From assembly GCF_016827605.1 (NCBI RefSeq), contig NZ_JAEPJQ010000006.1:186001-250000 (forward strand): DNA of 64,000 nucleotides, given 5' to 3'. This DNA comes from Hyunsoonleella ulvae. Lineage in GTDB: Bacteria > Bacteroidota > Bacteroidia > Flavobacteriales > Flavobacteriaceae. The notes beneath the pieces were generated by a model that did no database searches, was not told the origin of the DNA, and saw only the letters and a list, made by a program, of their open reading frames with translations. A program made the translations under genes and the position numbers. This document shows positions 1-64,000 of this stretch, in pieces; the first letter of the stretch is position 1; every line of letters starts with the position of its first letter.

Positions 1-2
1 CG

Positions 3-3000
3 ATACTTAATAAAGCAACTAATAAATTCAGTACGTATTTAAACACTTATGGCAAGCCAATTGCTAGGCAGGTCATGTCAATTTTAAAAACTTCAGAAGA
101 TGACATATTTGTAGGTACAGGAGCTGGGATTTATAAGGTAGAAAGAGGTAAGGATACGTTAGGTTTAGACCGTTTAAAGGGGAGTGAATCACTTTTCGTT
201 CAAGATTTAGTGAAAGGTTTAAATAATAACTTATTAATTGCTACCCAAAGTAATAGTGTGTTTAGTTATGATCTAATACAAAAAGAGTTTACCAGATTTT
301 TAGACCCTGATACATCTAACACAAGTAACGTAAGACAACTACTTTTTGATGATGATAAAAACCTATGGGTAGGTTCTTATGATGGAATTAGGGTTGTTAA
401 TCAAGAAAAGGTTATTACCACTTTAAAAGCAGATATAGATAGAAAAAATTCGTTAAGTAAAAACTCTGTAAAATGTTTGTTTAAAGATAAAAAGGGATCA
501 GTTTGGGTAGGAACATATTATGGAGGTATAAATATATGGGATGAAACCAATACAAACTTCAGTAATATAATACAAAACCAGAAAGGTAAGGGGTTAAATT
601 ATGCCGTAGTTAGTTCTATCGAAAAATATGGGGACAATATGTTTTTTGGTACAGAAGGCGGGGGTGTAAATATCTGGAACAGCAAAACGAATACATACAG
701 GTACATAACCATAGGTAATTCCAACATATCAGATAATAATATAAAGTCACTAAAAATTCTTGGCAATGAACTTTGGATAGGGACTTTTAAAAGAGGCTTA
801 GATGTATATAACCTTGATACTAGATCGATTAATACTAAAGGTCTACCAAGAATACTAAAGGCATTTTTGGAGGATACTGGCGTATATACGATAAAAAATG
901 ATGCGCATAATAATATTTGGATAGGTACTTTTGGACAAGGTTTATTTAAATATAATCCTACCACCAAAGAATTTAAAAGATTTTACGATACAGATAGCGG
1001 TAATGCCATATCTAGTAATCTAGTTAGGTCTATATGTATAGATTCAAAACACAATATTTGGGTTGGTACCGAAAAAGGGTTGAATAAAATTGATGAAAAT
1101 GAAATTGTTTCCACATTTTTTTATGATGAAAAGCTGCAATACGGAGATGATATTTTATGTGTTTATGAAGATAGCATAAATAATTTGTGGGTAGGAACAA
1201 AGTCTAGGGGACTTTATAAATATGATGGTACAGATTTCAATGCTATTAATTTAGATATAAATAAACTGAAGATATCAGCAGTTCATAGTATTCTCGAGGA
1301 AAATGATAATAAATTATGGATAAGTACCAATCAAGGGCTAATGCAGTATAATATTAGTACTGAAAATGTACAATTATACAACCAGACGGATGGATTGATT
1401 AGTAATGAATTTAATAATAACTCCAGTTTTAAAACAAAAAGTGGTGTGTTTTATTTTGGAGGTCCCCAAGGAGCAACGTATTTTAATCCGCAGGAAATAA
1501 CAACAAATAATTATGCACCTCAGGTTATATTAACCGATTTTATAGTTCGAGAAAATGATAAAGAGGCTGACGATGCTAAAAATAACCTTAATAAAGAGTT
1601 AGCATACACAGAGTCTATTAACTTATCACACAAGCAAGGTAATTTTAGTATAGCGTTCTCTATTCCTAATTTTATAAATTCTAGTAATAACAAGTATCAG
1701 TACAGATTAAAAGGACTAGAAAAAGATTGGAATTTAACTACTACTAATATAGCATCATATACCATACAAAACCCAGGAAATTATGTTTTTGAAGTAAAAG
1801 GCGCTAACAATGATAATATATGGAATGCTACAGCAACACAATTAGCTATAAACGTAGCACCGGCACCATGGCGTACATGGTGGGCTTTTGTATTGTATGG
1901 TCTTTTAATTTTTACTGCGCTGTATTTTCTTTTAGATATCTTAAAATCTAGAACAAAACTAAAACACGATTTACAATTAGAATACTTAGAAACAGAAAGA
2001 ACGAAACAAACCAATAAAAATAAGTTAGAGTTTTTTACCAATATATCCCATGAGTTTAGAACTCCGTTGGCTTTAATATTGGGACCTCTAAATCAAATCT
2101 TAGAGGATTATCGAGGTAGCAGTAAAATGTATAAAAAGTTGTTGGTAATTGAAAATAATGCAAGCCATTTATTGCATTTGATAAACCGATTGATGGATTT
2201 TAGGAAATTTGAAAGTAACCTATATAAGCTAAAAGCAGCAGAAGGAAATATTGTTAAGTTCTTAAGAGAAATTTTCTTGTCATTTACCGAGTATGCCAAT
2301 CATGGAGAGTATACGTTTGAGTTTATATCAGAAGCAGAAGAAATTTTAGTGTATTATGACCGTAATAAACTAGAGCGCGTTTTTTATAATTTAATTTCTA
2401 ATGCATTTCGTTACACACCCAAAGGAGGGCATATTATCGTTAGAATAGAAAAGTTTCAACAACATGTAAAAGTACATGTTGAAGATTCTGGTGTTGGTAT
2501 AGCAAAAGAATATCAAACCAAAATATTTGATCGATTTTTTGAAGTAGCAGTTAATAACAAGCCAGATAAAGATTATAATAAAGGAACAGGAATAGGATTA
2601 TCTATTGCTAAAAATATTGTTGAGCTCCATAAGGGGAGTATTGAGGTAAAAGATAATAGCAATGATAAAGGATCTATTTTTTCAGTAACATTATTATTAG
2701 GAAAAGCACACTTAGATGATTCTGAAATTTTAAAAGATTTTAAATTTAGTGATGACCTTTCCCAATACGTTAAACAATTGGAAGAAGATAGTCCTACTTT
2801 AGAAGATGAAATTCAAATTCCTAGTGTCACAAAAAAGTATTCTGTTTTACTTGTAGAAGACAATAAACAACTAAGAAAGTTTATAAAAGACCTTTTAAAA
2901 AATGATTACAATATTTTAGAGGCAGAAAATGGAAAAATAGCTCTAAAGAAAGCAAAAAGGGAAGCCCCAGATTTGATTGTGAGTGATGTGATTATGCCAG

Positions 3001-3593
3001 AAATGACAGGAACTGAGCTCTGCTCTGCAGTTAAGGGGGACTTAAAAACAAGCCATATCCCTATCATATTATTAACATCAAGATCATCTTTAATTTATAA
3101 AATTGATGGCTTAGAACGTGGTGCAGATGATTACATCAGTAAACCCTTCAATATAAACGAGTTTAAGCTAAAAGTGAACAATTTGCTTCAAACTAGAGAA
3201 AAGTTAAGAGAGAAGTTTGTTTCTAGTGAGGGTTTAAAACCTGAAGATATTTTAGTTTCATCTTATGATGAAAAACTATACAAAAAAGCACTACAAATAG
3301 TAAATGATAATTTAGGAAACGAAGATTTTGATATAGCTTATTTCTGTTCAGAATTAGGTGTTAGTAGAACCATGTTATTTACAAAAATAAAAGCATGGTC
3401 TAATTTTACACCTAATGAGTTTATTCTACACTTTAGAATGAAGCGAGCTGCACAATTATTAGAGCAGGGAAAAATCAATATATCTCAGGTTAGTTATAAA
3501 GTAGGATATAAAGATCCTAAATACTTTAGTAAATCTTTTCAAAAGAAATTTGGAGAAACACCTTCCAAATACGCAGCTAAATTTTCAGAGTAG
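3..3593 (+). CDS. Hybrid two-component system sensor/regulator (HTCS), 5' partial
   Basis: One-protein sensor and transcription regulator of a polysaccharide utilisation locus. The frame stays open to the left edge, so the true N-terminus and signal peptide lie outside; numbering here counts from the ATG at 75. Residues about 1-470 are repeated two-component-propeller blades (recurring W(V/I)GT motifs), followed by a Y_Y_Y domain (about 500-600), one membrane helix (about 615-640), a histidine kinase with the H-box ISHEFRTP (His659) and ATP-binding motifs NLISNAFRYTP and GTGIGLSIAK, a receiver domain with Asp971 in SDVIMPE, and a C-terminal AraC-type DNA-binding domain. HTCS proteins normally sense an oligosaccharide in the periplasm and activate the adjacent susCD operon. 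Same strand and directly upstream of susC. Function is confident; the ligand is unknown. Confidence 0.95.
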   Translation: MLNKATNKFSTYLNTYGKPIARQVMSILKTSEDDIFVGTGAGIYKVERGKDTLGLDRLKGSESLFVQDLVKGLNNNLLIATQSNSVFSYDLIQKEFTRFLDPDTSNTSNVRQLLFDDDKNLWVGSYDGIRVVNQEKVITTLKADIDRKNSLSKNSVKCLFKDKKGSVWVGTYYGGINIWDETNTNFSNIIQNQKGKGLNYAVVSSIEKYGDNMFFGTEGGGVNIWNSKTNTYRYITIGNSNISDNNIKSLKILGNELWIGTFKRGLDVYNLDTRSINTKGLPRILKAFLEDTGVYTIKNDAHNNIWIGTFGQGLFKYNPTTKEFKRFYDTDSGNAISSNLVRSICIDSKHNIWVGTEKGLNKIDENEIVSTFFYDEKLQYGDDILCVYEDSINNLWVGTKSRGLYKYDGTDFNAINLDINKLKISAVHSILEENDNKLWISTNQGLMQYNISTENVQLYNQTDGLISNEFNNNSSFKTKSGVFYFGGPQGATYFNPQEITTNNYAPQVILTDFIVRENDKEADDAKNNLNKELAYTESINLSHKQGNFSIAFSIPNFINSSNNKYQYRLKGLEKDWNLTTTNIASYTIQNPGNYVFEVKGANNDNIWNATATQLAINVAPAPWRTWWAFVLYGLLIFTALYFLLDILKSRTKLKHDLQLEYLETERTKQTNKNKLEFFTNISHEFRTPLALILGPLNQILEDYRGSSKMYKKLLVIENNASHLLHLINRLMDFRKFESNLYKLKAAEGNIVKFLREIFLSFTEYANHGEYTFEFISEAEEILVYYDRNKLERVFYNLISNAFRYTPKGGHIIVRIEKFQQHVKVHVEDSGVGIAKEYQTKIFDRFFEVAVNNKPDKDYNKGTGIGLSIAKNIVELHKGSIEVKDNSNDKGSIFSVTLLLGKAHLDDSEILKDFKFSDDLSQYVKQLEEDSPTLEDEIQIPSVTKKYSVLLVEDNKQLRKFIKDLLKNDYNILEAENGKIALKKAKREAPDLIVSDVIMPEMTGTELCSAVKGDLKTSHIPIILLTSRSSLIYKIDGLERGADDYISKPFNINEFKLKVNNLLQTREKLREKFVSSEGLKPEDILVSSYDEKLYKKALQIVNDNLGNEDFDIAYFCSELGVSRTMLFTKIKAWSNFTPNEFILHFRMKRAAQLLEQGKINISQVSYKVGYKDPKYFSKSFQKKFGETPSKYAAKFSE

Positions 3594-3693
3594 AAACTTT
3601 TGTTTAAGTAAAAGTTATTGTAAATCAGTTAGTTGTACTATTTTACTCCCTATTTTGTACTTCTACCAGTTCCATTTATTCTAGTTTTAGGTC

Positions 3694-3786
3694 ATGAAAA
3701 ATATTAAACCAACAACAAAATATCTAGAATATTTGCTCATCGCAGTAATTGTTGTTTTAGGGTTGGTTATAATCTATCTAAACTAA
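3694..3786 (+). CDS. Possible 30-residue single-pass membrane peptide
   Basis: A short frame with an ATG start encodes a 30-residue peptide. It has a polar N-terminus (MKNIKPTTKYLEY) followed by about 16 hydrophobic residues (LLIAVIVVLGLVIIYL), the outline of a single membrane helix. It sits in the 218-base gap between the HTCS gene and susC, 25 bases before the susC start and on the same strand. No family is recognised. It may be a genuine small membrane protein or a translated leader of the susC transcript, or it may be chance. Nothing beyond the reading frame and hydrophobicity supports it. Confidence 0.35.
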   Translation: MKNIKPTTKYLEYLLIAVIVVLGLVIIYLN

Positions 3787-3811
3787 TTATAATTTAAAAC
3801 TAAATTAACTG

Positions 3812-6800
3812 ATGAAAAAAACTAAACAATTAAAAAAGACACTTTTTCTTTTATTGAGTTTTTGTTTTGTACTAAATATTAGTGCACAGGAAAAAACAAT
3901 AACAGGAACTGTAACATCTGCTACAGATGGATTAACGTTGCCAGGAGTAAACGTTATTGTTAAAGGTACTAACAATGGTACATCTACAGATTTTGATGGA
4001 AATTATACAATAACTGTCAAAGAAGCCAATGCAATTTTGGTGTTTAGCTATATAGGATACAAATCTCTAGAAGTTTCTGTAGGTAGTTCTAATCAACTCA
4101 ATGTGAAACTAGAAGAAGACTTAGCTGCTTTAGATGAGGTGGTAGTTGTAGGCTATGGTGCAAGGAAAAAGAGTGATATTACAGGGTCCGTATCTTCTGT
4201 GAAGTCTGAAGAAGTTACAGCATTTCCTGTTTTAGATGCGCAGCAAGCATTACAAGGACGTGCGGCAGGTGTTGCTGTACAATCTAATAATGGTGGAGAG
4301 CCAGGTACGCCAATTAATGTAACCATAAGGGGTAATACCTCTATAAATGCCAGCAGTGCTGCACTCGTAGTTGTTGATGGGTTTGTAGGAGCTACATACC
4401 CACAACCAGGCGATATAGAATCTGTAGAAGTCTTAAAAGATGCTTCTGCAACTGCTATTTATGGGTCTCGAGGTGCCAATGGTGTAATTTTAGTTACTAC
4501 TAAAAAAGGAAGAAAAGGTAAAATGGTTATAGAACTAAATAGTAATTATGCACTACAAACTACCTCTAACAGGTTAGATTTATTGGATGCTGGTCAATTT
4601 GCAGATTATACAAGGATCATTAACCCTTCGTACACTCAGGGCTCAGCCAATACAGACTGGCAAGATTTAATTTATACTACAGGGCATACAACAAACCATC
4701 AGTTATCATTTTCTGGAGGTTCAGATAAAATTAATTATTATGTGTCGGGCAACTACTTTGATCAGAAGGGGGTAGTTGTTAATTCTGGATTTGAGCGTTT
4801 TTCATTTTTAAGTAATATAGATGCTCAAATTAATGATAAGTTAAAGTTAGGCTTTAACGCTTTTGGAAGCCGTAGTTCCAAAGATGGTGTTTCTACTCAA
4901 GCTAGTACTGGAGGTAGAGGAAGTGGAGATGTAATATCCATTGCTTACAGGTTTGCCCCAGATTTAGGTGTTTTAGATGAAAATGGAAATAATACATTCA
5001 ACTCTGTGGGAGATGATATTGACAACCCATTTGCTGTTGCTACGGAAAGAGTGGATGAAACACTCGAAGATATTTACAGAGCCAATTTTTATGGAGAGTA
5101 TCAGGTTCTTGAAGGGTTAACTTTTAAGTCAACATTTGGTTTTAGTTCAAGAAACCAAACTAGAGGGCAGTTTACACCTTCAACCCTAATAACTTCCGCA
5201 GGAAGTCAAGGAGGTATAGCAGGTATTGCTAATTTGAAAAATACAAATTTATTAAGTGAAAATTATTTAACCTACACTAAGGAAATAGGGAAAGGAAATT
5301 TAACCGTATTAGCAGGATATTCTTATCAAAAAGATAGAACTGTAACAAATTCATCAGGAGCTGAAGGCTTTGTGACAAATAGTGTATCCTATTATGCTCT
5401 AGATACGGCATCAACACCTTTATTTCCAGAATCCTTTTTAAGGGAGTTTGAGATACAATCACAGTACGGTCGTATAAATTATGATTACGACGATAAGTAT
5501 TTAATCACATTTACTGCACGTAGAGATGGGGCATCAAACTTTGCCAAAAATAATAAGTATGCATTTTTCCCTTCTGGAGCTATAGGTTGGAAAATTTCTA
5601 ATGAGAACTTTTTAAAGGATAACGAAACTATAGCTAACCTAAAACTTAGAGTGAGTTATGGGGTTACGGGTAATCCATCTATTGCACCCTACCAATCTTT
5701 AGCAACGTTACAGTCAATTTATGCAGTTACAGGAGATCAAACAGTAAACGCTGTGGTTTCTGGTAGACCTGCAAACCCAAACTTAAAATGGGAATCATCT
5801 TATCAAACTAACTTTGGTATAGATTTGGGTTTGTGGCAAAATAGAGCCTCTTTAAGTGTTGATATTTACAATATTGATACAAAAGACTTAATAGTAGGTA
5901 ATAGCAATACGCCAGAGTATACAGGTTTTTTAAATCCTAATTTTTTAGATAATATCGGGGAGATAAACAACAGGGGGGTTGAAATTACACTTTCTACAAA
6001 AAATATAAGCACAGAGGATTTTACATGGTCTACCGATTTAAACTGGTCTAGGAATAGAAATACAGTGGAGAAACTATTTGGTAGTGATGTAGATTTCTTC
6101 TTACCATCAGCTGCGCCAGGGCACTTTTTACAGGATGAAACACATATTTTAAGAGAGGGAGAGGCACTCGGACAATTTTTTGGTTATGAATATAGAGGTG
6201 TTTATCAAGGAGGAGACTTACCAGTAGGTACAGCTACATTTAGTGGTGCAGCAGCAGGAGAAGAATTATTTACAGATACAGATGGAAGTGGTGAGATAAA
6301 TTCATCTGACCGAAAAATAATAGGAGATCCAAATCAAGATTGGACATTTGGTTTTAATAACACATTTAAATACAAAAATTTTGATTTGGGCATCTTTTTT
6401 CAAGGAGCAGTTGGTGGCGATATTTATAGTTTTACATTATCTGAGCTTGCATCTGGAGGCTCTAATGCTACAACTGAAGCATTAAATGCATGGACACCAA
6501 CAAATACTGACACTAATGTGCCTTCCCCAGCTACTAGAGAAAAACGTATGAATTCTAGGTTTGTTTTCGATGGCACTTATGTGCGATTGAAGAACTTAGT
6601 ACTTGGCTATAATTTGCCGCAAAATGTCACTGAAAAGTTAGGAATGGATAATGTTAGGTTTTCGCTTAGTGGACAAAATTTATTAACCATTACCGATTAT
6701 CCTGGTACAGATCCAGAGGTAAGTTATAGGGCGTCTGGTTCTCAAAATGCCAATGTGAATCAAGGCTTTGATTATGGAAATTATCCTAATATAGAATCGG

Positions 6801-6829
6801 TTACTTTTAGTGTAAATCTTAAGTTTTAA
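3812..6829 (+). CDS. SusC/RagA family TonB-dependent outer-membrane transporter
   Basis: Outer-membrane importer for oligosaccharides, energised by TonB. The 1005 residues show a signal peptide ending near NISAQ, a carboxypeptidase-regulatory-like domain (about 29-110), the DEVVVVGYG segment typical of SusC proteins, a plug domain (about 115-235, with ESVEVLKDASATAIYGSRGA), and a long beta-barrel ending in a C-terminal phenylalanine as expected for BamA-dependent insertion. The length is normal for the family. The susD gene follows after 18 bases, so the two should be co-transcribed and form the usual SusCD complex. Substrate cannot be read from the sequence; the downstream GH88 and GH2 genes point to a uronic-acid-containing glycan. 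Confidence 0.97.
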   Translation: MKKTKQLKKTLFLLLSFCFVLNISAQEKTITGTVTSATDGLTLPGVNVIVKGTNNGTSTDFDGNYTITVKEANAILVFSYIGYKSLEVSVGSSNQLNVKLEEDLAALDEVVVVGYGARKKSDITGSVSSVKSEEVTAFPVLDAQQALQGRAAGVAVQSNNGGEPGTPINVTIRGNTSINASSAALVVVDGFVGATYPQPGDIESVEVLKDASATAIYGSRGANGVILVTTKKGRKGKMVIELNSNYALQTTSNRLDLLDAGQFADYTRIINPSYTQGSANTDWQDLIYTTGHTTNHQLSFSGGSDKINYYVSGNYFDQKGVVVNSGFERFSFLSNIDAQINDKLKLGFNAFGSRSSKDGVSTQASTGGRGSGDVISIAYRFAPDLGVLDENGNNTFNSVGDDIDNPFAVATERVDETLEDIYRANFYGEYQVLEGLTFKSTFGFSSRNQTRGQFTPSTLITSAGSQGGIAGIANLKNTNLLSENYLTYTKEIGKGNLTVLAGYSYQKDRTVTNSSGAEGFVTNSVSYYALDTASTPLFPESFLREFEIQSQYGRINYDYDDKYLITFTARRDGASNFAKNNKYAFFPSGAIGWKISNENFLKDNETIANLKLRVSYGVTGNPSIAPYQSLATLQSIYAVTGDQTVNAVVSGRPANPNLKWESSYQTNFGIDLGLWQNRASLSVDIYNIDTKDLIVGNSNTPEYTGFLNPNFLDNIGEINNRGVEITLSTKNISTEDFTWSTDLNWSRNRNTVEKLFGSDVDFFLPSAAPGHFLQDETHILREGEALGQFFGYEYRGVYQGGDLPVGTATFSGAAAGEELFTDTDGSGEINSSDRKIIGDPNQDWTFGFNNTFKYKNFDLGIFFQGAVGGDIYSFTLSELASGGSNATTEALNAWTPTNTDTNVPSPATREKRMNSRFVFDGTYVRLKNLVLGYNLPQNVTEKLGMDNVRFSLSGQNLLTITDYPGTDPEVSYRASGSQNANVNQGFDYGNYPNIESVTFSVNLKF

Positions 6830-6847
6830 AATAAAAAATAGAAAAAC

Positions 6848-8362
6848 ATGAAAAAATTAAAATATATATTCCTTTTATTGGTAATGCCTATTTTGGGATG
6901 TTCAGATTTAGAAGAAGAACCAATATCAGTGTTGTCACCTGATGGGTTTTTTAAATCAATCCAAGATGTACAAACAGCTATAAACGGTAGTTATGGAAAT
7001 ATGGGGACTGAGGCTTTTTGGGGAAGGAAATTTTCCTTACCATTAATGCTTAGAAGTGATATGGTTGGTATTGGAGATCAAGGTACAGCAGGTCGTCGAA
7101 AAGATCATGATAACTTTGCTGTAGCTGATGATAATGGAATGATTACGGCATTTTGGCCAAGAACTTATCAAATAATTGCTGGGGCTAATGAAGCTATTGC
7201 TGGCGGTAGTGGACTTGGTCTACCAGATGAGACTTTAAACCCAGTAGTTGCTCAAGCACATTTTGTTAGGGCTTATACATATTTTCACTTGGTAAGACTT
7301 TTTGGCGATATTCCTTATTTTGATGCTCCCATACAAAATATTGCAGAAGCGTCTCAAGTTTCTAAAACATCAGCAGCAGAAGTTTACACAAACATTATTG
7401 CAGATTTAGAGTTCGCCAAACAATGGTTACCCGATACACAACCTTCATCAGCATTACCATCTAAAGCTACAGCAGCAGGTTATTTGGCATTAGTGCATTT
7501 AACTATGAATAATTTTCAAGACGCTTATGATGAAGCAAAGTTTGTAATTGACGGAGAGGGAAGGTTTGATTTAGAGCTTGCTGCAGATTTTCAAGATTTA
7601 TTCGATGCTACTAAGCAAAGTGGTTTAAAGGAAGCTTTGTTTACTATTGATCACAATGGTTTTAGAAGCGGGAATTACGGACAGGACTACATGCCCGCAC
7701 TTACAGGTATTAGAGCGAATCAGTTTGGTGATATTGGTGGGGGATGGTCTGTAGCCGTACCTAGTATAGAAGTATATAACAGATGGGATGGTAGAGATTA
7801 TAGAAAAGCTGTTAGTTTGGATACCACGGGTATTTTTAACGGCGCAGTTGATGATTTTATGAATTTCCCAACATATGATGCTCGAAATATTCAAAGTGCA
7901 TACATAGCAAAATATGCAAGATTCACAGGGCAGACATCAAACGGTAATGGTCGCGGATCAGAACATAATTATGCACAAATGCGTTATGCAGAAGTTCTCT
8001 TAATAGCCGCAGAAGCATTGAATGAAATAAGTCCAGGAAGCACTGAAGCAGACGGGTATGTAAATAGAGTACGGGCTCGGGCAAGAAATGGCAATGGTTC
8101 TGGCTTCCCAGCAGATGTAATACCTGGAATGTCTCAATCAGACTTCAGAAATATGGTTCTTGAAGAACGTCGATGGGAACTAGCTTTTGAGTTTAAACGA
8201 TGGTATGATATTAAGAGACGTGAATTGGGAATTGATGCTTTCGGGGCTAGTGGTTTTGAAGAAAGACCAAATTTTACGCCCTCTAGGGATTACTTATATC
8301 CGCTTCCTAATGATGAATTACAGCGTAACCCAAACTTAGAACCTCAGAACCCTGGATACTAA
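6848..8362 (+). CDS. SusD/RagB family surface glycan-binding lipoprotein
   Basis: Surface lipoprotein that forms the lid of the SusC transporter and binds glycan. The signal peptide ends in the lipobox ILGC; the acidic stretch right after the cysteine (SDLEEE) matches the Bacteroidota surface-export signal. The SusD-like N-terminal region contains the usual helical TPR-type segments (HFVRAYTYFHLVRLFGDIPY), and the C-terminal RagB/SusD domain ends with EERRWELAFEFKRWYDIKR, a family hallmark. 504 residues is typical. It lies between susC (18 bases upstream) and the GH88 gene (16 bases downstream), consistent with one operon. Confidence 0.97.
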   Translation: MKKLKYIFLLLVMPILGCSDLEEEPISVLSPDGFFKSIQDVQTAINGSYGNMGTEAFWGRKFSLPLMLRSDMVGIGDQGTAGRRKDHDNFAVADDNGMITAFWPRTYQIIAGANEAIAGGSGLGLPDETLNPVVAQAHFVRAYTYFHLVRLFGDIPYFDAPIQNIAEASQVSKTSAAEVYTNIIADLEFAKQWLPDTQPSSALPSKATAAGYLALVHLTMNNFQDAYDEAKFVIDGEGRFDLELAADFQDLFDATKQSGLKEALFTIDHNGFRSGNYGQDYMPALTGIRANQFGDIGGGWSVAVPSIEVYNRWDGRDYRKAVSLDTTGIFNGAVDDFMNFPTYDARNIQSAYIAKYARFTGQTSNGNGRGSEHNYAQMRYAEVLLIAAEALNEISPGSTEADGYVNRVRARARNGNGSGFPADVIPGMSQSDFRNMVLEERRWELAFEFKRWYDIKRRELGIDAFGASGFEERPNFTPSRDYLYPLPNDELQRNPNLEPQNPGY

Positions 8363-8378
8363 ATCAAAGTTTTGTTTG

Positions 8379-9563
8379 ATGTTTAGAGTTAGTTTTTTAT
8401 TTATTATCCTTGGATTTACATGTGTATCATGTAAATCTGAGGATAAAAATAAAGTAGTAGACGGTCAAGAAACTATTGAAGCTTTGTTAGAAGCAAGGTA
8501 CAGTAAGTTTCTAAATTATAAAGTAGATTCCACAGCTTTTGCACGAAGCTATAATCCAAAAACAGCTACAATAACAAAGGTGCCTTCTAGTAATTGGACC
8601 AGCGGTTTTTTTGCCGGAAACTTTTGGCAAATTTATATGCTCACTGGTAAAGAAGATTTTAAAAATAGCGCTGAAGAATGGACTGCTTACATAGAGAAAG
8701 AAAAGTACAATGATAGAACCCATGATATGGGCTTTAAGGTATTTTGTAGTTTTGGTAATGGCTTAAAAATTAAAGACAATCAAAATTACAAGGATATCAT
8801 AGTAAAGAGTGCTAAAACTTTATCTACAAGGTTTGATGATACCGTAGGTAGTATACGTTCTTGGGATTTTAATGAAGATATTTGGCAGTTTCCTGTTATT
8901 ATAGATAACATGATGAATCTAGAACTTTTGTTTGAAGCTACCAAAATATCAGGAGATAGTACGTTTCATAAAATAGCTGTTAAGCATGCCAATACTACTT
9001 TAAAAAATCATTTTAGAGAAGATGCAAGTACATGGCATGTATTAGATTATGATACAATATCTGGTCAAGTTAGGGGTCGTGTTACGCATCAAGGCATTAG
9101 TGATGAATCGGCATGGGCTCGTGGCCAAGGTTGGGCAATTAATGGTTTTACTACTGTTTACAGGTATACTAAGGATGCTAAATATTTAAATCAAGCCATA
9201 GCTACTGCAAACTTTTTTATTAATCACAAGAATATGCCAGAAGATGGGATTCCCTATTGGGATTTTGATCATCCTGATATACCAAACATCTCTCGTGATG
9301 TATCTGCTGCTGCAATCGTGGCGTCAGCACTAATAGAGTTATATCAGTATACCAAAAATGAAGATTTTTTGAATTATAGTAAAAAAGTTTGTGAAAGCTT
9401 AAAGTCAAGAAAATATATACTTCCCGAAGATATTGATATACCTTTTATATTAGATCATAGCTTTGGAGATTGGTCGCTCAAAAAAGAAATGGATGAGCCA
9501 ATTGTATACGGAGATTACTATTTTTTACAAACCCTTCTTAGACTCAAAGCGCTCCAGAAATAG
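8379..9563 (+). CDS. GH88 unsaturated glucuronyl hydrolase, exported
   Basis: Glycoside hydrolase that removes the 4,5-unsaturated uronic acid left at the non-reducing end of oligosaccharides by polysaccharide lyases. Recognisable family blocks are WTSGFFAGNFWQ (residues 73-84), THDMGF with Asp116, IIDNMMNLELLF with Asp176, and SDESAWARGQGWA. Asp116 and Asp176 match the two catalytic aspartates known in GH88 (D88 and D149 in the Bacillus GL1 enzyme). The N-terminus is a signal peptide with a likely lipid-attachment cysteine at residue 18. An in-frame TTG one codon upstream is possible, but the ATG at 8379 is the simpler start. Its presence implies that lyase products are the substrate, although no lyase gene is in the window. 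Confidence 0.92.
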   Translation: MFRVSFLFIILGFTCVSCKSEDKNKVVDGQETIEALLEARYSKFLNYKVDSTAFARSYNPKTATITKVPSSNWTSGFFAGNFWQIYMLTGKEDFKNSAEEWTAYIEKEKYNDRTHDMGFKVFCSFGNGLKIKDNQNYKDIIVKSAKTLSTRFDDTVGSIRSWDFNEDIWQFPVIIDNMMNLELLFEATKISGDSTFHKIAVKHANTTLKNHFREDASTWHVLDYDTISGQVRGRVTHQGISDESAWARGQGWAINGFTTVYRYTKDAKYLNQAIATANFFINHKNMPEDGIPYWDFDHPDIPNISRDVSAAAIVASALIELYQYTKNEDFLNYSKKVCESLKSRKYILPEDIDIPFILDHSFGDWSLKKEMDEPIVYGDYYFLQTLLRLKALQK

Positions 9564-9736
9564 AAATTATATTTCTAGAATATTTGATACGTAAATAAAT
9601 GTCTCGTTTTCACTTAAGTGGGAAGATCTATTTTTAGTTGTTGATTATATACATCCAATAGTTTTATTTGCAATTAATTTATTAAGCACCCAATGTTGTT
9701 GCTTATATTGTTTTTACATTATTTAAGTTTTAAAAG

Positions 9737-12163
9737 ATGAAATTGAAATCCTCGTTTTTAGGAATATTAGTAGTTCTTTTATGTTGCCTTTCCCAGTTTT
9801 CATGCGATTCAGAAGTTAACGATGTTACTACTAATACAAGGAATAAGACTAATATAAACTTAAACTGGCTTTATTTAGAAAATAATACTCAATATTTAAA
9901 AGAAGCTCTTAAGCAGAATAATTGGCAAGAAGTAAATTTACCGCATAGTTGGAATGCATTAGATGCTACAGATATAACTCCTGGTTACAGGAGAAGTGCG
10001 AGTTGGTATAAAAAGGATTTAGATATATCTGAAGTTGTGGATGGTCAATCCTATCATCTATATTTTGAAGGTGTTAATATTGAAAGCGAAGTTTATGTTA
10101 ATGGAACTAAAGTAGGAGGACATGTTGGAGGTTATATAGGGTTTTCTGTGGATATCACTAATGCTATAGTATCAGGAAAAAATGAAGTATTAGTAAGAGT
10201 AGATAATAGCTATAATCCAGAAGTAATACCATCACAAAAAAGTGATTTTTTCATATTTGGAGGGATTACTAGGGATGTGTGGCTTAAAACATATCCAACA
10301 ATTTACCTTTCAGATTTAAAAATCAATACACCAAACGTTTCTTATGAGAAGGCAGAATTAATAGCAACAGTATCAATAAATGGCGCTAAAAAATCCAACC
10401 TAAAAGTTAAGGCGTCATTAATTGATACTAATAATGTAACAGTTAAAACATCATTGTTTGATGTCTCTGAAAACTCAGCAAATATTATATTTAGAGATAT
10501 TAAAAACCCACAACTTTGGCATACATCAGCTCCAAACTTATATACTCTAAATGTAGAATTAGTTGATACTGATGTTGTAAAGGACACATTATCTGAAAAA
10601 GTGGGCTTTAGATGGTTTGAATTTAAAGACCATGGTGCATTTTATTTAAACGGAGAACGTCTCTTATTAAGAGGGACGCACAGGCATGAAGAGCATGCTG
10701 GTGTTGGGGCAGCAATGTCTAATGAACAGCATAGGGTAGATATGGAGCTTATAAAAGATATGGGGGCTAATTTTGTGCGGTTAGCACACTATCCACAAGA
10801 TCCAGAAGTTTATAAAGCTTGCGACGAATTGGGACTTTTGGTGTGGGATGAATTGCCTTGGTGTAGAGGAGGGGTAGGTAATGATACATGGAAAACGAAT
10901 ACTAAAGCCATGCTCGAAGAGATAATTACTCAAAATTTTAACCATCCCAGTATCATTTTATGGTCTTTAGGTAATGAAATTTATTGGTTGCCAGATTTTG
11001 AAAATGGAGATAATAGGCAGGAAATAAATTCATTTTTAACAGAACTCAATGATTTGGAACATAAGCTAGACCCGTCAAGAAAAACAGCTATTAGAAAGTA
11101 TTACGAAGGAGCGCATATTGTAGATGTATTCTCGCCTTCAATATGGTCTGGTTGGTACTCGGGAAGTTATAAAAGTTATCAAAAAGCAATAGATCAATAT
11201 AAAGCCGAATACCCTCATTTTTTACATGCCGAGTATGGAGGCTCAAGTCATGTGGGACGCCATACTGAAAACCCGATAACTGGAGAAGGGAAAATTCAAT
11301 CTGATGGTTGGGAAGAAGCTATCGTACAAACAGATGTTGCTAATATTGCACAGATAGGCGATTGGAGTGAAAACTATATTGTAGATTTATTTGATTGGCA
11401 TTTACGAATTTCAGAGAACGATTCCACTTTTGTGGGTAATGTACAATGGGCGTTTAAAGATTTTGGAACGCCACTTCGTCCCGAAAATGCTATTCCTTAT
11501 ATGAACCAAAAAGGTTTGGTAGATAGAACAGGAACGCCAAAAGATGCGTTTTACGTGTTCAAGAGTTATTGGGGAGAAACTCCTTTTACTTATATAGAAT
11601 CCCATACGTGGACAGAACGTCAAGGCCCAAAAGGGAAACCCAGAAATGTTTCGGTCTATAGCAACTGCCCTAAAGTGGAATTATTTTTAAACGGCAAAAG
11701 TTTAGGGACAAGAAACCGTGATACTAAAGATTTCCCTGCCGCAGGGTTAAATTGGAATGTAAACTTCAAGGAAGGTAAAAACCTATTAACATCTATTGGG
11801 TTTACCCAAGATGGTAAGGAGGTAAGTGACACTTTAAAGGTAAATTATAGGTTTGCTAAAAATGGTATAGCAAGAGGCTTGACACTAAAACATAAAAAAT
11901 TAGAGAATGGTAATTACTTAATAACTGCTACAGCAGTTGATGGAAACGGTTTAAGGTGTTTAGATTATGAAGAACGTGTTTATTTCCAATGTTTAAATGG
12001 AGGACAAGCTATTATAAGCCATGGTACACCTAAGGGAAGTGAGGTAATAGAAATGGCTAATGGAGCAGCCTCAATTGAAGTAAAAAGATTTTCTGAAGAT
12101 AAATTGCTACAAGTTATGGTACTTAATCAAAGCTTTAAAGGAACGTATTTAGATATAGAGTAG
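9737..12163 (+). CDS. GH2 glycoside hydrolase, possible beta-glucuronidase
   Basis: Lipoprotein of 808 residues (signal peptide ending QFSC, Cys23) with GH2 architecture: sugar-binding jelly-roll domain (about 40-190), immunoglobulin-like domain (about 190-295), catalytic TIM barrel (about 295-610) and C-terminal beta domains. The acid/base is Glu414 in SLGNE and the nucleophile Glu499 in HAEYGG. An NxK motif, N590-Q-K592, is at the position used by beta-glucuronidases to hold the uronate carboxylate. Some GH2 beta-galactosidases carry a similar motif, so glucuronidase activity is an inference supported mainly by the neighbouring GH88 gene. It follows GH88 after 173 bases and ends the locus. 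Confidence 0.9.
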   Translation: MKLKSSFLGILVVLLCCLSQFSCDSEVNDVTTNTRNKTNINLNWLYLENNTQYLKEALKQNNWQEVNLPHSWNALDATDITPGYRRSASWYKKDLDISEVVDGQSYHLYFEGVNIESEVYVNGTKVGGHVGGYIGFSVDITNAIVSGKNEVLVRVDNSYNPEVIPSQKSDFFIFGGITRDVWLKTYPTIYLSDLKINTPNVSYEKAELIATVSINGAKKSNLKVKASLIDTNNVTVKTSLFDVSENSANIIFRDIKNPQLWHTSAPNLYTLNVELVDTDVVKDTLSEKVGFRWFEFKDHGAFYLNGERLLLRGTHRHEEHAGVGAAMSNEQHRVDMELIKDMGANFVRLAHYPQDPEVYKACDELGLLVWDELPWCRGGVGNDTWKTNTKAMLEEIITQNFNHPSIILWSLGNEIYWLPDFENGDNRQEINSFLTELNDLEHKLDPSRKTAIRKYYEGAHIVDVFSPSIWSGWYSGSYKSYQKAIDQYKAEYPHFLHAEYGGSSHVGRHTENPITGEGKIQSDGWEEAIVQTDVANIAQIGDWSENYIVDLFDWHLRISENDSTFVGNVQWAFKDFGTPLRPENAIPYMNQKGLVDRTGTPKDAFYVFKSYWGETPFTYIESHTWTERQGPKGKPRNVSVYSNCPKVELFLNGKSLGTRNRDTKDFPAAGLNWNVNFKEGKNLLTSIGFTQDGKEVSDTLKVNYRFAKNGIARGLTLKHKKLENGNYLITATAVDGNGLRCLDYEERVYFQCLNGGQAIISHGTPKGSEVIEMANGAASIEVKRFSEDKLLQVMVLNQSFKGTYLDIE

Positions 12164-12191
12164 CCTTAAGAGTAATCACAGAAAAATAGTT

Positions 12192-13028
12192 TTATTTAAC
12201 TTTCTTTTGAAGTTTAGATGTATCAGTCATACTATTAATGATAATTTTAGGGTTTTGATATAGATATATAGCACTCGAACCATTAGCATCAATGGTAATA
12301 TCTTTAATAACCTCTAAATAGGCATCACTTGATATGTTGCAAATAACGTTACAGCTATTCATTGTAAAATTCTTTCCGTTAAATAAGGCATTATTATCTA
12401 GTTCTAAATTAGCAGTATCACAATTACCTTCAATAGTGGCATTAGCTCTCTCAAATATAGAAGCATTAACTTTTGGGGCGTTTATTAAAGCCTCTAATTT
12501 TCCCGAACCTCTCATATTAACCAAACAGGTATCTGCTGTAACATTCAACTTTACTTTAGCTTTATCAATACTTTCAAAATTAAAATTATCAGTTTTTATA
12601 GTTAAACCAACTTTAGAAGAACCGCTAGTTTTTAATGTTGCGTTATATAAATGTAAAGGCGTTAATCCATGTATTTCAGCATTATCAGTAACTTCAATAT
12701 GTTGTAAAAAATCGTCATAACTTACTTTAATATGCAATCGCTTTTTTGAGGTTATGCGTTTTAGCTTGTTAAAGTAGAGTACACTGTCTCTTACCATAAA
12801 ATCAATTATTTCATGTAGGTTTTCGTCTGTTTCAATTTCAATAGAAGGGATTTTATTATAAATCAAGTCAATTTCAAAATCTTCATCTAAAGCAATAGTA
12901 TGAAAGCCATCAATTTGAGTATTTACAATGGTAACTTGACGGTTACCTTTAACCTTTTCTAGGTTTTGAGCGTGAGTTTTTATAGAAGCAAAAAAAGCTA
13001 GGGTAAGTACTAAAAAATATCTTTTCAT
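12192..13028 (-). CDS. Exported GIN-domain (DUF2807) protein
   Basis: Secreted protein of 278 residues with a clear signal peptide (MKRYFLVLTLAFFASIKTHA, cut before QNLE). The body is built of short repeating beta-strands typical of the putative auto-transporter adhesin head GIN domain, a right-handed beta-helix fold. The start at 13028 is preferred over the longer frame from 13058 because it places the signal peptide at the N-terminus. Molecular function is unknown; such proteins sit in the periplasm or on the cell surface. It lies 165 bases downstream of a second GIN protein on the same strand and ends 28 bases from the convergent GH2 gene. Confidence 0.8.
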   Translation of the reverse strand: MKRYFLVLTLAFFASIKTHAQNLEKVKGNRQVTIVNTQIDGFHTIALDEDFEIDLIYNKIPSIEIETDENLHEIIDFMVRDSVLYFNKLKRITSKKRLHIKVSYDDFLQHIEVTDNAEIHGLTPLHLYNATLKTSGSSKVGLTIKTDNFNFESIDKAKVKLNVTADTCLVNMRGSGKLEALINAPKVNASIFERANATIEGNCDTANLELDNNALFNGKNFTMNSCNVICNISSDAYLEVIKDITIDANGSSAIYLYQNPKIIINSMTDTSKLQKKVK

Positions 13029-13130
13029 GTTAAGTGGGTTAAAAGGTATAACGTACATTCAACACGTTATTCTGTTTATTTAGACACACTTAAGTAATAA
13101 GAAGTCACTTAATTAAAGGTAGTATGTAAT

Positions 13131-13169
13131 AAAATAAAACCACCCTAAACCAATTAATGTTTAAGGTGG
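13131..13169 (-). terminator. Rho-independent terminator after the GIN lipoprotein gene
   Basis: An 11-base-pair stem (CCACCTTAAAC with GTTTAGGGTGG read on the minus strand, one G-U pair, 8-base loop) is followed by a T-rich run on the minus strand (13131-13139). It lies 25 bases after the stop of the gene at 13194-13919 and separates the two GIN genes. Confidence 0.75.
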
Positions 13170-13193
13170 CAAAAATTCACAAAGTTTAGTTGG

Positions 13194-13919
13194 TTATCTT
13201 TTACTAATGCTACCTCCAGAACTTTTGTCAGTATCTATCATTTCAGGATTGCCATAGTATTTAACACCACCACCACTTGAAGCTTTTGCTATTAGTGCTT
13301 TGGAAGTATTTACAGTTAGGTTAGCACCACTAGATGCAGACACCTCAGAAGACTCTGCTTTTAAATCCCCTGCTTTAATATTGCTACCACTACTGGCTTC
13401 TGCAGTTAAACTAATAGCCTCTCCAGAAACTTTTAAACTACTTCCGCTAGATGCATCGCAGGTTAAATCATTAGCATTTACCTTTACTCTCATACTGCTA
13501 CCGCTGCTGGATTTTAAAACCAAATTTTCAGATGCAATAGTATTTGTACCGTAAACACTACTACCGCTGGTTGATGTAAGATTGGTAATAGATTTAAAAT
13601 TCACGTTAATTTTTTTAGAAGAAGCTTTTCCTATTTGTTCTTTACAATGTATTTTAAGAACACCATCTTTAATTTCAGTTAAAATAAGTTCTTGGAGGTT
13701 TTCGTCTGCTTCAACTGTAATTGCTTCTTTGTTATCCTGCGTTAAGTAAACTCTTAAGCCTTCAGTAGCTTTAATTTTAGAGAAAGATTCAGTTACCTCT
13801 CTGGTTTCCATTACCACATTACCATTACCCTTTACTCCAGTACTCCAATTGATATTGACACAAGAAAGCATAAGTAAACTTAAGATTGAGGTAACAATAA
13901 TTCTGATTAGTGTTGTCAT
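13194..13919 (-). CDS. GIN-domain (DUF2807) lipoprotein
   Basis: Lipoprotein of 241 residues: signal sequence with lipobox MLSC (Cys20). From residue 40 onward it is a DUF2807 head GIN domain, and the C-terminal half contains many SSGSS and ASSGS turns spaced about 20 residues apart, as expected for a beta-helix with serine/glycine turns. A beta-helical surface or periplasmic role is likely; no enzymatic residues are evident. It has the same orientation as the PspC/PadR pair upstream (198-base gap) and is followed by its own terminator, so it is probably a separate transcript. Confidence 0.83.
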   Translation of the reverse strand: MTTLIRIIVTSILSLLMLSCVNINWSTGVKGNGNVVMETREVTESFSKIKATEGLRVYLTQDNKEAITVEADENLQELILTEIKDGVLKIHCKEQIGKASSKKINVNFKSITNLTSTSGSSVYGTNTIASENLVLKSSSGSSMRVKVNANDLTCDASSGSSLKVSGEAISLTAEASSGSNIKAGDLKAESSEVSASSGANLTVNTSKALIAKASSGGGVKYYGNPEMIDTDKSSGGSISKR

Positions 13920-14117
13920 GATTATTAGTTTTTAAAGTGATTGATGATTATTTAATTATTTGTTGTTCAAATATATTTTGTACTTGGTATTTTTTTAAAA
14001 CTTTACTACCGAACTGTATATTTTTAATGATGAATTGTTAATTTTAATTAAATCCCCTCGACGTTTATACGCCGAGGTTAGTTTCTACCATAATTTCAAT
14101 GAAATAGGGAGTTTACT

Positions 14118-15923
14118 TTAATTGTCAGATGTTATGTCAATACCATTTCTATCAATATTAACCTTAACATCGTCAGACTCTACTTTTATACCATTACCGT
14201 TAATTTTTACTTTGTCTGCCCCATCTTCAATTTCAATACCATCTTCATTTATTTTTACACCATCGGTATCTACATTTACTTCAAAAGTATCCTCTTTACA
14301 ATCCAAGCATTTGGTGTCGTTATGTAAAATTTTTAAATAATGCTCTTCCTGTCCATTATCCAATATATCGTTATAATACGATGTATTTCTGTGGAAAGAA
14401 TAGGTATTATCATCAGCGTATAAAACTGACCCTTCAGGTAAATATAATATCAACTCCACTTCTTGATCTCTATATTTATTCTCAAAATCAGTGGTAAAGA
14501 ATGCATCCAATAACAATTCTTTATTGCTAAGGGCATAGTTGTAATTAATTTGTTCTGCACGTTTCTTAGCAATTACATAGCTGCTACCTTCAGCTTTTTT
14601 CTCAATACTCAATGCAGCTAACGAGTCTTTGGTAGATCTAACAATTAATCTAATATCAGATGAGTAGATTATTTTTTCATCGTTTTCATCAGGTACTATC
14701 TTAAAACTATTAGCATTTCTGTATAAATAGCCTCGCTTGTTTCTGTAATAATTGTCATTACCAACCATTTTTACAAAAACGGTGTCCTTGGCTGTAATAT
14801 TTATTTGTTCTTTTACCACAACATTGGCATCAAAGGCATGTTCACTCGCTTGTTTCACACCAAGAACTACTAGTCCGATAACAGAAATAAGCCATAATCC
14901 GAGCAGAGAGAATTTAGCAACATTACCAATAGATTTTAAGTTGTTTACCAATATTTTTAAGCCTAAATACGCTAAGAAAAAGAAAGGCACACCTGCGGCA
15001 AAAAGTACAAGTAACGAAACCAACCATATTGGTGTATTTGCCGAATTTGCTGCGTCAACAACATCAAACCCAGGGACATTAACGGCATCCGAAATTCCCA
15101 CTGTAAATAATGAAACAATAAGAGCAATTACGGTAACAGAACCAACAAAAAGTAAAATTGCACCTATAACTTTGGCAAATATTTTAAAGAAGAACATAAT
15201 AACATCTCCAAGAGTTTCAAAAAACGTTCTAGAGGATGATTTTATGGAGCTAGCTCCTTTTTTTACATCTACTTTTTGGGCTGCGTTTGATACGGAATCT
15301 GATACATTTTTAGCAACATCACTCACGGTTTCCGTTACAGTATCAAAACCATCTTTAATTTTTTTTTCGATGTTACTAATGTTTACTGGCTCTCCAGTCA
15401 TCATTATCTTTTCAGCCGTAGTTTTAGCTTCGGGCACCAAAATCCAAAGTAAAATATAAAGTAAAATTCCAGTTCCAGCGGCACTAAATAATATGATCCA
15501 AGCTAAACGAATCCAAACAGCGTCTACACCAAAATAGTGGCCTAAACCAGAAGATACACCACCAACGTAAGAGTTATCTGTATCTCTGTATAGCTTTTTG
15601 CTTGGTCTAGATGAAGTAGGATTGTAAGTTTGTTGTGGGCCATCCTCAAAAATCTCGTCGTCCACAAGATAATCTTCGGGCTGTCCCATAATGGCAATTA
15701 CTTCGTCTACTTCTTTAATTCGTATAACTTGTTTGTCGTTTTGCACACGCTCGTTAAAAAGTTCGGCTATACGTGCTTCTATGTCGGCAATAATTTCAGA
15801 TCGACCTTGAGAGTCTGTAAATGAACGTTTTATAGCCTCAAGATAGCGTTGTAATTTTAGGTATGCGTCTTCATCTATATGAAAAAAGATACCTGCTAAA
15901 TTTATATTGACTGTTTTATTCAT
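14118..15923 (-). CDS. PspC-domain membrane protein
   Basis: Integral membrane protein of 601 residues. An N-terminal soluble region (1-100, rich in charged residues, with a repeat-like ADIEARIAELF helix) precedes a PspC domain (about 105-170, containing YVGGVSSGLGHYFGVDAVWIR and a membrane helix). Further membrane helices lie at about 235-360. The C-terminal extracytoplasmic part (370-601) ends with short beta repeats of the form DGVKINEDGIEI, resembling a GIN/LiaF-type beta-helix. PspC proteins act in envelope-stress sensing, but this large Bacteroidota form is not characterised in detail. Its start codon overlaps the padR stop by 4 bases, so the two are translationally coupled and PadR probably controls it. 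Confidence 0.9.
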   Translation of the reverse strand: MNKTVNINLAGIFFHIDEDAYLKLQRYLEAIKRSFTDSQGRSEIIADIEARIAELFNERVQNDKQVIRIKEVDEVIAIMGQPEDYLVDDEIFEDGPQQTYNPTSSRPSKKLYRDTDNSYVGGVSSGLGHYFGVDAVWIRLAWIILFSAAGTGILLYILLWILVPEAKTTAEKIMMTGEPVNISNIEKKIKDGFDTVTETVSDVAKNVSDSVSNAAQKVDVKKGASSIKSSSRTFFETLGDVIMFFFKIFAKVIGAILLFVGSVTVIALIVSLFTVGISDAVNVPGFDVVDAANSANTPIWLVSLLVLFAAGVPFFFLAYLGLKILVNNLKSIGNVAKFSLLGLWLISVIGLVVLGVKQASEHAFDANVVVKEQINITAKDTVFVKMVGNDNYYRNKRGYLYRNANSFKIVPDENDEKIIYSSDIRLIVRSTKDSLAALSIEKKAEGSSYVIAKKRAEQINYNYALSNKELLLDAFFTTDFENKYRDQEVELILYLPEGSVLYADDNTYSFHRNTSYYNDILDNGQEEHYLKILHNDTKCLDCKEDTFEVNVDTDGVKINEDGIEIEDGADKVKINGNGIKVESDDVKVNIDRNGIDITSDN

Positions 15924-16261
15924 TTTTGTGTTGTTTTTTGGCTAGTTACAATGTTTACTGCGTTACGTAATTCGTTCCAGGTCGTGTCCAGTTCTTTTAA
16001 AAAAAGTTTACCTGTTTCGGTTAATCCATAATATTTTCTTGGAGGTCCAGAGGTGCTCTCTTCCCATCTGTAATTTAAAAGTCCTGCATTTTTAAGTCGC
16101 GTTAATAGCGGGTATATAGTACCCTCAACTACAAGCAACTTAGCGTCTTTTAGCGTCTGTAAAATCTCTGCAACATAAGCATCATTGTCTTTTAAGACAG
16201 AGAGAATGCAAAATTCTAAAACGCCTTTACGCATTTGTGCCTTTGTGTTTTCTATCTTCAT
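15920..16261 (-). CDS. PadR-family transcriptional regulator
   Basis: DNA-binding protein of 113 residues with the PadR winged-helix fold: RKGVLEFCILSVL at the N-terminus, the wing region EGTIYPLLTRLKNAGLL, and YYGLTETGKLFL. It is a short PadR lacking the long C-terminal dimerisation helix seen in the classical phenolic-acid regulators. First gene of a two-gene unit with the PspC protein (4-base overlap), a very common arrangement in this phylum, and so probably an autoregulated repressor of that unit. Effector unknown. Confidence 0.92.
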   Translation of the reverse strand: MKIENTKAQMRKGVLEFCILSVLKDNDAYVAEILQTLKDAKLLVVEGTIYPLLTRLKNAGLLNYRWEESTSGPPRKYYGLTETGKLFLKELDTTWNELRNAVNIVTSQKTTQK

Positions 16262-16318
16262 AATGTCATTCTGTTAATTTTGTAAAAACTGTTCATTTTT
16301 TGATTGATTTTTTTGATA

Positions 16319-16333
16319 CTGAAACAAGTTCAG
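16319..16333. repeat. Near-palindrome CTGAAACAAGTTCAG
   Basis: Imperfect palindrome CTGAA-(5)-TTCAG about 60 bases upstream of padR. I recall the same phrase as a frequent dispersed intergenic sequence in flavobacterial genomes, so it may be a mobile repeat remnant; binding by PadR is an alternative. Confidence 0.4.
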
Positions 16334-16365
16334 CACAGGTTGATTGATTTGATGAAATTTATTAT

Positions 16366-16455
16366 TTGGGCGTTACCACAAGGGTCGGGCTTTCTGCTAT
16401 ATCTTTTTCTCGTGCCTCAAAAAAGGATGCCGCTACAATCCCTAACGCGGTAACG
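16366..16455 (+). repeat. Dispersed two-module intergenic repeat, copy A
   Basis: The left module begins TTGGGCGTTACC, continues with ACAAGGGTCGGGCTTTC and ends at TATATCTTTTT. After a short spacer the right module reads AAAAAAGGATGCC, then GCTACAATCCC, then TAACGC. The ends are complementary (CGTTACC at 16371-16377 with GGTAACG at 16449-16455; GCGTTA with TAACGC), so the element can fold on itself. A second copy with the same modules is at 31621-31776. It has no coding capacity. Confidence 0.75.
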
Positions 16456-16517
16456 TCTGTTTATTAAAAATTTTATAGTTGTATTTATAATGTGTCATTT
16501 TTTTAAAGTTTGAGTGT

Positions 16518-16535
16518 CCCCTCTACTAAGAGGGG
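16518..16535. repeat. GC-rich hairpin CCCCTCT/AGAGGGG
   Basis: A perfect 7-base-pair stem with a 4-base loop in an AT-rich gap, followed by AGTCAGGGGTGTG. It is 21 bases beyond the stop of the DUF4870 gene but lacks a T-tract on either strand, so it is not a standard terminator. Similar GAGGGG-type hairpins are, as I recall, dispersed in flavobacterial genomes. Confidence 0.45.
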
Positions 16536-16555
16536 AGTCAGGGGTGTGTTGTGTA

Positions 16556-17002
16556 TTATTTTAAAAATTTAATAGTAAATGGATATTTATATAATTCGCC
16601 ATCTCTGGCCTTTAAACTTGCAATAACAATTAAAGCCAACTCTACTATAAAAGCAATAACAGCTAAAACCCCTAAGCCACCACCAACATAAAGTAATGGA
16701 GAAGGTTTGCCTAAAGAAATATGAAAATCATGAAAACCATGAAAATCAATAAAGTCCATACCGCTAAATATTTTAAAAATAAAAAACGGAATAGTTAGTG
16801 TGCCAAGAATAATAGCATAAAGAAAAATACTAATCTGAAAATTTAAAATCTGCTTTCCGTGTTGGTCTACAAATTCCGACTTATCCTTATTTATGGTCCA
16901 TAAAATTAATGGACCTAAAAAATTTCCTAACGGAACAACAAACCTACTAAAGGAGGATAGATGAATAAAAGTGGCGATGTTTTTTTGGTGTTGGTCTAAC
17001 AT
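16556..17002 (-). CDS. DUF4870 membrane protein
   Basis: Small membrane protein of 148 residues with three to four hydrophobic helices and the DUF4870 signature: an N-terminal amphipathic LSSFSRFVVPLGNFLGPLILW, then DQHGKQILNFQIS. The family is widespread and its function is unknown. It follows the small lipoprotein gene at 17013-17387 by 10 bases on the same strand, so the two are probably co-transcribed. Confidence 0.9.
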   Translation of the reverse strand: MLDQHQKNIATFIHLSSFSRFVVPLGNFLGPLILWTINKDKSEFVDQHGKQILNFQISIFLYAIILGTLTIPFFIFKIFSGMDFIDFHGFHDFHISLGKPSPLLYVGGGLGVLAVIAFIVELALIVIASLKARDGELYKYPFTIKFLK

Positions 17003-17012
17003 GATTTTTTAA

Positions 17013-17387
17013 TTATTTCATTTTATAGGAATTAGAACTAGATGTTTTTACTAAACCGTAATTGCTTTCTTTTTCAAAAGTTAATTTTCCTAAGATAATA
17101 TCTGATGGGTTGTATACTTTAAATGCCAGTTTTCCAATCTCAAAAGCTAGTTTCTGTTTACTTTTAGTGTTATAATGGTTAAACTTAGAATCCCCAATCA
17201 ATATATTTAGAACTTGTTCTTTATCCTGATGATTGGTAATGTTGATTTTAATATTTTCTATATCATATTCTCTAGATATTTCCTCTTTCAATTCTTTCAT
17301 TTGGCTAAGTTCCTTTCTAAATTGAGAGCAACTAAAAGTTGTGATTATTATAAATGAAAGTATAATTTTTAAAGCTTTTTTATTCAT
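17013..17387 (-). CDS. Small lipoprotein of unknown function
   Basis: A 124-residue protein starting MNKKALKIILSF, with lipobox TFSC (Cys20) and a mature part containing a charged helix (ELSQMKELKEEISREYD) followed by a mixed alpha/beta segment. The frame is open to 17471, but the start at 17387 puts the signal peptide at the N-terminus. No family is recognised. Directly upstream of the DUF4870 gene. Divergent from the DUF4442 gene with 145 bases between starts. Confidence 0.7.
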   Translation of the reverse strand: MNKKALKIILSFIIITTFSCSQFRKELSQMKELKEEISREYDIENIKINITNHQDKEQVLNILIGDSKFNHYNTKSKQKLAFEIGKLAFKVYNPSDIILGKLTFEKESNYGLVKTSSSNSYKMK

Positions 17388-17532
17388 TGTATCAAAAGTA
17401 TATAATAGTTTCCTATGCAAATATATGTCTAAAATCAGGTACTTTGTTACGCATAGTACTATAATTAACATTTTTTTAACATATCAAACTAGCATTAAAT
17501 TTCATAACTTAGTACAAATTAAAATAGGATAT

Positions 17533-17988
17533 ATGAAGCTTACACCCAGTAAATTAAATACGTTTAGCATGTTTAAATTACCCTCTGCATACCTATGTGG
17601 TGTACGTGTAAAATATTTAGATGATGAGAAATGCATCATAAAAGTAAGACACAGATGGATTAATCAAAATCCATTTAAATCCATGTTTTGGGCAGTACAG
17701 GGTATGGCAGCAGAATTATCTACTGGTGCCTTAATGATTGGTAAAATCCAAGAATCTGGTAAAAAGGTATCTATGTTAGTAACAACTAATAACGCAACGT
17801 TTACAAAAAAAGCAACAGGACGTATAACCTTTACATGTAATGACGGACATTTAATAGACGAAGCACTAAAAAAGACCATTGAAACTGGAGCAGGGCAAAC
17901 CATTTGGATGAAGTCCGTTGGTGTTAATGAGGGAGGAGTAGAAGTATCTACCTTTAATTTTGAGTGGAGTATTAAGATTAAGAGTTAG
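17533..17988 (+). CDS. DUF4442 hotdog-fold protein
   Basis: A 151-residue cytoplasmic protein beginning MKLTPSKLNTFSMFKLPSAYLCGVRV. The sequence pattern (FNQNPFKSMFWAVQGMAAELSTGAL-like region, then a strand-rich C-terminus) matches the DUF4442 group of hotdog-fold proteins, relatives of acyl-CoA thioesterases; the central helix starting at SMFWAVQGMAAE would be the hot-dog helix. No substrate can be inferred. The frame extends upstream to 17341, but an AGGA ribosome-binding-like sequence directly before 17533 and the family's usual length favour this start. Confidence 0.8.
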   Translation: MKLTPSKLNTFSMFKLPSAYLCGVRVKYLDDEKCIIKVRHRWINQNPFKSMFWAVQGMAAELSTGALMIGKIQESGKKVSMLVTTNNATFTKKATGRITFTCNDGHLIDEALKKTIETGAGQTIWMKSVGVNEGGVEVSTFNFEWSIKIKS

Positions 17989-18051
17989 TTATTCAATGTA
18001 ACTTTAAATTACTTTTTGATACTAACTATATGCAATGAGATCTAAATATTT

Positions 18052-18411
18052 GTGTTAATTTATATAATATTCCTAGGGTTAGTATTTCTTTTGTATTCTA
18101 TGAATGCAAAGGTTAAACATATTGAGATTCGATCTAGAGCAACAAAAATAAAGGCAGAAGTTGTTGAATATAGGAAAGAAAAAGGCCCAATGAGAAATGA
18201 TTATACTTTATTGGAGTATCCTTATGTGCGTATTGATTTAGATGACGAAGACTATATAATTGAAAGGTTAAAATATGCTACCAGTTCAGGCAGATATTTC
18301 AAAATTGGACAAATTATAGATGTATTTTGGTATGATAATTATTTGCTGTATTGGGATGCTTATGATAACGGGATTTATAAATACTTTCCTGGTTCATGGA
18401 AGTTGATATAA
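18052..18411 (+). CDS. Small membrane-anchored protein (DUF3592-like)
   Basis: A 119-residue protein with one N-terminal membrane helix (LIYIIFLGLVFLLYSM) and a soluble domain with alternating strands (KAEVVEYRKEK, YPYVRIDLDDEDYII, FKIGQIIDVFWYDNY). This arrangement resembles DUF3592 proteins, but the match is by eye only. The only in-frame start that keeps the helix is a GTG at 18052, since a stop codon lies three codons upstream. Between the DUF4442 and AIM24 genes; function unknown. Confidence 0.6.
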   Translation: MLIYIIFLGLVFLLYSMNAKVKHIEIRSRATKIKAEVVEYRKEKGPMRNDYTLLEYPYVRIDLDDEDYIIERLKYATSSGRYFKIGQIIDVFWYDNYLLYWDAYDNGIYKYFPGSWKLI

Positions 18412-18469
18412 ATATTAGTTACAGAATCTAAAACAAATCAACAGTTAAACATATAAACATCAATTAAAA

Positions 18470-19270
18470 ATGACTTCACACGAAATAGACTATCGCATTT
18501 ACGGAGAGGAAATGCAATATGTAGAAATAGAATTAGATCCTAATGAAGGGGTAGTAGCTGAATCTGGCAGTTTTATGATGATGGACGACGGGATTAAAAT
18601 GGAAACCATCTTTGGGGACGGTTCCCAAAAAGATACTGGGTTTCTGGGTAAAATATTAGGCGCAGGAAAACGTATCCTTACAGGAGAAAGCTTATTTATG
18701 ACAGCTTTTTACAATACTTTAGTTGGTAAACGTAATGTGTCTTTTGCATCTCCTTATCCTGGTAAGATTATCCCGATTGATTTAACAGAGTTTGGTGGAA
18801 AGTTCATCTGTCAAAAAGATGCATTTTTATGTGCGGCGAAAGGCGTAAGCGTTGGGATAGAATTTTCTAAAAAATTAGGTAGAGGTTTATTTGGGGGCGA
18901 GGGTTTCATCATGCAAAAATTAGAAGGCGACGGTATGGCATTTGTACATGCAGGAGGTACTATGGCTAAAAAAGAATTAGCAGCAGGGGAAACACTAAGA
19001 GTCGATACGGGATGTATTATAGGTTTCGACCAAACTGTAGATTATGATATTGAATTTGTAGGTGGTATTAAAAATACAGTTTTTGGGGGAGAAGGACTGT
19101 TTTTTGCCAAGTTGCAAGGTCCAGGAACCGTTTTTGTACAATCTTTACCATTTAGTCGTCTAGCAGGCAGAGTTTTAGCTTCTGCACCAAGAGCTGGAGG
19201 AAAAGGTAAAGGGGAAGGTAGTATTTTAGGTGGCTTAGGAGATTTGTTAGATGGAGATAATAGTTTTTAA
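18470..19270 (+). CDS. AIM24 / TIGR00266 family protein
   Basis: A 266-residue cytoplasmic protein of the AIM24 family (TIGR00266), recognised from [19 protein letters not shown], the [11 protein letters not shown] segment, a glycine-rich middle, and the C-terminal [20 protein letters not shown] followed by [12 protein letters not shown]. The fold is a beta-helix-like TRAP-type structure; bacterial members have no defined biochemical role, and the yeast homologue is mitochondrial. The C-terminus is a glycine-rich tail. Preceded by a 58-base gap; probably its own transcript. Confidence 0.92.
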
Positions 19271-19401
19271 CTGTGTTAAAATCCTATTAAAATAATAGAA
19301 TTGTGTAATTTTTGCTTAATTTTATACAACAATTAAAACATATATAATATATAGCCAAAATCTACCTTAATTTTATTAAACCGAAAATACCTAACATAAA
19401 A

Positions 19402-19599
19402 ATGGCAAGAGCAATGCTAGAGTACACAAAAACCGTACTGGAAAAAGTGAGTTTTGACGCCACATTGTTTTGCAAAGAAGTACAAAAGGCGGTAAAAAGA
19501 TTGTTGCCTTACGAGATTGAAGAGCTTAAAATTTATATCAATTCTCTAGTACAGCAGAACCCAGACTTAAATCAATGTCTAATCTATTTAAAAACATAA
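19402..19599 (+). CDS. Conserved small protein, 65 residues
   Basis: Predicted soluble helical protein starting MARAMLEYTKTVLEKVSFD, with a basic helix (FCKEVQKAVKRLLPYEIEELKIY). I remember similar short proteins in many Bacteroidota but no function. The frame is supported by its own 130-base upstream gap, a good ATG, and a strong terminator that begins at the stop codon. Two cysteines (FCKEV and NQCLI) are present. Confidence 0.8.
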   Translation: MARAMLEYTKTVLEKVSFDATLFCKEVQKAVKRLLPYEIEELKIYINSLVQQNPDLNQCLIYLKT

Positions 19600-19624
19600 A
19601 AAAGCGACCTACGGGTCGCTTTTT
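19598..19624 (+). terminator. Rho-independent terminator
   Basis: Stem GCGACC/GGTCGC closed by a TACG tetraloop, flanked by A6 and T5, so it could stop transcription from both sides. It starts at the last bases of the stop codon of the 65-residue protein and also faces the convergent oxyR gene. Confidence 0.92.
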
Positions 19625-19735
19625 AATTTATAAAAATCCTTGACATTTCATTAGGGTTGTATTTAAACTGTTTGTGATCTATCTGTTTTTGATATCCCTA
19701 TAGAAATCAGATTAAATTAGAGTTTACTTAGCGTT

Positions 19736-20677
19736 CTACTTACTTGGTAAGGGGCTTATTATTTTTACATCCTGAAACTTAATAGCGCCTCTAATAATTC
19801 CAGAGATTACACTTTGCATCGCTTCAATAATCTGCATTTTTAGTTCACTTTTGTGGTATATTAAACTTACTTCTCTGGCTGGGGAGGGTTCTTCAAAATA
19901 ATGTAGATTTTTTTTATCCTTATCATTTAAATCTAGCGTATGCAAATAAGGTAAAAGCGTCATGCCTAAACCTTCATTAGAAAGTTTTATTAATGTTTCA
20001 ATACTACCGCTTTCTAACTGAAATTTATCATCATCGTGATTTTTAAAAGCTTTACAAAGATTAATAATACCGTCTCTAAAGCAATGCCCATCTTCTAAAA
20101 GTAGCATATCCTCAATCACTAAATCTTCGGTTTTAATCTTGTCTTGCGTGTGTAGTTTGTGTCCTGGGGGAATAAATGCTACAAATGGTTCAAAATATAA
20201 TACCCGTTCTTTTATGTTTTCACTTTGTAAAGGTGTAGCAGCAATGGCAGCGTCTAAATGTCCTTCGTTAATACGATGTATAATTTCTTCAGTAGTTAGC
20301 TCTTCAATTTTAAGTTTAATTTTTGGATACTTTTTTATAAAAGCATTTAGGAACATTGGTAGCAATGTAGGCATTATAGTAGGTATAATACCTAGTTTGA
20401 ATTCTCCACCAATAAATCCCTTTTGTTGATCTACAATATCCTGAATTCGATAAGATTCATTAACTATATTTTTTGCTTGGGTTACAATTTTTTTACCCAC
20501 ATCGGTTAGCTCAATAGGTTTTTTACTACGATCGAAAATTAAAATGTCAAGCTCGTCTTCTAATTTTTGAATTTGCATACTTAAAGTAGGCTGTGTAACA
20601 AAACATTTTTCTGCTGCTTTTGTAAAGTTTTGATGTTCTGCTACTGCTAAAACGTAATATAATTGGGTAATTGTCAT
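19736..20677 (-). CDS. oxyR: OxyR, LysR-family peroxide sensor
   Basis: LysR-type regulator of 313 residues. The N-terminal winged helix contains FTKAAEKCFVTQPTLSMQIQKLE and the C-terminal half is the substrate-binding-like domain. Cys199 and Cys208 in HCFRDGIINLC occupy the same numbers as the redox-active pair of E. coli OxyR, which forms a disulfide with peroxide. This supports a peroxide-responsive activator, rather than a metabolic LysR. In flavobacteria OxyR homologues often control catalase or Dps, but no such gene is adjacent here. An 11-base inverted repeat next to the start codon may be an autoregulatory site. Confidence 0.93.
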   Translation of the reverse strand: MTITQLYYVLAVAEHQNFTKAAEKCFVTQPTLSMQIQKLEDELDILIFDRSKKPIELTDVGKKIVTQAKNIVNESYRIQDIVDQQKGFIGGEFKLGIIPTIMPTLLPMFLNAFIKKYPKIKLKIEELTTEEIIHRINEGHLDAAIAATPLQSENIKERVLYFEPFVAFIPPGHKLHTQDKIKTEDLVIEDMLLLEDGHCFRDGIINLCKAFKNHDDDKFQLESGSIETLIKLSNEGLGMTLLPYLHTLDLNDKDKKNLHYFEEPSPAREVSLIYHKSELKMQIIEAMQSVISGIIRGAIKFQDVKIISPLPSK

Positions 20678-20679
20678 AG

Positions 20680-20726
20680 TATAAGTTTAAGCTATAAAAA
20701 TATAAAAACTATCAGTTAAACTTATA
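20680..20726. promoter_or_regulatory. Inverted repeat upstream of oxyR, possible operator
   Basis: TATAAGTTTAA (20680-20690) and its exact reverse complement TTAAACTTATA (20716-20726), separated by 25 bases, begin 3 bases from the oxyR start codon. ATAG and CTAT tetramers also occur in the stretch. LysR-family proteins usually bind such dyads near their own genes. AT-richness makes chance possible. Confidence 0.4.
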
Positions 20727-20832
20727 GAAATAGAGATTTATTGTAAATTAATTTTTGTCTTATAATATAAAGGGTAAGGCAATTTAAAGATGCTACACTA
20801 AAATGAATTTTTGTGGATGAGTTGTAAGTTTT

Positions 20833-20878
20833 CGAGATAGAAGATAGGAGACAAGAGACAAGAGATAATTGGAGATGA
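20833..20878 (+). repeat. Purine-rich low-complexity stretch
   Basis: An almost pure A/G run containing the tandem unit GAGACAA twice, in the gap between oxyR and the DUF58 gene. No coding or regulatory signal is seen in it. Confidence 0.4.
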
Positions 20879-20938
20879 TGACAAATTTTTGGTGCATTTA
20901 TAGTTTTATCTTTAACTGAAAACTGATACTACCAGCTG

Positions 20939-22270
20939 TTAAAGCAATCCTCTAGATTTTATTTCTAAATACTTATTGATGGTATCTACTGTTAGATTTT
21001 CTGGAGTAGTTAAGATGGAATAGATGCCAAACTTTTTAAGTTCATTAACTATAAGGCGTTTTTCAAAATCAAACTTTTCAGCAATTACCTTGTCATAAAC
21101 ATCTTGTACTGTTTCTGCCTTGGTATTTAAAAGTTTGTCAATTTCTGTGTTCTTAAAGAATATAACTACCAATAAATGGTTTTTTGCTATAGCTTTTAAA
21201 TAAGGAAGCTGTCTGTTTAATGCGTTTAAAGTACCAAAGTTGGTATACATTAATAAAAGGCTTCGGTGTGTTATATGACGTTTTACATTGGCGTAAAGTC
21301 TACCAAAATCACTTTCAAAATAATCGGTCTTTACATTGTATAGCGCTTCAAGAATTAATTGCATTTGTCCGCTTCTGCGTTGCGCCACAACCATATTGTC
21401 CATTTTTTTTGAAAATGAAAACATACCTGCTTTATCATGTTTTTTTAAGACGATATTGCTAATCACTAAGCTAGCATTTATAGCATAGTCTAATAAGCTT
21501 AATCCATCAAAAGGCATTTTCATTATACGTCCTTTGTCTATAATGGAATATACGGGTTGTGATTTTTCATCTTGAAACTGATTTACCATCAACTGGTTTT
21601 TCTTTGCAGTAGCTTTCCAATTAATGGTTCTAAGATCATCCCCTAAAACATAGTCTTTAATTTGTTCAAACTCCATGGTATGACCTAGTCTACGCACTTT
21701 TTTAAGTCCGTAATCCATGGCATTTTTGTTGATGTTTAACAGTTCAAATTTCTTTAACTGTTTAAAACTAGGATAGGTAGGCACCATAACACCATTATCA
21801 AACTTAAAGCGTTTGGCAACTAGTTGAATAGCAGATGAAGCATACACATTTAGAAATCCAAAATGATATTCGCCTCGTTCTTTTGGAGTTAAACTGTAAG
21901 TGATTATTTTTTGCTTTCTAGGATTTACCGTATCAATAAGTTTAAAATCTCTAACTTGAAATTGTTCTGGGATTTCATCGATAATTTCTAGATGGGCTAT
22001 AAAAGGGTAATTGTTAGCAATATTTACTGTAATACGATTAGCATCTCCATTAGAAAATTTATCAGGAACAATTCTGCTAGCATCAATTTTTTGATGTCCT
22101 ATAAATACAATTAAAACATCAAGAAAAAATAAACCCAGCAATACCAAAATACAGAGTTGTGCGATATTAAAAAGTACTGGTATAAAGTAGCTTATAGCAA
22201 AAAGTACAACGATACCTATACCTGCATAAAAAAATCGGGGTTGTATGTAAAAGGGTTTAAAGAGTTTCAA
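20939..22270 (-). CDS. DUF58 domain protein
   Basis: A 443-residue membrane-anchored protein. Two adjacent helices at about 14-55 are followed by a beta-rich region and the DUF58 core, recognised from GDDLRTINWKATAKKNQLMV (about 205-225), then a von Willebrand A-like fold (DKGRIM, LLMYTNFGTLNAL). DUF58 proteins accompany MoxR ATPases in nearly all phyla and are thought to be their partner, but the activity is not known. Last gene of the five-gene unit, 56 bases after moxR. Confidence 0.93.
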   Translation of the reverse strand: MKLFKPFYIQPRFFYAGIGIVVLFAISYFIPVLFNIAQLCILVLLGLFFLDVLIVFIGHQKIDASRIVPDKFSNGDANRITVNIANNYPFIAHLEIIDEIPEQFQVRDFKLIDTVNPRKQKIITYSLTPKERGEYHFGFLNVYASSAIQLVAKRFKFDNGVMVPTYPSFKQLKKFELLNINKNAMDYGLKKVRRLGHTMEFEQIKDYVLGDDLRTINWKATAKKNQLMVNQFQDEKSQPVYSIIDKGRIMKMPFDGLSLLDYAINASLVISNIVLKKHDKAGMFSFSKKMDNMVVAQRRSGQMQLILEALYNVKTDYFESDFGRLYANVKRHITHRSLLLMYTNFGTLNALNRQLPYLKAIAKNHLLVVIFFKNTEIDKLLNTKAETVQDVYDKVIAEKFDFEKRLIVNELKKFGIYSILTTPENLTVDTINKYLEIKSRGLL

Positions 22271-22326
22271 TAAATTGATTATTACCGTTAACTGTTTACT
22301 GGGACTGCCTACTTAACACTACCAAC

Positions 22327-23403
22327 TTACCTTGGAATTTCTACTGTTTCAATAATTTGTTGAATGATTTGTTTACTGGTTACTCCCTCCATTTCACGCT
22401 CTGGTGTTACAATTACTCTGTGGTGTAAAACAGGAACTACAGCACGTTTAATATCTTCTGGCGTTACAAAATCTCGTCCTGCCATGGCAGCAAATGCTTT
22501 ACTGGCTTTTAACACTGAAATAGATGCTCTAGGGGATGCGCCTAAATATAAAAAGCGGTTGCTTCTCGTGGCTACAATTAATTCTGCTATGTATTTTAAT
22601 AAATGTTTTTCAACTATTACTTTGCTTACAAGACTTTGGTATGTAGCTATTTGTTTTGCTGTTAAAAAGGAAGTAATCTGTTCTGTTTTTGTGTTTTCTT
22701 TTAGTTCATGTTCACGGGATAAAATTTCTATTTCTTCTTCAAGATTTGGATAATCTACATCAATCTTAAATAAAAATCTATCTAACTGCGCTTCTGGCAA
22801 ACGGTAGGTGCCCTCTTGTTCTACAGGGTTTTGAGTGGCTAAAACCATAAACGGAATGTCTAATTTATATTTGTGTCCATCTATAGTAATTTGTTGTTCT
22901 TCCATTACCTCAAACAACGCTGCTTGTGTTTTAGCAGGCGCCCTGTTAATCTCATCTATCAATACCATATTGGAGAAAATAGGCCCTTTTTTAAATTCGA
23001 ATTCAGAATCTTTTAAGTTAAAAACAGAAGTCCCTAAAATATCACTAGGCATTAAATCTGGTGTGAATTGAATGCGACTAAAATCTACACTTAACGATTT
23101 TGCTAATAGCTTTGCAGTTACGGTTTTTGCTACACCAGGAACCCCTTCAATTAAAGAATGCCCTTTTGCTAAAAGCGAAGCTATCAGCATGTCTACCATA
23201 TCTTTTTGACCTACAATTACTTTTCCAACTTCTGCTTTTATTTTAGCAACGCTCTGTTGCAGTTCTGATAAATCCAATCGATTTTTAAATTCTAAGTCTT
23301 TAGATTCATCTTTTAAAGCACTGTCGTCTATAGACGAGACAACATCTTGCGCTGGTTTGGGTAAAAAATCTTCGTGGTTTTCTTGTGCTTTGTTTTCGTC
23401 CAT
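22327..23403 (-). CDS. MoxR-family AAA+ ATPase
   Basis: AAA+ chaperone-like ATPase of 358 residues: Walker A GVPGVAKTVTAK, Walker B MVLIDEINRAP, sensor 1 LATQNP, then PEAQLDRFLFKIDVDYP and the C-terminal lid (about 270-358). About 45 residues of charged N-terminal extension precede the AAA+ core. MoxR proteins remodel or activate partner proteins and are coded with DUF58 proteins, as here. Begins two bases after the DUF4350 gene ends. Confidence 0.96.
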   Translation of the reverse strand: MDENKAQENHEDFLPKPAQDVVSSIDDSALKDESKDLEFKNRLDLSELQQSVAKIKAEVGKVIVGQKDMVDMLIASLLAKGHSLIEGVPGVAKTVTAKLLAKSLSVDFSRIQFTPDLMPSDILGTSVFNLKDSEFEFKKGPIFSNMVLIDEINRAPAKTQAALFEVMEEQQITIDGHKYKLDIPFMVLATQNPVEQEGTYRLPEAQLDRFLFKIDVDYPNLEEEIEILSREHELKENTKTEQITSFLTAKQIATYQSLVSKVIVEKHLLKYIAELIVATRSNRFLYLGASPRASISVLKASKAFAAMAGRDFVTPEDIKRAVVPVLHHRVIVTPEREMEGVTSKQIIQQIIETVEIPR

Positions 23404-23405
23404 AA

Positions 23406-24611
23406 TTATTGTGCGTAAAAATCTTCTATAAATCTATTTAATTTTACGAGACTTTGCTCAGAAAGTTCGTCTTTTGTTCGCAACCATTTTATATAATTAA
23501 TGAGTTGCTTTACATCTTCTTGTTTCCTACCAGCTTTACCTGACAGTTTTTCTATAAAATCTTCATCTAGAGTAGAAGTGTCTAAATTAAAATCTGTTCT
23601 CACTTTTTCTAAAAAGTAAGTTGCTTTTTTGTCTATTAAGTTTTTGTAATCTTTAGTTTCTATGTATAAATTAGAAATAGTTTTTACAAAAGCTAAAGAG
23701 GTGTTTTGTAGAGGTTTAATAATTTTAATAATACGTTGGCGGCGTTTGGCATTAAAAATCATGAATAAAATCATAAAAATAATAGCTGTATACCACGCCC
23801 AACGAAACGATAACTGGTCTAAAAACCAAGTTAAGTTAGATTCTTGTTCGGCATCTCCATAGGGTGTTTGTCTTTTGGAATAAGAATCAAAATACACATC
23901 ATCATCTGGTAAATAGGATAAAGCACTTTCAACATATTGATATCTATCGTCTTTTAAAATATGATAATTTGTGAAGGCTTTAGGTTCGGTATGTAATAAA
24001 ATGTTGCCCTCTCCAAAAGGCACTTTTATAAAATTAACACGTTTTTTATCGGTTTTAGAATGCCCTAAAATAGTATAGTTAATACTATCAAAACTCGAAA
24101 AAAAGTAGTCGCCCTCATTTTTATCTATTTTAATAGTATTTAAGTTTTTATTCTTAAAAGACAAATAAGATATACTATCATTCTTAGCGTTGTATTCAAA
24201 ATCTACATCAATATCAAGGGTGTCATGAAGTTTTTCTGCAAAGTAATAATCGGAAATAAAAAGTGTATTACCAGTATCTACAAATTCTAGAAGCTTATTT
24301 ACGGAGAAGTCCGTAAGATAGTCTGAGTTTCCTATGATAATATAGTTGCCTTTTGCTTCGTGATCACCATAACCATACTCAGAATTTGCTGTGAGATAAC
24401 TAGAGGGTTGATGGTAAACAGTTCTTAATTTATAGTCTTTAAATAGTCTTGGTAGTTCTTTATAAAGTACACTAACACCATAGGGTTTGTTACTTTTTTC
24501 GTTAAAAGATTCTTCCCAATCTACGGTTCGGGTTCGTTTTACGTTAAATGTTAAGGCGATTACTACTATTAAAGCTATAATAACTAATATGACAGGTAAA
24601 AGTTTCTTCAT
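23406..24611 (-). CDS. DUF4350 domain membrane protein
   Basis: A 401-residue protein with an N-terminal membrane helix (5-25), a large extracytoplasmic domain of DUF4350 type (about 40-260, with NYIIIGNSDYLTDFSVNKL and GNTLFISDYYF resembling a GATase-like fold), a second membrane helix (WAWYTAIIFMILFMIFN) and a cytoplasmic helical tail. Typical DUF4350 length. Start codon overlaps the stop of the DUF4129 gene by one base, implying coupled translation. Confidence 0.88.
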   Translation of the reverse strand: MKKLLPVILVIIALIVVIALTFNVKRTRTVDWEESFNEKSNKPYGVSVLYKELPRLFKDYKLRTVYHQPSSYLTANSEYGYGDHEAKGNYIIIGNSDYLTDFSVNKLLEFVDTGNTLFISDYYFAEKLHDTLDIDVDFEYNAKNDSISYLSFKNKNLNTIKIDKNEGDYFFSSFDSINYTILGHSKTDKKRVNFIKVPFGEGNILLHTEPKAFTNYHILKDDRYQYVESALSYLPDDDVYFDSYSKRQTPYGDAEQESNLTWFLDQLSFRWAWYTAIIFMILFMIFNAKRRQRIIKIIKPLQNTSLAFVKTISNLYIETKDYKNLIDKKATYFLEKVRTDFNLDTSTLDEDFIEKLSGKAGRKQEDVKQLINYIKWLRTKDELSEQSLVKLNRFIEDFYAQ

Positions 24612-25339
24612 TATTTTACCTGATTTAAAAGTGATGTAAAATTATCTTTAGCCTTAGAATATTGTAATTTTTCTAAGTTAAATTTACCATACCAGATATA
24701 GTTGTAGAGGTATGAAGCATACGAAAATCCTTTACTAAACGGTTTGTCCCTTATTTCATTTAAGTATTCTGCATTGGTTTTATCATCCTCAAATTTAATA
24801 TGATTTTTTAGTGAAAGGGTTTTCAAGGTTAGAAGATAATAATAACGAATAGCGAGCCTGTAGTCATTACTGTCTTCAGCTTTTTTTATTAAAGCATGAA
24901 TGTCTGCATGTTCGATGTTTTCTGCTGTAATTTCATCATGATGGTCTATAGACTTGTTTTTACCTTTAGCAAACAAGCCCGTACCACCTTCATTTAACAA
25001 AACATAGGCTAAATAAAGAACTGCACCAACAAGAATGAAAATAAATAACCACCCAAACGGACCAAGATTGATAACGACATTTTCAGAGTTATCCCGTTCT
25101 CTGGGTTTTACTTTTTCTTTTTCATAGTCTTTGTATTGCCCAGAACCAGGTCTTGTTTTATTAACTACTTTGGTACCTTCGTAGTTATATCTGTCACTAG
25201 AGTAGCGTTCTTTAAAATCATCTTCAAAACTACGATATACTTCAGGTTCTTGAGTAGTTGCCACAGGGTAACCCCATCCTTTATAGCTCAATAGTACAAG
25301 CATGAAAATCAATACAATGTTTACTGATTTTTGTTTCAT
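24611..25339 (-). CDS. DUF4129 domain membrane protein
   Basis: A 242-residue protein: signal-anchor at residues 5-25, a charged extracytoplasmic region (about 30-90), a membrane helix (FGWLFIFILVGAVLYLAYVLL) and a C-terminal cytoplasmic DUF4129 domain (DYRLAIRYYYLLTLKTL, SYLYNYIWYGKF). In other bacteria this domain is fused to transglutaminase-like or other envelope proteins. Both ends overlap neighbouring genes by one base, a TAATG arrangement, so it is part of a translationally coupled set. Confidence 0.88.
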   Translation of the reverse strand: MKQKSVNIVLIFMLVLLSYKGWGYPVATTQEPEVYRSFEDDFKERYSSDRYNYEGTKVVNKTRPGSGQYKDYEKEKVKPRERDNSENVVINLGPFGWLFIFILVGAVLYLAYVLLNEGGTGLFAKGKNKSIDHHDEITAENIEHADIHALIKKAEDSNDYRLAIRYYYLLTLKTLSLKNHIKFEDDKTNAEYLNEIRDKPFSKGFSYASYLYNYIWYGKFNLEKLQYSKAKDNFTSLLNQVK

Positions 25340-26322
25340 TAAGCGACAGTAGATAAAAGGTTTTGAGTTATCTGTTTTTGTACTTTAAATGGGTATACCA
25401 AATAGTAGTAACTTATAATGGCCAGTGTAATTAGTATAATACCCACTGATAGCCAATTGGGCATAATATTAGAGTACCTAGTTATGAAGCCTTCTAGAAA
25501 ACCGGCAGCAAACGTAAAAGGAAATGTGCTAATTAAAATTTTTATACCTGTTTTGGCGCCAGATTTAAATGACGTATAACGAGAGTGCGTTGCTGGAAAT
25601 AGGATACTTGCACCTAAAATTAGGCCTGCAGCAGATTCTATAACTATGGCAAATATTTCCATAGCACCATGTATCCAAATACCTCGAACACTTTCCCAAA
25701 ACACTTCTTTTTCATAGAAGAAATATTGAAAAGAACCAAGCATGATACAGTTTTTAAACATAACATACAGTGTTCCGATACCTAAAAAGACTCCAAGTAC
25801 AAATGCAATAATCCCAACACGAAGATTATTTATGGTAATACCTATAAAACTCCCCCAATTACTGCCACTTTTGTATACAGCAACAGGGTCGCCAGCTTCA
25901 ATATTTGCTATGGTTTGGTCAACATAATTATCGCCAACAACTGATCTTAGAAATTCTGCATTATTAGCTGCGGAAATTACTCCAATTAACGTGAAAACTG
26001 TAAAAATTATAAAAGCTACATAAATAAATTTACGGTATTGGTAGCAAATTAAAGGTACTTCTGTTTTCCAAAATCCGATAATTCTGTTAGTGTCTTGTCG
26101 TTTTGTCTTGTATATTTTTTGAAATGCTTTAGCTGCTAGCTGATTTAAATAGGTAATTACCTTACTTTTAGGGTAGTAGGTTTGTGCGTATGCTAAATCG
26201 TTTACAAGTTGAATGTAGTTTGAAGCAAGTTCGTCAGGGTCTTTAAAATCATTATTAAAAATAGCAGTCTCAAAACTCAACCATTTTTCTTTATTTTGCT
26301 TAATAAATGCAACTTCTCTCAT
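25339..26322 (-). CDS. SpoIIM-like (stage II sporulation protein M superfamily) membrane protein
   Basis: A 327-residue integral membrane protein with about five helices (108-130, 165-195, 215-250, 262-285, 295-315) and SpoIIM-like features: NNLRVGIIAFVLGVFLGIGTLYVMFKNCIMLGSF and WIHGAMEIFAIVIESAAG. The organism does not sporulate; in Bacteroidota these proteins occur with MoxR and DUF58. The start MREVAFIKQNKEKW matches the family's usual N-terminus. First gene of the operon; it faces the RDD gene with only 24 bases between starts. Confidence 0.9.
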   Translation of the reverse strand: MREVAFIKQNKEKWLSFETAIFNNDFKDPDELASNYIQLVNDLAYAQTYYPKSKVITYLNQLAAKAFQKIYKTKRQDTNRIIGFWKTEVPLICYQYRKFIYVAFIIFTVFTLIGVISAANNAEFLRSVVGDNYVDQTIANIEAGDPVAVYKSGSNWGSFIGITINNLRVGIIAFVLGVFLGIGTLYVMFKNCIMLGSFQYFFYEKEVFWESVRGIWIHGAMEIFAIVIESAAGLILGASILFPATHSRYTSFKSGAKTGIKILISTFPFTFAAGFLEGFITRYSNIMPNWLSVGIILITLAIISYYYLVYPFKVQKQITQNLLSTVA

Positions 26323-26346
26323 ATACGAGATAAATTAAAATATAAA

Positions 26347-27066
26347 ATGTCAGAGTTACAAATTAACACGACGCAAAATGTAAAAATAAAGTTTACCGCT
26401 GCTGGAGTTGGAGAACGATTGGTTGCTTTTATTATTGATACAGCCATAAAAATTGGCTACTTACTTATTTTGAATAAAGTTTTTGGAGTATTTGAGGGAA
26501 TGGATGAGTGGTCACAAATAGGTATTAACACTGTATTGAGTTTCCCTGTGATGTTTTATACATTGGCTTTAGAGACCTATATGGATGGACAAACCCTTGG
26601 GAAGAGGGCTTTAAAAATTAGGGTAGTAAAAATTGATGGGTTTCAAGCTACATTTTCAGACTATGTAGTACGATGGTTTTTTAGGATAGTAGATGTTTGG
26701 ATATTTGGCATTGGTTTTTTTGTAATTATTTTTAGTAAAAAGCTACAACGCATTGGAGATATGGCAGCTGGAACGGGAGTAATTAGCTTAAAGGATAAGG
26801 TAAATATAAATCATACCATTTTAGAGCAATTAAGAACAAATTATAGGCCTACATACCCTAATGTTATTAAGCTTTCTGATAATGATGCACGTATTATCAA
26901 AGATACATTTACAAGGGCTAGAGCGGCTAAAGATTATTCAACTTTAATAAAGCTTAGAACTAAGCTTATTGAGGTTGTAGGTATTAAAGAGGTAAAGCAA
27001 AGTAGCGATATTGAGTTTATAGATGTAATTTTAAAAGATTATAATTTTTATACCCAAGATATGTAA
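26347..27066 (+). CDS. RDD-family membrane protein
   Basis: A 239-residue protein with an RDD domain (about 10-145): the arginine in GVGERLVAFIIDTAIKIGYLL, a second helix ending in FYTLALETYMDGQTLGKRALKIRVV, and a third helix before LQRIGDMAAGTGVI. The C-terminal 90 residues are soluble and helical. RDD proteins are small membrane proteins, some acting in ion or osmotic stress; the role here is unknown. It is divergent from the SpoIIM/MoxR operon and commonly accompanies it. The longer frame from 26296 overlaps that operon's start and is not preferred. Confidence 0.88.
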   Translation: MSELQINTTQNVKIKFTAAGVGERLVAFIIDTAIKIGYLLILNKVFGVFEGMDEWSQIGINTVLSFPVMFYTLALETYMDGQTLGKRALKIRVVKIDGFQATFSDYVVRWFFRIVDVWIFGIGFFVIIFSKKLQRIGDMAAGTGVISLKDKVNINHTILEQLRTNYRPTYPNVIKLSDNDARIIKDTFTRARAAKDYSTLIKLRTKLIEVVGIKEVKQSSDIEFIDVILKDYNFYTQDM

Positions 27067-27079
27067 GCAGAGAGCCATT

Positions 27080-27141
27080 ATTCAAGCCAATGCAATTGGC
27101 TTGAATAGCATGCGAATCGCTTATCACGCCTTTGGCGTGAT
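27080..27141. repeat. Two tandem perfect hairpins
   Basis: ATTCAAGCCAAT/ATTGGCTTGAAT (12-base-pair arms, GCA loop, 27080-27106) is followed by ATCACGCC/GGCGTGAT (8-base-pair arms, TTT loop, 27123-27141). They fill most of the gap between the RDD and TRIC genes. No T-tract follows either one. Confidence 0.75.
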
Positions 27142-27173
27142 CTCAAAAAGTAACGCCATAATAATAAATTACA

Positions 27174-27782
27174 ATGTTTTACACTTTAGACATATTAGGA
27201 ACCATTGCTTTTGCCATATCTGGTGTATTGGTTGCTTTCCACAAGAAAATGGATGTGTTTGGTATACTTATTATTGCATTTGTTACTGCTGTTGGTGGTG
27301 GTACGCTTAGGGATTTATTAATTGGAAATACACCTGTAAGTTGGATGTTAGATATGAATTATACGTATGCTATTCTGACTTCTGCTGTTTTTGCCATAAT
27401 TTTTAGAAAAAAAATAAATTACTTGAGAACTTCTTTGTTTTTATTTGATACCATTGGTATTGGTTTATATACTGTAGTTGGTATTGAGAAAGGATTAAAT
27501 GCTAATTTACATCCAATTATTTGTATTGCTTTAGGGACTATGACGGCTAGTTTTGGAGGTGTAATACGTGATATTTTGTGTAATGAAATTCCTGTGATTT
27601 TTAGAAAAGAAATTTATGCTACTGCATGTATTTTAGGTGGTTTAGCATATTTTGTTTTAATAGAATTCCCAATAAAGACGGATTTTGTGTTTATAATTTC
27701 TGGCTTGGTAGTAATTGTATGTAGGTTACTTGCTGTGAAATTTAAAATAATGTTACCAAATATTTATCATGAGGAGAAGTAA
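27174..27782 (+). CDS. TRIC-type (UPF0126) cation channel family protein
   Basis: A 202-residue membrane protein with two internally repeated halves of three helices each, the pattern of the trimeric intracellular cation channel / UPF0126 family: AFAISGVLVAFHKKMDVFG with VTAVGGGTLRDLLIG in the first half and ALGTMTASFGGVIRDIL in the second. Prokaryotic TRIC proteins form trimeric K+-permeable channels; glycine transport has also been proposed for some members. The gene ends four bases before the convergent cyclophilin gene. Confidence 0.9.
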   Translation: MFYTLDILGTIAFAISGVLVAFHKKMDVFGILIIAFVTAVGGGTLRDLLIGNTPVSWMLDMNYTYAILTSAVFAIIFRKKINYLRTSLFLFDTIGIGLYTVVGIEKGLNANLHPIICIALGTMTASFGGVIRDILCNEIPVIFRKEIYATACILGGLAYFVLIEFPIKTDFVFIISGLVVIVCRLLAVKFKIMLPNIYHEEK

Positions 27783-27785
27783 TAT

Positions 27786-28487
27786 TTATTCTAAAATTTC
27801 TACACTTTTAATATAAACATTTTTAAGGGGCCAGTCTGCTTCATCGGTTTTCACTGCAGCAATTTTATCTACAACATCCATTCCTTTTGTTACTTTACCA
27901 AAAACAGTGTAGTCGCCATTTAAATGATGTGCACCACCGTTTTGTTGTACTATAAAAAACTGATAAGGGGATGCTAATTTGTGTGGGTTCTCTATATCAC
28001 TACTAGGCATGGAAATAGTACCACGATCGTGTTTAAAACCACGATTGGTATCTCTGGGCAGTAAATATTTTCCAATCTTTCTACGCTTAATAGCGGTTGC
28101 CATATCGTCGCCATTACCGCCTTGTATCATAAAATTATTAATCACTCTAAAAAACTGGGTATCATTAAAATAGTTTCGTTTTGTAAGATAGATAAAGTTA
28201 GAACGGTGAAATTTAGTTTCCTCAAATAATAAGATATCAATATCTCCAAAGTCTGTGCTAATTCTTACCTTGTTTTCTTTGTGATGTTTATCGTATTGTA
28301 AGAAGAATTCCATGGCAGTAGGACTATCTAAAACAGGATATTCTTGAGTTTTTGTAGTATCAGTTTTTATTTTACCCTTTTCTACCGCTATGGTATCTTT
28401 AGGTTGTAAAGAATGCTTCTCTTTAGATTGTTTATCTTCACAGTTGAATAAAAAACAACACATCATTAAAAACAATACAATGCGCAT
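27786..28487 (-). CDS. Cyclophilin-type peptidyl-prolyl isomerase lipoprotein
   Basis: Periplasmic folding enzyme of 233 residues. Signal peptide with lipobox LFNC (Cys16), a charged linker (17-60) and a cyclophilin domain (about 75-230) with NFIYLTKRNYFNDTQFFRV, FMIQGGNGD, and QFFIVQQNGGAHHLNGDYTVFGKV. The canonical FHRV/GxFxxGDF positions are recognisable in divergent form (FFRV). Divergent from nudL with five bases between start codons, so their promoters must overlap coding sequence. Confidence 0.92.
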   Translation of the reverse strand: MRIVLFLMMCCFLFNCEDKQSKEKHSLQPKDTIAVEKGKIKTDTTKTQEYPVLDSPTAMEFFLQYDKHHKENKVRISTDFGDIDILLFEETKFHRSNFIYLTKRNYFNDTQFFRVINNFMIQGGNGDDMATAIKRRKIGKYLLPRDTNRGFKHDRGTISMPSSDIENPHKLASPYQFFIVQQNGGAHHLNGDYTVFGKVTKGMDVVDKIAAVKTDEADWPLKNVYIKSVEILE

Positions 28488-28492
28488 AAAGA

Positions 28493-29134
28493 ATGAGATT
28501 TAATGAATTTTTAAAACTGATTCCAAAAATAAAAAATATAGAGCTACCTGCCGAATCTTCACATTTTAAAATGGTACCACCAACAAGAAAGGCTTTTGCA
28601 AAGTATTCTGAGGCACAGTTAAAAAAAGCCAAACGTGCTGGAGTTTTGACATTATTTTATCCTAATGATATAAATGAAACATATTTTGTGCTTATGTTGC
28701 GAAAAACCTATAAAGGCGTGCATTCTGCCCAAGTGTCTTTCCCTGGGGGAAAGTTGGAACCTGATGACGAAAATATAGAGGAAACTGCCTTAAGAGAAAC
28801 ATTTGAGGAAGTTGGTGTACCAATATCAGATATTGAAGTGATAAGACCATTATCTCAAGTGTATATACCACCAAGTAATTTTTGTGTACAGCCTTTTGTT
28901 GGTATTTTAGATAAACCTCCTGTTTTTAAAAAAGAGGAAAGTGAAGTTGAACAAATAATTGAAGTAAAATTATCTGATTTAATGAATGATGATAGCCTTA
29001 CTAAAACTACAATAAAAACTTCATATAGTATTGGTATAGAGGTGCCCGCATTTGTTCTTAATGAGTTTATTGTTTGGGGAGCTACAGCTATGATGTTAAG
29101 TGAGGTTAAAGATGTGCTTACAAAATTGACATAG
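28493..29134 (+). CDS. NUDIX CoA pyrophosphatase
   Basis: A 213-residue NUDIX hydrolase of the NudL/UPF0035 type, which cleaves coenzyme A and its derivatives. Evidence is the segment R-KTYKGVHSAQVSFPGGKLEP, which combines the family-specific pattern before FPGG with the start of the Nudix box, followed by TALRETFEEVGV. E. coli NudL has similar length. It is divergent to the cyclophilin gene, with only five bases between them. The acyltransferase gene follows after 49 bases with its own promoter. Confidence 0.92.
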   Translation: MRFNEFLKLIPKIKNIELPAESSHFKMVPPTRKAFAKYSEAQLKKAKRAGVLTLFYPNDINETYFVLMLRKTYKGVHSAQVSFPGGKLEPDDENIEETALRETFEEVGVPISDIEVIRPLSQVYIPPSNFCVQPFVGILDKPPVFKKEESEVEQIIEVKLSDLMNDDSLTKTTIKTSYSIGIEVPAFVLNEFIVWGATAMMLSEVKDVLTKLT

Positions 29135-29155
29135 ATAATAGTTTTATTACCTTTG
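29126..29155 (+). promoter_or_regulatory. Promoter of the acyltransferase gene
   Basis: TTG (29126-29128), 19-base spacer, TACCTTTG (29148-29155), a full match to the Bacteroidota TTG/TAnnTTTG promoter. The -33 element overlaps the last codons of the upstream NUDIX gene. The predicted transcript starts about 20 bases before the ATG at 29184. Confidence 0.6.
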
Positions 29156-29183
29156 CCGTCCAACCCTAACAAGATAACAGTAC

Positions 29184-29981
29184 ATGGGATTATTTAAAAA
29201 AAATCCTTTCGGACATATACTTTTCTTAAAACTATGGCTCATTCGTATTTTAGGAGCGATGACGCACAGACGTTTTAGAGGATTTAATGAACTACAAATA
29301 GAGGGCTCGGAAATCATAAAAAATCTTCCAGATAAAAATGTGCTTTTTATATCAAATCATCAAACGTATTTCGCTGATGTTGTGGCTATGTTCCATGTAT
29401 TTAACGCTAGTTTAAGTGGGCGTACAGATTCTATAAAAAATATTGGATACCTGTGGAACCCAAAACTCAATATTTATTATGTTGCTGCTAAGGAAACCAT
29501 GAAAGCTGGTTTGCTTCCTAAAATTCTGGCGTATGTAGGTTCTGTAAGTATAGAGCGTACATGGCGTTCTGAAGGTAAAGATGTACAGCGACAGGTTAAA
29601 ATGAGTGATATTTCTAATATAGGGAAAGCTTTAGATGATGGTTGGGTAATTACTTTTCCGCAAGGCACTACAACACCATTTAAGCCTATAAGAAAAGGTA
29701 CTGCACATATTATAAAGCGCTATAAACCTATGGTTGTACCTATTGTTATAGATGGTTTTAGACGTTCGTTCGATAAGAAAGGGCTTCGTATAAAAAAGAA
29801 AAACATACTACAAAGTATGGAAATAAAAGCACCTTTAGAGATTGATTACGATAATGAAACTACCGATGAAATTGTAAAGAAAATAGAATTTGCTATTGAG
29901 CAGCATCCATCTTTCCTAAAAGTTATTCCTGAAAAAGAGTTGAAAGCTCAGCTTGAATTAGATAAGCTACGAGAGTGGTAG
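29184..29981 (+). CDS. 1-acyl-sn-glycerol-3-phosphate acyltransferase family (PlsC-like)
   Basis: A 265-residue membrane-associated acyltransferase of phospholipid synthesis. The acceptor motif is SNHQTYFADV, and the second motif FPQGTTTPF corresponds to FPEG-type blocks. The histidine-to-aspartate spacing in this copy is five residues, whereas the textbook motif is HX4D, so the family assignment is solid but the acyl acceptor is open. An N-terminal hydrophobic segment (LKLWLIRILGAM) could anchor the protein in the membrane. Confidence 0.85.
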   Translation: MGLFKKNPFGHILFLKLWLIRILGAMTHRRFRGFNELQIEGSEIIKNLPDKNVLFISNHQTYFADVVAMFHVFNASLSGRTDSIKNIGYLWNPKLNIYYVAAKETMKAGLLPKILAYVGSVSIERTWRSEGKDVQRQVKMSDISNIGKALDDGWVITFPQGTTTPFKPIRKGTAHIIKRYKPMVVPIVIDGFRRSFDKKGLRIKKKNILQSMEIKAPLEIDYDNETTDEIVKKIEFAIEQHPSFLKVIPEKELKAQLELDKLREW

Positions 29982-30141
29982 TCTTTTTTTAACTAAAAAC
30001 TACTATAGTATTTTGACTTGCAATAATTTAACAATAAAATTCGTTATATTAGTATTGCAAAACTATTAGATAACTAGTCGTATAAACTTGTGTTTTTAGG
30101 ACTTATATTAGAGCTTACGGCAACCCCAAAACCTATCTGCT

Positions 30142-31602
30142 ATGAAATATCTTAACCATTTAAAATTAGCTTTTTTAAGTGTTCTCCTCATCACTTTTGT
30201 GTTTAATTGCTCCAATCAAACAGAGACTACTGTTCAAGATGATATCCAAGAAGAAGAGGAAGAAGTAGTAGCTGATTTAACTAAAGCAGCTATAAATTAT
30301 ACAAACCATTGTGGTGGTTGTCATGGACAGAAATTTGAGTCTTTTATAGAAAGGCAATGGTTATATGGTAATGCCTCTGTAGATATTGCTAACTCCATTA
30401 CTGTTGGATATGAATCCAATGGTATGCCTGCTTACGAAAACACGTTTTCTCCACAAGAAATAAAGGATTTGGCTGATTATATTCTTCAAGAAATTGAAGG
30501 GAAAACCAAAGCTGATATTGAGGTTGAAAACCCTAACCTTTCAGGTACTATAGAATCAGACGATCTTATTTTTAGATTAGAAACCATAACAAATCAAATT
30601 GACGGTGTGCCTTGGGGTATGGTACAGCTACCAAACGGAGATTTTTTAGTTACACAACGAGAAGGAAACCTTTTTAGAGTTACCAGCAAAGGTGTAATAT
30701 CAGAAATTAGTGGTACTCCCAATGTTGTTGCACAAGGTCAAGGCGGTTTACTAGATGTAATGTTGCATCCTGATTTTGAGAACAATACTTATATCTATTT
30801 GTCTTATTCTAGCCCAAACCCAAATAACTCCAATCAAAGAACAACAGCTGTAGCGCGTGGACGTTTGTCTGGCAATACTTTAGAAGGGGTTCAGGAAATT
30901 TTTACTGCCTTACCATACCTTACTAGTGGAAACCATTTTGGTTCAAGATTGGTATTTGATAATGCAGGTTACCTCTATGTAACAGTTGGAGATCGTGGTA
31001 ATAGAGATACGTATCCTCAAGCTCTAGATAATGGTGTAGGCAAGGTGCATAGGTTAATGGATGATGGTACTGTGCCAACTGATAATCCTTTTTACAATAT
31101 GCAAGATCACGAATGGTCTGTTTTTAGCTATGGGGTAAGAAACCCTCAAGGTTTAACAAAACATCCCGTTACTGGTGCTATTTGGGAGGGAGAGCATGGT
31201 CCTCAAGGAGGCGATGAAATTAATATTTTGGATTCTGGAAATAACTATGGTTGGCCCACAATTACTTACGGTATTAATTATAATGGTACACCTATTACAG
31301 ATCAAACTGAAATGGCGGGAATGGAACAACCAATTCACTATTGGGTGCCTTCAATTGCGCCTTGTGGTATGGATTTTTTGTCTGGTAATTTTTATGGCAA
31401 ATGGCAAAATGACCTTTTTGTAGGATCCTTAAAATTTAGGTATTTACACCGTTTAAAAATGGATGGAAATGTAGTTACTGGTCATGAAGAATTGCTAAAC
31501 GATATTGGTCGCGTTAGAGACGTGCATATGGGTAAAGATGGCTACATGTATGTTCTAGTTGAAGGTCCAGGAAGACTTATAAGACTTGTGCCAGAGCAAT
31601 AA
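30142..31602 (+). CDS. Cytochrome c-fused PQQ-type sugar dehydrogenase lipoprotein
   Basis: A 486-residue lipoprotein (signal peptide ending in FNC, Cys23). Residues 50-130 form a cytochrome c domain with the heme-binding motif C57GGCH61. Residues about 150-486 form a six-bladed beta-propeller of the glucose/sorbosone dehydrogenase family, with GMVQLPNGDFLVTQREGNL near its start and GVRNPQGLTKHPVTGAIWEGEHGPQGGDE, which is typical of PQQ-dependent aldose dehydrogenases. It probably oxidises a sugar or alcohol in the periplasm and passes electrons to its own heme. No PQQ synthesis genes are seen in the window. Confidence 0.9.
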   Translation: MKYLNHLKLAFLSVLLITFVFNCSNQTETTVQDDIQEEEEEVVADLTKAAINYTNHCGGCHGQKFESFIERQWLYGNASVDIANSITVGYESNGMPAYENTFSPQEIKDLADYILQEIEGKTKADIEVENPNLSGTIESDDLIFRLETITNQIDGVPWGMVQLPNGDFLVTQREGNLFRVTSKGVISEISGTPNVVAQGQGGLLDVMLHPDFENNTYIYLSYSSPNPNNSNQRTTAVARGRLSGNTLEGVQEIFTALPYLTSGNHFGSRLVFDNAGYLYVTVGDRGNRDTYPQALDNGVGKVHRLMDDGTVPTDNPFYNMQDHEWSVFSYGVRNPQGLTKHPVTGAIWEGEHGPQGGDEINILDSGNNYGWPTITYGINYNGTPITDQTEMAGMEQPIHYWVPSIAPCGMDFLSGNFYGKWQNDLFVGSLKFRYLHRLKMDGNVVTGHEELLNDIGRVRDVHMGKDGYMYVLVEGPGRLIRLVPEQ

Positions 31603-31620
31603 TAATATTTTTATGATGTT

Positions 31621-31776
31621 TTGGGCGTTACCCACAAGGGGTCAGGCTTTCCGTTATATCTTTTTTAAAGAATACATCATTATTGGGAGCTGTAAGTGCT
31701 AACCTCAATGATATGAGTTCTAAATAAACTTTGGTTTTCAAAATTTAAAAAAGGATGCCACTCCAATCCTTAACGC
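31621..31776 (+). repeat. Dispersed two-module intergenic repeat, copy B
   Basis: Same modules as the copy at 16366. The left module begins TTGGGCGTTACCC, continues through GGGGTCAGGCTTTCC and ends near TATATCTTTTTT. The right module reads AAAAAAGGATGCCAC, then TCCAATCC, then TTAACGC. Here the two are separated by roughly 80 unrelated bases rather than about 10. It lies between the convergent dehydrogenase and sirtuin genes. Confidence 0.75.
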
Positions 31777-31826
31777 AGATTCGGTGCTATATTCCCATGA
31801 GGTTTTATATATGTATATTGGAAGTA

Positions 31827-32507
31827 TTAATTCAATAATCTAATAAACTCTTGCATACCAACTGTGGCTGTTTTAGCAATTACAGTAATACGGTTGTTAC
31901 TCTCAATATTGGGTTTTGGATCAATAAAATAAATAGGAGTATTGCTTGGTGCATAATGCATTAATCCAGCAGCAGGATACACTTGCATAGATGTCCCAAC
32001 AATTAATAAAATATCTGCTGTTTCACAAATTTGAGCAGCCTTTTCAATAAGTGGGACATCCTCTCCAAACCAAACAATGTGTGGGCGTAATTGATATCCT
32101 TTTTTGCAAAGGTCGCCTAAAACCAAATCGGTTTTCCATTCTTGTATATCATTTGCATCAAAGGTGCTACGTACTTTTAATAATTCGCCATGTAAGTGTA
32201 TTACATTTGTGCTGCCAGCACGTTCATGCAAGTCATCAACATTTTGTGTAATTATAGTTACGTTATGTTCGTTTTCCAATTTAGCAATGTCTATATGTGC
32301 AGCATTTGGGGAAACTTCAAACAGCTGTCGTCGCCGTTGATTATAAAAATCTAAAACTAATTCTGGATTTTTTACAAACCCTTCAGGAGTTGCTACTTCC
32401 ATAACATCATGCCCTTCCCATAAGCCGTTTTCATCTCTAAACGTCTTTACGCCACTTTCAGCACTCATACCAGCGCCGGTAAGTATAACTATATGTTTTT
32501 TCTTCAT
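31827..32507 (-). CDS. cobB: Sirtuin NAD-dependent protein deacylase (class III-like)
   Basis: A 226-residue sirtuin: NAD motifs TGAGMSAESGV and TQNVDDLHERAG, and catalytic His106 in HLHGE. Tyr55 and Arg58 in FYNQRRRQL match the pair that binds the carboxylate of succinyl-lysine in E. coli CobB and SIRT5, so a desuccinylase/demalonylase role is likely. The four zinc-binding cysteines of the small domain are absent: the protein has only Cys134 and a second cysteine in AAQICE. Convergent with the dehydrogenase gene. Role in protein acylation control is inferred from the family. Confidence 0.9.
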   Translation of the reverse strand: MKKKHIVILTGAGMSAESGVKTFRDENGLWEGHDVMEVATPEGFVKNPELVLDFYNQRRRQLFEVSPNAAHIDIAKLENEHNVTIITQNVDDLHERAGSTNVIHLHGELLKVRSTFDANDIQEWKTDLVLGDLCKKGYQLRPHIVWFGEDVPLIEKAAQICETADILLIVGTSMQVYPAAGLMHYAPSNTPIYFIDPKPNIESNNRITVIAKTATVGMQEFIRLLN

Positions 32508-32689
32508 ATTACTTTTCTATAGACTACATAACTTAAAGTATGCTAAAGCTACTAAAATATTTTTTTCATCAACCTTTAAAAAATCTATAATATTTGTTTT
32601 TAGTAGAATTATAATTAACAATAAAAACACCAATTATAGGCATCACGTGTTAAATTGTATCTTTATCCTATTAAATATTGTTGAATTAC

Positions 32690-33352
32690 ATGATAGACCG
32701 AGATTTACTGCATCATTTAGAAGGGTATTTAACCGAAAATAGAAGAAATAAATTTGCAAAAGTACTTGCCCAGCGTACAAAGCATTTTACAGTAGCTATT
32801 GAGGATGTATACCAATTGCATAATACTAGTGCTGTGATAAGAAGCTGTGATGTGTTTGGGATACAAGACGTTAATATTATAGAAGAGCAAAATACCAAAC
32901 GCATAGATAGAGAAATAGCCATGGGAGCTCAGAAGTGGGTAGATTTAAATAGGTATAATTCTGTAAAGTCTTGTATTACTGATTTGAAACAAAATGGCTA
33001 TCAAATAGTAGCTACAACACCTCATATAAACGATTGTGATTTACAAGATTTTGATGTAACCAAAAAGTCCTGTATTTTTTTCGGTCGTGAAACCGAAGGC
33101 TTATCAGATGAGGTTTTAAATGCAGCCGATAGTTATTTAAAAATACCTATGGTAGGTTTTACAGAGAGTTTAAATATATCAGTATCTGCTGCTATTATAT
33201 TGCAGCATATTACAAGTAAGCTAAAAAGCACTAATTTACCTTGGCAATTATCTGAAAATGAACAGTTAGTAAAGCGAATTGATTGGTGTAAAAAAACGAT
33301 TAAGAGCTTTGATGAGATTGTAGAGCGGTTTCATCACACTAAAAATATATAA
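32690..33352 (+). CDS. SpoU/TrmH-family RNA 2'-O-methyltransferase
   Basis: A 220-residue methyltransferase with the knotted SPOUT fold. Motif 1 is NTSAVIRSCDVFG, motif 2 IFFGRETEGLSDE, and motif 3 IPMVGFTESLNISVSAAIIL. This is the pattern of tRNA (guanosine-18-2'-O) methyltransferase TrmH. A TTG-started frame begins 12 bases upstream, but ATG at 32690 gives the usual N-terminus. Binds S-adenosylmethionine through the C-terminal knot. The gene ends eight bases before the convergent gene at 33360. Confidence 0.9.
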   Translation: MIDRDLLHHLEGYLTENRRNKFAKVLAQRTKHFTVAIEDVYQLHNTSAVIRSCDVFGIQDVNIIEEQNTKRIDREIAMGAQKWVDLNRYNSVKSCITDLKQNGYQIVATTPHINDCDLQDFDVTKKSCIFFGRETEGLSDEVLNAADSYLKIPMVGFTESLNISVSAAIILQHITSKLKSTNLPWQLSENEQLVKRIDWCKKTIKSFDEIVERFHHTKNI

Positions 33353-33359
33353 CTTCATA

Positions 33360-34136
33360 CTAAATACGGTCTTTTCGCCTATTACTTAGTAATTTGTACT
33401 CTTCGTAGCATTCGCTTATGGCATCCAGTATTTGCAAGTCATTGGCTGTTTGAATAAAGCCTTTAGAATAGTTACACTGACTCACTATTTCATCAAGATC
33501 TACACGTTCAACTTTTAAAAGCGCTGTTAACATTTCTCTGTCAAAACGAGAGGCGAGTAAATTACGTATTTCATCATCCTGCTTCATCTGCTTGAGCTTT
33601 CTAAGCTCATTAGGCTTTTTACCAAACATACGGTGTAAAAAGTCAGCCGGGTTAAAAATTGAACCGATAACCTTGGTTAATCCAGATTTTTTACCAGCCT
33701 CATAACCTTTAGATAAACCAGCAATTTGATAACGGTAATTATCATTTATTTGCGGAACTTGTTTAATGTCAACCTCTAAATACCCTGTGAGTTTTAGTTG
33801 ATTTACTACAACCTCTTCTAAAGCCAAAGCCAGTTCTGTCAATTCTATGGTAGAACTTCCATATTTTAACCAGTCGTTGGTAACCCTAACTTTTATAGAT
33901 TTAAAACCAATATACGAGAAGTGTAAAGTATCATTAACTTTGGCAGTAATGGCAAATTCCCCTTTATTGTTAGTTGTTGTACCCTTAACTTGGTTTAGGT
34001 TAACGATATTAACGCTTTCAAGAGGCTTGTCATCTGCTGCATTTACCACAACACCAATGGCTTTAGTATCAGCTTCCTGAGCCATGGCAAGGTTGCTGAC
34101 AAAAAGTAATATGATGATACTTAAAATACGTTTCAT
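33360..34136 (-). CDS. Exported carboxypeptidase-regulatory-like domain protein
   Basis: A 258-residue exported protein starting MKRILSIIILLFVSNLAMAQ. Residues about 27-110 form a CarboxypepD_reg-like beta-sandwich (GVVVNAADDKPLESVNIVN, GEFAITAKVNDTLHFSYIGF), the same domain found at the N-terminus of SusC transporters, but here no receptor barrel follows. The C-terminal 140 residues are charged and helical with no recognised family. Proteins of this type are common in Bacteroidota and poorly defined. The five extra N-terminal codons of the longer frame are unlikely. Confidence 0.82.
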   Translation of the reverse strand: MKRILSIIILLFVSNLAMAQEADTKAIGVVVNAADDKPLESVNIVNLNQVKGTTTNNKGEFAITAKVNDTLHFSYIGFKSIKVRVTNDWLKYGSSTIELTELALALEEVVVNQLKLTGYLEVDIKQVPQINDNYRYQIAGLSKGYEAGKKSGLTKVIGSIFNPADFLHRMFGKKPNELRKLKQMKQDDEIRNLLASRFDREMLTALLKVERVDLDEIVSQCNYSKGFIQTANDLQILDAISECYEEYKLLSNRRKDRI

Positions 34137-34283
34137 GAGTGGCGTAATCACAGTTATGAGATGTTAAAAATACTAAACAAAACCCTAACATGTTGGTGTT
34201 ATGGTTTTAATTTGACTAAAAATTAACAAAAAGCATACCTAAATGGTAGTTTTGTGTTGTTAGTCGATTAGCCCACAAAAAAC

Positions 34284-36047
34284 TTATCTTCTGGAACGTC
34301 TAGGTCTGGAACTGGCAAAATCTCCTCCAGACTTAGAGCGTCTAGATTTTGATTTATTATCGCGTTTGCGATCATCTTTTCTGCTGCCAGAACTAAAGTT
34401 TCCTTTTCTGTCATCTCTACGTCTGCCTCTGTTTCGGTCACGCTTTCTACCTCGTCCACGATTTTCGGAAATCTCTACATTTACAAAACGTCCGTTATAT
34501 TTAAAGTCAGTAAAAAATCCAAGTATTTTCTCTTGCAGTTCTTTTTCTGTATTAAAAAATGAAAACGTATCCTTTGCTTCCACCTTAAACACATCATCTT
34601 GTCCCAATTCTAACACTTCTTTTAGAAAGTCCTTCAAGCTCATCCAGTCAAACCCATCTTTCTTTCCAACATTAATAAAGTAACGAACAGAATTTCCAGA
34701 ATCCTTATGATCGTCGTTAGATGTAGAAATATTTAAGTCTAAAGCTTTTTGGTAATAATTATAAAACCTAGAAAACTCAACAGAGAAGAATTTTTTAATC
34801 AATTCATCTTTACTTGTATCTTCAAATAAAGCATTAATATCCCCTAAATAGGTGTCAATATCATGATTAACCTCAGTATGGTGTACTTTTTTGGCAAGGG
34901 ACATTAATTGCACCTCGCAAATTTGCATTCCATTAGGGATGTCTTTCTTTTCAAACTGTCTCTTAATAATACGTTCTATACCCTTAATTTTCCGTACTTC
35001 ACTTTTAGAAACAATAACCATAGAAACCCCAGTTTTTCCTGCACGACCTGTTCGTCCAGAGCGATGTGTATAGGTTTCAATCTCATCAGGTAATTGATAA
35101 TTAATCACATGAGTAATATCGTCAACATCAATTCCACGAGCAGCTACATCTGTGGCAACTAACATTTGTATTTGCTTATTTCTAAAGGATTTCATAACCA
35201 AATCTCGCTGATTCTGACTTAAATCACCGTGCAATGCTCCAGCACTGTACCCATCTTCAATCAAACGCTCAGCTACTTTTTGGGTATCGCGCTTAGTTCT
35301 ACAAAAAATTACAGAAAAAATATCAGGGTTAGCATCAGCTAAACGTTTTAAAGCTTGGTAACGGTCTCTTGCATTAACAAGGTAATATTCATGTGATACT
35401 TGGCTAGTACTTTCATTTTTACGCCCTACGGTAATCTCTTGAGGGTCATACATAAAGTTCTTAGCAATTGCAGCTACTTCACGTGGCATAGTAGCCGAGA
35501 ATAACCATGTGTTTTTGTCTTCAGGAGTGTGCGATAAAATAGAAGTAATATCCTCTTTAAATCCCATATTTAACATCTCGTCTGCCTCATCTAAAACCGA
35601 ATATCCAATTTTAGAAATATCTACCAAACGTCTGTTAATCATATCTTTCATACGTCCAGGAGTGGCTACAATAATTTGGGCACCACGTTTTATCTCTCTA
35701 GCTTGTTCTGTAATACTCGCGCCACCATAAACAGCAACTACATTTAAACCTTTACAGTATTTACCATAAAGCTTCATTTCGTTAGTAATTTGCAGGCAAA
35801 GCTCTCTGGTAGGTGATAAAATTAACCCCTGTGTTGTACGACTGCTAACATCGATTTTTTGAAGCATAGGAAAACCAAATGCCGCAGTTTTACCCGTTCC
35901 AGTTTGTGCTAACGCGACTAAATCAGTTTCGGAATTTAATAAAATGGGGATGGCTTTCTCTTGGACCTCGCTAGGTGTTTCAAAACCTAAATCAGTAATA
36001 GCTTGTAATAGGTCGTTATTTAGACCTAAATCTTGGAATGTGCTCAT
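34284..36047 (-). CDS. DEAD-box RNA helicase
   Basis: A 587-residue RNA helicase of the DeaD/CsdA type: Q motif region (TFQDLGLNNDLLQAI), AQTGTGKTAAF, PTRELCLQI, VLDEADEML, SAT, and HRSGRTGRAGKTG. A DbpA-like RNA-binding domain is at about 455-540, and the C-terminus is an Arg/Asp/Ser-rich basic tail (RGRKRDRNRGRRRDD). Such proteins unwind structured RNA in ribosome assembly and at low temperature. The 5' leader has a hairpin and a distant promoter element. Confidence 0.96.
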   Translation of the reverse strand: MSTFQDLGLNNDLLQAITDLGFETPSEVQEKAIPILLNSETDLVALAQTGTGKTAAFGFPMLQKIDVSSRTTQGLILSPTRELCLQITNEMKLYGKYCKGLNVVAVYGGASITEQAREIKRGAQIIVATPGRMKDMINRRLVDISKIGYSVLDEADEMLNMGFKEDITSILSHTPEDKNTWLFSATMPREVAAIAKNFMYDPQEITVGRKNESTSQVSHEYYLVNARDRYQALKRLADANPDIFSVIFCRTKRDTQKVAERLIEDGYSAGALHGDLSQNQRDLVMKSFRNKQIQMLVATDVAARGIDVDDITHVINYQLPDEIETYTHRSGRTGRAGKTGVSMVIVSKSEVRKIKGIERIIKRQFEKKDIPNGMQICEVQLMSLAKKVHHTEVNHDIDTYLGDINALFEDTSKDELIKKFFSVEFSRFYNYYQKALDLNISTSNDDHKDSGNSVRYFINVGKKDGFDWMSLKDFLKEVLELGQDDVFKVEAKDTFSFFNTEKELQEKILGFFTDFKYNGRFVNVEISENRGRGRKRDRNRGRRRDDRKGNFSSGSRKDDRKRDNKSKSRRSKSGGDFASSRPRRSRR

Positions 36048-36127
36048 GTGTATTATGTATGCGATTTTATTATGCAGTGTTGCATAAGAAGCGCATCGAC
36101 ATACGTAACCTAAACTTCTAGCAACAC

Positions 36128-36161
36128 ATCCTCACCCTGAGGATTTTAAGCGGCAAAGATA
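36128..36161 (-). promoter_or_regulatory. deaD leader: -7 element and 5' hairpin
   Basis: Read on the minus strand, TATCTTTG (36161-36154) matches the Bacteroidota -7 box, but no TTG was found at the right distance upstream. It is followed by ATCCTCA-GGG-TGAGGAT, a perfect 7-base-pair hairpin (36144-36128). The leader from there to the helicase start codon is about 100 bases. Long structured leaders are known for cold-induced helicase genes. Confidence 0.35.
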
Positions 36162-36291
36162 CACTAATAATTTAGATTACTGGTTTTTGGTATTTAAGAT
36201 GAGTATTTTACCACATTCTAAAATATTGGCCTTTGTTTGGGACGTAGAAGGTTGAGTTTAACGGTTTTTTAAGTATAAGAATTAGAGTGGT

Positions 36292-36948
36292 TTAGTAGTT
36301 ATATTCTAATCCTAAACTAAATACAGATGATTTAATAGTATTATTTCGTTCAATTAATCCAAAAAAGTATCTTGTATTCATACTAATTTTTTCTGTAAGC
36401 TTAAATCCAATTCCAAATGTAAATCCAAAGTCAAATTTATCATAATTAAAATCAACTGGTTCAGTAGGTGTTCCAGAAATATCAACAAATGGGTCTTTAG
36501 TAATTTTCTCTTTTCGATTTATTATGTATCCAAATTGTGGACCACCTTCGAGATAAAAATTTTCGCTAACAATATACTGTGCAACAATTGGGATTATAAT
36601 TGTAGATTCATTAATGTTAGATTCAAAGTCAACGAATATTGAGTTGAAGTTATTTGAATCAGTAATTTCAATATTTTCATTTACGAATTTTGAACCTTGT
36701 ATTGCAAAAATGAGTTCTGGTTGAATTCTAAAATCATTCGATATTTCAAAGCTTAAAAAACCACCAAGATAAAAACCAAATTTTCTGTCATAGCGCACAT
36801 CTTCAATTCCAGGAATTATATATCTCGGTGTGTAAGATGAATAATTTGCTCCAGTTTTAAAGCCTATTGTCATTTCATTATTTTGCGCTTTTGCATTATT
36901 ATTGAATACTAAAAAAAGAAATACTACTAAAAAAAGATGTTTATTCAT
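36292..36948 (-). CDS. Outer-membrane beta-barrel protein (PorT/OMP-b-brl-like)
   Basis: A 218-residue exported protein: signal peptide ending NNNAKAQ, then alternating beta strands with aromatic ends and the pattern TIGFKTGANYSSYTP, LGGFLSFEISNDFRIQPELIF, FYLEGGPQFGYIIN, GFTFGIGFKLTEKISM. The C-terminus is NY. This is the small beta-barrel family common in Bacteroidota, usually of unknown function. Single gene; convergent with nothing close, divergent from mazG. Confidence 0.85.
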   Translation of the reverse strand: MNKHLFLVVFLFLVFNNNAKAQNNEMTIGFKTGANYSSYTPRYIIPGIEDVRYDRKFGFYLGGFLSFEISNDFRIQPELIFAIQGSKFVNENIEITDSNNFNSIFVDFESNINESTIIIPIVAQYIVSENFYLEGGPQFGYIINRKEKITKDPFVDISGTPTEPVDFNYDKFDFGFTFGIGFKLTEKISMNTRYFFGLIERNNTIKSSVFSLGLEYNY

Positions 36949-37093
36949 AATTTGGTAATTATTTGTAACTCTTATATATAGTGTAAACAGTTTACTATTT
37001 GTGCCTATAAATCTAACAATTTAAATCAATTTTTAAGACTAAATTATACCTTATCACACATAATCAAATTGTATTTTTACCAAAATATCTTAT

Positions 37094-37873
37094 ATGAATT
37101 CTAGACAAGATCAACTCAAAGCTTTTGATAGATTGCTAACCATTATGGATGAGTTAAGGGAACAATGCCCATGGGATAAAATGCAAACTATGGAAACTTT
37201 ACGGCACCTTACCATTGAAGAAACTTATGAATTAGGCGATGCTATTTTAGATAAGGATTTAGAAGAAGTTAAAAAAGAGTTAGGAGATGTATTACTACAT
37301 ATTGTATTTTATTCTAAAATAGGGAGTGAGACCAATGATTTTGATATAGCCGATGTATGCCATGCCATATGTGAAAAATTAATTAATAGGCATCCGCATA
37401 TTTATGGAGATGTGGCTGTCGATAACGAAGATGATGTAAAACGTAATTGGGAAAATATAAAACTAAAAGAAGGTAAAAAAAGTGTTTTAGAAGGTGTACC
37501 GAAAAGTTTACCAGCTCTAGTAAAAGCAAATCGCATTCAAGAAAAAGTAGCAGGCGTTGGTTTTGATTGGGAACGACCAGAACAAGTTTGGGAAAAAGTA
37601 CAAGAAGAACTAAATGAGCTAAATACCGAAATTAAAATGGGTAACTCAGATAATATAGAAAGCGAGTTTGGAGATGTATTGTTTTCTATGGTAAACTATG
37701 CTAGGTTTTTAAATGTAAACCCAGAGAATGCTTTAGAACGAACTAATAAAAAATTCTCAAAACGATTTCAGTATCTAGAAGAAAAAGCAAAAGAATTAAA
37801 TAAATCGCTAACAGACATGACACTTGCTGAAATGGATGTATTTTGGGAGGAAGCTAAAGGGCAGTTTAAATAA
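37094..37873 (+). CDS. mazG: MazG nucleoside triphosphate pyrophosphohydrolase
   Basis: A 259-residue house-cleaning NTP pyrophosphatase with two MazG domains. The first (about 20-120) contains DELREQCPWDKMQT, the metal-binding EExxE set in TIEETYELGDAI, and ELGDVLLHIVFYSKIG. The second (about 160-255) contains ESEFGDVLFSMVNYARF. Length and layout match E. coli MazG. Stands alone, 52 bases before the flavin oxidoreductase gene. Confidence 0.96.
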   Translation: MNSRQDQLKAFDRLLTIMDELREQCPWDKMQTMETLRHLTIEETYELGDAILDKDLEEVKKELGDVLLHIVFYSKIGSETNDFDIADVCHAICEKLINRHPHIYGDVAVDNEDDVKRNWENIKLKEGKKSVLEGVPKSLPALVKANRIQEKVAGVGFDWERPEQVWEKVQEELNELNTEIKMGNSDNIESEFGDVLFSMVNYARFLNVNPENALERTNKKFSKRFQYLEEKAKELNKSLTDMTLAEMDVFWEEAKGQFK

Positions 37874-37925
37874 AAATACTATATGATTTGTAATTATAAA
37901 GAGTAAGAAGTTGCAACAAGAAGAT

Positions 37926-39485
37926 ATGAACAAATATGCTATAATAATTGGAGCAGGACCAGCTGGGCTTACTGCAGCTTATGAATTTTTGACTAAAACA
38001 GATATTGTTCCTATCGTTTTGGAAAAGACTGATAAAATAGGAGGGATTTCAAGAACCGAGGTATATAAGGGAAATAGAATTGATATCGGAGGTCATCGGT
38101 TTTTTTCCAAGTCTGACACTGTTATGGATTGGTGGCGAAATATTCTACCTGTCCAAGGATTTCCATCAAAAGATGAAATTGCCAACACAAAAAAGAATAA
38201 TAAATCAAAATTTAAAAAAGGAGGTCCAGACCCAGAAAAGGAAGATTTAGTAATGCTAATAAGATCACGATTATCCAGAATCTTTTTTTTAAGAAAGTTT
38301 TTTGATTACCCGATAGCAATAAACTGGGAGACGCTATCTTCACTAGGGTTTAAGAAAATTATAAAGATTGGATGGACTTATCTACAAATACGATTTTTTC
38401 CAATTAAGAATATCCAAAACTTAGAACAATTTTTTATTAGTAGATTTGGAAAAGAACTCTACGAGACGTTTTTTAAGGATTATACAGAAAAGGTATGGGG
38501 CGTCCCTTGTTCTCAAATTGATGCAAATTGGGGGTCTCAACGTATTAAAAAGCTTTCTATCTCTCGAACCATTATTCATTTTGTAAAATCTCTTTTTACA
38601 AGTAATCAGTCTATTGATCAGAAAAAATTAGATACAAGTTTAATTGAGCAATTTATGTATCCTAAGTTAGGTCCTGGACAAATGTGGGAGACTGTCGCTA
38701 AACTAGTAAAAGAAAAAGGAGGTCAGGTAATAATTAATGCTGAAGTTATTGGGATACAACTTACTGATGGATTGATAAACAGTGTATCCTACAAAGATAT
38801 TTCTAGCAATAAAGACACAACTGTAAAAGGGAGTTATTTTTTCTCTTCAATGCCTGTAAAACATTTAATTAGAAGTATGTCTAGCACGGTAGTCCCTAAT
38901 AATGTAAAGAGAGTTAGTGAAGGTTTGGTGTATAGAGATTTTATTACTGTTGGGTTGCTTCTTAAGAATTTAAAAATAGGAGATCGAGAGAACCTTATTA
39001 AAGATAACTGGATATATATTCAAGAAAAAGAAGTTAAGGTTGGTAGGTTACAAATATTTAATAATTGGTCTCCATACTTGGTTGCACAACCAGATAATGT
39101 TTGGATAGGACTTGAGTATTTCTCTAATGTAGGAGATGAGCTGTGGCGTATGGAGGATGCAAAATTTATTGAATTTGCAATTGATGAATTAGTTTCCATA
39201 GATATTATCCAAAGAGATGCCGTTCTTGATAGTACAATCATCAAGATGCCTAAAGCTTATCCTGCTTATTTTGGGACTTATAATGAATTTGATAAAATAA
39301 GAGATTTTACTGATAAAATCGAAAATTTATTTTTAATAGGAAGAAATGGCATGCATAAGTATAATAACCAAGACCACTCTATGATGACAGCTATAACAGC
39401 TGTAAACAATATTAAAAATAACATTAAGAGTAAAGCTAATATATGGGATATTAACTTGGAAAAAGAGTACCATGAGGAAAAATAA
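37926..39485 (+). CDS. FAD-dependent oxidoreductase (protoporphyrinogen-oxidase-like / glycan-associated)
   Basis: A 519-residue flavoprotein. The N-terminal dinucleotide motif is [15 protein letters not shown], followed by GGISRT and DIGGHRFF, and near the C-terminus [15 protein letters not shown], which closes the FAD site. This belongs to the UDP-galactopyranose-mutase/protoporphyrinogen-oxidase-like superfamily, in the branch often found near polysaccharide genes. It is not clearly a heme enzyme. A TTG 15 bases upstream is a possible alternative start. The stop overlaps the start of the membrane glycosyltransferase by 14 bases, so the two are coupled. Confidence 0.85.
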
Positions 39486-40953
39486 GTATGAAAATATACT
39501 CTTTTCTCCACTGTGTATTGGCACAGGATTATTTTTGATTTTAGTTGTAATTGCGTTATACCCATATTTACTGTATGATGAAATTATCTGGGCTTATATT
39601 GGGAGAATATGGGAAGAGAATGGATTGGCTCCCTATAAAAACGCTGTAGAAAATAAAACTCCAGGAATTTATTTTTTAAATGCATTAAATAGTTTTTTGT
39701 TTCATGGGAATGCGCTTTCTATCAGGCTTTTTGGTGCAGTTTGTATTATTGGGACTTCCTACTTATTATATCTTTTAGGAAAACTATTAGATAGTAAGTT
39801 ATGCGGGGTTTTATGTATGTGTATATACGGGTTGATGATAAGTTGGCATGTAATGGATGGTCTTGCACTTTCTTACACAGAGGTTTTTATGTCTTTGTTT
39901 ACTGTAGCTTCATTTTATATTATTTTTAAGTATAAAAATATAAGTGCAAATATATATTACTTACTACTCGCTGGGATTTTTATTGGAAGTTCTATTGTTT
40001 TTAAGCAAATAGCAATTTTAAGCCTGATAGCTCTAATTGTTATCGTTTTTCTAATCAATAAAGAACAATCATTTAAGAGTAGGTTTTTAGATATTGGTAC
40101 TCTTATACTAGGTGCTTTTATAATAAACATAATTTGTTATTTGGTTTTATATTTAAATGGGGTATCGGTAAGAGAATATCTAGAAGGTGCTTGGAGTATT
40201 TTATTTAATCAAGGGTCGGGGCAAGGTTTTAATGAGTTACGTTTTAGTAGGTTTTTTGATGTTTTTTTTACCACAAGATTCTTATGTATTTATCCATTTA
40301 TTTTTCTTTTTTGGATAGATAGGAAATTATACAACAGAGAACTATTAATGCTTCTTCTAGTATGGCTTTTCTTTGATTTTTTAGGGGCAAATCTATCAGG
40401 AAATTACTATGGGCACCAGTTAAAACAAATGTTGCCAGTACTTTCAATTTTATTGGCTTTAGTGTTTTGTAGATTGAAGGTTAGGCTAAACCACATCAAA
40501 AAGCTAAAAGGATTACATAGTTTTAAATTTATGATTTTAGTGGTTATCTATTTTTTTCCATACTACCAAATAGCCAAAATAGGAAAGTCATTTTTAGATT
40601 ATCCAAATGCTCCATATGTTGATATGCAAGGTTGGATTGAGAATAACTCTTCTAAAAGAGATAATATATTCTTGTTAGGTGGCGATATTAGTTTGATGCA
40701 CGCGTTATATGAATCAAATAGGGTATCTTCTAGTAAATTCTTTAATTTAATGTTTGTAAAGAGTTTTAAGGAACAACGTGTTATTATGGATGATTTATTG
40801 AATCGTCCTCCATTATTTATATTAAAACTAAAAGAGAATAGTGAGGTTGTATCAATTTATGGTAATACTATCTATGCTTATTTTGTTGAAAATTATTATT
40901 TAGAAAAAGTTACAGGTAATGTGGAAATTTATAAAAAAAAGGTAGTGCAATAA
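39472..40953 (+). CDS. GT39/ArnT-like membrane glycosyltransferase
   Basis: A 493-residue polytopic membrane protein with about 11-12 helices and the N-terminal pattern of polyprenyl-phosphate-sugar transferases: acidic [10 protein letters not shown] after the first helix, then [22 protein letters not shown]. It should transfer a sugar from an isoprenoid-linked donor to a glycan, lipid or protein on the outer face. Substrate unknown. Overlaps the flavin oxidoreductase by 14 bases, and ends six bases before the convergent crtY gene. Confidence 0.82.
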
Positions 40954-40959
40954 CGCTAA

Positions 40960-42102
40960 TTATAGTGTTTTAAAAAAAGCCTTTATAAAACTCCAAGAAA
41001 AAAGTGAAAACATAATTTTTAATTCTTCTAAAAAGTTAGATTCTTCATCTAAAAAACGAAACATAGTTTCAATATCATTTTTGGCATAAAACTGTTTAAA
41101 TATCCACTCGCCTTTGTGGTTTTCATCTTTTAAAACTTTAAGAAACACTTTGTCATAAAACTTATATTTCTTTTTAAAGAGATGATGCGAAGGTCTTTTA
41201 TTTGCTTTAATGTTAGTTATAATTTTTGCTACTTTCTGTTCTGTGTGTTTAAATGAGTATCCTGATGAAGGTTTTACCCAACCACCACCAGTACCAATTT
41301 TTGTGATATTTTTAGTGTTATATCGATCAAATAGAAAGGTTGTCATGGGAATATTTCCCGTTTCAGATGCTATAACTTTATAGTTTTCAATTTTTAGGTA
41401 GCCTTTAATGTATTTTTTTAAATAGATATCATATACTGACTCATCAACAGTATTTTCTGTAAAATAAGTAAACTCCACCAAGGCCTCATTTTTTGAAAAG
41501 GGCAGTACATAAGTGAATGTAGTTTGTTTGCCATCTTTTAAACGGTAATCCATCATAGTAAAAGTATCTACATCAAAAACATCTCTTTCGGTCTTGATGA
41601 TAATACCTTTAAAATGCTGATTTATCTTGATGCTTTTAGAATCTTGATAGAAAGATTCTGGTATTCTACTATCAAAAACATGATTTGCAGAAAAGCTATT
41701 TTTTTTAGTATTGATGGTTAAAGTTCCGTTTTCAGATAGGGAGACAACTTCATCAATTATAAAGTGAATGTTATTATGACTTTTTAATTGTTGTTTAGCG
41801 TAATTGTAAAAGTCAATAGCCTTAATAGATTTATATGTGTAAGGCGAGAGGTTTAAATCAAGAGTCTTTTCAAAAGCTATAATATTAGCTCTTTTCCATG
41901 TTTTCTCTGGTAAATAATTCCATTGCGAAGGTTCGGTTTCCCAAAAACTCCAAGTTTTGTCGTTGATGTTTTTTTCAGAGGGATCTATTAATGCAATTTG
42001 CTTATCGTAAAAAAAAGTATCTGAAGCCATTTTTAAAGCCAGTTGCAAACCTGCTAAACCATTGCCAATAATGATATAGTCAAAATGGGAACCAATTGGC
42101 AT
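40960..42102 (-). CDS. crtY: Lycopene beta-cyclase
   Basis: A 380-residue flavin-binding cyclase that converts lycopene to beta-carotene. FAD motif IIIGNGLAGLQLALKM; the family block NDKTWSFWE; and a C-terminal GTGGGWVKPSSGYSF that is typical of CrtY. The start MPIGSHFDY is retained because no better internal methionine lies near the FAD motif. Last gene of the carotenoid operon, six bases after crtZ. Confidence 0.95.
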   Translation of the reverse strand: MPIGSHFDYIIIGNGLAGLQLALKMASDTFFYDKQIALIDPSEKNINDKTWSFWETEPSQWNYLPEKTWKRANIIAFEKTLDLNLSPYTYKSIKAIDFYNYAKQQLKSHNNIHFIIDEVVSLSENGTLTINTKKNSFSANHVFDSRIPESFYQDSKSIKINQHFKGIIIKTERDVFDVDTFTMMDYRLKDGKQTTFTYVLPFSKNEALVEFTYFTENTVDESVYDIYLKKYIKGYLKIENYKVIASETGNIPMTTFLFDRYNTKNITKIGTGGGWVKPSSGYSFKHTEQKVAKIITNIKANKRPSHHLFKKKYKFYDKVFLKVLKDENHKGEWIFKQFYAKNDIETMFRFLDEESNFLEELKIMFSLFSWSFIKAFFKTL

Positions 42103-42108
42103 CTTTAA

Positions 42109-42561
42109 TTATTTCTTTTTGAAGTATTTAAAGGGGACTACAAGCATGCCAAAGCATTCGCCGTGACTTTTTCCTAGATGTTTATGGTGGATTTTATGAG
42201 CTCTCCGAACCCCATGTGCGTACCAATTATTGGCATTTCTAAACATTTTAAAACGCTGATGAATAAAAATGTCATGTACCAAAAAATAGCACAGGCCATA
42301 TGCAAAAATACCAAGACCTATGGGGAGTCCGACCCATAAGATGTTATGTTTCCAAAGTAAAAAAAAGCCAATGCTTACAACTGCATAAAAAATAAAAAAG
42401 GCATCATTACGCTCAAACCAACTGTCATGGTCTTTGTGGTGGTGGTCTCTATGTAAACCCCATAAAAACCCATGCATGATGTATTTATGTGTAAACCAAG
42501 CCATAAATTCCATAAAGCAAAATGTTCCTAAAAAAACGAGTATCCACAATACAATTTGCAT
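42109..42561 (-). CDS. crtZ: Beta-carotene 3-hydroxylase
   Basis: A 150-residue membrane di-iron hydroxylase that converts beta-carotene to zeaxanthin. The histidine boxes HKYIMH, HRDHHH, HDIFIH and HKIHHKH supply the metal ligands. Four hydrophobic helices. Lies between crtB (9-base gap) and crtY (6-base gap), which makes zeaxanthin the likely end product of this operon. Confidence 0.96.
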   Translation of the reverse strand: MQIVLWILVFLGTFCFMEFMAWFTHKYIMHGFLWGLHRDHHHKDHDSWFERNDAFFIFYAVVSIGFFLLWKHNILWVGLPIGLGIFAYGLCYFLVHDIFIHQRFKMFRNANNWYAHGVRRAHKIHHKHLGKSHGECFGMLVVPFKYFKKK

Positions 42562-42570
42562 GGTATAAAA

Positions 42571-43410
42571 TTACATTAAATTTAATTGATATTTTACATA
42601 ACTGCGCATCAAGAGTTCAATTTTTTTGGGATTAGAGACCCTGATACGCGTGTCTTTTATTCGCAATGCTGGTGTTTTCTTCAACTTTTTTAGAAGTTGA
42701 CTGTAGTAACGGTATGCCATAAAAACACCAAATTTAGCCTCCATTGGTAATTTTTTAATGCCGCTTAACCCTTTTTCAAAATCACTTTCAATATCATCAA
42801 TAATTTGTTTTTTGGAATTTTCGTCCAGATTATCTAAATCAATATTTGGAAAATAGCTTCTATTTAATTCATTAAAATCAGCTTTCAAATCTCTTAAGAA
42901 GTTTACTTTTTGAAACGCCGACCCTAACGACATTGCAGTATCTTTTAACTCATTAAATTTATTTTCATCTCCTTTTACAAACACCTTTAGGCACATTAAA
43001 CCAACCACATCAGCAGAACCATAGATATAGTCTTTGTATTCTTGGTCAGATAGATAATCACTTTTATGCAAATCTAATCGCATACTTCTCATAAAAGCAT
43101 CAACCATGCTCTTATCAATATTAAACTTATGATAAGTATACTGGAATGAATTTAAAATGGGGTTAAGACTTATTCTATCTTTAAGTGCATTTTCTAAATC
43201 TTCAGAAAAACGCTCAAATAAATCTTCTTTATCGTAACTATGAAAAGAATCTACAATTTCATCTGCAAACCTTACAAATCCATATATATTGTAAATATGC
43301 ATTCTAATGGAATTAGATAGCATTTTAGTGGCTAACGAAAATGAAGTACTATAACTTTTAGTTACTACTTTACTACAATTGTATGAAACGGTATCAAATA
43401 ATGCTTTCAT
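42571..43410 (-). CDS. crtB: Phytoene synthase
   Basis: A 279-residue squalene/phytoene synthase-type enzyme that joins two geranylgeranyl diphosphates. The first aspartate-rich motif is RFADEIVDS; the second lies in NFLRDLKADFNELNRSYFP. The first YSTSFSLATKML block is also typical. Starts one base after the crtI stop, consistent with one transcript. Confidence 0.96.
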   Translation of the reverse strand: MKALFDTVSYNCSKVVTKSYSTSFSLATKMLSNSIRMHIYNIYGFVRFADEIVDSFHSYDKEDLFERFSEDLENALKDRISLNPILNSFQYTYHKFNIDKSMVDAFMRSMRLDLHKSDYLSDQEYKDYIYGSADVVGLMCLKVFVKGDENKFNELKDTAMSLGSAFQKVNFLRDLKADFNELNRSYFPNIDLDNLDENSKKQIIDDIESDFEKGLSGIKKLPMEAKFGVFMAYRYYSQLLKKLKKTPALRIKDTRIRVSNPKKIELLMRSYVKYQLNLM

Positions 43411-43411
43411 A

Positions 43412-44875
43412 TTATTGATTATGGTGTTTATTAATAAGTTGCGCTACTAACTTTCCAGAAATTAGCGATGGTGGCACTCCAGGTCCTGGGACAGTGAGTT
43501 GACCGGTGAAATACAAATTCTTTACTTTTTTACTTTTAAGCTTAGGTCTTAAAAAGGCAGTTTGAGAGAGTGTGTTTGCCATGCCGTAGGCGTTACCTTT
43601 GTAAGAGTTGTATTCCTTGATAAAATCCTTAACGCAAAAGGACTCTTTAAAGATAATATTATTTGTAACATCTTGTTGTGTTAACTTGTTAAATCGAGAG
43701 ATGATGATGTCAAAATATTGTGCCCTAATTTCATTGGTGTCTTCAATACCAGGGGCTATAGGTATTAAGAAAAAACCTGTTTCACAATCCTTAGGTGCCA
43801 TTGATGTATCAGTTACAGAGGGGAAATTTGCATAAAATAATGGGTCTTTAGGCCATTTAGGGTTATCATAAATCTCTTCTGCGTGCGTTTCAAAGCTCGT
43901 ATCAAAAAATAAATTGTGATGATCGATATTTTTTAATTTTTTATTGAAACCCACATAAAATAGTAGGGATGAAGGTGCAAACGTTTTTTTAGACCAATAG
44001 GTTTCGGAATATTGTCTGTAGGTTTCATCGAGTAAAGTTTCAGAGTGATGGTAGTCTGCACCACTTAAAACAATATCAAAGGTTTTAATGACTCCATTTA
44101 CTTGTATAGAGGTAGCAGTTTTTTGCGCTACATTTATTTTTTCTACAGCACTATCAGTATATATTTTTACACCTAAGCTTTCAGCAAGAGTTTTCATGGC
44201 TTTTATCACTTGATACATACCTCCTTTGGGATGCCACGTGCCTAAACCAAAATCGGCATAATTCATAAAGCTGTAGAATGATGGTGTGTTACTGGGTTTG
44301 GCTCCAAGAAAAAGCACAGGAAACTCTAGAGTAGAAATAAGCTTGGGATTTTTAAATTTTTTTCTAACATCTCCACTAATGGTTTTAAAAAACTGGTCTA
44401 CTCGGGTTGCCGTTTCTGGCGTTACCAATTCAAAAGGCGATATTCCAGGTTTTAGCACTACTTTATTTATAGCTATATCATAATTAGTGGCTGCTTTGTT
44501 GATAAATTTCTGTAAAGGTTTAGAGCTGCCAGGTTCAATACGTTCGAATTCTGCACATATTTTGTCCATTGTGTCCCCTATGGTAATCACTTCATCTTTG
44601 AAGAAAATTTTATATGCTGGGCTGAGCTTGTCTAACTGATAATAATCGGAAGTTGACTTGCCAAAATCGTTAAAAAACTTTTCAAATATATCTGGCATCC
44701 AATACCAACTGGGACCAATATCAAAAGTAAAACCTTCCTTTTTTAGTTGTCTAGCACGTCCTCCAACCGTATCGTTTTTTTCAAAAACAGATACGTCAAA
44801 GCCGTACTGTTTTAAGTAACTACTGGCAGAAAGTGCTGAAAATCCAGAACCTATTATGGCAATTGTTTTTCTCAT
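43412..44875 (-). CDS. crtI: Phytoene desaturase
   Basis: A 487-residue CrtI-type FAD enzyme that desaturates phytoene to lycopene. The N-terminal motif is IAIIGSGFSALSAS, followed by VGGRA, and the C-terminal motif is GQLTVPGPGVPPSLISG. The preferred ATG at 44875 gives MRKTIAIIG; a TTG three codons upstream is less likely. It follows the MerR/B12 regulator by 42 bases, and both a GTTTAAC and a GTTAAAC site sit in that gap. Confidence 0.96.
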   Translation of the reverse strand: MRKTIAIIGSGFSALSASSYLKQYGFDVSVFEKNDTVGGRARQLKKEGFTFDIGPSWYWMPDIFEKFFNDFGKSTSDYYQLDKLSPAYKIFFKDEVITIGDTMDKICAEFERIEPGSSKPLQKFINKAATNYDIAINKVVLKPGISPFELVTPETATRVDQFFKTISGDVRKKFKNPKLISTLEFPVLFLGAKPSNTPSFYSFMNYADFGLGTWHPKGGMYQVIKAMKTLAESLGVKIYTDSAVEKINVAQKTATSIQVNGVIKTFDIVLSGADYHHSETLLDETYRQYSETYWSKKTFAPSSLLFYVGFNKKLKNIDHHNLFFDTSFETHAEEIYDNPKWPKDPLFYANFPSVTDTSMAPKDCETGFFLIPIAPGIEDTNEIRAQYFDIIISRFNKLTQQDVTNNIIFKESFCVKDFIKEYNSYKGNAYGMANTLSQTAFLRPKLKSKKVKNLYFTGQLTVPGPGVPPSLISGKLVAQLINKHHNQ

Positions 44876-44908
44876 GTTTAACAAATATAATTAAAAGTTA
44901 AACAAAAA
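44876..44908. promoter_or_regulatory. GTTTAAC...GTTAAAC inverted pair before crtI
   Basis: GTTTAAC (44876-44882) and GTTAAAC (44897-44903) are exact reverse complements, 14 bases apart, directly at the crtI start codon. The same GTTAAAC core is the centre of the palindrome over the upstream promoter (45832-45846). Possible second binding site of the MerR regulator; AT-rich chance remains possible. Confidence 0.4.
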
Positions 44909-44917
44909 GAACTGTAT

Positions 44918-45820
44918 TTATAAATCTTTAACTAAATTTTCGATGGAATCATACATTTTAACGCGCTCGGGTAAGCTCATGTTTTCATCTAGAGATACCA
45001 ATTTAGGACCTAAAAGCTTTAGGTTAATTTTAGAGTTGTTTAACAAAAGTTGGCTAAACTCCTTAAGGTAGTTTGGAATATCTTCAATTTCTGGCTTAAC
45101 AGTGAAGTATGTAATGAATGTTATTTCATCAAAAAACTCTAAAACACTTACTAAGCTAGACATAGGAACGCTTTCTCCCAAGAAAATAGTATGGTAACCT
45201 TTGCTTCTAAGTTGATAGTTTATAAATAGTAGACCAATGTCGTGTACTTCATTATCTGGTAAAAACAAAATGTAGGTTGTAGAAACAGGTTTAGGTTCTA
45301 AACTTTGAAGCCGTTCTATGTTTAATAATATTTTTTGTTTTATGTGCGATGTTAAAAAGTGCTCATGAGCAGGAGTTATGGTATCTGTTTGCCATAAAAG
45401 ACCTATTTCATGTAATAGGGGTAGAAAAATATCGTAGAAAATGTCATTAAAAGATTTATTTTCAATGAGATTGTTATAGGTGTTGTAGAATAAAACTTGA
45501 TCAAAATTTAGCATTGAGAGCTTGAAAGCATTTATAGCATGGTCTTCTACTTTTGCTCTGGATGCTATTTCCCTAACCTTAATAGGAATCTCTTCTTCAC
45601 TTAATTTTGCTATTTTAGAAATTTTGTAGCCACTATTATTTAAAAAAGATATATTTAGTAGCTTTTGAAGGCTAGCTAAACTGTAATTTCTTATGTTTGT
45701 TTCAGACCTATTAGGCTGCAATAAATTATATCGCTTTTCCCATATTCTTATAGTATGAGCCTTTATACCCGTTAGGTTTTCAAGATCTTTAATACTAAAA
45801 TTTACTTGCAAATTGTTCAT
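44918..45820 (-). CDS. MerR-family regulator with B12-binding domain (CarH-like)
   Basis: A 300-residue regulator. Residues 1-75 are a MerR winged helix (FSIKDLENLTGIKAHTIRIWEKR). Residues about 85-175 form the four-helix B12 cap with W143-x9-E153-H154, and residues about 180-300 a Rossmann-type cobalamin domain with E191-V-H193-D-I-G196, where His193 would be the lower cobalt ligand. These two motifs define the CarH/CarA family. The histidine that in Thermus CarH follows the tryptophan (His132) is Gln144 here. The start at 45820 is chosen to place the helix-turn-helix at the N-terminus. It is directly upstream of crtI, so a light- and/or B12-dependent repressor of carotenoid synthesis is the best reading. 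Confidence 0.9.
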   Translation of the reverse strand: MNNLQVNFSIKDLENLTGIKAHTIRIWEKRYNLLQPNRSETNIRNYSLASLQKLLNISFLNNSGYKISKIAKLSEEEIPIKVREIASRAKVEDHAINAFKLSMLNFDQVLFYNTYNNLIENKSFNDIFYDIFLPLLHEIGLLWQTDTITPAHEHFLTSHIKQKILLNIERLQSLEPKPVSTTYILFLPDNEVHDIGLLFINYQLRSKGYHTIFLGESVPMSSLVSVLEFFDEITFITYFTVKPEIEDIPNYLKEFSQLLLNNSKINLKLLGPKLVSLDENMSLPERVKMYDSIENLVKDL

Positions 45821-45831
45821 TAAAAAGCAAT

Positions 45832-45874
45832 TTTTGTTAAACAAAATTACGAATACCTCTTGAATAAACCTCAA
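45832..45874 (-). promoter_or_regulatory. Promoter with overlapping palindrome, CarH-like gene and crt operon
   Basis: Read on the minus strand: TTG (45874-45872), 22-base spacer, and a perfect TAATTTTG (45849-45842). The palindrome TTTTGTTTAACAAAA (7 + 1 + 7, positions 45846-45832) begins inside this -7 box and covers the expected transcription start. It ends 12 bases before the start codon of the regulator. Repressor binding there would block RNA polymerase. Confidence 0.6.
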
Positions 45875-45989
45875 AAAAGACACGAAAAAATTAAAAAATT
45901 AACAGAAAATAATTGAGATGGTTACATCTTTACAATCTAATTATACTTTTTTTGTGTGTGATTTTAGTTTGTTTTCCTCTTAAAAACCT

Positions 45990-46019
45990 TTGCCACTGTG
46001 AGATTATTAAGTATTTTTG
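45990..46019 (+). promoter_or_regulatory. Promoter of the octaheme gene
   Basis: TTG (45990-45992), 19-base spacer, TATTTTTG (46012-46019), which matches TAnnTTTG fully. The leader to the ATG at 46066 is about 40 bases. Confidence 0.6.
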
Positions 46020-46065
46020 GTCATTCACTATTTTATATCACTTTAAAATTTTATAGCCCTTACTT

Positions 46066-48306
46066 ATGCGTTGGATAGTTTTGATTTTAACATTTTCATT
46101 GTTTTTGTCTTGCAAGAATGGTAAATCAGAATATATTGACACACAGAGTTTTACTAAAAAAAAGATTATTTCTACGCACTTAATTCCAGATGAACATTTT
46201 TTAGGAGATGAAGCATGTGCAAGTTGTCATAAGGCGCAATTTAAGGATTGGAAAGGATCGCACCACGATAAAGCCATGCAGGTTGCCAATGATACAACAG
46301 TACTGGGGAATTTTAACAACACTGTTTACAAAAGCCAGGGTATTACTTCTAGGTTTTTTAAAAAAGAAGGAGGTTATTATGTAAATACTGAGGGTAGGGA
46401 TGGCATGTATCATGATTTTAAAATTGAATATACCTTTGGCGTTGAACCTTTACAGCAGTATATCGTTAAATTTCCAGATGGACATTATCAATGTTTGCGA
46501 ACAGCTTGGGATACTGAAAAAGAAGAATGGTTCGATTTGTATCCAGATTTTAAAGTGGTACACTCCGAATGGTTGCACTGGTCCCGTGGTGGTTTAAACT
46601 GGAATAATATGTGTGCCGATTGCCACTCCACTAATGTTAGAAAAAACTATGATTTAGAGAACCATGCTTACAACACAAAATATGCTCTAATTAATGTAAG
46701 CTGTGAAACGTGTCATGGACCAGGCAAAACTCATGTTGATAACGTGACTACATTAGGGGATAGGTATAAGCCAAAAGGAGATTTAAAAATGACATTTGCA
46801 ACATCTCCAAAAACATTAGTAGACGAGTGTGCAAGATGCCATGCTAGAAGAGAACAATACTCAGAGTTTTATAATTTTGAAGGCACTTTTTTAGACCATT
46901 ATTTTCCGCAGTTAATAGCCAATGGATTATATCATCCTGATGGACAAATTTTGGATGAGGTTTATGTGTATGGATCGTTTCTTCAAAGTAAAATGTATCA
47001 GAATAACGTAACGTGTACCAACTGCCATAATCCACATTCTTTAGAATTAAAGTTTCAAGGTAATCTATTATGTGCCCAATGCCATGAACCCAAAACATAC
47101 GATGTACCTACTCACCATTTTCATCAAGAAGGTTCAGAAGGTGCAAAGTGCATCAATTGCCATATGTCGGGAAAGACCTATATGGGTAATGATTACAGAA
47201 GAGACCATAGTTTTAGAATACCCCGCCCAGATTTAAGCTTAAAATATGGCACACCTAACGCTTGTACTCAATGCCATACAGATAAAGATGATGAATGGGC
47301 ATTGGCAAATTACAAGAAATCGCATGGTACTCCTAAAAACAAACATTTTTCCGAGTTGTTGGCACCAGCGCTTACAGGTGATGTTCATGGTTTTGAGAAA
47401 CTATTGGAATTATCAAAAGACACTATTTATCCAGAAATAGCTAGGGCATCTGCCGTAAGGGCAATGCCTAATTATCTAGATGAAACAGTTGTAGAAAATA
47501 TGCTAGCCTTTTTAGATGATGATTCGCCACTAGTTCGAGGTGCAACTATCGATGCGTTTAGCGATATCAATTCTGGCGACTATATTAACTACTTCTTGCC
47601 TCTTCTTAGAGATGAAAAGCGCACGGTTAGGGTAAAAGCATTTTTGGCAATTGCTAGTCTTAACGAATTTCAATTACCAGAGGCGTATAGAGAGATTTAT
47701 AAAGAGGTTAAAAAAGAGTTTGAAACCCATTTAGATGTTACCTCAGACTTTTCAGGAGGAAGAGCAAAAAAGGCGCTTTATTTTCTTAAACAGGGAGATG
47801 TGGAAAATGCTATAAAATGGTATGAAAAAGCCTTGGAGATTGATAGTATGAATAATATGATTCGCACTAATCTTGCCAATTTATACTATAGAAATAAAGC
47901 TATTTTAAAAGCAGAAGAAGCCTTTAAAACGATTATTCAGCAAGAACCAAATTTTGCGCAGACCTATTATTCCTATGCATTGTTATTAGCGGAGCAAAAC
48001 AGGACAGATGAGGCGATAACTCAAATGAAATTAGCGATAAAGCACATGCCTGATAATGTAAGGTTTTATTATAATTTAAGCTTGCTTTATGATAAAGTGG
48101 GTAAGTTAAAGAACGCTGAGGATATCGCAGTAAAAGGCTTAAAACTAGATCCCAATAACGAAGGATTACTATATGTTATGGCTTATGTTTTTCAAAAGCA
48201 GGGTAATTTTGATAAGGCAAGAAATACAGCATCAAAGTTGGTAGAGTTGTATCCCAGAAACCCACAATATCGAAGGTTTTTACAACAATTGAATACTTCT
48301 CGATAA
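46066..48306 (+). CDS. Octaheme cytochrome lipoprotein with HEAT and TPR repeats
   Basis: A 746-residue lipoprotein (lipobox FLSC, Cys16). Eight CXXCH motifs bind heme: C51ASCH55, then CADCH, CETCH, CARCH, CTNCH, CAQCH, CINCH and CTQCH, the last near residue 400. Residues about 440-540 form HEAT-type repeats (EIARASAVRAMPNYLDE, SPLVRGATIDAFSD), and about 560-745 form several TPR units (YALLLAEQNRTDEAITQM). It probably acts in periplasmic electron transfer or as a reductase; the substrate is unknown. Related multiheme-TPR proteins occur in Bacteroidota and Planctomycetes. Single gene with its own promoter. Confidence 0.88.
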   Translation: MRWIVLILTFSLFLSCKNGKSEYIDTQSFTKKKIISTHLIPDEHFLGDEACASCHKAQFKDWKGSHHDKAMQVANDTTVLGNFNNTVYKSQGITSRFFKKEGGYYVNTEGRDGMYHDFKIEYTFGVEPLQQYIVKFPDGHYQCLRTAWDTEKEEWFDLYPDFKVVHSEWLHWSRGGLNWNNMCADCHSTNVRKNYDLENHAYNTKYALINVSCETCHGPGKTHVDNVTTLGDRYKPKGDLKMTFATSPKTLVDECARCHARREQYSEFYNFEGTFLDHYFPQLIANGLYHPDGQILDEVYVYGSFLQSKMYQNNVTCTNCHNPHSLELKFQGNLLCAQCHEPKTYDVPTHHFHQEGSEGAKCINCHMSGKTYMGNDYRRDHSFRIPRPDLSLKYGTPNACTQCHTDKDDEWALANYKKSHGTPKNKHFSELLAPALTGDVHGFEKLLELSKDTIYPEIARASAVRAMPNYLDETVVENMLAFLDDDSPLVRGATIDAFSDINSGDYINYFLPLLRDEKRTVRVKAFLAIASLNEFQLPEAYREIYKEVKKEFETHLDVTSDFSGGRAKKALYFLKQGDVENAIKWYEKALEIDSMNNMIRTNLANLYYRNKAILKAEEAFKTIIQQEPNFAQTYYSYALLLAEQNRTDEAITQMKLAIKHMPDNVRFYYNLSLLYDKVGKLKNAEDIAVKGLKLDPNNEGLLYVMAYVFQKQGNFDKARNTASKLVELYPRNPQYRRFLQQLNTSR

Positions 48307-48337
48307 ATAAAAAACTCAAACCAGATTTGATTTGAGT
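48305..48337 (-). terminator. Terminator after tRNA-Leu
   Basis: On the minus strand, ACTCAAATC pairs with GGTTTGAGT (nine pairs, one wobble, six-base loop) and a run of T follows (48314-48305). It lies 35 bases after the tRNA-Leu and just past the stop of the convergent octaheme gene. Confidence 0.75.
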
Positions 48338-48371
48338 GCGTTTCAGGTTTAAAAGTAATTTTTTATCGAAG

Positions 48372-48455
48372 TGCACACGAGAAGATTCGAACTTCCACGT
48401 CCATAAGGACACTGCCCCCTCAAGGCAGCGCGTCTACCAATTCCGCCACGTGTGC
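48372..48455 (-). tRNA. tRNA-Leu (GAG)
   Basis: Reverse-complement sequence folds as a tRNA with 7-base acceptor stem GCACACG/CGTGTGC, anticodon stem CTGCC/GGCAG around loop TTGAGGG (anticodon GAG), a long variable arm as expected for leucine, and TTCGAAT in the T loop. The discriminator is A; CCA is not encoded. It follows tRNA-Lys on the same strand. Confidence 0.95.
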
Positions 48456-48477
48456 TTTTTTTGAGGTATGCTAAAAT

Positions 48478-48511
48478 AAAAAAAGTTAAGCGATAATGCT
48501 TAACTTTTTTT
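48478..48511 (-). terminator. Terminator between tRNA-Lys and tRNA-Leu
   Basis: Stem AGTTAAGC/GCTTAACT with a six-base loop, flanked by seven A and seven T, so it could work on both strands. It begins two bases after tRNA-Lys, implying that much of the tRNA-Lys transcript ends before tRNA-Leu. Confidence 0.88.
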
Positions 48512-48512
48512 G

Positions 48513-48585
48513 TGACCGGGCTGGGGCTCGAACCCAGGACCCTCTCCTTAAAAGGGAGATGCTCTACCAACTGAGCTACCCGGTC
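48513..48585 (-). tRNA. tRNA-Lys (TTT)
   Basis: Reverse-complement sequence shows acceptor stem GACCGGG/CCCGGTC, D-arm GCTCAGTTGGTAGAGC, anticodon stem TCTCC/GGAGA around CTTTTAA (anticodon TTT), and T-arm GGGTTCGAGCCC. 73 bases, discriminator A, no encoded CCA. Confidence 0.96.
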
Positions 48586-48726
48586 TTACTAAAACAAAAT
48601 ATCCTTGTTGTTAGCGGGTGCAAATATATAATGTTTAATTAATAAAACAATGCTTTTTTTATATAATTTTTCGTTTTTTTGTGTCTCAATTATCTATGTT
48701 TTTAATAATCAATTACAAGCACTAAA

Positions 48727-49248
48727 ATGATCATAGTTTTATTAGGATATATGGGGTCGGGAAAGTCCTCAGTTGGGAGAATTTTATCAAAAAAATTAAA
48801 CTACAATTTAATTGATTTAGACGATTACATAGAAGAAAAGGAAAATGCTACCGTAAAAGAAATTTTTAAAACCAAAGGAGAAATCTATTTTAGAAAAAAA
48901 GAAACAGAACATTTAAAAGACTTACTTAAACTTGAAGATAATACTGTTTTGGCCTTAGGAGGAGGAACACCATGTTTTGCTGGTAATATGGAAGCGATTT
49001 TAGCTTCAAACAATGCTGTTTCAATATACTTAAAAGGGTCTTTACCGTTTCTTTCTAAAAAACTCTTTAAGAAAAAGGCTAAGCGTCCTTTAATTGCTCA
49101 CATAGAAACCGAAGAGTTAATGACCGAGTTTATAGGTAAACATCTTTTTGAGCGTTCGCAATTTTATAGTCAGGCAGAGCATCATATCATTACAGATGAT
49201 AAAACAAAGCCAGAGATTGTTGAGGATATTGTTCTGGAACTATTCTAA
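48727..49248 (+). CDS. aroK: Shikimate kinase
   Basis: A 173-residue kinase of the shikimate pathway for aromatic amino acids: P-loop GYMGSGKSSVGR, shikimate-binding DLDDYIE (residues about 32-38), IYFRKKE with the conserved arginine, and the second substrate loop ALGGGTPC. Length matches AroK. Its last nine bases overlap the convergent phosphoribosyltransferase gene. Confidence 0.96.
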   Translation: MIIVLLGYMGSGKSSVGRILSKKLNYNLIDLDDYIEEKENATVKEIFKTKGEIYFRKKETEHLKDLLKLEDNTVLALGGGTPCFAGNMEAILASNNAVSIYLKGSLPFLSKKLFKKKAKRPLIAHIETEELMTEFIGKHLFERSQFYSQAEHHIITDDKTKPEIVEDIVLELF

Positions 49249-49743
49249 AACAACTTGATTATTCTTTCCAGTTAAGTTTACTTCCACATGCTCATGCAAA
49301 GAAGTAGATAAAGAGATGCCTTTAAAATCTGCCTTTACAGGATATTTTTTATGGTTTCTGTTTACTAAAATAGCGGTTTTAAATTTTTTTAGAGGCACAT
49401 TTAAAAAATGTTTTACACCATAAATTAGTGTGGTTCCTGAATTTAAAACATCATCTACCAAAACGATGGATTTGTTAATGTATTCCTCTGGCTTTAAAGA
49501 TGTGGTTATGGGGGCTAGAGGGTTTTCTTTGTTAATAGTAACTTTACACAGTATAGGTGTAATATCAGAGATTTTTTCTAGGGTAGATTTTAACTTTTTA
49601 GCCAATATAGAGCCATTATTACCTATACCAGCAATTATCACTTCTTTTTCATCTACATTGGTTTCATATATTTGAAAAGCAATACGCCTTATTTTATGCT
49701 GGATTTCTTTATGATTTAAAATAATATTATTTTTTACTTCCAT
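49240..49743 (-). CDS. PRTase-fold phosphoribosyltransferase (PyrR-like)
   Basis: A 167-residue protein of the phosphoribosyltransferase fold. The PRPP-binding loop is IVLVDDVLNSGTTLIYG, and GNNGSILAKKL resembles the pyrophosphate loop. It resembles PyrR-like or hypoxanthine-type enzymes, but no base specificity can be read. Start at 49743 (MEVKNNIILN) is preferred over four codons upstream. Three-prime end overlaps aroK by nine bases. The S4-domain gene lies 27 bases upstream on the same strand. Confidence 0.85.
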   Translation of the reverse strand: MEVKNNIILNHKEIQHKIRRIAFQIYETNVDEKEVIIAGIGNNGSILAKKLKSTLEKISDITPILCKVTINKENPLAPITTSLKPEEYINKSIVLVDDVLNSGTTLIYGVKHFLNVPLKKFKTAILVNRNHKKYPVKADFKGISLSTSLHEHVEVNLTGKNNQVVLE

Positions 49744-49770
49744 AATAATAGTCACTATTTAACAACTAAA

Positions 49771-50142
49771 TTAATCATTTTCGGCATTAAAATCATCAAT
49801 GTCTCTTCTATCTTTTTTTGTTGGTCTACCAGTTCCTTTCTTTCTATAGTAATCTTTAGAGTATTTGAGTAATTCTTGGGCCTCAAATTCAGTTTTTGGT
49901 GTTGTGTCTACCCTGTAAATATCAACAAGTTTGGCAGACACCCTGTTGGGAGGAATGTCGTTAACCGTTAATTGATAATTGATTTGATTTTTGCGTAAAG
50001 AAATTTTATCAGTAGCATAAACCTCACGGCTAGGTTTAACCACTGTACCGTTAACCCTAACATGCCCTTTTTTACAAGCGGTAGAGGCTAAAGTTCTTGT
50101 TTTGTAGTACCTAACACACCATAAATATTTGTCTAAACGCAT
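49771..50142 (-). CDS. S4 RNA-binding protein, Hsp15-like
   Basis: A 123-residue RNA-binding protein. The S4 domain is at residues 1-60 (MRLDKYLWCVRYYKTRTLASTACKKGHVRVNG, given here in parts: RLDKYLW, TRTLAS, GHVRVNG), and the C-terminus is basic (RKKGTGRPTKKDRRD). This is the Hsp15/HslR pattern; that protein rescues stalled 50S subunits with peptidyl-tRNA in E. coli. Upstream of and on the same strand as the phosphoribosyltransferase gene. Confidence 0.92.
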   Translation of the reverse strand: MRLDKYLWCVRYYKTRTLASTACKKGHVRVNGTVVKPSREVYATDKISLRKNQINYQLTVNDIPPNRVSAKLVDIYRVDTTPKTEFEAQELLKYSKDYYRKKGTGRPTKKDRRDIDDFNAEND

Positions 50143-50165
50143 CTTACAGGTTTATATGCGAAGAT

Positions 50166-50208
50166 AACAAAGAGAATTAAGAAAAAAATTTTCTTAGTTC
50201 TCTTTGTT
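50166..50208. other. Long hairpin, 20-base-pair stem
   Basis: Arms 50166-50185 and 50189-50208 are complementary over 20 positions with a single wobble, closed by three A. It lies between the beta/gamma-crystallin lipoprotein gene and the S4 gene, both minus strand. It lacks a clear T-tract, so it may end the upstream transcript or act as a processing or stability element. Confidence 0.7.
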
Positions 50209-50225
50209 TAATATTTCATGTAGAA

Positions 50226-51053
50226 TTAATATGTTAGCTTAACAGAACTGATGTCATCGTTCCATGTTCGTCTCCAGGTCATTCTATAGTCATGTAAATT
50301 AGCTATTACTAAAGGATTTATTGTAGTTCTAGCATCAATAACAAGAGACCTACCTCCATAGTAACTATGCTCATAAAAGCGAGCTAAACAATCTTTTACT
50401 TTCAGTGAACTCATTTTATCATTTGGATTATTTCCAAATGGAGCATTGCTGAAACAAACTGTTACAGAATTAGTTTGGTGAACAGTCCAATTGGCACTGC
50501 TGTTAAAATGTTTTAGACGATTTTCATTGTCAACATATCTGAAGTAACAAGCGCTGCTACCACCATAACCATTAATATCATTATCAGTCCACCAATAGAT
50601 TTTACTATTATAATTGCTATTGGTAAATATTTCTAGCGAGGTAGGATCGTCATAAGGAGTAGTGTAACTATTGGATTTTCCGGATAACGATTTTTTAGTT
50701 TTTGCTAGGTAACTAGAAAACTCATTATCGTTTTCAAAGAGAATATAATTATCTTTATTTATCATATAACTAATTAAAGTTTCACTTTTTTCATCTAATT
50801 CTTTAATGAAATCGAAAGACGCATCTTTTATTGGGATGATTTGTTCTGTCTGATTTTTGTTTTCGACATTCGTATTTATTTTAAATTTTAAAGTGTAAGT
50901 CTGGTTTTTGTAATAAAAATTTAAAGGAGCTATTTCATTATCTTCATTAGAAATTAGTTGATCTTCCTTTGGAGTTAATTCATCTGATTCTGTTACGCAT
51001 GATAAGATAACACCAAAAATTAATAGGTAAAATAATAATTTGAGATTTTTCAT
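50226..51053 (-). CDS. Lipoprotein with C-terminal beta/gamma-crystallin-like domain
   Basis: A 275-residue lipoprotein (lipobox ILSC, Cys19). The middle part is not recognised. The last 60 residues read as a Greek-key beta/gamma-crystallin motif pair: RFYEHSYYGGRSLVI, then W264-N-D-D-I-S-S, where N265-D266-D267-I268-S269-S270 fits the calcium-binding pattern (N/D)(N/D)XX(S/T)S. Function unknown; a Ca-binding, stabilising domain on the cell surface is a reasonable guess. A possible peptidase-inhibitor-like fold cannot be excluded. Confidence 0.75.
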   Translation of the reverse strand: MKNLKLLFYLLIFGVILSCVTESDELTPKEDQLISNEDNEIAPLNFYYKNQTYTLKFKINTNVENKNQTEQIIPIKDASFDFIKELDEKSETLISYMINKDNYILFENDNEFSSYLAKTKKSLSGKSNSYTTPYDDPTSLEIFTNSNYNSKIYWWTDNDINGYGGSSACYFRYVDNENRLKHFNSSANWTVHQTNSVTVCFSNAPFGNNPNDKMSSLKVKDCLARFYEHSYYGGRSLVIDARTTINPLVIANLHDYRMTWRRTWNDDISSVKLTY

Positions 51054-51181
51054 ATATTTTAAATTAAAAATTATTACGTAAATATAGTATAAAGATTATA
51101 AAAAAAGTAATATTTTTATTATATTAAAGATTTTTTCTTTCTTTATTATATGTTAAATCTTTCTTTTTTAATTTAAAGTTT

Positions 51182-51213
51182 TTGATTTCGATTAAGATAT
51201 AGTCTTATCTTTG
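51182..51213 (+). promoter_or_regulatory. Promoter of the FKBP lipoprotein gene
   Basis: TTG (51182-51184), 21-base spacer, TATCTTTG (51206-51213), a full match to TAnnTTTG. The last base of the -7 box is the first base of a GTG that would be the most upstream possible start, which argues that the real start codon lies downstream. Confidence 0.65.
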
Positions 51214-51245
51214 TGGCTATAATTAATTTTAAGGAATTACTGATT

Positions 51246-52229
51246 TTGGATTATAAATTTTTCTTTTTTACAATATTTTTTCTTTTATTTTTAGTAGGAT
51301 GTAGTAGTGATGATAACAATGTAACAATTCCTGAGGTAATTCTAAGGGATAGAACGGAACAGCAAATTGCTGATAATGATTCTATTCAAAAATTTTTAAA
51401 GAGCCACTATTACAATAAAAGTGATTTTTTAAATAATCAAAATGCTAAGATTGCTGATTTGAAAATAGTAGAAGTAACAGATAGTGACAATATTGCTGAA
51501 GATGCAGATTCTCTTTTAATTAAAGCTGTAGAATCTAAAACTGTTACTTTTAGAAGTACAGAATACACCTTTTATACTTTAAGATTGAATACTGGAGGCG
51601 GAGAGAGTTTTACCAATTTCTCTGATAAAGTTAGAGTTATATACGAGGGAATGCTTTTAAATAAAACTATTTTTGATAATGCCGTAACACCTGTTGATTT
51701 TGATTTAGTTAGTGAGGATGGAGCCAGAGGAGATATTCCATTAAATGGATGGCAGAAAGTTCTTGTAGATTTTAAACCTGCCATGTCTTTTGTTGAGGAA
51801 GTTGATGGGACAGTTACCTATAATAATCATGGTTCTGGTGTTATGTTTTTACCGTCAGGGCTATCGTATTTTGCCGCGGCACCTTCGAACGATATTCCAG
51901 CGTACTCACCATTAATCTTCAAATTTGATTTATTACAATCAATTGAAACAGATTATGATGCCGATGGGGTGCCTTCTCATTTGGAAAAGTTTGTAACCAC
52001 TGGCGAATTTAACGATCAATTTATAGTACTTGAGGATGAAAATGAACTTGATGATGATACTGATGGAGATGGTACTCCAAATTTCATTGACATAGATGAT
52101 GATGGTGACGGAGTATTAACCATTAACGAAGATTTAGATAATGATGGAGATCCTACTAATGATGATACCGATGGTGATGGAGTTCCAAATTATTTAGATC
52201 CTGATGACGCTATTTCGAAATTAGACTAA
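51246..52229 (+). CDS. FKBP-type peptidyl-prolyl isomerase lipoprotein with TSP3-like calcium repeats
   Basis: A 327-residue lipoprotein: MDYKFFFFTIFFLLFLVGC signal, then an acidic linker. The FKBP-like region (about 80-230) contains GESFTNFSDKVRVIYEGML and GVMFLPSGLSYF. The C-terminal tail (about 240-325) is made of thrombospondin-type-3-like Asp-rich units (DTDGDGTPNFIDIDDDGDGV), expected to bind calcium. A longer GTG-started frame begins at 51213, but that codon sits in the promoter -7 box. The TTG at 51246 has AAGGA ten bases upstream and is preferred. Related FKBP lipoproteins are common in gliding flavobacteria, but that role is inference. Confidence 0.85.
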   Translation: MDYKFFFFTIFFLLFLVGCSSDDNNVTIPEVILRDRTEQQIADNDSIQKFLKSHYYNKSDFLNNQNAKIADLKIVEVTDSDNIAEDADSLLIKAVESKTVTFRSTEYTFYTLRLNTGGGESFTNFSDKVRVIYEGMLLNKTIFDNAVTPVDFDLVSEDGARGDIPLNGWQKVLVDFKPAMSFVEEVDGTVTYNNHGSGVMFLPSGLSYFAAAPSNDIPAYSPLIFKFDLLQSIETDYDADGVPSHLEKFVTTGEFNDQFIVLEDENELDDDTDGDGTPNFIDIDDDGDGVLTINEDLDNDGDPTNDDTDGDGVPNYLDPDDAISKLD

Positions 52230-52230
52230 C

Positions 52231-52261
52231 AAAAAAACTTACCAATCTGGTAAGTTTTTTT
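52231..52261 (+). terminator. Rho-independent terminator
   Basis: Stem ACTTACCA/TGGTAAGT with a three-base loop, with A-run before and T-run after, so it may work in both directions. It ends the FKBP gene and faces the convergent beta-barrel gene. Confidence 0.92.
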
Positions 52262-52283
52262 GTTTTATATAAATATAATTGCA

Positions 52284-52919
52284 TTATAATATTAAGGATA
52301 AACTTAAAATAAGTTGGTCTGGTCTAGTATCTAGTCTATCTTGGACATTTATATTATTGTTTTGAAGGAAAGTAGCTTCGTTGTTACTAAAGCCTCTTTC
52401 ATATCTTAGGTCAATTCCTAATTTTTTCAAATTAAACCCAATGCCAAAGTTTAGCCCAACAGAGAAATCATTTTCAATATTATTAATGGAGATGTTATCA
52501 AATTCTGAATCCAAGATATATTGAAATGATGGACCTCCAAATACACTTAAAGGACCTAATACCTTTACCCCAACAAGCACAGGCACATCTAGTTTACTCA
52601 TTTCAAAACTGTCGTTTCTGTAATCACTTTTAGTTCTGGTATAAACTAACTCAGGTCTTAAATATACTTCTTTACCTATTTTTCCAAAGATACCTACATG
52701 ATAGCCAATATTTCTATCTGGATTTTCAGCATTATTTTGAACAGCATCAAAATAGTTTCCATTTGCGTTATAGTTTAAACCTCCTTTTAAACCAAAGCCA
52801 GTTTGGGTTTGCGCATAGCTAGAAAGTGATAAAAGCAAAACTGCTGTAAGTAATAGAATGAGTTTTACTGTAGAAAATTGGTTGTTTAGTTCTCGTTGTA
52901 ATTCACTCGTACTTTTCAT
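52284..52919 (-). CDS. Outer-membrane beta-barrel protein
   Basis: A 211-residue exported protein: N-terminal hydrophobic segment VKLILLLTAVLLLSLSSYAQ, then strand pairs of the PorT/OMP-b-brl type (GFGLKGGLNYNANG, VYLRPELVYTRTKS, LSVFGGPSFQYIL, VGLNFGIGFNLKKLGIDLRYERG). It ends with a run of hydrophobic strand residues. The 16 residues before the hydrophobic segment are unusually long for a signal peptide; a start at the GTG just before KLILLL is possible. Same fold as the gene at 36292 but not adjacent. Function unknown. Confidence 0.82.
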   Translation of the reverse strand: MKSTSELQRELNNQFSTVKLILLLTAVLLLSLSSYAQTQTGFGLKGGLNYNANGNYFDAVQNNAENPDRNIGYHVGIFGKIGKEVYLRPELVYTRTKSDYRNDSFEMSKLDVPVLVGVKVLGPLSVFGGPSFQYILDSEFDNISINNIENDFSVGLNFGIGFNLKKLGIDLRYERGFSNNEATFLQNNNINVQDRLDTRPDQLILSLSLIL

Positions 52920-53000
52920 AATTATTCGTTTTTAGATTTGATGTCAAGTATAATATCAAAAACGTTGCCAAACGTTAAATATTTTAACAAACTAAAGATA

Positions 53001-53043
53001 AAAAATAAAAAAGGGTAATTTCTAACATTAAGAAATTACCCTT
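53001..53043 (-). terminator. Terminator of the transketolase operon
   Basis: Perfect 13-base-pair stem (53011-53023 with 53031-53043, seven-base loop) followed on the minus strand by a T-rich run (53010-53001). It lies 20 bases after the transketolase C-subunit stop. Confidence 0.92.
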
Positions 53044-53063
53044 ATCTATAATCAAAATATATG

Positions 53064-54017
53064 TTACTTCCTGTTGATAACAGTTTTAGCTTTTTCTACA
53101 ATAGTTGCACTGTTTAACCCATATTTTTCCATTAATTGTGCAGGGGTGCCAGACTCCCCAAAAGTATCATTAGTACCTACAAATTCTTGAGGTGTTGGAG
53201 TGTTAGTGGCTAACAATCTAGCAACACTCTCGCCTAATCCTCCAAGGATATTATGTTCTTCAGCAGTAACAATACATCCAGTTTTAGCTACAGATTCTAA
53301 AATAGCTGCATCGTCTAAAGGTTTAATGGTATGTATATTTATCACTTCAGCAGAAATTCCAGCTTCATTTAATACCTTTGATGCTTCTAAAGCTTCCCAA
53401 ACTAAATGTCCAGTAGCAACGATGGTTACATCAGTACCCTCAGTAAATTTAATAGCCTTACCTATTTCAAATTTTTGATCTGCTGGCGTAAAAATCGGCA
53501 CCGATGGGCGTCCAAAACGTAAATATACTGGACCCTGATGCTCTGCAATAGCGATAGTTGCAGCCTTGGTTTGGTTAAAATCACATGGGTTAATTACCGT
53601 CATTCCTGGTAACATTTTCATCAAACCAATATCTTCTAAAATTTGGTGTGTAGCCCCATCTTCTCCTAGAGTTAAGCCAGCATGAGAAGCACATATTTTT
53701 ACGTTCTTGCCAGAATAAGCAATAGATTGACGAATTTGGTCATAAACCCTTCCTGTAGAAAAGTTGGCAAAAGTTCCAGTAAACGGTATTTTACCACCAA
53801 TGGTTAAACCAGCAGCTATTCCCATCATATTAGCTTCTGCAATACCTATTTGGAAAAAACGATCTGGGTTTTCTTTAATAAATTCGTTCATTTTTAAAGA
53901 TCCAATAAGGTCTGCACAAAGCGCAACCACATTTGGGTTAGTCCTACCGAGTTCAGCCAAACCAGCTCCAAAACCACTTCTAGTATCTTTTTTTTCTGTA
54001 TATGTATATGTTTTCAT
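53064..54017 (-). CDS. Transketolase, C-terminal subunit
   Basis: A 317-residue half-transketolase holding the pyrimidine-binding and C-terminal domains: [20 protein letters not shown], the [14 protein letters not shown] block that contacts the cofactor, and [14 protein letters not shown]. Works with the N-terminal half encoded just upstream to move two-carbon units between sugar phosphates. Split transketolases are usual in many bacteria and archaea. Separated from its partner by 17 bases. Confidence 0.94.
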
Positions 54018-54034
54018 TTGTTTTTAGTAAGTGG

Positions 54035-54880
54035 TTAATAGTCACCTAACGTTTCAGGGTTTTGTTCTAGTCCAATAGCTAACTGCTCATCATTTGGTGC
54101 TTTACCATGCCATGCATGCGTATGCATCATAAAATCTACGCCATTGCCCATAACGGTTCTTAGTAAAACACAAACGGGTTTTCCTTTACCGGTTTCAGCT
54201 TTGGCTTTGGCCATGCCTTCTATTACTGCTTCAAGATTGTTACCATCTTCAATATTTAAAACAGTCCATCCAAAAGCTTCAAACTTAGCTTTTATACTAC
54301 CCATAGGTAACACATCGTCTGTAGAACCATCAATTTGCTGACCGTTTAAATCTACAGTAGAAATTAAATTATCAACCTTCTTAGCTGAAGCATACATGAT
54401 AGCTTCCCAATTTTGTCCTTCTTGTAACTCCCCATCGCCATGCAACGAATACACAATCTTATCATCGTTATTCATTTTTTTAGCTTGAGCAGCACCAATA
54501 GCAACAGACATACCTTGACCTAAAGATCCTGATGCAATTCTTACTCCAGGCAAACCTTCATGTGTCGTAGGGTGCCCCTGTAAACGAGAATCTATTAATC
54601 TAAAAGTGTTTAATTCTTCAACAGGGAAATATCCAGCCCTTGCCAAAACACTGTAGAATACAGGTGAGATATGACCATTTGATAAAAAGAATAAGTCCTC
54701 GCCAATCCCATCCATATCAAATTCATCTTTTCTATCCATAATTTCGTTATAAAGCGCAACGAAAAATTCGGTACAACCTAAAGAGCCTCCTGGATGCCCA
54801 GAATTTACTTTATGCACCTGTCTCAAGATATCTCTTCTTACTTGTGTGCAGATATCCTCTAAGTGTTTAATGTTTGGCAT
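54035..54880 (-). CDS. Transketolase, N-terminal subunit
   Basis: A 281-residue half-transketolase with the thiamine diphosphate-binding domain: SGHPGGSLGCTEFF, SNGHISPVFYSVLA, the GDGELQEGQNWEAIMYAS block and VDLNGQQIDG. The G-D-G...N pattern binds the metal and diphosphate. First gene of the two-gene operon, with a strong promoter 25 bases before the start codon. Confidence 0.95.
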   Translation of the reverse strand: MPNIKHLEDICTQVRRDILRQVHKVNSGHPGGSLGCTEFFVALYNEIMDRKDEFDMDGIGEDLFFLSNGHISPVFYSVLARAGYFPVEELNTFRLIDSRLQGHPTTHEGLPGVRIASGSLGQGMSVAIGAAQAKKMNNDDKIVYSLHGDGELQEGQNWEAIMYASAKKVDNLISTVDLNGQQIDGSTDDVLPMGSIKAKFEAFGWTVLNIEDGNNLEAVIEGMAKAKAETGKGKPVCVLLRTVMGNGVDFMMHTHAWHGKAPNDEQLAIGLEQNPETLGDY

Positions 54881-54904
54881 GTTAAATGATTATTTTTTGC
54901 GCGA

Positions 54905-54934
54905 CAAAAATAGGGGATTAGAACAGTTTTACAA
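54905..54934 (-). promoter_or_regulatory. Promoter of the transketolase operon
   Basis: Minus strand: TTG (54934-54932), 19-base spacer, TATTTTTG (54912-54905), a full match to the TAnnTTTG consensus. It is back to back with the tgt promoter at 54992. Confidence 0.65.
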
Positions 54935-54991
54935 AGTATTAACATTCTATTTTTTATAAAATTACTTAAACGTTAAGTAGTGCTGAATAGT

Positions 54992-55023
54992 TTGTTTTTT
55001 TTGCCATAAAATATGTAGGTTTG
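54992..55023 (+). promoter_or_regulatory. Promoter of tgt
   Basis: TTG (54992-54994), 21-base spacer, TAGGTTTG (55016-55023), a full match to TAnnTTTG. The ATG is at 55041, so the leader would be only about ten bases. Confidence 0.6.
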
Positions 55024-55040
55024 CGCATTGGGAAAAGGTT

Positions 55041-56171
55041 ATGAAATTCAATTTAAAACATAAAGATTTACAGAGTAAAGCAAGGGCAGGAACGATTACT
55101 ACAGACCACGGTGTGATTGAAACCCCTATTTTTATGCCTGTAGGAACTGTTGCTACGGTAAAAGGTGTGCATCAACGCGAACTTAAGAATGATATTAATC
55201 CAGATATCATATTAGGAAATACGTATCATTTGTATTTGCGTCCACAAACCAATATCATAGAAAAAGCTGGGGGCTTGCACAAATTTATGAATTGGGATAG
55301 AAATATTTTAACCGATTCTGGAGGCTATCAAGTGTATTCCCTTTCTGCAAATCGAAAAATTAAAGAAGAGGGTGTAAAGTTTAAATCCCATATTGATGGT
55401 AGTTACCATACCTTTACACCAGAGAATGTCATGGAAATTCAACGTACAATTGGAGCTGACATTATTATGGCTTTTGATGAGTGTACACCATATCCCTGTG
55501 ATTACAATTATGCCAAACGCTCTATGCATATGACGCATCGTTGGCTGGACAGATGTATCAGGCATTTAGGAAAAACACCTTTGAAGTATGATTATAATCA
55601 AGCATTTTTTCCAATAGTTCAAGGCAGTACGTATAAAGATTTACGAATTCAGTCAGCAGAATATATTGCAAATGCTGGAGCAGTAGGTAATGCCATTGGA
55701 GGCTTATCAGTTGGAGAACCTGCAGAGGAAATGTATGCCATGACAGAAGTTGTGTGCAATGTTTTGCCAGAGGATAAACCTAGATATTTAATGGGAGTTG
55801 GTACACCAATCAATATTTTAGAAAATATTTCGTTAGGTATTGATATGTTTGATTGTGTTATGCCAACACGTAATGCCAGAAATGGAATGCTATTTACAGC
55901 TCATGGTACTATAAATATAAAAAATAAGAAGTGGGAGGATGATTTTTCTCCTATTGATGAAATGGGTATTACTTTTGTAGATACTGAATATAGCAAAGCT
56001 TATTTAAGACATTTATTTTCGGTAAATGAACTATTAGGAAAACAAATAGCCACCATACACAATTTAGGATTTTACTTATGGTTGGTTAGAGAAGCAAGAA
56101 AACATATTTTAGCTGGAGATTTTAAAGTCTGGAAAGATGCTATGGTAAAGCAAATGGATAAGCGTTTATAA
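55041..56171 (+). CDS. tgt: Queuine tRNA-ribosyltransferase (tRNA-guanine transglycosylase)
   Basis: A 376-residue enzyme that swaps guanine-34 for the queuosine precursor preQ1 in tRNAs. Asp92 in TDSGGYQ and the nucleophile region IDMFDCVMPTRNARNG (Asp268/Asp271) are intact. The zinc site of the usual enzyme, CXCXXC plus histidine, is gone: the corresponding stretch (residues 303-325) reads SPIDEMGITFVDTEYSKAYL with no cysteine. Length and other blocks are normal, so a working, zinc-free lineage variant is likely. A lipopolysaccharide permease gene follows after 68 bases. Confidence 0.93.
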   Translation: MKFNLKHKDLQSKARAGTITTDHGVIETPIFMPVGTVATVKGVHQRELKNDINPDIILGNTYHLYLRPQTNIIEKAGGLHKFMNWDRNILTDSGGYQVYSLSANRKIKEEGVKFKSHIDGSYHTFTPENVMEIQRTIGADIIMAFDECTPYPCDYNYAKRSMHMTHRWLDRCIRHLGKTPLKYDYNQAFFPIVQGSTYKDLRIQSAEYIANAGAVGNAIGGLSVGEPAEEMYAMTEVVCNVLPEDKPRYLMGVGTPINILENISLGIDMFDCVMPTRNARNGMLFTAHGTINIKNKKWEDDFSPIDEMGITFVDTEYSKAYLRHLFSVNELLGKQIATIHNLGFYLWLVREARKHILAGDFKVWKDAMVKQMDKRL

Positions 56172-56239
56172 ATATGGTTTATAAACTCATTAACATAATT
56201 AATTGTATTGTCCCTCTACACCGGAGAGATTAAGTTTGA

Positions 56240-57316
56240 ATGAAGATACTTGATTGGTACATATTAAAACGTTATTTATTTACATTTTTAATGATGTTAT
56301 TGCTGTTTATTCCCATTGGAATTACAGTAAATTTAGCTGAGAAAATAGGTAAGATTTTAGATAACAATGTACCTTTTAATGAAGTGGCATTGTTTTATTT
56401 AGATTTTACAATTTATTTTGCCAACTTACTGTTTCCTTTATTTTTGTTTCTATCGGTTATTTGGTTTACGTCAAAGCTTGCCAATAATACAGAGATAGTC
56501 GCTTTTTTAAGCTCAGGTGTATCTTTCTCCAGATTTCTTAGGCCATACATATTTGGGGCTATCATTGTAGCAGCTTTTGCACTTGTTTTGGGGATGTTTT
56601 TAGCACCAGAGGCTAGTAAAGGATTTAATGAGTTTGATTATAAATATTTTAAAAGGGGGAAAAGTGCAGTTGATAATAAAAATGTTTACAGACAGATAAA
56701 TGATAACGATTTTATATATGTGAGTAGTTATGACTCAAAAAATAAATTAGGACAAGATTTTACACTAGAGCATCTGGAAGATAATGAATTAAAGTATAAA
56801 ATTAGTGCTCGCAGTATCCGATACATTGAGAAAGATACAATGTATAGACTAATTGATTATGTAAAACGTAAAGTAGGGACATTAGGAGATACTTTAGAAA
56901 TAGAAAGAAGAAAAGATACGTTGTTTTCTTTTCAAGCTGAAGACTTAACACCAGTAATATATATAGCAGAAACATTATCATATCCAGAGTTGGTAAATTT
57001 TATAAAAAAGGAAGAAGCTAGGGGTTCATCCAACATAGGACGCTATAAACTGGTGCTGTATAGAAAATGGAGTTTACCGGTTTCTATCTTCATCTTAACC
57101 ATTATAGCAGTAGCGGTATCCTCTATAAAGCGCAGAGGGGGCATGGGCGTAAACTTAGCACTAGGTATATGTATAGCTATGGTGTTTGTCTTTTTTGATA
57201 AAATTTTTGGTGTAATGGCGCAACAATCAAACTTCCCGCCAGTAATAGCTGTATGGTTTCCTAATTTCATTTTTGGTATTTTAGCTGTATATCTATTATA
57301 CAATGCCAAACGCTAG
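56240..57316 (+). CDS. LptF/LptG-family permease
   Basis: A 358-residue membrane protein of the lipopolysaccharide export complex, which moves LPS to the outer membrane with the LptB ATPase. Three N-terminal helices (MKILDWYILKRYLFTFLMMLL), a large periplasmic beta-jellyroll region (about 135-265) and three C-terminal helices (VSIFILTIIAVAVSSI, GICIAMVFVFFDKIF, FIFGILAVYLLYN) fit the family. The N-terminal LDWYILKRYL is very typical. The last 14 bases overlap the EamA gene. Confidence 0.94.
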   Translation: MKILDWYILKRYLFTFLMMLLLFIPIGITVNLAEKIGKILDNNVPFNEVALFYLDFTIYFANLLFPLFLFLSVIWFTSKLANNTEIVAFLSSGVSFSRFLRPYIFGAIIVAAFALVLGMFLAPEASKGFNEFDYKYFKRGKSAVDNKNVYRQINDNDFIYVSSYDSKNKLGQDFTLEHLEDNELKYKISARSIRYIEKDTMYRLIDYVKRKVGTLGDTLEIERRKDTLFSFQAEDLTPVIYIAETLSYPELVNFIKKEEARGSSNIGRYKLVLYRKWSLPVSIFILTIIAVAVSSIKRRGGMGVNLALGICIAMVFVFFDKIFGVMAQQSNFPPVIAVWFPNFIFGILAVYLLYNAKR

Positions 57317-58202
57317 GGTTAAAAGTTACCTTCATCTACATCTTTTAGTTTTTATTGCGGGATTTACAGCTATTCTAGGAAAAGAAATTTCAATAACAGC
57401 AATTCCTTTGGTATGGTTTCGTATGTCCATGGCTACCATTTTGATATTCTTTTTCATATCAATAAGAAACATAAAATTAAAAATTGATAAATCGTCCTTG
57501 GTAAGGCTATCGTGTGCAGGTATCATTATTGCATTGCACTGGATTACGTTTTTTGCAGCCATAGATGCCGCTAATATTTCCATAGCCTTGGCCATGTTTT
57601 CAACAGGTGCTTTTTTTGCTTCTTTTATAGAACCCATTTTTTACAAGAGAAAAATTATAGGATACGAAATAGTATTTGGGGTTTTGGTCATTCTAGGAGT
57701 ATTTATAATTACACAAAGCGAGATAAAGTATTTAAAAGGTATATTATTAGGTATATCGTCGGCTTTCTTTTCATCGTTATTCGCCGTCTTAAATGGTGTT
57801 TTTCTCAAAAAACATTCAGCAACGGTAATATCATTTTATGAGTTTATTAGCGGCGTTGTGTTTATCTCGATATTTATGGTATGTTTTCAAGATGGCTTTT
57901 CATTAGATTTTTTTAAACTTAGCAGCAAAGATTTTTGGTATTTGTTTATACTAGCTTCAGTATGTACCGCTTATGCTTTTATAGCAGCTGTTTATGTTAT
58001 GAAGCTTATAAGCCCATTTTCGGTTGTGCTTACATACAATCTAGAACCCATTTACGGTATACTGCTAGCTGTGATATTGTACCCAGAATCAGAAAGGATG
58101 AGTACTAATTTTTATTATGGGGCAGCGATAATTATAGCAACTGTAGTAGTTAATGGGATTTTGAAAAATAAACAAGCTTTTAAACGAAAACAAATACATT
58201 AA
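57303..58202 (+). CDS. EamA-family (DMT) transporter
   Basis: A 299-residue protein with ten hydrophobic helices in two repeats of five, the drug/metabolite transporter pattern. Typical points are the arginine-rich loop after the first helix pair, AIDAANISIALAMFSTGAFF near the end of the first half, and VLTYNLEPIYGILLAVILYPE near the end of the second. Substrate unknown. It overlaps the LptF/G gene by 14 bases, so the two are co-translated. Confidence 0.9.
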   Translation: MPNARVKSYLHLHLLVFIAGFTAILGKEISITAIPLVWFRMSMATILIFFFISIRNIKLKIDKSSLVRLSCAGIIIALHWITFFAAIDAANISIALAMFSTGAFFASFIEPIFYKRKIIGYEIVFGVLVILGVFIITQSEIKYLKGILLGISSAFFSSLFAVLNGVFLKKHSATVISFYEFISGVVFISIFMVCFQDGFSLDFFKLSSKDFWYLFILASVCTAYAFIAAVYVMKLISPFSVVLTYNLEPIYGILLAVILYPESERMSTNFYYGAAIIIATVVVNGILKNKQAFKRKQIH

Positions 58203-58211
58203 TTTCTAAAA

Positions 58212-58239
58212 TTGAAACGAAATAAATTCCTTAATTTTG
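58212..58239 (+). promoter_or_regulatory. Promoter of accA
   Basis: TTG (58212-58214), 17-base spacer, TAATTTTG (58232-58239). Full match to the Bacteroidota consensus; leader of about 25 bases to the ATG at 58271. Confidence 0.6.
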
Positions 58240-58270
58240 TACGCTAACCAAAAACTAAGTTTAAATCCTT

Positions 58271-59224
58271 ATGGAATATTTAGAATTTGAATTACCTATT
58301 AAAGAGCTTGAAGACCAACTTCAAAAGTGTAAAGTTATTGGAGAGGAAAGTGAAGTTGATGTCTCTGAAACTTGTGAGCAAATAGAAAAAAAACTTAAAA
58401 AGACTACCACTGATATATACAAAAACCTCAGCCCATGGCAACGTGTACAATTATCTAGGCACCCTAATAGACCTTATACCTTAGATTATATAAAGGCTAT
58501 TTGTGGAGATACATTTTTAGAGCTTCATGGAGATAGAAGCTTTAAAGATGATAAAGCTATGATTGGAGGTTTAGGAAAAATAGGAGACCAGAGTTACATG
58601 TTTATAGGGCAGCAAAAAGGCTATAATACCAAAACGCGGCAATACAGAAATTTTGGAATGGCTAACCCAGAAGGGTATAGAAAAGCTTTGCGCTTAATGA
58701 AGTCGGCTGAAAAATTTGGTATACCAGTAGTAACATTGTTAGATACTCCAGGTGCCTATCCTGGCTTAGAAGCCGAAGAGCGAGGTCAAGGGGAGGCAAT
58801 AGCTCGAAATATTTTAGAAATGACACGCCTTAAAGTACCAGTAATAACTATAGTTATAGGAGAAGGAGCTTCAGGAGGAGCACTGGGAATAGGTGTTGGG
58901 GATCGTGTACTAATGTTAGAAAACACGTGGTATTCAGTTATCTCCCCAGAATCATGCTCTTCTATTCTTTGGCGTAGTTGGGAACATAAAGAGAGAGCTG
59001 CAGAAGCTTTAAAGCTTACCGCTACAGATATGAAAAAGCTAAAAATAATCGATGGTATCATTAAAGAACCCTTAGGAGGTGCACATAGAGATAGAGACAA
59101 AACGTTTAAGGCTGTAATTACTGCTATAGAAAAACATTACAGTGAGTTAAAAAACTTATCACCAATAGATTTAGTGAACCAACGCATGGAAAAATACTCC
59201 AATATGGGAGTGTATAAAGGGTAA
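58271..59224 (+). CDS. accA: Acetyl-CoA carboxylase carboxyltransferase, alpha subunit
   Basis: A 317-residue subunit that transfers the carboxyl group from biotin to acetyl-CoA in the first step of fatty acid synthesis. Blocks [40 protein letters not shown] and [20 protein letters not shown] are canonical, and the N-terminal coiled helix ([13 protein letters not shown]) is present. Ends in its own terminator. Own promoter upstream. Confidence 0.97.
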
Positions 59225-59244
59225 CTTCTTTAAAACCAAAAGAT

Positions 59245-59279
59245 AAAAAATCTGAAGTTTTGGCTTCAGGTTTTTTTTT
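59245..59279 (+). terminator. Terminator after accA
   Basis: Stem CTGAAG/CTTCAG with a six-base loop, preceded by an A-run and followed by nine T. Confidence 0.88.
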
Positions 59280-59391
59280 ATGGTTATTCACAAGAGAATT
59301 AAGTTATCAACAGTAATATTGTTGATGAAGCGTGTACAACCAACCTCAAAAAATTTAAAATACAATTCTTTATTTGTATATTTTAGTAGCT

Positions 59392-60933
59392 ATGAAACAA
59401 CCTAACCAAATAAAAGGATTTAAAGTTGATAAGAGTACAATTATTAACTTAGAAAAAGGTAAAATACCACCCCAAGCTATTGATTTAGAAGAAGTTGTGC
59501 TTGGAGCGATGATGATTGATAAAAAGGGGGTTGATGAGGTAATTGATATTTTAAGCCCTGATGCATTTTATAAAGAAGCGCACCAGCTTATTTTTGAAGC
59601 TATTTTTCAGTTATTTGAAGGGAGTGAACCCATAGACTTATTAACCGTTTCAACGCAGTTAAAGAAAAACGGAAAATTGGAAATGATAGGAGGGGATTTT
59701 TACCTTATTTCCTTAACGCAAAAGGTGTCTTCTTCAGCACATATAGAGTTTCATGCCCGCATCATACTTCAAAAGTTTATTCAAAGGAGTTTAATTAAAA
59801 TTTCTAATGAAATTATTGAAGATTCATATGATGAAACTAAGGATGTTTTTGACTTGTTGGATAAAGCAGAATCTAAACTCTATGAAGTTACTCAGGGTAA
59901 TATTAAAAAATCCAGTGAAACAGCTCAGGAATTAGTTATTCAAGCTAAAAAGAAGATTGAGGAAATTTCTAATAAGGAAGGTTTAAGTGGTATTCCTACA
60001 GGGTTTCATAAACTAGATAAATTAACTTCAGGGTGGCAACCTTCAGATTTAATTATCGTTGCAGCAAGACCAGGTATGGGTAAAACCGCTCTTACCTTGT
60101 CTATGGCCAGAAATATTGCTGTAGACCAAAATATTCCTGTAGCTTTCTTTTCTCTAGAAATGGCTTCTGTACAGCTTATTACACGTTTAATTTCAAGTGA
60201 AACTGGACTGTCCTCAGAAAAACTAAGAACAGGAAAGCTCGAAAAGCACGAATGGGAACAGCTTAATGTAAAAGTTAAGGATTTAGAAAAAGCACCATTA
60301 TTTATTGATGATACACCGTCACTATCAATTTTTGATTTAAGGGCGAAAGCACGCCGTTTATCCTCGCAACATGGTATAAAACTCATTATGATTGATTATT
60401 TACAATTAATGACAGGTGGAAGTAGCCATGCAGGTAATCGTGAACAAGAAATTTCCATGATTTCCAGGAACTTAAAAGCACTTGCAAAAGAATTAAATGT
60501 ACCAGTAATAGCGTTATCTCAGTTATCACGTGCCGTTGAAACCCGTGGGGGAAGTAAACGCCCATTACTATCAGATTTACGTGAGTCTGGAGCAATCGAG
60601 CAAGATGCAGATATTGTAAGCTTTATTTACAGGCCTGAGTATTATAAAATTGATGAATGGGATGATGAAGAGCGTTCACCAACCGAAGGACAAGCAGAAT
60701 TTATTATAGCCAAACACAGAAATGGTGGTTTAGAAAATATTCGATTAAAATTCCTAGGGCATTTAGGTAAGTTTGATAATCTGGATGATTTTGATTCTCC
60801 TTTTGAATTCCACAGTAAAATGAATGCAGCTGCCAATGATGATACGTTTAAGGCTGATAACTTTACAGCAAGTCCTGACCAAGCCTTCGGTAGTTCGTTT
60901 AATGAAGATGATGATAACGATGTGCCTTTTTAA
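59392..60933 (+). CDS. dnaB: Replicative DNA helicase
   Basis: A 513-residue DnaB helicase. The N-terminal domain (about 25-135, PPQAIDLEEVVLGAMMIDKK) is followed by a linker and the RecA-like domain: Walker A ARPGMGKTALTLS, Walker B LIMIDYLQLM, and LSQLSRAVETR. The C-terminal acidic tail (residues about 480-513) carries NDVPF. A TTG six codons upstream is possible, but MKQPNQIKGF is the more natural start. The gene stands alone. Confidence 0.97.
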   Translation: MKQPNQIKGFKVDKSTIINLEKGKIPPQAIDLEEVVLGAMMIDKKGVDEVIDILSPDAFYKEAHQLIFEAIFQLFEGSEPIDLLTVSTQLKKNGKLEMIGGDFYLISLTQKVSSSAHIEFHARIILQKFIQRSLIKISNEIIEDSYDETKDVFDLLDKAESKLYEVTQGNIKKSSETAQELVIQAKKKIEEISNKEGLSGIPTGFHKLDKLTSGWQPSDLIIVAARPGMGKTALTLSMARNIAVDQNIPVAFFSLEMASVQLITRLISSETGLSSEKLRTGKLEKHEWEQLNVKVKDLEKAPLFIDDTPSLSIFDLRAKARRLSSQHGIKLIMIDYLQLMTGGSSHAGNREQEISMISRNLKALAKELNVPVIALSQLSRAVETRGGSKRPLLSDLRESGAIEQDADIVSFIYRPEYYKIDEWDDEERSPTEGQAEFIIAKHRNGGLENIRLKFLGHLGKFDNLDDFDSPFEFHSKMNAAANDDTFKADNFTASPDQAFGSSFNEDDDNDVPF

Positions 60934-60980
60934 CATATGATTAATTCACTAAGGTTGTTTTTTTCTTTATCTTTCGGATT

Positions 60981-62240
60981 ATGAAAAAAGCCCTGATAGT
61001 CTCGATAATTTTTCTTTTTTGCTTTGAAATTCATGCGTCTTATGTCCTTATCCCAATGGATGCAGAAAGCCAAAAAAACCACTTAAAGGCTTATGGGATA
61101 ACCTATTGGACGTTAGAGAAACAACTGAAAGTAAAATGGTTATTGAATTATAGAGGCGGTTCTTTTTTATTGCCTGATACCGAGGCAATTCAGCAAGAAT
61201 GTCAAATAAGAGGGGTGTCTTTTGAAGTTGTTTCCAATGGAAAAGCCGAAAGTATTCTTGAGGAGATTGCTAGTCCCAGCAAAAACATGGAGGCAATAAT
61301 TTTAGAAAAAGCACCAAAAATAGCAGTGTATACGCCAAAAGGTAAATTACCTTGGGACGATGCGGTTACTATGGTTTTGAAGTATGCCGAGATTCCTTAT
61401 GAGACGATTTATGATGAAGAAGTTTTAAATGATAGTCTTTTATTATTTGATTGGTTGCATTTACACCATGAAGATTTTACGGGCCAATACGGCAAATTTT
61501 ATGGTATGTACCGATCCTCATCATGGTATATACAAGAAAAGAAAGAGGCTGAGGCTTTGGCAACAAAATTGGGATACGCCAAAGTATCTGATGCTAAACT
61601 TGATGTAGCATTGAAGATACGAAACTATGTTTTAGGAGGAGGCTTTATGTTCGCCATGTGTAGTGCGACTGATAGTTTTGATATTGCACTCGCATCAGAA
61701 GGGGTCGATATATGTGAACCGATGTTTGATGGTGATGGTAGCGACCCTGCCTACCAGAATAGAATTGATTACAGTAAAACTTTTGCTTTCACAAATTTTC
61801 TATTAGAAAGAAACCCTAAGATATACGAGTTCTCATCTATAGATACCACGAGAAAACGAGCAATTTCTAAAACAACAGACTATTTTTCTTTATTAGAATT
61901 TTCGGCCAAATGGGATCCTATACCAACTATGCTATGTCAAAATCATACAGCACTAGTAAAAGGTTTCATGGGGCAAACTACAGCTTTTACGCGAGATGAG
62001 ATAAAATCCAATGTTTTGGTAATGGGAGAAAACCGCACTAATGGGGAAGCCAAATACATCCATGGTATTAAAGGAAAAGGTTTTTTTACGTTTTATGGCG
62101 GACATGACCCTGAAGATTATCAACATAGGGTAGGAGATGCTAAAACAGAATTGGATTTACACCCTACTTCTCCAGGTTATCGATTAATACTAAACAACGT
62201 TTTGTTTCCAGCAGCAAAAAAGAAAAAACAAAAAACCTAA
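60981..62240 (+). CDS. Exported protein of uncertain function (often labelled asparagine synthetase B)
   Basis: A 419-residue protein with a signal peptide (MKKALIVSIIFLFCFEIHA). Conserved-looking blocks are LLNYRGGSFLLPD, GGGFMFAMCSATDSFDIALAS and FYGGHDPEDYQH. The cysteine in FAMC lies after a glycine-rich strand, as in class I glutamine-amidotransferase-like folds. I recall homologues named asparagine synthetase B, but the N-terminal nucleophilic Cys2 of that enzyme and its ATP-binding SGGLDS motif are not present, and the protein is exported. Its length is typical of this Bacteroidota group. Actual activity unknown. Ends flush against the next, convergent gene. Confidence 0.7.
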   Translation: MKKALIVSIIFLFCFEIHASYVLIPMDAESQKNHLKAYGITYWTLEKQLKVKWLLNYRGGSFLLPDTEAIQQECQIRGVSFEVVSNGKAESILEEIASPSKNMEAIILEKAPKIAVYTPKGKLPWDDAVTMVLKYAEIPYETIYDEEVLNDSLLLFDWLHLHHEDFTGQYGKFYGMYRSSSWYIQEKKEAEALATKLGYAKVSDAKLDVALKIRNYVLGGGFMFAMCSATDSFDIALASEGVDICEPMFDGDGSDPAYQNRIDYSKTFAFTNFLLERNPKIYEFSSIDTTRKRAISKTTDYFSLLEFSAKWDPIPTMLCQNHTALVKGFMGQTTAFTRDEIKSNVLVMGENRTNGEAKYIHGIKGKGFFTFYGGHDPEDYQHRVGDAKTELDLHPTSPGYRLILNNVLFPAAKKKKQKT

Positions 62241-62708
62241 CTAGTCGTCGGTAACTATCCTTCGTTTAAAGGTATAGATAAAACCATCCGTAGCTGCCGC
62301 CCCATCCGATTTAATATTCTGATTAATGATTAAATCTTCCTCGGTTGGAGTAAGTAATCCAGCATATTCTTCTCCATCAATAAAAATTATGGATTGGGTG
62401 CCATATACGGGTATTGAGATAGAGTAGGTTCCAGTATCTAAACCATCTTCTAACGATGTATCCGTATTGTTGTTTAGTACTTTTAGCGTGCCGTTTCCTA
62501 CAAAATCAACATTAAAAACCCATACGATAGTATCCACCTCAAAATTAACATCAACACCGGCAATACCACCAGATACATTGGTTAAGTGCCATTGAAATAT
62601 TTCCACACTTTGCGCCTCCAGAGTATCAACTTCTGGATCAGCATTGTCAACACTACAACTGAATATTAAGGACAAAAATAAGATAGGGGCTAAAAACTTA
62701 AATTTCAT
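62241..62708 (-). CDS. Lipoprotein, lipocalin-like
   Basis: A 155-residue lipoprotein (lipobox IFSC, Cys18). The mature part is strand-rich with a W near the start (FQWHLTNVSGGIAGVDVNF) and paired strands (NGTLKVLNNNT, TGTYSISIPVYG, TQSIIFIDGEEYAGLL, EDLIINQN), like small lipocalin or META-type barrels seen in Bacteroidota. The family match is by eye only. Convergent with the previous gene with no intergenic base. Confidence 0.7.
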   Translation of the reverse strand: MKFKFLAPILFLSLIFSCSVDNADPEVDTLEAQSVEIFQWHLTNVSGGIAGVDVNFEVDTIVWVFNVDFVGNGTLKVLNNNTDTSLEDGLDTGTYSISIPVYGTQSIIFIDGEEYAGLLTPTEEDLIINQNIKSDGAAATDGFIYTFKRRIVTDD

Positions 62709-62776
62709 AATAAAATATACGTTTTTACTTAAAAGATGATTAAAATTGATAAAGGTTGCGTAATAAAAATAAAAAT

Positions 62777-63598
62777 TTACGGTTTGAAAACCAATTTTTC
62801 TTTTTCCATCAAGAGTTTTTGAAGAATAATTTCAACACCTAAATCGTTGTTACTCTTAGTCTCAAATCTAGCCACAGATTTTACCAGAGGATGAGCATTT
62901 GCCATCGCAAAACTAAAATAAGCGTTCTCTAGCATTTCTAAGTCGTTGTTATAATCACCAAACGCAAGGGTTTCCTCGTCACTAATGTTGTACTTCTTTT
63001 GTATGTGTTTAATAGCAGTACCTTTATTAGCAATGTTTTCAGATATATCAACCCAATGTGTTGCAGATAATTTTACTTTAAAATCAGATTCTAATACTCT
63101 AATATGGGGATATATGTGTTTTTCAGAACTTTCCTCATGAAATAAAGCAACTTTATACACCTCTTCTACAATTTCTCTTGGATGATTTATTACCTTATAA
63201 TTATGATAATATTCCGATAACAGGTTTAGTAATTGATGAGATTTACTCATCACATACGCTCTATCTTGAGTACAAAATACTGGGTGGGCGTTCTCAACAG
63301 TACCAATTATACTTATGATGCTTTTAAAATTTTTTTCAAGGATAGGGTTGGAGAGGAATACGTTATTTTCATGGATGGCTAAGCCACCATTTTCAGCTAC
63401 AATTATTATATCATCCTTAATTTCAGACAATTTATCAACCATTCCATAATATGGTCTCCCGCTAGCAGCTACAAAAATGATATCGTGTTTAATTAATTTT
63501 TTAAAAAGTTGTAAAAATAATGGACTTACTTCATGTTTAGAATTAAGTAAAGTACCATCCATATCAGTTACTACAAGTTTAACCTGTGATAAATTCAT
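62777..63598 (-). CDS. HAD-superfamily Cof-type hydrolase
   Basis: A 273-residue phosphatase of the HAD Cof/IIB subfamily: motif 1 VVTDMDGTLLNS with two catalytic aspartates, motif 2 VAASGRPYYGM, motif 3 with LGNK-type lysine (IANKGTAI), and motif 4 AFGDYNNDLEMLE. Substrates of Cof proteins are sugar phosphates or related compounds; specificity cannot be read here. A TATTTTTG -7-like element lies about 20 bases before the start, with no clear -33 partner. Confidence 0.92.
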   Translation of the reverse strand: MNLSQVKLVVTDMDGTLLNSKHEVSPLFLQLFKKLIKHDIIFVAASGRPYYGMVDKLSEIKDDIIIVAENGGLAIHENNVFLSNPILEKNFKSIISIIGTVENAHPVFCTQDRAYVMSKSHQLLNLLSEYYHNYKVINHPREIVEEVYKVALFHEESSEKHIYPHIRVLESDFKVKLSATHWVDISENIANKGTAIKHIQKKYNISDEETLAFGDYNNDLEMLENAYFSFAMANAHPLVKSVARFETKSNNDLGVEIILQKLLMEKEKLVFKP

Positions 63599-63807
63599 GT
63601 ATATATTTTAAAAGGCAAAAATACTTTATTTATGGGGTTGAAAAATAAATTACTTATTAATTAATTGTCAAAAAATTACTTTTTTAAATCAAATATGATC
63701 GAGATAAGAATGTAGTACAAAGTAAAAATACTTCAAAAAAATCGATAAAATGATTGTTTTTTACGATAAATTACATATTTTAGCAGCCTAAACCCAAATC
63801 ATAATCC

Positions 63808-64000
63808 ATGAAAACGAAATTATTCTTTCTTAGTTTTTGCTTTATATTAATCTCTAGTATTGGTTTCTCTCAAAAAAAGAAACAGCCAAAAAGCATTATT
63901 AGTGACGACGTAGCCATAAAAAAATATCATAGTAAAGATGAGTTGGATAGAATGGCTAAAGGAGAGTTATTGGTGCTTTATGAAGAGAGAATTGAAAGCT
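63808..64000 (+). CDS. Exported protein, 3' partial
   Basis: The window ends inside this gene. The first 64 codons give a signal peptide (MKTKLFFLSFCFILISSIGFSQ) followed by a lysine-rich stretch (KKKQPKSII) and a charged helix (KDELDRMAKGELLVLYEERIES). No family can be named from this much. Confidence 0.7.
   Translation, partial: MKTKLFFLSFCFILISSIGFSQKKKQPKSIISDDVAIKKYHSKDELDRMAKGELLVLYEERIES

Follow-up and report, generated by a model that had tools for sequence, protein, structure and literature searches.

A probable CarH-family light regulator and a candidate inverted-repeat operator at the carotenoid genes of Hyunsoonleella ulvae and other Flavobacteriaceae

Many regulators of the CarH family, not all, carry a second histidine after a tryptophan. 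In Thermus thermophilus CarH (TtCarH; PDB 5C8D/5C8E/5C8F), a carotenoid-gene regulator that joins a MerR HTH to an adenosylcobalamin (AdoCbl) domain with the motifs W-x9-EH and E-x-H-x-x-G, this is His132, and the reports on its H132A form conflict, earlier work giving light disassembly and a later study a protein that mostly stays tetrameric, according to the available part of PMC10442372. CtMerR of Chloracidobacterium (PDB 8JBS), 32% identical to TtCarH, likewise combines MerR and AdoCbl domains without the second histidine and has Arg at this position; it responds to green light and monomerises, its anaerobic light-state crystal has a water-mediated cobalt contact, and the accessible text of PMC11796333 describes no bis-histidine state. 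The photocobilin SasPcob, which has a biliverdin-binding domain and is not a MerR regulator, has Gln there, responds to green light and adopts a water- or hydroxide-ligated Co(III) light state, again with no bis-histidine state in the accessible text (PMC11796333, PMC10979010). The myxobacterial Cystobacter CarH, a dimer, and CarA are also CarH-family regulators of carotenogenesis, and the published CarH sites, in Thermus as well, are tandem 11-bp direct repeats, nnnnTnnACAn, with the core TnnACA (from the part of PMC9304148 at hand). The class II LitR proteins of Pseudomonas (PplR/PmlR2) keep only the four-helix B12 domain and are reportedly B12-independent, PmlR2 working with a LOV protein, and their light regulon includes photolyase, cryptochrome and folE (PMC9758184, in part).

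For the light-induced carotenoids of Chryseobacterium the mechanism has been called unknown (PMC7064467, available section), and as far as the literature searched shows, flavobacterial light sensing for pigments, DNA photorepair and rhodopsin has not been worked out. Among the matches listed in searches on CarH/LitR in Bacteroidetes or flavobacteria and on flavobacterial light genes, which most subscription papers lie outside, we found no study of the regulator or the site described here, and the papers listed for the letters of the motif, 15 of 1087, appear to be chance matches.

The window, that is the whole 64-kb stretch of DNA analysed, contains a MerR-type regulator gene followed in order on one strand by crtI, crtB, a gene that we presume from its sequence character to be crtZ, and crtY (Table 1). 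The first-pass annotation had set this regulator at the head of the crt genes, and the arrangement recurs: from 211 loci of relatives we removed 18 duplicate proteins, and 147 of the 193 unique relatives lie immediately before crtI (or crtB). The best named relative found, the H. pacifica homologue, is 97% identical in protein, and the crt cluster of Nonlabens spongiae is reported to have a MerR-family gene at its head (PMC11855829, in the portion available). The desaturase reaches 717 bits against a cut-off of 640 in the NCBIfam model CrtID, a bifunctional phytoene desaturase/3,4-desaturase, so the carotenoid end product may differ from plain zeaxanthin. Divergent from the regulator, a large plus-strand gene (46066-48306) encodes multihaem cytochrome and TPR domains, and the octamer TTGTTTAA occurs within the regulator coding sequence (45036-45043), perhaps by chance.

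Table 1. Regulator, crt genes and putative control elements, in window coordinates.
Feature	Position	Strand	Remarks
crtY, lycopene cyclase family	40960..42102	-	Pfam/NCBIfam
probable crtZ, beta-carotene hydroxylase	42109..42561	-	sequence character; no Pfam or NCBIfam match
crtB, squalene/phytoene synthase family	42571..43410	-	Pfam/NCBIfam
crtI, phytoene desaturase	43412..44875	-	above NCBIfam CrtID cut-off
candidate crtI operator, TTGTTTAACTTTTAATTATATTTGTTAAACAT	44874..44905	-	1 mismatch; half-site 2 overlaps the -7 end and enters the crtI ATG
likely -7 element of crtI's own promoter, TATATTTG	44882..44889	-	TAnnTTTG; inside the dyad
CarH/LitR-type MerR regulator, 300 aa	44918..45820	-	ATG 45818-45820; ORF, Pfam, profile, model
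candidate regulator-gene operator, TTGTTTAAC-N14-AATGAACAA	45813..45844	-	3/18 mismatches; half-site 2 over the start codon
15-base palindrome, TTTTGTTTAACAAAA	45832..45846	-	left part is half-site 1 of the regulator dyad; right arm not conserved
likely -7 element of the regulator promoter, TAATTTTG	45842..45849	-	fits TAnnTTTG

The regulator is built of a MerR HTH, a four-helix B12-binding_2 part and a Rossmann cobalamin domain. Pfam recognises the N-terminal HTH (PF13411, 1.3e-14) and PF02607, and gives no match of PF02310 at 1e-3; a Bacteroidota profile of 67 relatives, chosen for diversity from the 211, matches Thermus CarH over positions 7-242 (E 6e-30), and in the structural model the complete cobalamin domain aligns to TtCarH. 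This AlphaFold2 model (pLDDT 92.8) has Thermus CarH chains as all its best 12 PDB matches, the remaining rows among the best 50 being TtCarH cobalamin domains and CtMerR (8JBS/8JBT), and the cobalamin domain is covered with a TM of 0.77-0.84 on target in three 8c31 chains among the matches listed. Unlike class II LitR, in which only the four-helix part is kept, the regulator has the full Rossmann part with its ligand histidine. It falls far below the cut-off of the NCBIfam CarH equivalog (66.1 bits vs 400).

Residues W143, Q144, E153, H154, E191, H193 and G196 all stand where they had been placed in the first pass, and both W-x9-EH (W143, E153-H154) and the cobalt-ligand motif ExHxxG (E191-V-H193-D-I-G196) are present. 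Trp143, Glu153, Glu191 and His193 are invariant in the 147 relatives preceding crtI or crtB, and 10 columns do not vary at all among the 67 aligned sequences: six residues of the DNA-binding part together with G140, W143, E153 and H193. The counterparts of W143, E153 and H193 in CarH are cobalamin and adenosyl contacts, and of the published light signature the regulator has GxxW, EH and GxxxP (PMC11796333 and, for the contacts, PMC10442372, both in the parts available). The GxxH position reads NxxH, as in 119/147 relatives, and in the alignment the Thermus dimer contact Arg176-Asp201 is replaced by V192 and S217. The CarH-like identity proposed earlier is borne out by the CarH-type fold of the model and the invariant cobalamin/light residues, and the regulator is probably a vitamin-B12 light sensor of this known family.

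In place of the second histidine of TtCarH the regulator has Gln144, which had been regarded as unusual. Comparing the residue after the tryptophan across flavobacterial homologues, as had been suggested, gave Gln in 139 of the 147 crt-adjacent relatives, His in 3 and other residues in 5; all 75 close relatives have Gln144, and none of the 46 unique relatives located elsewhere than directly before crtI/crtB has His. Gln is thus the rule in this Bacteroidota sample, with SasPcob as a photoactive precedent (PMC11796333, in part). On the precedents of CtMerR and SasPcob, we predict that the light state of the regulator is water- or hydroxide-ligated rather than bis-histidine. A protein that has no histidine here may couple photolysis to disassembly only weakly, as for TtCarH H132A (PMC10442372, available part), and it is conceivable that the repressor only reports the level of AdoCbl, light having no role in the cell. 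Both proteins with another residue at this position, CtMerR (Arg) and SasPcob (Gln), do respond to light (PMC11796333, as far as available), and we hold this reading to be improbable.

Upstream of the regulator, TTTGTTTA is found in 113/147 relatives, at a distance of exactly 25 nt from the start codon in 99, and in 109 of the 113 it belongs to a TAnnTTTG. TAnnTTTG is the -7 consensus of Bacteroidota. It occurs within 90 nt upstream of the regulator in 126/147, and is followed by TTTAA in 97/147 regulator promoters as compared to 26/1760 other TAnnTTTG in the same loci; a sigma-70-type promoter scan was uninformative (11 found vs 10.9 expected). The perfect palindrome previously noted here is real and overlaps the -7 element TAATTTTG, but its proposed role as the operator is not supported: the conserved portion is the left part, the right arm is not conserved, and the whole palindrome is perfect in only 10 of the 113 relatives that keep TTTGTTTA. 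As the window contains 6 perfect 7-1-7 palindromes, such a sequence says little by itself, and we consider that the palindrome is probably not the operator. Inspection of the column composition by eye showed no 11-bp direct repeats around TTTGTTTA.

A better operator candidate is an inverted repeat, TTGTTTAAC-N14-GTTAAACAA, a dyad of 32 bp with half-site starts 23 bp apart and 18 scored positions, which is stronger at crtI and weaker over the regulator start codon. Relatives show, between regulator and crtI, first TTGTTTAAC, then TATATTTGTTAAACAA and then the crtI ATG, and TTGTTTA or TAAACAA is present in 100/127 of these gaps (among those listed). With crtI start codons taken from the alignment, the dyad is found with at most 4/18 mismatches at 98/143 crtI starts, 45 being without it, and the best spacing is exactly 23 bp in 97 of the 105 crtI loci having any dyad. 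Regulator starts have the looser form (up to 4/18 mismatches) in 122/147 relatives, with 23 as the best spacing in only 64, and the background amounts to 45 occurrences elsewhere in the same loci (2,095,988 strand-bases). In 86/96 loci (≤3 mismatches) the crtI half-site 2 runs over the end of TAnnTTTG and stops no more than 2 bases to either side of the ATG, an arrangement from which we expect a separate crtI promoter and an mRNA with almost no leader. Rather than the single promoter for the regulator and crtIBZY that had been assumed, crtI thus seems to be served by a conserved TAnnTTTG promoter and a candidate operator of its own, and the control site expected for the crt genes is likely this inverted repeat at the crtI promoter rather than the palindrome.

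The regulator half-site 2 covers ATG-AAC-AAT. Codon 2 of the regulator is AAC in 110/147 and AAT in 5/147 relatives, whereas the rest of these genes uses AAT 2217 times and AAC 1243 times; this excess of AAC against the commoner AAT suggests selection at the DNA level. Each half-site contains the CarH core TnnACA, and the two cores face each other, so that the candidate site is inverted as compared to the tandem 11-bp direct repeats of Thermus and Cystobacter. A shorter motif, TAnnTTTGTTTAA, was tried as a regulon marker and rejected, since it occurs 23 times in the H. ulvae genome vs 18 for its reversed control.

The H. ulvae genome contains 9 dyads with at most two mismatches vs 1 for the reversed control; with three mismatches allowed, which includes the regulator's own site, the counts are 20 vs 12, and that site alone is not distinguishable from the control. 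Of the 9 sites 8 precede genes and one lies behind a fasciclin gene. The candidate targets are crtI, a GLPGLI protein, a unit of a 152-aa protein, TIGR03643 and folE, a TetR_C_23-ABC1 kinase unit, a mevalonate-kinase-like GHMP kinase, a YceI protein, a fasciclin protein and a repeat-rich, apparently secreted protein. The folE and ABC1-kinase units, each headed by a dyad, belong to a 14-kb photoprotection cluster on contig C19 (L348 3239-17614) with four photolyase/cryptochrome genes, folE, TspO, ABC1 kinase and flavin reductase genes, and putative SDR, SRPBCC-like and glutathione peroxidase-like genes. The conserved 152-aa protein of the cluster has no Pfam or NCBIfam match.

To this we add 66 dyad loci from 18 genomes, fetched from 77 sites (the first sites per genome) after excluding 11 known crtI-adjacent ones. 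A relative of the H. ulvae target set lies within about 1.5 kb in 50/66, and a set gene starts beside the dyad and points away from it in 44/66, as compared to 1/16 loci of a rearranged pattern (17 sites, 16 usable as loci), a control that differs from the reversed one of the genome counts. The sole rearranged-pattern match (L354, YceI) contains a TTGTTCAAC half-site. The 44 comprise 17 fasciclin, 10 TetR_C_23-ABC1 kinase, 6 152-aa protein unit, 4 GLPGLI and 3 crtI-like loci and single cases, counts in which L383 and L314 share one gene and the crtI match of L323 is weak (29%, to an FAD oxidoreductase). No adjacent set gene was found in 22/66 and no set relative at all in 16/66. Among the first 60 loci, 30 of the 31 dyads with at most one mismatch fall, as judged by hand, into a recurrent or plausible class. 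One dyad (L343; genome G034, C3:80294-80325) lies where a proteorhodopsin-type gene and the gene of a beta-carotene 15,15'-dioxygenase (blh) diverge, a single case hinting at possible light control of rhodopsin too.

Because the dyad also stands in front of photolyase/cryptochrome genes, folE, ABC1-kinase, fasciclin and isoprenoid genes and, in one relative, a rhodopsin gene, the regulator is probably a general light regulator, with a gene set wider than the carotenoid genes of the myxobacterial CarH/CarA systems. The set resembles the light-inducible LitR genes of P. putida (folE, cryptochrome, photolyase; PMC9758184, in part), and enrichment of a photolyase cluster in proteorhodopsin-bearing flavobacteria was already known (PMC5932025, available part). 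These recurrent, nameable neighbours, photorepair, carotenoid, folE and rhodopsin genes, also argue against a repressor that senses B12 alone, yet the 16/66 loci without a set relative might include B12 genes.

Across 397 Flavobacteriaceae genomes, 338 with dyads and 327 with a regulator match, dyads go with the crtI-type regulator. The 293 genomes called crtI-type (best E-value better than about 1e-52, crtI adjacency confirmed for part of them) hold 1313 dyads vs 311 for the reversed control, as compared to 57 vs 70 in the 70 genomes without any match, 31 vs 27 in the 27 genomes with only a second-type CarH-like protein and 8 vs 7 in the 7 with weak matches; related genomes are not independent, and the p-values of the palindrome, dyad and locus counts are only a guide. 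Fewer than two dyads occur in 18/293 regulator genomes, 4 of which have none, and at least three occur in 7/70 genomes without the regulator. Two of these, G060 and G383 (99-100% complete), have four dyads each, the controls being 0 and 1, and the profile search found no CarH-size protein in either. Such genomes would fit a dyad recognised by some other factor, with the CarH-like protein in control of itself or crt only and the co-occurrence due to ancestry. Against this stand the lack of dyad excess in the 70 regulator-less and the 27 second-type-only genomes, the position of the dyad at the start of the regulator and at the adjacent crtI, and the TnnACA core in its half-sites, and we give another factor little credence. 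These comparisons lend good support both to the dyad as the candidate operator and to its connection with the regulator.

As to cofactor supply, the PduO-type adenosyltransferase is present in 367/397 genomes, H. ulvae included, and because of this prevalence its presence has little power as a test of B12 dependence. It is found in 287/293 regulator genomes; the 6/293 without it were drawn from the 20 of 30 misses named, the lack in G280 and G375 being taken from their absence among the matches, and CobA is absent in the 4/4 of these six that were tested, G064 among them. Both sampled members of genus g65 (G064/L077 and G280/L369; small genomes, 99% and 96% complete) are without PduO, and each keeps the regulator and has 3 dyads vs 0 in the control; their regulators retain the key residues, with GxxxP changed to GQSNS. 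A persistence of this kind is what one would expect of a CarA-like protein that has the CarH fold and binds the dyad independently of B12, to be released by another light or singlet-oxygen signal or by a partner protein, M. xanthus CarA being a B12-independent CarH paralogue (PMC9304148, part available), and Gln144, NxxH and the changed dimer contact point the same way. W143, E153, E191 and H193, fixed in 147/147, are however hard to explain without cobalamin, and the adenosyltransferase accompanies nearly all regulator genomes; we regard a CarA-like protein as unlikely, though worth keeping in mind. In H. ulvae itself the PduO enzyme and four B12-binding-domain matches make use of the cofactor plausible.

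The fold, the fixed residues, the repeat, its co-occurrence with the regulator and the neighbouring genes were computed directly, and we infer B12 binding, light response, DNA contact, repression and oligomer change of the regulator. With moderate confidence we propose a Bacteroidota variant of CarH/LitR, a dark repressor of a photoprotection regulon that is relieved by light without bis-histidine ligation. In the dark the regulator would hold adenosylcobalamin, with His193 below the cobalt and the adenosyl group flanked by Trp143 and Glu153, and in this form it would bind TTGTTTAAC-N14-GTTAAACAA where the repeat overlies the -7 element and start codon at crtI and at its own gene, repressing both. 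Light would break the Co-C bond, Gln144 in place of the second histidine would lead to a water- or hydroxide-ligated state as in SasPcob, and without its adenosyl group the dimer or tetramer would loosen and release the DNA.

If so, this would be a natural CarH that signals light without bis-histidine ligation and seemingly reads inverted rather than direct repeats, of value for mechanism and for green-light tools, and since the 32-bp site is well defined and comes with a named regulator in most sampled Flavobacteriaceae genomes, simple tests are possible. More tentatively, and at slightly less than an even chance, the Gln-type CarH may be the master light regulator of the Flavobacteriaceae, a B12-based dark repressor that, in contrast to the direct-repeat CarH proteins, engages its inverted repeat symmetrically. 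It would govern together carotenoids, photolyases/cryptochromes, folE, isoprenoid supply and fasciclin surface proteins, as well as proteorhodopsin and retinal synthesis in those genomes that have them. The light response would then be tied to B12, a vitamin that many flavobacteria probably import.

Flavobacteriaceae also have CarH-like proteins of a second class, in which the tryptophan is mostly followed by Gly, and six loci of this class (L100, L105, L160, L161, L164 and L168) have TTTGTTTAACTTTG in the promoter.
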